A stretch of 24,383 nt of DNA, from the IMG/VR virus record IMGVR_UViG_3300028774_000039, positions 1 to 24,383 of that record; one strand, 5' to 3'. Shown in pieces: positions 1 to 24,383 of this stretch. The translations under genes were made by a program, and so were the position numbers. The notes under the pieces were generated by a model. That model was given only the letters and a program-made list of their open reading frames with translations. It ran no database searches and was not told where the DNA came from. Positions within the stretch are counted from its first letter, which is position 1. Each line of letters opens with the position of its first letter. The DNA comes from a virus.

Positions 1-15
1 CTATAATCGCAAAAT

Positions 16-50
16 CAAATTGTACAAATTTTATAAAACAAATTGTACAA
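16..50. repeat. Direct 12-bp repeats carrying the TTGTACAA palindrome
   Basis: CAAATTGTACAA occurs at 16-27 and again at 39-50, so the copies start 23 bp apart, close to two helical turns. Each contains the perfect 8-bp palindrome TTGTACAA. A third TTGTACAA lies at 108-115, beyond the hairpin. Regularly spaced palindromes of this kind are typical of binding sites for a dimeric regulator or recombination protein. No gene in the window can be tied to them, and the left window edge hides the neighbour. The rest of 1-80 is AT-rich with no gene visible. Confidence 0.55.
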
Positions 51-80
51 TAATTAACGCACACGCAGAAAAAAAATTGG

Positions 81-106
81 AAAGGGAGTCATTTGCGACT
101 CCCTTT
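81..106 (-). terminator. Hairpin terminator of the leftward partial gene
   Basis: A perfect 10-bp stem (AAAGGGAGTC at 81-90 with GACTCCCTTT at 97-106) closes a 6-nt loop. Read leftwards, it is followed by CCAA and then a run of eight T (on the minus strand). The stop codon of the leftward partial frame (89-91) lies inside the stem, as is common for compact terminators. The rightward side has only TTTCTT, so leftward termination is favoured. Confidence 0.6.
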
Positions 107-280
107 CTTGTACAACATTATATCTGTATACCCCGCGTTATGATTCATTCTCGCTGATATTTCGATTTTAGTTGCTCCTTTGAATGGGTTCTCACCGCCA
201 AGGTTACGCTCTATCCAGTCGGTTAACTCAATGATACTGCTTTTGTTTGATGTGAAATAAAAGTAATTAGTATCTTTTAT
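89..280 (-). pseudogene. 3' end of an unrecognised leftward gene, no start codon
   Basis: An open frame on the minus strand runs from just after an in-frame TAA (281-283) to TGA (89-91), 63 sense codons. It reads as natural protein, including the stretches ELTDWIERNLGGENPFKGAT and KIEISARMNHNAGYTDIMLY, with good codon use and a terminator hairpin right at its stop. There is no in-frame ATG, GTG or TTG that could start it. The sequence upstream of 280 becomes low-complexity AT-rich DNA. The simplest reading is a gene whose 5' part was deleted or replaced when the promoter/RNA region at 340-590 was joined here. A non-standard start or a sequencing error are alternatives. I do not recognise the family. 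Confidence 0.5.
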
Positions 281-357
281 TTAAATGATAATTAATGACT
301 GATTAAACACAATAAATTAGACACGATAAAAAAAATTGAAAATATTTTGATGAAAGT

Positions 358-388
358 ATTGCAGATTTAAAATAATTATGTAGATTTG
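358..388 (+). promoter_or_regulatory. Bacteroidota-type promoter of the structured RNA
   Basis: TAGATTTG at 381-388 fits the Bacteroidota -7 consensus TAnnTTTG exactly. ATTG at 358-361 sits 19 nt upstream, close to the -33 TTTG element at normal spacing. Transcription should start about 5-8 nt after 388, that is at about 393-396. This is exactly where the 5' strand of the first long RNA helix begins. Confidence 0.65.
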
Positions 389-392
389 CAGC

Positions 393-564
393 GCTAAGTT
401 TTCAATTTCCAAGAAGGGTAGGTCACTGCCCATTACCTGATGGGCTTTTTTATGCCCGGTATTTCATATTATGCGGCTTACTAACCCCGTGAATTTGTTG
501 TAATGGCGAATTCAGCCTTCTTGGAGAAGACTTAGCAACGGGAAGTGGTAAGCCGTTTTTATTT
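393..564 (+). ncRNA. Structured RNA with interleaved helices, unassigned class
   Basis: The region can form several long pairings. Helix 1 is 393-399 with 530-536 (GCTAAGT/ACTTAGC), extended by 409-417 with 516-524 (CCAAGAAGG/CCTTCTTGG). Helix 2 is 474-481 with 548-555 (CGGCTTAC/GTAAGCCG), extended by 486-490 with 538-542 (CCCGT/ACGGG). The 3' strand of helix 2 lies outside helix 1 while its 5' strand lies inside, so the two form a pseudoknot or are mutually exclusive. Local hairpins are 428-433/440-445 and 490-495/509-514. The 3' strand of helix 2 is followed by TTTTTATTTT (556-565), like an intrinsic terminator. A consensus promoter places the 5' end on helix 1. It could be an independent small RNA or a cis-acting leader controlling the BRO gene at 590. 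I cannot match it to a known RNA family. Confidence 0.6.
428..451 (+). terminator. Attenuator-like hairpin inside the RNA
   Basis: GCCCAT (428-433) pairs with ATGGGC (440-445) around the 6-nt loop TACCTG, followed immediately by six T. This is a textbook intrinsic terminator shape, only about 50 nt after the predicted start site. Its strands can also pair elsewhere: GGGC 442-445 with GCCC 454-457, and AGGT 420-423 with ACCT 435-438. It could therefore be opened by an alternative fold, as in attenuation. Whether it terminates in vivo is unknown. Confidence 0.4.
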
Positions 565-589
565 TACTACATGCTAAAAAAACTCCAAA

Positions 590-1306
590 ATGAAAACAAA
601 AAACAGTCCTGCTCCGACATTAAACGAGCAACCTACCGAAGTAATGACTTTTCAATTCTCAGAAAGTAAACAAACAATCAGAAACATTATTATTGAGAGC
701 AAACCGTGGTTTGTAGCGATGGATGTTTGCAATGTTTTAGGAATTTTAAATCACAAAGATGCAACCAGTAGTTTAGATGAAGATGAAAGGGGGGTCGGTA
801 AAATCTACCCCCTTAGTGGAAAAGGGGGATTACAAAATACTACCGTTATTTCAGAAAGCGGTTTATATGCTTTGATATTACGCAGTAATAAACCTTATGC
901 CAAAACATTTCGTAAATGGATAACAGGTGAGGTTATTCCACAACTCCTAAAAAAAGGCTACTATGCTGTAAAAAGGTATGAAACTAATGATTTCTTCGAT
1001 GCTCGTAATGTTCCATGTATTACAAAAGAATTTAATGGCAATAGTGTACGAATTATGAATATTGATGGACAAAGTTGGTTTAGCATAAATGATTTGAATC
1101 GCTCATTACATTCGAGCACTTCTGCCAATCAACTGGCAAAGAAACTAAATGCTATAGATAGATTGGCTATAAAAATATGGCTTTTTGGAAATACGAATCC
1201 TGCATGGTTTACAAACGACTGTGGAGTTAAACTTATGTTGAGTGGTAGTAGAACAAACAATGGGTTAAAACTAACGATAGGGGGGCTGACAAATGCAGAT
1301 CATTAA
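590..1306 (+). CDS. BRO-family phage antirepressor
   Basis: 238 aa, ATG start. Residues about 18-125 match the Bro-N domain, with the features KPWFVAMDVCNVLGILNHKD, a DEDERG segment, the SESGLYALILRSNKPYAKTF block and a KWITGEVIPQLLKKGYY end. Bro-N proteins bind DNA and often act as phage antirepressors or regulators. The C-terminal half (about 148-225) does not look like a usual KilA-C/ANT tail. Its start (NGNSVRIMNIDGQSWFSIND) resembles a second, diverged copy of the Bro-N opening strands. The gene follows the structured RNA at 393-564 with 25 nt between, so that RNA may control it. It overlaps the next frame by 14 nt. Family call is secure; the exact regulatory role is inferred. Confidence 0.85.
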   Translation: MKTKNSPAPTLNEQPTEVMTFQFSESKQTIRNIIIESKPWFVAMDVCNVLGILNHKDATSSLDEDERGVGKIYPLSGKGGLQNTTVISESGLYALILRSNKPYAKTFRKWITGEVIPQLLKKGYYAVKRYETNDFFDARNVPCITKEFNGNSVRIMNIDGQSWFSINDLNRSLHSSTSANQLAKKLNAIDRLAIKIWLFGNTNPAWFTNDCGVKLMLSGSRTNNGLKLTIGGLTNADH

Positions 1307-1493
1307 TGGAGTTTTGACAATAAACCTGGAAGAGGAGGAACTAAATGACAGTATAGTCGCTATAATTATGAGAAGATATGAATGCACCGTAATGGAAAAA
1401 GCTGGTGTTGAATGGGAACTTGAGAAGCTAAAAAAACAACAACAGAATCCTTTATCTCAACAACAAAAGCCGTATCATTTTTTACCTAACTAA
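1293..1493 (+). CDS. Small hypothetical protein
   Basis: 66 aa, ATG start inside the last codons of the antirepressor gene (14-nt overlap), preceded by GGGGGGC, which suggests coupled translation. The protein is charged, with an acidic patch (LEEEELNDS) in the N-terminal third. A probable helix follows (EKAGVEWELEKLKKQQQ) and the tail is glutamine-rich. No membrane segment or recognised domain is visible. The overlap suggests a small partner or modulator co-expressed with the BRO protein; this is an inference from position only. Confidence 0.55.
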   Translation: MQIINGVLTINLEEEELNDSIVAIIMRRYECTVMEKAGVEWELEKLKKQQQNPLSQQQKPYHFLPN

Positions 1494-1500
1494 ATAAATA

Positions 1501-1541
1501 GCGGGTTTTGTTGGTTGAGATAATAAAACCTGCTATATTTG
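1501..1541 (+). promoter_or_regulatory. Promoter with overlapping inverted repeat
   Basis: TATATTTG at 1534-1541 matches the Bacteroidota -7 consensus. GTTG at 1510-1513 lies 20 nt upstream as the -33 element. A 9-bp inverted repeat with one G-T pair (GCGGGTTTT 1501-1509, AAAACCTGC 1525-1533) brackets the -33 element and abuts the -7 element. It could be an operator, or a hairpin ending the upstream transcript, although no U-tract follows. It should drive the lipoprotein gene at 1586. Confidence 0.6.
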
Positions 1542-1585
1542 CAAATTAATTTATTCTATGAAATATTTAAAAAACTAAAATCATT

Positions 1586-2137
1586 ATGAAAAAGCTAATC
1601 TATCTATTCTTATTAACAGGTTTAGTTGCCTGTAGTGATTCCATTTATCAATCAGGTAAAACAATTGATATTAGACCAGCACAAGAAGTATTTAGTTCTC
1701 AAAAAGTAAAAGTTTCTACCACTCATTTGTCAAACTTGGAAATTGTAAAACAAGCAACAATTATGAGACTCTATAATATACCTGAATTTGGCAATCAGGT
1801 CGCAGAAGTTGGTTTTATCGCCAGAGATACTGTTAATTTAGTGTTGAAACGTAGTGGAACTGATATTATATCCACTGACGGAAAATATATCCCTGATTTC
1901 ATTGAAGCAACTGATTGCGTTATTGAACGTATTTTCAATATCAATACACCAAATCAGGTTCGGGACACAATCGCTTATATTCCAAACTCAGTACTAAGAG
2001 TTGCTGAAACACAAATAAAGGCAGCTTACGATAAAAAAGATTATGATACCGTATATTCTTTATTTGAAAGCGCATTGACATTTAAGCCGATTACGGGTGA
2101 AGAATGGCGAGCTTTAAAAGCTGTAAATCAAAATTAA
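1586..2137 (+). CDS. Phage-encoded lipoprotein (moron-like)
   Basis: 183 aa, ATG start. The first 16 residues form a type II signal peptide: KK, a hydrophobic run (LIYLFLL), then lipobox LVAC with the lipidated cysteine at position 16. After cleavage the chain begins CSDSIYQ. The rest is a soluble mixed alpha/beta protein without a family I recognise. It has its own promoter and a strong terminator and lies between the regulatory genes and the convergent tail operon, so it is transcribed alone. That is the usual layout of a moron, a cargo gene expressed from the prophage. Superinfection exclusion or another change of the host surface is possible but is only inferred. Confidence 0.7.
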   Translation: MKKLIYLFLLTGLVACSDSIYQSGKTIDIRPAQEVFSSQKVKVSTTHLSNLEIVKQATIMRLYNIPEFGNQVAEVGFIARDTVNLVLKRSGTDIISTDGKYIPDFIEATDCVIERIFNINTPNQVRDTIAYIPNSVLRVAETQIKAAYDKKDYDTVYSLFESALTFKPITGEEWRALKAVNQN

Positions 2138-2152
2138 AATATCATATTTATT

Positions 2153-2182
2153 AAGAGCCGAACGTTATCGGCTCTTTTTTTT
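2153..2182. terminator. Bidirectional terminator between convergent transcripts
   Basis: AAGAGCCGA (2153-2161) pairs with TCGGCTCTT (2168-2176) around a 6-nt loop, followed by T to 2182. The leftward direction has AATAAATATGAT after the stem. It ends the lipoprotein transcript and sits directly against the stop codon of the leftward tail gene (2181-2183), so it probably serves both strands. Confidence 0.85.
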
Positions 2183-5100
2183 ATGCGTTATCACCAAATA
2201 CAACATAATCGAATGCTGCGTCTATTGCAGTATTATCAGAAATTCTACAAAGAACGACAGCAAATGAATCGACTGATTTACTAGCTTCTGTAACTACGGC
2301 ATAACAATTGGTAACGCCTACATTGACCTGCACTGTATAATTATCAGAATTCATTCCAGATAATGGAATCCAATATACACCACCTTCAGTATGCGTAATT
2401 GCGCTATTGGATACTTTTGCCCCCCATTTATTTGCATGCATTCCAGAACTATTCACACTTCCCGTTGCCAAAACACCTGGCATATCCATTGCGCCTTTAT
2501 AGTTTAATCCGGTAATCGAACTGAAATAAAAATACTTTGCTGCATTCCAAAAAGAGAAAAAGCCGTTGTTTCCGATTTTCGTTTTAGCTGTATAAGCATT
2601 TGCAATGATAATATCAGCATCCGGAAGACCCGAAAGAGTGATAGTTCTACCACGATCTAAATCTGTAACAGTGATAACATAAGTTCCGGCGGCCATGTTT
2701 TCAATATGATAGTCCTGATATGAAGTTTGTGCGGTGTAATTATCTGAAAAATAAGGTTGCCCGTTTTTAGTGATAGCTACAAGCACTAACGTACTGTTAT
2801 TATAAGGAGCTTTTGATACTCTAAACCGCATATCTGAGACTTTGGTTAGTACTATGTCCTGACAAACGACCGGAACATCTCTGTCGGAACTTATCCAGCT
2901 TGCAACTCTGGTAATGACTACCGGAGTCGGATTTAATAGTTCTGATAATAGTTCGATAGCTGATTCACTGAATTCCATTGAGTCGGAAGAAAGCGTATTG
3001 TCTGAAATAGTCAACCCGCCTACCTTGCCGGTTGTTGCTGAAAACTCCCCGCTAATAATGGCATTAGTTGCCCGCATTATCCCATTTCTGTCAACGCTGA
3101 AATTAGCGTCAGTGGGTTCCGTTGCTCCAAGCCATAAGCGGTAAGCAGCATCAGCCAAGCCGTTCAAACCTCCCATTACCGTACCGGATTCATTTTTTAT
3201 GCCGATAAGTCCGGATATCAATCCGGTGACAAAATCAATAAAACCGCCTATTTTATTATTTACGAGGTCGAAATAAGTATTACCGTCCGCTGAAACGATT
3301 CGATCTGTTGTAATTCGTCCGGGCAATATTTCAGTATATCCATAAAGATTTGCATAGCTTCGGTCACCATCGTGTTCACTATTCAATATACCAACAAGTA
3401 AATGATAGAATCCTTCGACGCCTTCCAGGGCAATAGGCGTTTCACTTAATAAGAATATGCCCGTATTAGCCGTTTTGCTGCATTTTGCGTACAGATAATA
3501 AGGCGTAGATGTTTCGGTTAATACCGGAGAAACATATGCCGGAAGATTCCAAAACTTATACTCTGATACCGCGTGAGATGTTGCCATAGTTGAAATACCA
3601 AGACTCATGTGTTGTATAATCCCGGCAGGTGCTGATAGTGTTTTTTCAACATCATCATAACTCACGGTATGATTCACAATAACCGGTTCCGTAGTACTGG
3701 AGACAAAACGATATTGCAGACTTTCATCACCTGCAACGAGTTGCATGGTTTGAACGGTAATAGGTGATATAGACTCACTGAAGTTTAATAATGAGTTTTG
3801 CAATAGTGTGGCCGTCTCTTTGACATCAGCGAATTGACGGCGTGCAAAACGAAGTACTTCAGCATCCTTCCGGTCCGTTGCCTGGGCTTGAGTCGATATC
3901 TGATTTAATTTCGTTCCCAGTCTGGTCCCGCTTACCTCATTAGACAGCGTTAACTCCGGCTGTTTAGGCTTATTGACATACTCTTTTACAGCGGTAATAC
4001 GTATCACAACCGGTGTGTTTAAAAATTGCAGGTCTGATAAAGAAACAAAATATCCGTAATTCAAATAACCACCAATTATCAACCAGTTGCGTTTTGCATA
4101 TAGTTCATCAAGTGTGCCGGTATAGGTATATTTTGTTTGTTCATTTTCATATATATACTCTAATGCCTCATTCAAAACATCTGTTTCAGCGGTAGTAATA
4201 TATTCAGTAGGTAAGGAACAATGAAATACTACATAATTATCACCGACCTCAGGTACCAGAGAACCGGACGGGTAGTTTTCGCCGTTCTCTTTCAGTGGAA
4301 CCAGTTCAAAACGTTTCTCAGCAGGTTTATAAGCAACCTCAAATTCCTTACCGGCCAATTGCCCGGTCTGAAATATAATAGTCATCGTTTCCCCGTCAAT
4401 TACATTTTGTGAGTAATCCAGTGTATCAGGGATAGAAGAATCATACACATCATACAAATGTTTATCTGCATTGACTACATCAACCGCACTAACCGTACCA
4501 ATCCGCTTCGGGTATATCTTAGTAACATCGAGACTATCTTCTACAATTCTACCGGTCGGAGTTTCACGCTCTATATAAGTTCCGGTGGCATCGGTTTTAT
4601 AATTTACACCTTTATAGAATATAGTTGTATTTTTCGGCATCAACAATGTTGCTGATCCGTATGTAGATTTATCTATATTCCGGTCGCTACCTTCAACAAA
4701 CAATCTGCTGATAACATTTTTATTTGTCACATTGGCGCGCGATGTTCCCGGTATTAATCCACAATTATACCCATATTGTAAGGATATAGGTGAATCTTTC
4801 AATTTCTCAACCGGTCCGATATTGATAGTTTTATTTTCAACTTCCCATTCAGTTGTAAAAGCATCCGCAATCTTAGCCAATACATCAAAGCAATAATCAT
4901 GATTAAAATCAATAGTTACCGGGTCGCTGGTTATGCAAGCTCCGACCGTCCATCCTCCGGAACCGTCAGCAATATTCATATTGTCACATATTAATTGTGC
5001 AAACTGAATTGGGGTAACGGTTAATGAGAATTTCAGTTCAAACGGACAATTTACAACACCATCGGCCATCGTGAAAAACTTGAACTTAATAAGCTTCATC

Positions 5101-5354
5101 AAACTCTGGTATGAATCGAGTGTAAGCGTATATTCAAAGTTTTTGCTATGGTGCTGAGTAAAATTCTCCGGCTTGATCAGGAAGTAACGTTCTGCTTTAA
5201 AATCACAATATGCACCTATAGGTAATTCAATAAAGTCCGGCAAAGAGAAATAGAGTGATAAAGTATTATCATTCATTATCTCTTTGTACCGATAACTTTT
5301 ATCATCAACTACTATATCGATGATTTCAATTCCGTTTTTGTCGTATATTATCAT
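2181..5354 (-). CDS. Tail hub / tail-associated fibre protein
   Basis: 1057 aa, ATG start. Last gene of the leftward late operon. The N-terminal part (about 1-240) has the beta-rich character of siphophage tail-hub (Tal, gp27-like) proteins, with NFEYTLTLDSYQSLMKLIKF and a segment resembling the tail endopeptidase family. The middle (about 470-720) contains short helices (ATDRKDAEVLRFARRQFADV) and segments such as LPGRITTDRIVSADGNTYFD that are typical of Bacteroidota phage tail-tip proteins. A glycine-rich stretch and repeated short beta units follow. The last about 130 residues (from GNNGFFSFWNAAKYFYFSSI) look like a C-terminal fibre or receptor-contact domain. It should form the tail tip and contact the host surface. 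The family call rests on composition, position and length, not on a search. Confidence 0.7.
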   Translation of the reverse strand: MIIYDKNGIEIIDIVVDDKSYRYKEIMNDNTLSLYFSLPDFIELPIGAYCDFKAERYFLIKPENFTQHHSKNFEYTLTLDSYQSLMKLIKFKFFTMADGVVNCPFELKFSLTVTPIQFAQLICDNMNIADGSGGWTVGACITSDPVTIDFNHDYCFDVLAKIADAFTTEWEVENKTINIGPVEKLKDSPISLQYGYNCGLIPGTSRANVTNKNVISRLFVEGSDRNIDKSTYGSATLLMPKNTTIFYKGVNYKTDATGTYIERETPTGRIVEDSLDVTKIYPKRIGTVSAVDVVNADKHLYDVYDSSIPDTLDYSQNVIDGETMTIIFQTGQLAGKEFEVAYKPAEKRFELVPLKENGENYPSGSLVPEVGDNYVVFHCSLPTEYITTAETDVLNEALEYIYENEQTKYTYTGTLDELYAKRNWLIIGGYLNYGYFVSLSDLQFLNTPVVIRITAVKEYVNKPKQPELTLSNEVSGTRLGTKLNQISTQAQATDRKDAEVLRFARRQFADVKETATLLQNSLLNFSESISPITVQTMQLVAGDESLQYRFVSSTTEPVIVNHTVSYDDVEKTLSAPAGIIQHMSLGISTMATSHAVSEYKFWNLPAYVSPVLTETSTPYYLYAKCSKTANTGIFLLSETPIALEGVEGFYHLLVGILNSEHDGDRSYANLYGYTEILPGRITTDRIVSADGNTYFDLVNNKIGGFIDFVTGLISGLIGIKNESGTVMGGLNGLADAAYRLWLGATEPTDANFSVDRNGIMRATNAIISGEFSATTGKVGGLTISDNTLSSDSMEFSESAIELLSELLNPTPVVITRVASWISSDRDVPVVCQDIVLTKVSDMRFRVSKAPYNNSTLVLVAITKNGQPYFSDNYTAQTSYQDYHIENMAAGTYVITVTDLDRGRTITLSGLPDADIIIANAYTAKTKIGNNGFFSFWNAAKYFYFSSITGLNYKGAMDMPGVLATGSVNSSGMHANKWGAKVSNSAITHTEGGVYWIPLSGMNSDNYTVQVNVGVTNCYAVVTEASKSVDSFAVVLCRISDNTAIDAAFDYVVFGDNA

Positions 5355-5372
5355 TATTCTATTATAATAGTT

Positions 5373-5462
5373 TTATTCAAATCTACTTTTAAATTTATCA
5401 AAAATTTTAGTTACTTCGGCTTGAGTTATAGCGCGATTATAGCCATTGACAATAGCTATTAA
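5373..5462 (-). pseudogene. Leftover C-terminus of a second LamG domain
   Basis: Directly after the stop of the LamG gene, in a different frame (read from 5462 to stop TAA at 5373-5375), 29 codons encode a peptide containing GYNRAITQAEVTKIFDKFKS. This matches the last strand and helix of LamG-type domains and parallels the end of the intact neighbour, YNRVLTSDEVLLLFHEFD. It has no start codon. It looks like the original C-terminal end of the gene, stranded when a different lectin domain replaced the rest. Confidence 0.6.
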
Positions 5463-6160
5463 TCAAATTCGTGAAATAATAACAATACTTCATCTGACGT
5501 TAATACTCTATTATATAGTTTAATTTCGTCGATATCTCCACCAAAGTTTTGACCTTCCCCTATGGATGAACCTTCCCCAACTGCGATACCTACATCTTGA
5601 GCTTGTATTGTCATTGTAGTTGTTAATGCCAGTTCTCCATCTACATATATTTTTGTACCGGATAAAATACCACTTGAAAACGTCAAAACTATATGATGCC
5701 AAATATCATCCGAAATACTTATTTGAGATACACTTGAACTCATTTGCTGCCAATTGAAGAGCCCTACGTTATTATTGATTAAAAATATAGAATATGCGTT
5801 TTGTTTAACGACTATGCCTCTATACCCCGTACTATTATTCGATGTTTTTGCCCAAACTGACACACTACCATTATATAGTTTAGTAATCTCCGCGTTTTCC
5901 ACACGAAAATAAGACCCACCGTAAGTAGTGAATATTGCAGTGCCGTTAATTCCAGGTATCCATCCTACATTATATGGAGATGTGGTTAATAAATTAGATA
6001 CTGATTCATTAATAATATTTCCAGAACCTTCATCTAATTTCCAAGTAGCTATTAAACCAGTAGTAGGAATATTTTTAGTCGACAAAAATGGATTTATTAT
6101 CATTTCTTTATAATACAAAGAGTGGATATTTTTACGGGGATCATTAATATAGCCGGACAT
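5459..6160 (-). CDS. LamG / concanavalin A-like lectin tail protein
   Basis: 233 aa, ATG start 3 nt after the preceding stop. Residues about 35-228 form a LamG (laminin G / concanavalin A-like) jelly-roll domain: the opening ATWKLDEGSGNIINESVSN, SVSVWAKTSNNS, DDIWHHIVLTFSSG, TKIYVDGELALTT, GGDIDEIKLYNRVLTSDEV. These motifs are diagnostic for the family. LamG domains bind sugars; in a tail operon, beside the hub protein, a role in adsorption to capsular or surface glycans is likely. There is no signal peptide, as expected for a virion protein. The gene is followed by the stranded end of another LamG domain (5373-5462), so this copy may be a recent replacement. Confidence 0.85.
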   Translation of the reverse strand: MSGYINDPRKNIHSLYYKEMIINPFLSTKNIPTTGLIATWKLDEGSGNIINESVSNLLTTSPYNVGWIPGINGTAIFTTYGGSYFRVENAEITKLYNGSVSVWAKTSNNSTGYRGIVVKQNAYSIFLINNNVGLFNWQQMSSSVSQISISDDIWHHIVLTFSSGILSGTKIYVDGELALTTTMTIQAQDVGIAVGEGSSIGEGQNFGGDIDEIKLYNRVLTSDEVLLLFHEFD

Positions 6161-6163
6161 GAC

Positions 6164-6751
6164 CTATTCAATGAAAGGTTCATTACCAGGAATTACTACG
6201 GTTCTTTCAAATCCGCTCGAGATATCGAGGACTTCACCTGCTGTGAACTGAGCAATCAGATAATTACGCCGTGCTGCATTTTGCGCCAGTTTGTTTGTAA
6301 CATCCGCATGCCGAATTTCCGCATTTGATTCTTCGGTAGAGGGTGTAATGCCTTTAGCTACATTGAGTGTGTATGCAGCCATAAAGAACGTAACTTTTGC
6401 CTCTTCTGCCTGCGCTAATAATGCAGCATTGGCGCTTTGTTCTTCCTGTTGAATAGAGGCAGTTATTAAATCTAATGACCGCTTTTCCTTGTCATAGGTA
6501 GTTTGCCAAGTATTATACATTGGATATTGAGGGTGTGGTATAGTTGTAGGTTGTTCTACGTCAATACGTACCCAAACGCGCTGATCAAGAGCAATTGCAG
6601 GATAAGGTATGTAATCAGCCAGCCATTCAACGCCTATGCCCATGTTTTGTAAAGGTTCACCCAATAATACGGGACAAGGGTTGTAGTTTAAAATTTCAAA
6701 ACTGGTATGATCGGAATTCCACTGAATAGTTCTTCCTTTTAAAGTTGCCAT
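6164..6751 (-). CDS. Hypothetical tail protein
   Basis: 195 aa, ATG start. I do not recognise the family. The N-terminal half is tryptophan- and proline-rich and probably beta (GRTIQWNSDHTSFEILNY, DQRVWVRIDVEQPT). Residues about 87-150 are helical and alanine- and glutamate-rich (SIQQEEQSANAALLAQAEEA), likely a coiled coil. The C-terminal end is short and beta-like. It lies between the distal tail genes and the lectin gene with almost no spacing, so a structural or adaptor role at the tail tip, perhaps carrying the lectin, is inferred. Confidence 0.55.
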   Translation of the reverse strand: MATLKGRTIQWNSDHTSFEILNYNPCPVLLGEPLQNMGIGVEWLADYIPYPAIALDQRVWVRIDVEQPTTIPHPQYPMYNTWQTTYDKEKRSLDLITASIQQEEQSANAALLAQAEEAKVTFFMAAYTLNVAKGITPSTEESNAEIRHADVTNKLAQNAARRNYLIAQFTAGEVLDISSGFERTVVIPGNEPFIE

Positions 6752-6770
6752 AATTTTTATTTTAAGTTGT

Positions 6771-7505
6771 TTATATTAAATATCCATAACCCCGTATAAT
6801 AGCGCCTTTTCCGGTAGCCGTTCCGCCAACGGCATCAACACTTATTGATAGTATATTACCGGTATTAAAAAGTGTTGGTGAAGTTGTCAATACATACGGA
6901 ACAGACGCCGTAATACTTGATGTTTCCGTTGCATCAATAGTTATTTTAGTTGTAAAAATTGTTGTCCCGTTTTTTTTGATATTTACCGTGAAAGTTCCGC
7001 CAGTAGCTGCTTCCGTCAAACTTAAACATAGATAACATAAGGCAAAGCTTCTACCTATCGTTTCAGTAATTTTCACTTCCGCAGTTATATTTGATGTTTG
7101 GTCAGATAAGGCATATCCAAATATTTCTTGTGTACTGTCAGCAATTAATAACATATTATCTACAGTCCAGATATATCTATATGGACCATATTTATATATG
7201 TAATTCCCTGCCGGAACTCCCTCCGTAACATAATCATCAGAATATAATACCCAGCCATCTGTAGCATCATATTGATATATTAGACCGGTTGTCTTATAAA
7301 ATAAATCATAAGCAACCATCCCGGACGTCGGAAGATTAGCACCCCAAAACTTAAATTCAATAGTATGATTCAGTTTCATAGGCTTAAACCGAACCATTAC
7401 TTTTGGAGTTACATCAGTTCTATATCCGATTGCGTTAATATTATCAGGGTTACCTTCATAAAGAGGTAATGCGCTACCCTTAACCGGCGTTAAATTTTCA
7501 CTCAT
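6771..7505 (-). CDS. Hypothetical tail-tip protein, beta-rich
   Basis: 244 aa, ATG start; the start overlaps the end of the distal tail gene by 8 nt, suggesting coupling. The sequence is rich in Tyr, Thr and Gly, with alternating hydrophobic residues (MKLNHTIEFKFWGANLPTSG, KYGPYRYIWTVDNMLLIAD). The C-terminal half (ATGGTFTVNIKKNGTTIFTT) reads like a beta-sandwich, galectin- or Ig-like fold. No catalytic motif is visible. Position between the distal tail protein and the lectin suggests a tail-tip or baseplate accessory. I cannot name the family. Confidence 0.55.
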   Translation of the reverse strand: MSENLTPVKGSALPLYEGNPDNINAIGYRTDVTPKVMVRFKPMKLNHTIEFKFWGANLPTSGMVAYDLFYKTTGLIYQYDATDGWVLYSDDYVTEGVPAGNYIYKYGPYRYIWTVDNMLLIADSTQEIFGYALSDQTSNITAEVKITETIGRSFALCYLCLSLTEAATGGTFTVNIKKNGTTIFTTKITIDATETSSITASVPYVLTTSPTLFNTGNILSISVDAVGGTATGKGAIIRGYGYLI

Positions 7506-8445
7506 AATATATTGATAAAGTGTTTAATTCATCTTCTGTAACCAGTACGCTGCCATCTTCAGCAGCCAGTATATAAGTATTTTGACGAAACGAGATATCT
7601 ACAAGCTCTATTGAGAACGTAACCATAACTCCACGACTAAACGGATGCATCTTTGTAAATCCTGTCATATTGCTATAATAACAGCTCACATCATTACCGT
7701 CAGCTATTTTAAGCGATAAAGCTTCTGCAAGCGATAGATTATTAAACAAAGCATTATAATTCGTATAGAACTCAGCTAATGTAGCCGCCTGCATTACGCA
7801 TTCAATTGTAATTTTCTTCGATTTTAATGTTGATCCGGGATAAACAATTTGTCCGTTGCGCCTGGCATTCGTAATTGTAAGTGCATCCTTTGCCTCAGCC
7901 AACTGCAAAGCGGTATTATATATGTTTTTAACCGTAATACCAAAAGCTTTCAACTCAATATCATTCAGGTAAACATAGGTATCATTTTCCTTTTGAGAAA
8001 CCGGAACCAGGGTACCATCAAATATTGCACATGGATCATCATCCGAAAACTGTATATCTAATTCAGCACATTTACAAGCCGGTTTAATCAATCCTCCACG
8101 AAAGGTAAATTGAGAACAAGAAATATAACGAAGCCTAAATGTCTTATTAAATTCACGTATGTAGATTGACTTATAACCGGAAGAAGTAATAAGATGCCTG
8201 AAGGCATTCATATTGGCGGTAAACTCTTCTGAAGTTTCAGCAGCTAAATAGAATTTAATTGTTACTTTTTTGGCATTAAAATATACTTCAGATAAATCTA
8301 CATCCAAACCGTCAAGCTCATACCAGTCGTTTGATGGCGGTTCTTTTCGTGAAGGAAATGCAATTAAATCATTATCACCGCCCCGGAGAATGAACATTCC
8401 CAGGTCAGCTATATCAACGCCATTTATTATGCAACTTCCAGCCAT
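7498..8445 (-). CDS. Distal tail (Dit-like) protein
   Basis: 315 aa, ATG start. Directly follows the tape measure gene, where Dit sits in siphophages. Features that fit are an N-terminal beta domain with DLSEVYFNAKKVTIKFYLAA, the segment FTANMNAFRHLITSSGYKSI, which matches the typical Dit half-ring helix region, and FRLRYISCSQFTFRGG. A second, similar half starts near residue 170 (FGITVKNIYNTALQ ... FYTNYNALFNNLSLAEALSL), suggesting an internal duplication of the same fold. Dit forms the hexameric ring joining the tail tube to the hub. The call rests on order and pattern. Confidence 0.7.
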   Translation of the reverse strand: MAGSCIINGVDIADLGMFILRGGDNDLIAFPSRKEPPSNDWYELDGLDVDLSEVYFNAKKVTIKFYLAAETSEEFTANMNAFRHLITSSGYKSIYIREFNKTFRLRYISCSQFTFRGGLIKPACKCAELDIQFSDDDPCAIFDGTLVPVSQKENDTYVYLNDIELKAFGITVKNIYNTALQLAEAKDALTITNARRNGQIVYPGSTLKSKKITIECVMQAATLAEFYTNYNALFNNLSLAEALSLKIADGNDVSCYYSNMTGFTKMHPFSRGVMVTFSIELVDISFRQNTYILAAEDGSVLVTEDELNTLSIYYE

Positions 8446-8449
8446 TTTA

Positions 8450-11400
8450 TCAAACTTTTACAACAAGTCCTTTTATCTTTATATCATTTATATCCTTTGC
8501 CATCCCTTCAATAAATGAAGTATGATCAACGATATCACTTAACTGCGATGACATGGTTTGCTGTATCACGAGCTGCTCCCGGTTAATATCCAATTGCTCT
8601 TTTGTGTAATTACGAATATCAGCAACACCTGAACGTAACGCATATACACCACCATTCAGATCATCTATACTGTCCTGGCTAGCTGTTGCAGTCGTTATTC
8701 CTGTTGTTCCAGTTCGAGTGGATGATGTCAAATCAATTCCGGTAGCAGCTTCCCAGGCAGCATATGCATCGCTTATAAATTTCTGTGCTCCTGACACATC
8801 TATGTTATTCACAAATGCTGCCATCGTTGCATTAATTTCCTCCTGTTTTTGAGAATCCGTCAATGCGGTACTGGCATATATGGCTGTAATTTTATCCTGT
8901 AAAGCCGAAAGCTGAGCGGAAAAAAATAGTGATTCTGCAATGTCATTAATCATTTTTTTGATGGCCACACCTACATAATCAGTAAATTCATCAATGGCAT
9001 CCTCTGAATTATTTAAATTATTCACAATTGAAGTCATTAAATCATCACCCAGAGAACCAAAAACAGAGTTCAGATATGAATGTAAATTGGCCAATGCTTC
9101 ATCATACTCCTTTGAATAATTTAAAGCAGATTGTAACGCCGCCTTACTAGTATCGTCGAGCGTTTGATTATCCAATATTGATTGTGCTAACTCCTGATTG
9201 AGCTGCCCTTGTTTATCAATAAGAAGGGGATATACCGTTAATAAACTGGTATAATCAGCTTTTTCACCACCCCAACCAAATAAACCTGTTTTGTGCGATC
9301 CTGTTTCAACCTGCGCACTGCCTAAAGCTGCCCATAAAGTTCCGGAGTTTCTACCTGCTCCGGTTCCCATATTAGCCATTGCAGCTTTATATTTAGCCAT
9401 CTGATTAGCGTAAATATTAGCCTGCGCATAAGCATCTGTCCCGAATATAGTTTCAGCAGCTTTCAGTAACTTATTCTGTTTTATCAACAGATCGTTATAT
9501 TCTTTCTGCTGTGCAAGTTTGGCATCGGCAATTTTCTTTAAAGCATCCTGATGTCCTTTTTCAGCCGTAAAACAAGCCGTAAGAGTACCTGTAATAAGTG
9601 AAACCGTTGCACCAACATAATCCCCTTTAGCTAACGAAGAAACTACCGGTGTTGCGATATTCATTACCGTGCTTATACTTTTTGCTGCTGAAGATGCAGC
9701 ATCCCCGTCGGTTTTAGAAATAGAATTAAGAAGATCAACGGCCTGTCCTGCATATTGAGATGCATCACTGAAAACTGATTGAAGTTTCTGCCCATAGGTC
9801 TGCAATGATTTTGTCAGATTGTCAATGTCCTGTGCGGATTTTTTTGCACCGTCCAAATCACCGGATACTTTTGCTTTAGCCAGATCCTCTTTCGCTTTTT
9901 TCAACTTTCCGAGTGTGGATAAATAGTCACCCAAAGAACCGGTGAGTTTTCCGGCTTGTGATTTGTCTAATTCTGTTAAAATCTTTTGTCCATCTTCTTT
10001 AGTGAGTTTTCCGGATGCTATTTCGACGGCAACTCGTTCTTTTATTTGAGTTATTAATTTAGTGTTTAATTCTTTCCCTAAGTTTAATTGATCATTTGTA
10101 GCTGTTTTAAACGCATCTGTTTCGATAATATAACTTGCCGTTGTATCGCTGATTTTTTTGTCACGTTCCGCAGCAACAGCAGCAGCCTGAACTATGAATC
10201 CGTTTTGTGCAAGTTTTTGAATTCTTGCATTATATTCCTCCTCAATTTTAGTACGCTCATCTCCATATTTGACATATAATGAAGTTAGTTTTTCAATTTC
10301 TTTTGTTGTGATTTCTGATATCTTACCATTTTTTTCTTTTAGTGCAGCAGCAGCCAGATCATTTAATTGTTTTTGATCGACCTCAGGAATAATGGTACTG
10401 TATTGAGACGTTTTTTTACCGGTTTTTTTGTCAATACCTCCAGTAACTTCATTTTGTTTCTTTATATAATCCGCCTTTTCGATTTCAATTTCAGCGAGTT
10501 TCTTTTTATAATCCAATTCAGCTTGTTTACGGGATTTTTCCGAACCATCTGCTTCGGAATTCAAAACTTCCTGTTCGATTTTTAAAGCGTTAGTAATACG
10601 TTTTTTGCCAAGTTCTGTTTCAAAGTCAGATTGTTCTTTAAGCTTCTTATTCTTTTCATCCTGTACCTTTTTTGCTGCAACAGCTGCTGCTTTTTCTTCG
10701 GATGCTTCAATACCAACTAATCGCTGTTTATCACGGCGATTATTTATATTGATAGCTGCTGTTGCATCCTGTGACTTAGCAAGCATATCAGCAAGTTCGT
10801 TTCTTTCCGGAAAGGTAACTTTCCCAAATTTAGTAGCAAAAGCACCGGCAGCTTTAGCATCATCGCCCAGTAATTTTAATTCTTTTAAATTTTCATCATG
10901 TTGTTTTCTTGTGTTAGCAGGTATATACGAGTTTGTTTCAACAGATTTATAGGCATTAATTCCACTCATTAACTCATTATACTTTTCTCCCTTTTCAATA
11001 ATTTCCTTATTGGCAGAATAGTATTTAATCGTATTTTCTAAATCTTTCTCATTCCAGTTATTTTCATCGGCAACCTTTTTACGTTTAATTTCATAAGATT
11101 CTTTAGCTATTTTAGCTTCCCCTGTTAGTTTTTCAGTTTGGAGCGCAATAAGCGTGGTTAGAGCCTTTTTTACGACTTTAGGGTCGGAACTATAAGACTC
11201 AGCGCGTGCCTCACCTATCTTTATATCAAGAGAAGATGATTTAATTTTTTGTTCATTGGTTTTATTCTCTAAAACCTCCATCGCCTGAACATATTCTTTA
11301 GCCCCTTTTACAGCCTTATCCATTCCTCCCAGAAAGTTACTCCAGTCTCCTGAGGCAATAGTTTTAAAGAAATAACTGGTTCCGGCACTGGCTTCAGCTG

Positions 11401-11911
11401 TTACAACCTCAAATGCATGTGTAGTGGATTCGGTAGACTCCATTATTTTCTTGCCGATCTCCATAGCCGTTTTAACCGAAAAAATACCGGCAGCCCATTT
11501 ACCCAAAGAGCCTATAATATTCCCCTGTGAGCTGACCGATGCTTTGTCGGCATCCAACTGTTGGCGTTGCATACCCACCAGTGCACCTTGCTCTTCCATA
11601 AGTGCGCGTTTTGCTCCCGAAAGGTCAAGGGCTAAACTTTTGTTTTTTGGATCTTTTGAAAGTTGGGCATTGAGGTTTTTAATGTCAAATGTTATTTCAT
11701 GGATAAGCTGTTGTTGCTCTTTTATGGCTTGTTTCAGATTAGTAGTCATACCGGGCAATGATGCTGCCTCCACAGCTTTTTTACTTGTATCCCCAATATC
11801 GGTAACAGCAGTTTTGCTGGTCGTAGAAATATCGTTTATGCCTTTCACAGCTTTGGCAGATTCCGTATCAACGTTCTGATTTAAGCGTATGTCAATTTCT
11901 ACTGGTTCCAT
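8450..11911 (-). CDS. Tape measure protein
   Basis: 1153 aa, the longest frame in the window, ATG start one base after the preceding stop. Mostly helical and charged, with long coiled-coil stretches (for example EKAAAVAAKKVQDEKNKKLK and KKLAEIEIEKADYIKKQ). Hydrophobic, glycine- and alanine-rich segments lie near residues 125-150 and about 730-780 (SLAKGDYVGATVSLITGTLT). This is the usual make-up of tape measure proteins, which set tail length and later help DNA cross the membrane. It sits between the tail chaperones and Dit, the conserved siphophage position. Antisense open frames on the other strand are shadows of its biased codons. Confidence 0.9.
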   Translation of the reverse strand: MEPVEIDIRLNQNVDTESAKAVKGINDISTTSKTAVTDIGDTSKKAVEAASLPGMTTNLKQAIKEQQQLIHEITFDIKNLNAQLSKDPKNKSLALDLSGAKRALMEEQGALVGMQRQQLDADKASVSSQGNIIGSLGKWAAGIFSVKTAMEIGKKIMESTESTTHAFEVVTAEASAGTSYFFKTIASGDWSNFLGGMDKAVKGAKEYVQAMEVLENKTNEQKIKSSSLDIKIGEARAESYSSDPKVVKKALTTLIALQTEKLTGEAKIAKESYEIKRKKVADENNWNEKDLENTIKYYSANKEIIEKGEKYNELMSGINAYKSVETNSYIPANTRKQHDENLKELKLLGDDAKAAGAFATKFGKVTFPERNELADMLAKSQDATAAININNRRDKQRLVGIEASEEKAAAVAAKKVQDEKNKKLKEQSDFETELGKKRITNALKIEQEVLNSEADGSEKSRKQAELDYKKKLAEIEIEKADYIKKQNEVTGGIDKKTGKKTSQYSTIIPEVDQKQLNDLAAAALKEKNGKISEITTKEIEKLTSLYVKYGDERTKIEEEYNARIQKLAQNGFIVQAAAVAAERDKKISDTTASYIIETDAFKTATNDQLNLGKELNTKLITQIKERVAVEIASGKLTKEDGQKILTELDKSQAGKLTGSLGDYLSTLGKLKKAKEDLAKAKVSGDLDGAKKSAQDIDNLTKSLQTYGQKLQSVFSDASQYAGQAVDLLNSISKTDGDAASSAAKSISTVMNIATPVVSSLAKGDYVGATVSLITGTLTACFTAEKGHQDALKKIADAKLAQQKEYNDLLIKQNKLLKAAETIFGTDAYAQANIYANQMAKYKAAMANMGTGAGRNSGTLWAALGSAQVETGSHKTGLFGWGGEKADYTSLLTVYPLLIDKQGQLNQELAQSILDNQTLDDTSKAALQSALNYSKEYDEALANLHSYLNSVFGSLGDDLMTSIVNNLNNSEDAIDEFTDYVGVAIKKMINDIAESLFFSAQLSALQDKITAIYASTALTDSQKQEEINATMAAFVNNIDVSGAQKFISDAYAAWEAATGIDLTSSTRTGTTGITTATASQDSIDDLNGGVYALRSGVADIRNYTKEQLDINREQLVIQQTMSSQLSDIVDHTSFIEGMAKDINDIKIKGLVVKV

Positions 11912-11912
11912 A

Positions 11913-12113
11913 TTATCGTCCTAAAAGTTTATGTATATCTTTGGCGCTTTCTACAACAGGTGCAGGTCTTTGACCTTTCACGTATCGTGGAGCATCGGCC
12001 ATTTCAAGTAAAAGTATTGCCCAGGGTTGCCCCCATAATATTTGTTCGTGTGTATATCCTCGTTTATCTTTTATCTGGCCGAGTATGCCAAAAGGGCTAT
12101 GAAGGCCATCCAT
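11913..12113 (-). CDS. Tail assembly chaperone, C-terminal (-1 frame) part
   Basis: The ATG-bounded frame is 66 aa (MDGLHSPFGILGQIKDKRGY ...). The same frame is open for 30 more codons upstream, to just after two TAA codons. That extension (YDYYRLLQQSDESNDDGEEY, then GSERRELTGY) reads as real protein while overlapping the 3' end of the upstream gene in the -1 frame. This is the arrangement of lambda G-GT and most siphophage tail chaperones: a minor frameshift product carries an extra domain that binds the tape measure. It is likely made mainly as a fusion of about 220 aa rather than from its own ATG. The gene abuts the tape measure gene. Confidence 0.7.
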   Translation of the reverse strand: MDGLHSPFGILGQIKDKRGYTHEQILWGQPWAILLLEMADAPRYVKGQRPAPVVESAKDIHKLLGR

Positions 12114-12121
12114 GTAGCCTG

Positions 12122-12574
12122 TTAACTCCCTTCGTTCTGACCCGTATTCTTCACCATCATCATTTGATTCATCTGATTGCTGAAGTAATCGGTAATAATC
12201 GTAAAATCCATAACCTTATTAATATCTACAACATGCATAAAAATACGCAGTAAAACTCCTATTGGAATTTGCACTAATAAGCTTTTGGCTAGTTGGTCCG
12301 TGCGTCGTAATTTTCGTTTATCGTTAAGAACTGCTATTGCTATTACTTTGCATATAGCGGGCATTTTGATTACTGCCTCATCGGGGCTTATTTTTTCCAA
12401 ATTTTCTTCTAAAATGGTCCGCGATATCTCCATTATTGTTCCCGGAAAAAGCGGACGAATGATAAGAGGATTAAGCCCTATAAGTCGAAAATAAAACGGG
12501 GCGTCCGTTATATTAAACCGCACGCCCCGTTCAAGTAGCAGATTAGCGGCTGCTAATCGTTTATCCTTTTCCAT
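12122..12574 (-). CDS. Tail assembly chaperone (G-like)
   Basis: 150 aa, ATG start immediately after the TAA of the tail tube gene. Helical protein with basic N-terminal segment, an internal PDEAVIKMPAICKVIAIAVL helix and a C-terminal end (MNQMMMVKNTGQNEGS) of low information content. Position between the major tail protein and the tape measure is that of tail chaperone G. The weakly conserved zero-frame tail and the well-formed overlapping -1 frame support programmed frameshifting near Phe124. The family is recognised from order and size, not from a specific motif. Confidence 0.65.
   Translation of the reverse strand: MEKDKRLAAANLLLERGVRFNITDAPFYFRLIGLNPLIIRPLFPGTIMEISRTILEENLEKISPDEAVIKMPAICKVIAIAVLNDKRKLRRTDQLAKSLLVQIPIGVLLRIFMHVVDINKVMDFTIITDYFSNQMNQMMMVKNTGQNEGS
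12203..12206 (-). other. Candidate -1 frameshift site (T TTT)
   Basis: On the minus strand the zero-frame codons GAT TTT ACG (Asp-Phe124-Thr) contain four T. A Phe-tRNA on TTT can re-pair one base back and continue with TAC GAT TAT. It is the first slippery run after the TAA TAA that bounds the -1 frame. It is weaker than a classical heptamer. Confidence 0.45.
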
Positions 12575-13108
12575 TTAGGTTGCCGGAGTAAATGTATCTT
12601 CAATGATGAAATCAACATCATATCCGGTTGTCGCTAATCCGCGAAATTTGAATGGAAATTTCATAACTCCATCAGCGGTTGCTTTTGCATTGAACTGCAC
12701 GGATCCCTTTGCATTTACGAGTACTATTGACCCGCCGTTTTTTAATCGGAAACGAATAGCCTTATTAAGCACCAACTTCGTTGTGCTGTGAGAGTATTTA
12801 GTCGTCGTACCGGTTCCGGTTACCGCACCGCCCAAAAGAGCCACCATCTCATCATAAGCAGCTTTAATAAATGATCCAACCGCAGATATACCCGTACCCG
12901 TTATTTCCAAATCTTCAGGAGCATCATTTTCGTGACTGTAAACTTCGCTTTGCGTTGGATCAGCTTCAGTTATTGAAACCTCATCATCTTTCAGCGTTAA
13001 GGGTTGCTCAACCCAAACAGCGGTTGCAAGTCCGGCTGCCGATGTAATTACAGGAGCAAAATCGATGCCTGCTACCCGGGCTTTCAAAATAGTTTTTTCG
13101 CCTGCCAT
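12575..13108 (-). CDS. Major tail tube protein
   Basis: 177 aa, ATG start. The composition (Thr, Ala and Gly rich, beta-strands) and segments such as VEQPLTLKDDEVSITEADPT and FNAKATADGVMKFPFKFRGL are typical of siphophage tail tube proteins in Bacteroidota phages. It precedes the tail chaperone pair and tape measure, as the tube protein does in most siphophages. The stop codon directly touches the next ATG. It polymerises into the tail tube around the tape measure. Confidence 0.8.
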   Translation of the reverse strand: MAGEKTILKARVAGIDFAPVITSAAGLATAVWVEQPLTLKDDEVSITEADPTQSEVYSHENDAPEDLEITGTGISAVGSFIKAAYDEMVALLGGAVTGTGTTTKYSHSTTKLVLNKAIRFRLKNGGSIVLVNAKGSVQFNAKATADGVMKFPFKFRGLATTGYDVDFIIEDTFTPAT

Positions 13109-13151
13109 AATCTTTTTTGTTTTTATTTAGGGCTTAGCCCCGGTTATTTGT

Positions 13152-13691
13152 TTAATTGATTTTTAAAAGTCGTTTAATCCATGTTGAAACAGAAGTAATT
13201 TTCCAAAGCTTAAAACCGGCATATATTAAACCTGCCAAAACAAACGGTATAAGGTAAACCCACCAGGGAATTAATGTACTTGTGGTTTTTGAATCTGATT
13301 TTAATTCCTGCTTAGAATTGGTATTTTTAGTTGTGGTTGCAGTCTGTTGTTTCTTTGTTGCATTATCAGTATTTACCGTTGTTTTAACCGCTTTATGAAT
13401 TAATTTATCATTCGTCCGTTCAGTTCTTATTGTTGTAATAATAAACTGTTTGCCGGCAGAATCAGGTAATGCGTAATTAGTCTGAGTGATAACCTCTGTT
13501 GAATTATCAGTTAAAACTGAGTTATCAAAAACGGTCGAATCAACTTTTAAATGTTGATTGAAATTAGAGCTAACAGAAGAATCTGCATGAATTGTCAAAT
13601 CGGTTTTTAAACTCTCTTTTACCACTGAATGAGTGGTTTTGCAACCCACAAGCGAAAGAGTAATAAATGCGATAATCAATAGTTTTTTCAT
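13152..13691 (-). CDS. Candidate unimolecular spanin (lipoprotein with C-terminal TM)
   Basis: 179 aa from the ATG at 13691. A longer reading from TTG at 13721 lies inside the upstream gene and is less likely; the chosen ATG follows the upstream stop by one base. The N-terminus is a lipoprotein signal (KKLLIIAFITLSLVGC, lipid cysteine at 17). The middle is a Thr/Ser/Asn/Lys-rich periplasmic stalk. The C-terminus has one membrane segment (WWVYLIPFVLAGLIYAGF) with a basic tail. An outer-membrane lipid anchor plus an inner-membrane anchor in one chain is the design of u-spanins such as T1 gp11, which fuse the two membranes in the last lysis step. The neighbours are holin and endolysin genes. No sequence motif proves it. 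Confidence 0.65.
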   Translation of the reverse strand: MKKLLIIAFITLSLVGCKTTHSVVKESLKTDLTIHADSSVSSNFNQHLKVDSTVFDNSVLTDNSTEVITQTNYALPDSAGKQFIITTIRTERTNDKLIHKAVKTTVNTDNATKKQQTATTTKNTNSKQELKSDSKTTSTLIPWWVYLIPFVLAGLIYAGFKLWKITSVSTWIKRLLKIN

Positions 13692-13692
13692 A

Positions 13693-14079
13693 TCAGTTTT
13701 TTTCGTGATCTTTTTTTTCAAGTTCCTTTAATACGATGCAGTTCTCTACCCCTGGGCATTCACTTGCTTTCTCTACAGCTTTGATAAACTTATCCATTTT
13801 GAGAGTCAGATTTTTGATCATGCTTTCAAGTTTAGCGATTACCTTGGCATCCTCCTCAGCTCGTTTTTTTGCTAAATCTTCCCACATTGTGACAATCTTC
13901 TGAGCATTATCAATCTTTTCGCCTTCTGCTTCAACATTCACTTTGACTATTTCAGCATCTACTTTTTTTACACCTGATTCAGCTAACCTCTTTCTGCTTT
14001 TCAACGTGAGTATATTGATAAGCCATTGACCGCCTAAAACGGATCCGAAAACAAGTCCTACAATTTCGATCCAGTTCAT
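13693..14079 (-). CDS. Membrane-anchored coiled-coil protein of the lysis block
   Basis: 128 aa, ATG start, 4 nt after the holin gene. One N-terminal membrane helix (IEIVGLVFGSVLGGQWLINI) is followed by a long charged coiled coil (residues about 30-105) and a short tail with two cysteines (ECPGVENCIVLKELEKKDHE). Proteins of this plan are common in Bacteroidota phage lysis regions but their function is not settled. It could be a second holin-like or antiholin component, or a partner of the spanin. The paired cysteines may form a disulfide if the tail is periplasmic. Confidence 0.6.
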   Translation of the reverse strand: MNWIEIVGLVFGSVLGGQWLINILTLKSRKRLAESGVKKVDAEIVKVNVEAEGEKIDNAQKIVTMWEDLAKKRAEEDAKVIAKLESMIKNLTLKMDKFIKAVEKASECPGVENCIVLKELEKKDHEKN

Positions 14080-14083
14080 AATT

Positions 14084-14305
14084 TTACTCCTTTGTTAGTT
14101 GCGAGGTTCCTGCAATTGCAACACATATAGCAACTACATATCCCAAACAGGTTAATAAAGTTGAGTTTAGATTTAAACTCATCGTTGAATTTGCAACTAA
14201 AACAGCTGCTGCCGATCCACCTATTTTAAAAGCGGATTTTTTCAATTGAATGAAAAATTTCGGAGACTTAGCGTGCCAACGTTCTTTTATTACTTCCCAC
14301 ATCAT
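14084..14305 (-). CDS. Holin-like protein
   Basis: 73 aa, ATG start overlapping the stop of the muramidase gene by 4 nt (ATGA), so translation is probably coupled. The basic N-terminal part (VIKERWHAKSPKFFIQLKKS) is followed by two hydrophobic segments, GGSAAAVLVANSTMSL and LLTCLGYVVAICVAIAGT. Small size, two membrane helices and position next to the endolysin fit a class II holin, which forms the pores that start lysis. The exact family is not recognised. Confidence 0.7.
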   Translation of the reverse strand: MMWEVIKERWHAKSPKFFIQLKKSAFKIGGSAAAVLVANSTMSLNLNSTLLTCLGYVVAICVAIAGTSQLTKE

Positions 14306-14820
14306 GCCTGAAATTTAAACGAGTTCAACCGGTTTAACCATCCCTTCAAGAACTTCAATTGTGAAGGGTCGTTTTTACAAATGTCCTCAAAGAATTTTTT
14401 GCGGGTAGTCCATAGAATATTGAATATTTCAGCCTGGTCACCGTTATTTATTGCGAATAGGGTTTTAGGTCCTACCGAACCATCATCAAGCAGACCAAGT
14501 GCTTTCTGTGGCTTTTTTATGCCCCATGCACCCGAATTCCAAACCCAGTCGACTAGTAAGTTAGCAATTGATTGATTGTTGATTTTATCAGCTTGCCAAC
14601 GATTCCAGTATTGTCTTAGAATATTGACAACATCGGCGTGAGTAATTAAATTCAAATCGGCAGCATCAATATCACCATCACCATCTTTATCATATCCCTG
14701 GCTTTTCCATGTTGCCAGCGTAACGCCCATATTAGTAGCGCCACCATGATCGGAATGGTCGTTTACTTTGCCTCCCTCAACCTTAAATTCTATTGGTATA
14801 AGTGAATCTATCTTTGCCAT
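14302..14820 (-). CDS. GH108 N-acetylmuramidase endolysin
   Basis: 172 aa, ATG start. The signature of glycosyl hydrolase family 108 is near the start: the EGG motif (Glu15 being the expected catalytic residue) followed by VNDHSDHGGATNMGVTLATW. The C-terminal part (about 95-170) fits the predicted peptidoglycan-binding module usual for this family, with GSVGPKTLFAINNGDQ and RKKFFEDICKNDP. Residues 44-55 form a perfect EF-hand/dockerin-like calcium loop, D-K-D-G-D-G-D-I-D-A-A-D. The enzyme cuts the glycan strands of peptidoglycan at lysis. No signal peptide is present, so release through the holin is expected. It is the intact lysin here; the adjacent amidase is degenerate. Confidence 0.9.
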   Translation of the reverse strand: MAKIDSLIPIEFKVEGGKVNDHSDHGGATNMGVTLATWKSQGYDKDGDGDIDAADLNLITHADVVNILRQYWNRWQADKINNQSIANLLVDWVWNSGAWGIKKPQKALGLLDDGSVGPKTLFAINNGDQAEIFNILWTTRKKFFEDICKNDPSQLKFLKGWLNRLNSFKFQA

Positions 14821-14824
14821 CTTT

Positions 14825-15274
14825 TTATTGATTTACTGATAATTCATTTTCAGATACTTCGGGTAATATGGTTTTTAACCATGCTTCAAAATCAAATGCC
14901 TGGTTATATCCAATGATTTTTACATCCGGGTATTTGCTGTTAAATTTCTTCACAAAAGAGGATAGAGCAATCAACTGTTCCGGAGTTCTCGTATCTTTTG
15001 GTGTACGACCATTTCGGGCTATTCCACCGACAAAGGCAATATGTCGTGCATCCATTTGTTCAAATCCATCAATATATGCATCATCTGATTTCTTAACCAG
15101 GCGTTCAATCTTTCCATTCAAATGAATAAGATCCGTAAATCCAACCTCCGGCCATCCGTTTCCGTCCTGCTCCTTCGGTGAACAATGAATTCTACGAATA
15201 TCATCCGATGTAATTGCGCGACCTTCAGGCGTTGCAGTATTATGAATTACCAGATATTTGATATTTTTTGACAT
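14825..15274 (-). CDS. Amidase_2-type protein, probably catalytically dead
   Basis: 149 aa from the ATG at 15274; a longer reading would need TTG at 15316 inside a hairpin. The fold is recognisable: YLVIHNTATPEGRAI, NGW..VGF, HLNGKIERL, HIAFVGGIARNGRTPKDTRT, KKFNSKYPDVKIIG. In T7-lysozyme-type amidases the active site needs two His and one Cys for zinc, plus a Tyr and a Lys. Here only the first His (11) is kept. The Tyr of VGYH is Phe46, the second His is Tyr123, and the usual KxCP segment is deleted (GYNQAFDFEAWL). It may still bind cell wall, act as a virion or regulatory part, or be decaying. It sits directly upstream of an intact muramidase. Confidence 0.75.
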   Translation of the reverse strand: MSKNIKYLVIHNTATPEGRAITSDDIRRIHCSPKEQDGNGWPEVGFTDLIHLNGKIERLVKKSDDAYIDGFEQMDARHIAFVGGIARNGRTPKDTRTPEQLIALSSFVKKFNSKYPDVKIIGYNQAFDFEAWLKTILPEVSENELSVNQ

Positions 15275-15295
15275 AGAGTTGTTGTTTTTATACAA

Positions 15296-15342
15296 AGGGA
15301 CACGATACAAACTCAAACAGGGAGTTTAATTACCGTGTCCCT
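15296..15342 (-). terminator. Nested hairpin after the capsid gene
   Basis: AGGGACACG (15296-15304) and CGTGTCCCT (15334-15342) form a perfect 9-bp outer stem, with an inner stem ACTC/GAGT (15311-15314, 15322-15325). Read leftwards it is followed by TTTGTAT. It fills the 92-nt gap between the capsid and amidase genes. A leaky terminator or RNA processing/stability site would give much capsid and less lysis protein from one transcript. Confidence 0.5.
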
Positions 15343-15366
15343 ACACACACGGGTTTATTCGTTTAT

Positions 15367-16785
15367 TTACGCACCTGCGGCGCGTGTTACCAAAACCTGA
15401 TAGGTAGTGGTTGCATTAGCATCTGCACTCGTTACGGCTACATTGATTATATTTTCGCCAATCGCCAGGTTCTTGGCAGCCGAAGCAACACCACTGGTAA
15501 GAGTCGTTGAACCAAGTTTAATCACCTGTCCGGTTTCGCCTCTGGTTGCAGTAACTGTAGTCGTGGTAACTCCATTTGCCACACTCAATGTGTAATTTTT
15601 TGTTCCTGCTTCAAATTCCGGTACAATTTCACCGGCAGACAAAACCAATGCATCTAAGTCAGTTGATCCGGCAGCAATAGCTGCTTCGCGGCCATCATAT
15701 AATACGATATCTTCACCGTATACAATGTTGGTATCAACTTTCATCAACATTTTAAAGAAGTATTTTTCACCGGCAGTGGTCAGTTTATCAATTTGAATAG
15801 CCTCTGCATCATCTGCTAAGGCAACACCTGCCCAAAAATTTGAATCAATACCGGTAGTAGTAACAGCTGCAACAATTACATCTTTAGGCCAATCAGCCAG
15901 GGCAACAATTTGAATGCCTTTAAAACGTTCAGGATTCATATTGCTGTAATCAGCACCCTTTGATGGTTTATCGGTCAATTCATATTCATAGCTTTCGCTA
16001 TCTTCAATCGACATGAATAACTTCAGATTCGGATTCTTTTTTATAGCTTTCGGAATAGCTGCGCGAACCAGTTTCATTTTAGCGATGATATTCGATTGAA
16101 CTAAAGCAACCGGAGTTGCAATTTCAACCACATCACTATCAGCTACAATTCTGGTTAGAATACCATCGAAATATTTACCAACATCAGTTGCGTGATATAC
16201 ACCATTAATAAACTCACCACCTAATTCAAAGTCAACTACTTTTGCCAGTTCGGCCAATAAAGCCGATTGAACCGTAGCCGGCAGTTGCTCGAAAACTAAA
16301 TTACCGGTAGGTTGGAACGGTTTCCATATTGATTCAAAAACCCGGGGATTAAATGTAGTGAATGCCATAACATCTTTTGGTTCCAGATTTTTTTCATCAA
16401 TTGTAAATCCTCCTTTGCTATCGGAATCTACCGGCTGCTCAATGCGTCGTTGTAGCATTTTACCTGCTTTCAGGCGCGGAATAGCAAACTTTTTGAGCAC
16501 ATTAGGTTGTACGTGTATATGTCCTCCGGCTACAATTTCATTGCCTGTGGTGGCACGAACCAATAACTGTTCAAGCACTTCACCTGCATAAGCTGAAGTA
16601 ACGGTAACCGCCATCGGCAAACACAATGTAAGAGGTTTATAAAATATGGCTGCAAAGCCAACAATGTTACCGCCTATCGAAAATACAAGCGGATCAAATC
16701 CGGAAGCAGAAGCAACCGTTACACTTACGATAGTATTAAATACTATCATAGCCAGGAGAGAGATAATGACTCTGAATGTTTTCAT
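15367..16785 (-). CDS. Major capsid protein with C-terminal cadherin-like domain
   Basis: 472 aa, ATG start. The central part (about 70-375) has features of Bacteroidota phage capsid proteins: HIHVQPNVLKKFAIPRLKAG, DVMAFTTFNPRVFESIWKPF, GGEFINGVYHATDV, SIEDSESYEYELTDKP. It follows the protease/scaffold gene, the conserved place for the capsid. The first about 65 residues are strongly hydrophobic, like two membrane segments (VIISLLAMIVFNTIVSVTVA, GGNIVGFAAIFYKPLTLCLP). This region may be removed by the protease. Residues about 381-470 form a cadherin-like beta-sandwich (AGTKNYTLSVANGVTTTTVT, ATTTYQVLVTRA), probably displayed on the capsid surface. It is followed by a hairpin that may tune expression. 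Confidence 0.8.
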   Translation of the reverse strand: MKTFRVIISLLAMIVFNTIVSVTVASASGFDPLVFSIGGNIVGFAAIFYKPLTLCLPMAVTVTSAYAGEVLEQLLVRATTGNEIVAGGHIHVQPNVLKKFAIPRLKAGKMLQRRIEQPVDSDSKGGFTIDEKNLEPKDVMAFTTFNPRVFESIWKPFQPTGNLVFEQLPATVQSALLAELAKVVDFELGGEFINGVYHATDVGKYFDGILTRIVADSDVVEIATPVALVQSNIIAKMKLVRAAIPKAIKKNPNLKLFMSIEDSESYEYELTDKPSKGADYSNMNPERFKGIQIVALADWPKDVIVAAVTTTGIDSNFWAGVALADDAEAIQIDKLTTAGEKYFFKMLMKVDTNIVYGEDIVLYDGREAAIAAGSTDLDALVLSAGEIVPEFEAGTKNYTLSVANGVTTTTVTATRGETGQVIKLGSTTLTSGVASAAKNLAIGENIINVAVTSADANATTTYQVLVTRAAGA

Positions 16786-16850
16786 CGTTCTAAAATTTGT
16801 TTATTATTATTTTCTTTTTTATACCTTAAAATCTGAATTAAGCTTTCGCT

Positions 16851-17822
16851 TTATTTTTTTGCTTTCTTAGCGGCAGCTGCTTCCTCTATTTCGCGTTGAC
16901 GTTTTTGAAATGCAGTTTCACCGGCAGGTGCCGTATCGGTAAGATTCATAGAACCAGGGCTATGTTTTGCTAATGACTTTACGACAGTCATAGCCATTTC
17001 AGGATCTTTATCAAAAAGATTAATAAATGAATCCTTTACGGGAGTGGCTTTATCTCCTTCCGGTTTTTCATCTAACCGACCATCCTTAAATGCTTCAGAT
17101 AATTCCAAATCGAAAGCTGTTTTTTTTGCCGTTTTATCAGCCAGTTCGATTACATCCAGTTTGGTTTTAAGAGTCGTTTTTTCACTTTCAATTGTAGCAG
17201 TTTTTATTTTTTCTGCTGCAAGAGCTTCATCGGCTGCCTTTTTATCAGATAACAGAAGCTCAACCTTTGCTTTTTGTTCTGCGGGAGTGGCAGACTCGGA
17301 AAGGTTCAATAATGCCAATAATTCTTTGTCCATAATTTCAATATTTGGTTGTTTTTTAATAAAGTCAGATAGTTTCAAATTGTCGTTTTGCAGATCTATT
17401 TCCTTATCATTTTTATCATAAAGGCGCAATGCATTATAATTTCCACCCAGAGGAACTATAGAAGCTTCACGTAGTCTGCATTTTGTTACGACATAACCAT
17501 TTTCCGGATCAGCCGGGTCAATAGAAGTTTCTAAATCTACAAGTCCACAGGATGCCATTTTGATAAATCCTTTTTGAACTTTTTTGATCATTCGCTTTAC
17601 ATCCTTATCCGTATCATCTTCATCAAATATCGCATCTGCAAGCAACTGCCCATTTAACTTCCGAACATTATCCCATTTACCTACCGGCATATTCCAATCA
17701 TTATGTTGATAAAACATAACCGGATTTACCTTAAACTGATCAATGTCTACACCATCTACCAATACGCTTATTCCGTAGGTTGTTTTCGTGTTATCGAGTA
17801 AAATAAATGTGATTGGATCCAT
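16851..17822 (-). CDS. Prohead protease fused to scaffold
   Basis: 323 aa, ATG start. First gene of the leftward late operon. Residues about 1-135 look like a caudoviral prohead serine protease: VMFYQHNDWNMPVGKW with His40 as likely catalytic His, then GFIKMASCGLVDLE with Ser91 as likely nucleophile, then TKCRLREASIVPLGGN. Residues about 160-250 are a Lys/Glu/Ala-rich coiled coil typical of an internal scaffold. The C-terminus (ETAFQKRQREIEEAAAAKKA) is a basic, helical capsid-binding tail. Protease-scaffold fusions or overlapping pairs (as in Mu I/Z) shape the procapsid and then cut scaffold and capsid N-termini. The hydrophobic capsid N-terminus would be a natural substrate (inferred). Confidence 0.8.
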   Translation of the reverse strand: MDPITFILLDNTKTTYGISVLVDGVDIDQFKVNPVMFYQHNDWNMPVGKWDNVRKLNGQLLADAIFDEDDTDKDVKRMIKKVQKGFIKMASCGLVDLETSIDPADPENGYVVTKCRLREASIVPLGGNYNALRLYDKNDKEIDLQNDNLKLSDFIKKQPNIEIMDKELLALLNLSESATPAEQKAKVELLLSDKKAADEALAAEKIKTATIESEKTTLKTKLDVIELADKTAKKTAFDLELSEAFKDGRLDEKPEGDKATPVKDSFINLFDKDPEMAMTVVKSLAKHSPGSMNLTDTAPAGETAFQKRQREIEEAAAAKKAKK

Positions 17823-17993
17823 TTAAATAGTTTTTATCAGGTTTTGAATAAGACTTAAAATTGTTTCTGATTATTTGTTGATGCAAAGAAACTGGATAAA
17901 AACAATTAATAAAAAAAGTACTGCCATTTTGTCAACTATTTTTTTTATATAGCTTTAAATACTGTTATTTTGCTTGAAATTAATACGGTCATT
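17823..17993. promoter_or_regulatory. Divergent late promoter region
   Basis: 171 nt without genes separate the two late operons, so promoters for both directions must lie here. Near-matches to the Bacteroidota -7 element exist: TTATTTTG at 17965-17972 on the plus strand and TTTCTTTG on the minus strand (about 17872-17879). Each misses one key base, and I find no well-spaced -33 element. A TTGACA is present on the minus strand at about 17929-17934. Weak consensus would fit late promoters that need a phage activator. Confidence 0.35.
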
Positions 17994-18461
17994 ATGGCAG
18001 AAAAGGCAAAGAGAAGGACGAAACAAGAAACGAAGGCATTCTATGATTATGCAAAAATGCTCTTCGTCCATGATAAACTCACCCAAAAAGAAATCTCTGC
18101 AAAAACTAGCGTGAGTGAGGTCACTATTAGTAAATGGGTTCGTTTGGATAATTGGGAAGATTATCGGAAAGCTATTTCTGTGACGCGGGATGAACGGTAT
18201 CGTTCAACTATCAATCAGTTGACAGAGATGGATAATCTTATCAATGGTCGTGGTGAAAACTATCGGTTCCCATCTAAGGAGGAATCAAATATACGTCGCC
18301 GGTTAGTTGCCGACCTGAATGCTTTGGAGGTTGAATGTGGGGTGGTGGATGTAATAAATGTATCCATCAAATTACTCGAATGGTTACGCCAGGTGGATAT
18401 CGAAAAAGCCAAAGAAGTTTCAGAAATTTTCAACGCATTTATAAAATCCACATTAAAATAA
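17994..18461 (+). CDS. Terminase small subunit
   Basis: 155 aa from the ATG at 17994; the frame is open from TTG at 17970, but that start overlaps the likely promoter. Residues about 20-55 contain a helix-turn-helix (KLTQKEISAKTSVSEVTISK followed by WVRLDNWEDYRKA), as in small terminase subunits that recognise phage DNA. The middle is helical (MDNLINGRGENYRFPSKEES). The C-terminal half (VSIKLLEWLRQVDIEKAKEV) likely forms the oligomerisation region. The large subunit follows 13 nt downstream. The family is the Mu gp27 / Bacteroidota TerS type. Confidence 0.8.
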   Translation: MAEKAKRRTKQETKAFYDYAKMLFVHDKLTQKEISAKTSVSEVTISKWVRLDNWEDYRKAISVTRDERYRSTINQLTEMDNLINGRGENYRFPSKEESNIRRRLVADLNALEVECGVVDVINVSIKLLEWLRQVDIEKAKEVSEIFNAFIKSTLK

Positions 18462-18474
18462 TACCCTTTCTGGA

Positions 18475-20040
18475 ATGGCTAAGCAAGCAGAAAAACAAGC
18501 ACTAAAGGAATGGGACGAATACCGGAAGGCACTCATTACCGGAACGGCACTTGAATACGCGAAAACGACAGCGGATATTGAAAAGCATCGTTTGTATCTC
18601 GAGGCACGTCCTGTCGAATGGATGAAGTATTTCTTTCCGAACTACGCTACTTCGGAGTTCGCCCCATTTCATTTAGATTATATCGCACGTATCAATGCTA
18701 ATCCGGAATGGTATGAGGTTGTATCCTGGGCGCGTGAACTTGCGAAAGATACAGTAACGATGATGTTGATGTTTTACCTGAATCTGACAGGTAAGAAAAA
18801 ATTTACTCTTTTCGTTTCAAGTTCTTACGATGCGGCTTGTGATCTATTAAAGCCTTATATGATTAATTACGAAAGTAATCAGCGTATAATAGCATATTAT
18901 GGAGAACAAAAAAGCTTTGGCAATTGGGAAGATGGAGATATCACGACAAAGTGTGGTGCCCGTTACGTTGCTATTGGTGCCGGTCAAAGTCCACGCGGCA
19001 AGAAAAACGAACAGCTTCGGCCCGATTCAATAATATGTACCGACTTGGATACGGATGAGGATTGTAAGAACTCAGCAACCATTGATAAACGGATGGATTG
19101 GTTGGAAGGTGCGTTATACTTTACACGGTCAGTTTCAACACCGTTATTATTCCTGGTACTTGGAAATATAATAGCTGAAAACTGCTGTGTAAAACGGTGT
19201 GCTAAAAAAGCAAGGCATCACGACATTATTAATCTGAGGATGGTCAATATAAAAAAACCGGATCCGGTGAATGATTATAGATACGGGAAAAGTGTTTGGC
19301 CGGCGAAAAATACGGAAGAAATGATTGATATCGTTTTGGCCAACATATCAACGCGGATTGCCATGCAAGAGGCATTCAACTGTCCATTAACTGAGGGTGA
19401 TATATTCAAAGAACTAACCTGGTCAAAATGTCCGCCATTATCATCTATGCCGTATGTAGTTGGTTATGCTGATCCATCACCATCCAACAAGGACAAACAA
19501 AAGAAAGGCGTTAGTTTCAAGGCTATTTTTATCATCGGGTATAAGGATGGTAAATTTTACATATATACCGGGTTCCTGGATCAAGTAAACAATGCTGTTT
19601 TTGTCGATTGGTTTTATGATTTACGCGACTATGTAAAAGGTCGTACAACAGTATATTATTATGTTGAAAATAATACACTTCAGGACCCTTTTTATGAACA
19701 GGTATTTAAGCCGCTATTCCTGGCAAAAGGGAAGGAAAAAGGATTTATAAGTATCACGCCTGATGATCGCAAAAAGCCGGCTAAGGAAATACGAATAGAG
19801 GGAACACTGGAACCTCTTAATCGTGACGGACAACTCATTTTCAATGTTGATGAAAAAGACAATCCGAACATGGTTCGCCTGGCTGAACAATTCCGCCTTT
19901 TTACCATGCAACTCAAAGCACCGGCAGATGGGCCCGATGCTATTGAGGGTGGAGTCTGGATATTGAATCAAAAGATTGCAACAATGTCACAAGGTGACTG
20001 GAAGTCATGGAGTAAGTCTACCAATAAAAAACGAATATAA
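18475..20040 (+). CDS. Terminase large subunit
   Basis: 521 aa, ATG start. DNA packaging motor with ATPase and nuclease parts. The ATPase Walker A equivalent is WARELAKDTVTM (residues 85-96), where the usual Ser/Thr after Lys91 is Asp92. The strand-helix TLFVSSSYDAACDLL and the Walker B region SIICTDLDTDED (185-196) follow. The nuclease part begins near VVGYADPSPSNKD with Asp333 as a likely metal ligand. It also has YVENN and DGPDAIEGGVWIL, with Asp488 as another candidate. Length fits the family. It packages DNA through the portal encoded downstream. Confidence 0.9.
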   Translation: MAKQAEKQALKEWDEYRKALITGTALEYAKTTADIEKHRLYLEARPVEWMKYFFPNYATSEFAPFHLDYIARINANPEWYEVVSWARELAKDTVTMMLMFYLNLTGKKKFTLFVSSSYDAACDLLKPYMINYESNQRIIAYYGEQKSFGNWEDGDITTKCGARYVAIGAGQSPRGKKNEQLRPDSIICTDLDTDEDCKNSATIDKRMDWLEGALYFTRSVSTPLLFLVLGNIIAENCCVKRCAKKARHHDIINLRMVNIKKPDPVNDYRYGKSVWPAKNTEEMIDIVLANISTRIAMQEAFNCPLTEGDIFKELTWSKCPPLSSMPYVVGYADPSPSNKDKQKKGVSFKAIFIIGYKDGKFYIYTGFLDQVNNAVFVDWFYDLRDYVKGRTTVYYYVENNTLQDPFYEQVFKPLFLAKGKEKGFISITPDDRKKPAKEIRIEGTLEPLNRDGQLIFNVDEKDNPNMVRLAEQFRLFTMQLKAPADGPDAIEGGVWILNQKIATMSQGDWKSWSKSTNKKRI

Positions 20041-20059
20041 ATCAGTAACACACGGACAA

Positions 20060-20377
20060 ATGAAAAAACTATTAAACTATTTTAAAGCGATGAGTTATCG
20101 TCGCAAATTACGTCGGGCTAAAAAACTTACGGGATTTAAGTATTTCAGAAAAGCATGTCGGGAAGCTAAAAAACTTTCAAAAGAAAATGATGGAAGACGC
20201 TACCGGGTATTTCTTTTTGATGAATATAGGGTATGGACCCGCGATGATATTCAGAGAATGAAAAATCAGGGTTTAATATCCAAACGGGAAAATACAGGTA
20301 TACTATCAAAAAACTGCTTTTTTGATACACAAACCGGAGTAAACACACATCCTAAGTTCAGTAATCGAAAAATATAA
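20060..20377 (+). CDS. Small basic hypothetical protein
   Basis: 105 aa from the ATG at 20060, 19 nt after the terminase stop; longer readings would start inside the terminase gene at TTG. Strongly basic N-terminal half (MSYRRKLRRAKKLTGFKYFR, KACREAKKLSKENDGRRYRV), then an aromatic segment (FLFDEYRVWTRDDIQRMKNQ) and a flexible end. No known domain is visible. Charge suggests nucleic acid binding. Its place between terminase and connector suggests a packaging accessory, but this is only context. It does not resemble a known immunity protein for the nuclease-like domain downstream. Confidence 0.6.
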   Translation: MKKLLNYFKAMSYRRKLRRAKKLTGFKYFRKACREAKKLSKENDGRRYRVFLFDEYRVWTRDDIQRMKNQGLISKRENTGILSKNCFFDTQTGVNTHPKFSNRKI

Positions 20378-20407
20378 TTCTGAATCATTAATTTAATTAT
20401 TACAACT

Positions 20408-20827
20408 ATGGCATACGTAACAGCAGACGAAATAACTACCCATTTGGGTGCGGTACAAATCGAAGTCATTAGCGATGGTGATGACACGGCTTTAGAATTT
20501 GCCATAGATGCAGCTGTCAAAGAAGCAAAGGGTTATTTAACCGGTTTTGATATGCAGACCGAATTGGCTAAAACAGACACCGAACGCAATTCTTTACTGA
20601 TGCTATTCATTAAGGACATTGCCGTTTGGCATTTTGTCAATATCTGCAATGTTAATACTGATATGCAACTTCGTGAGAATAGATATAACAGAGCTGTAGC
20701 ATGGCTTAAAGAAGTTCAGAAGGGTAATGTTATTCCTGATTTGACAATAAAATTGAATGAATCAGGAGTTAATGACAATTTGCCCTATTTAGTAACAAGT
20801 AATCCAAAAAGGACTAATCACGTATAA
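20408..20827 (+). CDS. Mu gp36-like head-tail connector (DUF1320)
   Basis: 139 aa, ATG start. The opening YVTADEITTHLG, the helix EFAIDAAVKEAKGYLTGFD, and the segments LLMLFIKDIAVWHFVNICN and RYNRAVAWLKEVQKGNVIPD follow the pattern of the DUF1320/Mu gp36 family. These are helical adaptor proteins of the head-tail neck. It precedes the portal gene by 2 nt, so both are expressed together. In Mu, the gp36 gene is also a head gene, which supports the Mu-like origin of this head module. Confidence 0.8.
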   Translation: MAYVTADEITTHLGAVQIEVISDGDDTALEFAIDAAVKEAKGYLTGFDMQTELAKTDTERNSLLMLFIKDIAVWHFVNICNVNTDMQLRENRYNRAVAWLKEVQKGNVIPDLTIKLNESGVNDNLPYLVTSNPKRTNHV

Positions 20828-20829
20828 TC

Positions 20830-23370
20830 ATGGCAAAAAACACAAATCCGATCGGCTTAGATAAGCCTTTACAAAGTTCCGGAACTAAAGTTGTAATGCA
20901 AACGCTTACTGTTCGCCCTTCCCGCATTGAAAGTGCTGATATCAGTACATGGACCAATGCAATCAATGCATTCAAAAATGGAAGCAGAACGGCATGGTTT
21001 AACTTGTGTGAGAATTTAATGTCTGATGGAGTTCTTGCTGATGCTATCGATAAGTTAGTAGAAGAGGTTACCGGTGCTGAAATAGCATTTCAAATTGATG
21101 GAAAGACGGTAGATGTAATTAATGATCTTATTGATACCCCTGAATTTGAAGAGCTATTGAAAGAAATAGCCTTATCAAAAGTTTATGGACGTTCCGTAAT
21201 TGAATGTGGCTTTACGCCGGCATTTAGTGCATATTCCTATCCTCGCAAAAATTGCATTATAAAAAACATGACCTTGCCACTATCACAGCGGGTAAAATTC
21301 ATAGCAGCAAAAGAGGGGGATACAAATGGTTATGACTATAGCAATGATGATTTTATATTTGAGGTGGGTAAAGATGATGATTTAGGTCTGATATTCCGTG
21401 CGGCACAATATGTTATCTATAAACGGGGTAATTTTGGTGACTGGGCACAATTTGCGGAGATATTTGGTATGCCGTTTTTATTAGGAAAATATAATTCTAC
21501 TGATACAAATGCGCGGGATCAATTATTTCTTGCTTTATCACAAATTGGTGGTAAGCCGGTAGCTGCCGTTCCAAAAGAAAGCGATGTCGAGGTAGTTCAA
21601 AATACGTCTACGGGTTCAACAAATTTATATAAAGGATTGAAGGATGCCTGTAATGAAGAAATACTAATAGCCATCCAAGGAGAAACAATGACTACCCTGT
21701 CGGGTTCTTCTTTGTCTCAGTCGAAAGTACACCAGGAAACTAATACAAAGAAGGGAAAAGCTCTGAAGCGCTATGTTCAGCGGATGTTGAATAAGCACCT
21801 CGTACCGTTATTGATTAAACGCGGATATCCGGTTGCCGGAGGTAAATTTGTATTTCCAAAATCAGCTACAGAAATTACGGTAGATGAATTAGATACTTTA
21901 TCCGATATGATTGACATACCGGCAGAGTTTGTACATAACAAATTCGGAATTCCAATGGCCAAAGAAGGTGAGAAAATAGCTAAAAAAACTCAACCGGCAG
22001 CAAACATTGTCCCTGATCCTAATGCACCGGCTGATCCGCCAACACCTCCGGACCAGGTTCCGCCTGTTCCGGCTGAACCTGCATCTAAAAAAACACAAAA
22101 GCAGACCAGTAAAAAACCGGAAGTAAAATTACAGGATGATAAGCGTAATTTCTTTTTAGAGCTCTTCGATTTTTTCGTCGAAGCCCCGACACTGATCGGG
22201 GCGTCAGTAAAATTCAACAGGAAATCGACGAACAATACACGCACCGACATTAATTTAGCTGATGATTATTCTATCGATGTAAATGACCTCGTAAATAGGG
22301 CTATTAAAGAGCTATATTACAACAAAGCGAAGCGGGATGAACTGATCAACCGTAATTTATTTGAAGCGACTCGTGGCCCTTTAATTACAGCCATAAGCAA
22401 AGAACTATCACCGGTTAATGATAATGAATTTATAAGTCAGTTTCGGAACAATACGGATGTTTTTGCCGCATTTAAAAATCACGTACAGACAAAAGAAATA
22501 GTAGGATTACTGGTTGATGAAAACGATAAACTAAAACCGTTTTATAAGTTTAAAAAAGAAGCTTTACATCTTTCTAAAAAATATAATGTTGAATGGCTAA
22601 AAACTGAATATAATCAGGCCATACGTACCGCCAGAACAGCAGCGAATCTCAAACTATGGGAAAAAACGTTGCATCTATATCCAAACCTTGAGTATTGCGA
22701 AACTACGGCAAACGAACCGGATGCAAAACACCTGGAATATGTAGGGACTATTTTACCGTTTCATCATGCCTGGTGGGTTAAACATATGCCACCAAGTCGT
22801 TGGGGTTGTCAGTGCTCTGTAAGACAAACAGACAAAGCCGTTACGCCGGTTCCGGATGGTGATTACAATGAACCCGGGTTTGATGAAAATGTATTAGATA
22901 CCGCACAATTCATAAATGTTAGTGACACGGCATATTACAAAAATACAGATATTAACTTACGCGATTTGGTTGAGGAGGAAGCTGCAATTTTAGCAAAAGT
23001 TATAAGGAAGGAAAAACGGAATCAGGCATTAGAAAATACAAGGTATTTGAAAGGAAAAGCAATTATAAATGAAGATTCCGGACTGAAAATAAATTTTACT
23101 ATTACCGGATTAAAAGAAGCAATTAATAATCCGTTTTCAGCATATGAAGACAAATTAAATATATTTGACAATTTAGCCGATATATTGAAAGCTGCTAAAT
23201 ATGAAGGGTCGGTACCCAATACTAAATTGACTAAAAAAACTGATATTATCAAATATCATTATTTTGATGTAACTATAGGTAGTGAACCGGCATTCTTGGT
23301 GGTTAGTGAAGATAAATTTGGTAAGAAAACCTTTTATTCAATTACCGAAAAAAGAAAAACAATCGAATAA
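20830..23370 (+). CDS. Portal-MuF fusion with C-terminal PBECR-like nuclease domain
   Basis: 846 aa, ATG start. Residues about 1-390 are a Mu gp29-like (DUF935) portal: WTNAINAFKNGSRTAWFNLC, YGRSVIECGFTP, RGNFGDWAQFAEIFGMPFLL, and an ALKRYVQRMLNKHLVPLLIK helix. Residues about 395-440 are a Pro- and Lys-rich linker. Residues about 470-690 are a Mu F-like minor head domain (EYNQAIRTARTAANLKLWEK, His645-His646, PPSRWGCQC with Cys660 and Cys662). After a charged helix, residues about 742-841 resemble a BECR-fold phage nuclease (PBECR): KGKAIINEDSGLKINFTITG, KLNIFDNLADILKAAKYEGS, DIIKYHYFDV, FLVVSEDKFGKKTFYSITE. Portal and MuF are normally separate proteins. A toxin-like domain on MuF would enter the host with the DNA. 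No immunity gene is obvious next to it. Confidence 0.85.
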   Translation: MAKNTNPIGLDKPLQSSGTKVVMQTLTVRPSRIESADISTWTNAINAFKNGSRTAWFNLCENLMSDGVLADAIDKLVEEVTGAEIAFQIDGKTVDVINDLIDTPEFEELLKEIALSKVYGRSVIECGFTPAFSAYSYPRKNCIIKNMTLPLSQRVKFIAAKEGDTNGYDYSNDDFIFEVGKDDDLGLIFRAAQYVIYKRGNFGDWAQFAEIFGMPFLLGKYNSTDTNARDQLFLALSQIGGKPVAAVPKESDVEVVQNTSTGSTNLYKGLKDACNEEILIAIQGETMTTLSGSSLSQSKVHQETNTKKGKALKRYVQRMLNKHLVPLLIKRGYPVAGGKFVFPKSATEITVDELDTLSDMIDIPAEFVHNKFGIPMAKEGEKIAKKTQPAANIVPDPNAPADPPTPPDQVPPVPAEPASKKTQKQTSKKPEVKLQDDKRNFFLELFDFFVEAPTLIGASVKFNRKSTNNTRTDINLADDYSIDVNDLVNRAIKELYYNKAKRDELINRNLFEATRGPLITAISKELSPVNDNEFISQFRNNTDVFAAFKNHVQTKEIVGLLVDENDKLKPFYKFKKEALHLSKKYNVEWLKTEYNQAIRTARTAANLKLWEKTLHLYPNLEYCETTANEPDAKHLEYVGTILPFHHAWWVKHMPPSRWGCQCSVRQTDKAVTPVPDGDYNEPGFDENVLDTAQFINVSDTAYYKNTDINLRDLVEEEAAILAKVIRKEKRNQALENTRYLKGKAIINEDSGLKINFTITGLKEAINNPFSAYEDKLNIFDNLADILKAAKYEGSVPNTKLTKKTDIIKYHYFDVTIGSEPAFLVVSEDKFGKKTFYSITEKRKTIE

Positions 23371-23426
23371 AGTTTAACTTAGAGGAGAATACAGTCCAAT
23401 GCGTTGGCTTTAAGCGATTGTTTTTC
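23354..23426 (+). terminator. Long inverted repeat over the portal stop codon
   Basis: GAAAAACAATCG (23354-23365) and CGATTGTTTTTC (23415-23426) are perfect 12-bp inverted repeats, 49 nt apart. The left arm covers the last codons of the portal gene. Inside, AGtCCAA-tgcg-TTGGCT forms a small second hairpin. The right arm carries TTGTTTTTC, so it may act as a weak terminator or stability element before gpG. The rest of 23427-23519 is AT-rich and probably holds a promoter, but I see no consensus. Confidence 0.5.
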
Positions 23427-23519
23427 GTCCAGCAAATATACTACATATTTTGAATTATTATTCTTTTAAATGCTGTTTTTTTGCGGTTTAAATGAAATTT
23501 TAATATAATAATTAGTGAA

Positions 23520-23996
23520 ATGGACATATCCGAGTTTGCAAAACAATTTTCAAATCAAATGAAAGAAGTAAATGACTTCCTTCAAGGTGACGATGTGAAA
23601 GATATTATGGGTGTGGAGGCGGTAAACCATTTTAAAGATTCATTCAAAAATGAAGGATTTACAGACGAAACATTAGAAAAATGGCAGGATGTAGAACGTC
23701 GGAACCCATCTTCAAAATGGTATAAAGAAGGGAAAGCAAGCGCCGGCCGTAAGATATTGAGTGGTGAAACAAAAGAACTGCAACAATCAACATCATATAC
23801 CTATATATCAGACGGTGTACGAATAACAAATGCAACTCCGTATGCTTCCGTTCACCAAAATGGTGGTATGGCTAAGATATTCGGGAAAAAGGAATTCACG
23901 ATGAAAGCCCGTCCATTTATTGGTAAATCTGTAGTGATGATAGATAATATAAAGGATAAGATAACAAATGAAATTAAAGACCGATTAACAAAATAA
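23520..23996 (+). CDS. Mu gpG-like virion morphogenesis protein
   Basis: 158 aa, ATG start. Pattern of the phage virion morphogenesis / tail completion family: N-terminal helices (DISEFAKQFSNQMKEVNDFL), VEAVNHFKDSFKNEGFTDET, then WQDVERRNP, GRKILSGETKELQQSTSYTY, and the conserved RITNATPYASVHQNGG followed by MKARPFIGKS. In Mu, gpG is a late head gene following gp30/F. The protein completes the head-tail joining region. A 149-nt gap with an inverted repeat separates it from the portal fusion gene. Confidence 0.85.
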   Translation: MDISEFAKQFSNQMKEVNDFLQGDDVKDIMGVEAVNHFKDSFKNEGFTDETLEKWQDVERRNPSSKWYKEGKASAGRKILSGETKELQQSTSYTYISDGVRITNATPYASVHQNGGMAKIFGKKEFTMKARPFIGKSVVMIDNIKDKITNEIKDRLTK

Positions 23997-24001
23997 ATTA
24001 T

Positions 24002-24383
24002 ATGAAGACGATATATACCGCAATTAGGGATCAACTTAAAACTAATATATCTGCACTTAAATGGATAGATGAAGATTTTGGACAATTAAACGGACCGGCA
24101 GACAAACGTCCGCCTCTTAAATTCCCCTGTGCGCTGATCGGAATAAAAATTAATGAATGTAAAGACCTTACAGATAAATCACAACAATGTAAAGCTGAAA
24201 TTACGATCCGCCTGGCATTTGATACGGTTATGCATACGGCTAATTCCGAAGAAACAACAGCTCATCAGACTGCAAGTCTATCCCCTTATGACACTATTGC
24301 TGCCGTTTATGCCGCATTGCAGGGTTTTGAAACTGATAATTTTGAGTCTCTATCACGCAAAACCCAATTTGATGAAAAGCGAT
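24002..24383 (+). CDS. Partial gene, probable tail-terminator or neck protein
   Basis: ATG at 24002, 5 nt after the gpG stop; open to the window end (127 codons), so the 3' end is missing. The start reads MKTIYTAIRDQLKTNISALK, followed by WIDEDFGQLN, RPPLKFPCALIGIKINECKD, AEITIRLAFDTVMHTANSEE and YDTIAAVYAALQGFETDNFE. Size, beta-strand then helix order and position after gpG fit a tail terminator or neck protein of Bacteroidota phages. No motif settles it. Not a complete gene here, so length cannot be judged. Confidence 0.6.
   Translation, partial: MKTIYTAIRDQLKTNISALKWIDEDFGQLNGPADKRPPLKFPCALIGIKINECKDLTDKSQQCKAEITIRLAFDTVMHTANSEETTAHQTASLSPYDTIAAVYAALQGFETDNFESLSRKTQFDEKR

Follow-up and report, generated by a model that had tools for sequence, protein, structure and literature searches.

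A structured RNA with interleaved helices upstream of antirepressor genes in Bacteroidota phages: a probable C4-like antisense control RNA

C4 is a processed RNA of ~77 nt that represses ant in trans, and antisense transcription attenuation of the pT181/pIP501 type is a known mechanism by which transcripts are controlled. Repression of ant in trans by C4 has been described for P1 (PMC8546580; PMC12197685). In Gifsy-1, the mRNA made by read-through is translationally inactive and is activated in trans by the short IsrK RNA (PMC4825925). The c4 antisense RNA is listed in a 2010 survey of RNA motifs (Weinberg) together with a motif named "c4-a1b1" (PMC2864571). Antisense control is also found for SymE, whose synthesis is repressed by the antisense RNA SymR (PMC1891008). 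Here we describe a structured RNA encoded immediately 5' of an antirepressor gene, in the same orientation, and we compare it and its relatives with these systems.

An RNA unit ahead of ant in the window

The window, a stretch of 24,383 nt of viral DNA, carries the RNA unit and the gene ant listed in Table 1. The initial annotation had proposed a promoter, two interleaved long helices, a terminator-shaped hairpin inside 428-451 and a U-tract behind the last strand of the second helix, and each of these is found where it was placed; the internal hairpin resolves into 428-445 followed by T6 at 446-451, and the U-tract starts at 556. The unit had also been described as free of coding sequence, and 358-589 contains no ORF of at least 60 aa. 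Absent from that description were the hairpin at 491-513 with its UUGUAAUGG loop, the hairpin 416-421/426-431 and the complementarity of 516-536 to the ant leader at 573-588.

Table 1. Features of the RNA unit and of ant, with positions in the window
Feature	Position	Strand	Basis or remark
Promoter, Bacteroidota type: TTG, 19-nt spacer, TAGATTTG	TTG 359-361, TAGATTTG 381-388	+	sequence
A5, 5' strand of helix A	393-417	+	tag GCUAAGU 393-399; second segment CCAAGAAGG 409-417
P2 hairpin, GGGUAG/CUGCCC (416-421/426-431)	416-431	+	exclusive with T; 428-431 common to both
T, internal terminator-shaped hairpin (428-434/439-445) and U6 (446-451)	428-451	+	terminator scan
B5, 5' strand of helix B	474-490	+	outer CGGCUUAC 474-481, internal loop UAAC, inner CCCGU 486-490
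P4 hairpin, GAAUUUG/CGAAUUC, conserved 9-nt loop UUGUAAUGG (498-506)	491-513	+	7/7 pairs with double changes
A3, antisense strand	516-536	+	pairs with A5; family-wide also with the ant leader
B3, 3' strand of helix B	538-555	+	inner ACGGG 538-542, conserved AAGUG, outer GUAAGCCG 548-555
U-rich tract UUUUUAUUUUA, 3' of helix B	556-566	+	U-rich in 47/53 members
ant leader target, GCUAA 573-577 and CUCCAA 583-588	573-588	+	complementary to A3
ant, BRO-type antirepressor, 238 aa	590-1306	+	Pfam Bro-N E 2.5e-25; PHROG anti-repressor E 5.4e-44

Judged from the sequence, the RNA probably starts at about 393. In DNA letters, helix A pairs GCTAAGT (393-399) with ACTTAGC (530-536) and CCAAGAAGG (409-417) with CCTTCTTGG (516-524), and helix B pairs CGGCTTAC (474-481) with GTAAGCCG (548-555) and CCCGT (486-490) with ACGGG (538-542); the two helices interleave. 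P4 sits between the inner B5 strand and A3, and the first 2 nt of P2 fall within helix A. The stretch 393-536 folds at -53.5 kcal/mol, compared with -32.6 +/- 3.6 kcal/mol for dinucleotide shuffles (z -5.7; 0 of 200 shuffles were as good). The U-tract at 556-566 is the probable end of a short RNA, on the premise that it acts as a terminator. Ahead of the unit, on the minus strand at 80-107, there is a strong terminator-like hairpin, GAAAGGGAGTC...GACTCCCTTTC.

Relatives, covariation and downstream genes

A protein search with ant gave the first relatives, viral contigs L002 and L008, which have the same RNA in the same place. More members came from IMG/VR by means of the core pattern CCCCGTG...TTGTAATGG and two relaxed patterns. 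R1, a covariance model of the core only (helix B, P4 and the single strand between), gave 55 matches in the collected loci; its match in L107 was false and was dropped, and the rebuilt model is R2. The family comprises ~75 copies. Besides Bacteroidota phage contigs, 17 of 393 Bacteroidales genomes contain them, several of which carry two to four copies; 4 of 395 Bacteroidota genomes also contain elements (R1 or R2 search in both sets). No element was found in 249 Pseudomonadota and 249 Bacillota genomes, a search run with stricter filters, so that this absence is only indicative. DNA similarity to phage records matched no full element, and the matches obtained with L166 were microvirus stretches that are merely promoter-like.

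The promoter is part of the family. Of 53 members, 33 have the motif TAnnTTTG, for which the expectation is 0.06 per region; its distance to the first helix is fixed among members, and 45 of 53 have the internal U-run. In 17 of 53 members (L008, L047, L052, L026, L031 and L189 among them, the window not), positions -5 to +3 at the start, equivalent to 388-395 of the window, are complementary to part of the internal hairpin's loop, with 3.96 nt matched in own pairs compared with 3.07 +/- 0.12 when permuted. This stretch overlaps the promoter, and the complementarity may reflect an operator-like DNA repeat or a start a few bases earlier. A related ant gene (60% identical) in L003, and likewise in L004-L007, has a different RNA upstream with the same interleaved layout (bases ~2770-3000 of L003), whose strands are GUGUCAAUCCAUUUUAGGA with its complement and GAGUUCGC..GCGAACUC. 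Both R1 and R2 miss this RNA, which is possibly a further branch.

The initial annotation had made compensatory change in homologues the first test of its proposal, and the covariation of the RNA family is overwhelming. The 54 distinct cores have 95.2% of their cells paired (61.5% when shuffled) and 375 cells double-changed (119 shuffled, at most 94 with strands slid), and the covariation score is 0.832 versus 0.197; the core alignment was fitted to the model, and the slid controls nonetheless collapse. The outer part of helix B has double changes at 8/8 pairs. Its inner part is 100% paired and nearly invariant across the 54 cores (CCCGU/RCGGG), and three further genome copies supply compensatory changes there: CCUGU/GCAGG in L227 and L239, and CCUAU/AUAGG in L237. 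P4 is 94% paired, with double changes at every pair, and its loop is invariant in A1. Helix A was left out of the model, so its pairing tests the fold independently. In the first eight positions of helix A, 97.9% of cells are paired and 146 are double-changed; with the partner slid, double-changed cells number at most 24, and pairing falls to 38% one position off and to 64.5% when whole strands are swapped. The A5:A3 duplex averages -27.7 kcal/mol for own strands and -13.6 kcal/mol for swapped ones in 52 members (permutation z -28).

Antirepressor-type genes stand behind many members. Pfam domains among 51 downstream proteins are Bro-N (14), ANT (KilAC; 6), KilA-N (5), SymE_toxin (2), Rha (1) and AntA (1), counts that overlap since some proteins carry two of these domains; up to 17 of the downstream proteins match PHROG anti-repressor models. 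The genome set added a third SymE gene (L235) and further Bro-N genes, and the remaining downstream genes are small unannotated ORFs. In L236 (1292-1991), L234 (1107-1589) and L244 (1501-1791), the RNA and a paralogous small ORF (MKKTVALPVSQAREGRKTSALENYLIRFFERELEVKL..., with a hydrophobic stretch as judged by eye) form tandem arrays in which each copy has its own tag.

Three other readings of the conserved sequence were discarded. Frames from the AUG in the UUGUAAUGG loop and from the AUG after the U-run are, by eye, inconsistent in length, and the stems covary, which argues against a short conserved ORF inside the RNA. A start codon within the leader tag (AUGCUA...) occurs in some members only and does not open a conserved upstream ORF. 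For self-splicing or a ribozyme in which A3 would guide both ends, nothing was found in favor.

One antisense strand with two partners

A3 is antisense both to the 5' end of the RNA that carries it and, in the majority of members, to the leader of the following gene. The bases right before the start codon repeat the tag of the RNA 5' end in most members, and both are complementary to A3. There are 20 different tags among 53 members (for example GCUAAA, GUCAAA, GUUCAA, GUACAA, GCGUUA, GCAUAA and GUCCUA), and the own tag occurs exactly in 34 of 53 leaders, compared with 2% in the leaders of members with another tag. The leader:A3 duplex reaches -16.1 kcal/mol for own and -11.5 kcal/mol for swapped pairs (permutation z -11.8, p <= 5e-5). 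Validation on 19 later members, collected with the core model alone, gave an exact own tag in 8 of 19 versus 4% and p = 1.5e-4 for the duplex. The leader contacts A3 at positions 0-5 (the tag) and 10-16 (the second segment), with the end of the duplex usually right before the AUG. Several members, L232 and L243 for example, are without a clear leader tag. L037 belongs with L066 to a sub-group that has no internal terminator, and its A3 matches, over 22 nt, the beginning of a functionally unassigned gene.

The window's own leader matches A3 over short stretches only (GCUAA and CUCCAA, -11.8 kcal/mol), and this match is not distinctive among 24 kb; as A3's best target in the whole window, the ant leader does not outrank other stretches. 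Thus, for the window, the claim that the leader is a target rests on family membership.

On average, A5:A3 (-28.8 kcal/mol) is about twice as strong as leader:A3 (-14.9 kcal/mol). With a difference of this size, repression by the full-length RNA may require that A5 be removed, occupied or out-competed. At L184 (9882-10379), two elements lie 400 nt apart; in the first, A5 misfits its own A3 and the leader still fits, as if copies had recombined. Both observations bear on an explanation in which A5 and the leader are mere direct repeats from recombination or insertion, A3:A5 pairing only folds the RNA, and the leader is unregulated. Tags common to A5 and leader would suit this explanation, as would the stronger A5:A3 duplex and the apparent recombination between copies in L184. 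We consider it very improbable, however, since there are 20 tags with own-leader matches far above swaps, positions 10-11 of A3 pair with the leader and not with A5 in about one quarter of the members, the L184 chimera keeps its leader match while its A5 misfits, and the duplex usually lies at the start codon.

The 5' part of the RNA resembles an attenuator. In the 41 members that carry T, P2 and T have a strand in common and nearly equal energies (-7.4 and -6.8 kcal/mol). The best competitor of T reaches -7.2 kcal/mol, compared with an average of -1.6 kcal/mol when the upstream part is shuffled. In 40 of the 41, helix A takes up 2-7 nt of P2's 5' strand, and P2 without the pairs that helix A covers is left at +0.8 kcal/mol. 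Because helix A overlaps the base of P2, pairing of A3 with A5 would favor terminator T. On a single transcript, A3 is made after T, so attenuation could only act on another, nascent transcript. The internal terminator is missing from a few members (L038, L037, L066). As to whether the RNA is a static pseudoknot or a switch, the P2/T overlap favors a switch and the invariant A3-B3 junction favors a compact fold.

Comparison with C4 and isrK and a proposed mechanism

The initial annotation had assigned the RNA to no known family, and by Rfam and covariance model this stands: no Rfam 15 model matched the window or 16 further loci, permissive-threshold matches in the window (RprA, E 1.2; DdR1, 0.2) being chance only. 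The models for C4 (RF01695) and isrK/c4-a1b1 (RF01394) had no match in the window (none at E <= 10) or in 16 other loci, and the same tool detects C4, with isrK beside it, in enterobacterial phages L009, L010, L014, L015 and L022. Conversely, R1 and R2 had no match in the C4 loci. What the initial annotation overlooked is the isrK/C4 layout. The five enterobacterial loci were reached by scanning relatives of the window's ant, whose protein is about half identical to theirs over the BRO domain, and Rfam puts isrK and then C4 right before ant in each. In L010, the complement of C4 has UUGGUCU and CUAAAAGG in common with isrK and the ant leader.

Like C4 of P1/P7 and enterobacterial prophages, the RNA is encoded on the same strand right before ant, with an outer stem around an inner hairpin and then antisense segments. 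At the family level (weakly in the window alone), it also has, in the same order, two short segments complementary to the ant translation start region. It differs from C4 in its CCCGU/RCGGG and UUGUAAUGG core, in being found so far only in Bacteroidota and phage contigs, and in having SymE-like targets among its genes. With isrK/c4-a1b1 (IsrK of Gifsy-1), the family shares a 5' unit made of a copy of the leader segments (in A5) and its own terminator (U7 then AUGC), which precedes the antisense part in most members and would be read through into the antisense part and ant. Unlike in isrK, the mimic is at the extreme 5' end and overlaps the competing hairpin by 2-4 nt in most members. The parts can thus be proposed to correspond one to one: A5 to a1b1, the internal terminator to that of isrK, the outer stem, inner hairpin and antisense segments to C4, and the leader to a2b2. 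By the model tests the RNA is not a member of C4/isrK, and strand by strand the logic appears alike, which would fit either a distant homologue or convergence. As in pT181/pIP501 systems, antisense pairing with a 5' segment would shift the balance between two hairpins toward the terminator, except that here the antisense strand lies downstream on the same transcript and not on the opposite DNA strand. SymR resembles the RNA in its complementarity to the translation start of a SymE-family gene, and differs from this structured, upstream, same-strand RNA in being encoded opposite its gene (PMC1891008).

We read the element as a C4-like antisense control RNA for the antirepressor, with a probability of roughly three in four. 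In this mechanism, a Bacteroidota-type promoter would start the RNA at ~393, and the first ~25 nt (A5) would mimic the translation-start region of the ant message. The next part would form either P2 or terminator T. RNA that passes T would fold hairpin B, which holds P4 and A3, and would mostly end at the U-tract; read-through past the U-tract would yield ant mRNA. A3 could then pair with A5, on its own or another transcript, or with the ant leader right before the start codon. Pairing with the leader would block ant translation, and pairing with A5 would remove the base of P2 so that T is favored. A5, or a short A5-P2-T RNA, could act as a decoy that relieves repression, as short IsrK does in Gifsy-1. 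By analogy, A3 most likely represses ant, and A5 or the short A5 RNA would act as the competitor, since C4 represses ant in P1 and short IsrK activates the read-through mRNA in Gifsy-1. The suggestion made at the outset, a structured RNA that controls the downstream antirepressor and possibly has two states, fits all of the comparative evidence.

The same pairings might instead form a switch that works in cis only, within the leader of the ant mRNA. A3 would pair with A5 (ant on) or with the leader (ant off), the outcome being set as the RNA is transcribed or through a ligand or protein, and no RNA would act in trans. All three strands are indeed on the same transcript, the adjacency of A3 and B3 and the position of P4 directly after the inner B strand suggest one compact fold, and the nearly invariant UUGUAAUGG loop and CCCGU/RCGGG helix look like a binding site. 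Nevertheless, we regard this possibility as unlikely: 47 of 53 members have a U-tract behind helix B, which suggests that the RNA terminates ahead of the gene, the counterparts C4 and IsrK act in trans, and side-by-side paralogous units keep different tags, which suggests a need to avoid cross-talk.

Even less probable, in our view, is a type I-like addiction module antitoxin, an RNA that mainly silences toxic small proteins and to which antirepressors were recruited later. Three members do precede SymE-family genes, and several precede small unannotated ORFs, one family of which is in the own-tag tandem arrays, but most of the annotated targets among the 51 proteins are antirepressor-type (Bro-N, ANT, KilA-N, Rha and AntA).

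Beyond the C4-like reading for the antirepressor, a wider and tentative idea is that these elements form an independent, phylum-wide module by which RNA controls genes of Bacteroidota mobile elements. A single antisense strand, its tag free to change, would exert dual control of the same operon, by attenuation at the 5' end and by a translation block. The module would stand ahead of antirepressors of unrelated families, SymE-like toxins and small proteins alike, and its tags in tandem arrays would be orthogonal.

To our knowledge, little is known about lysis-lysogeny control in Bacteroidota phages, a major gut group. The element, searchable with model R2, marks genes under its putative control, unannotated small ORFs included, and it would mean that the three-strand logic of C4/isrK exists beyond Proteobacteria, in a version that escapes current RNA libraries. 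Because the tag is changeable, predicted regulator-target pairs are directly testable by compensatory mutation, and the tags may offer a set of orthogonal RNA regulators for use in Bacteroides genetics.
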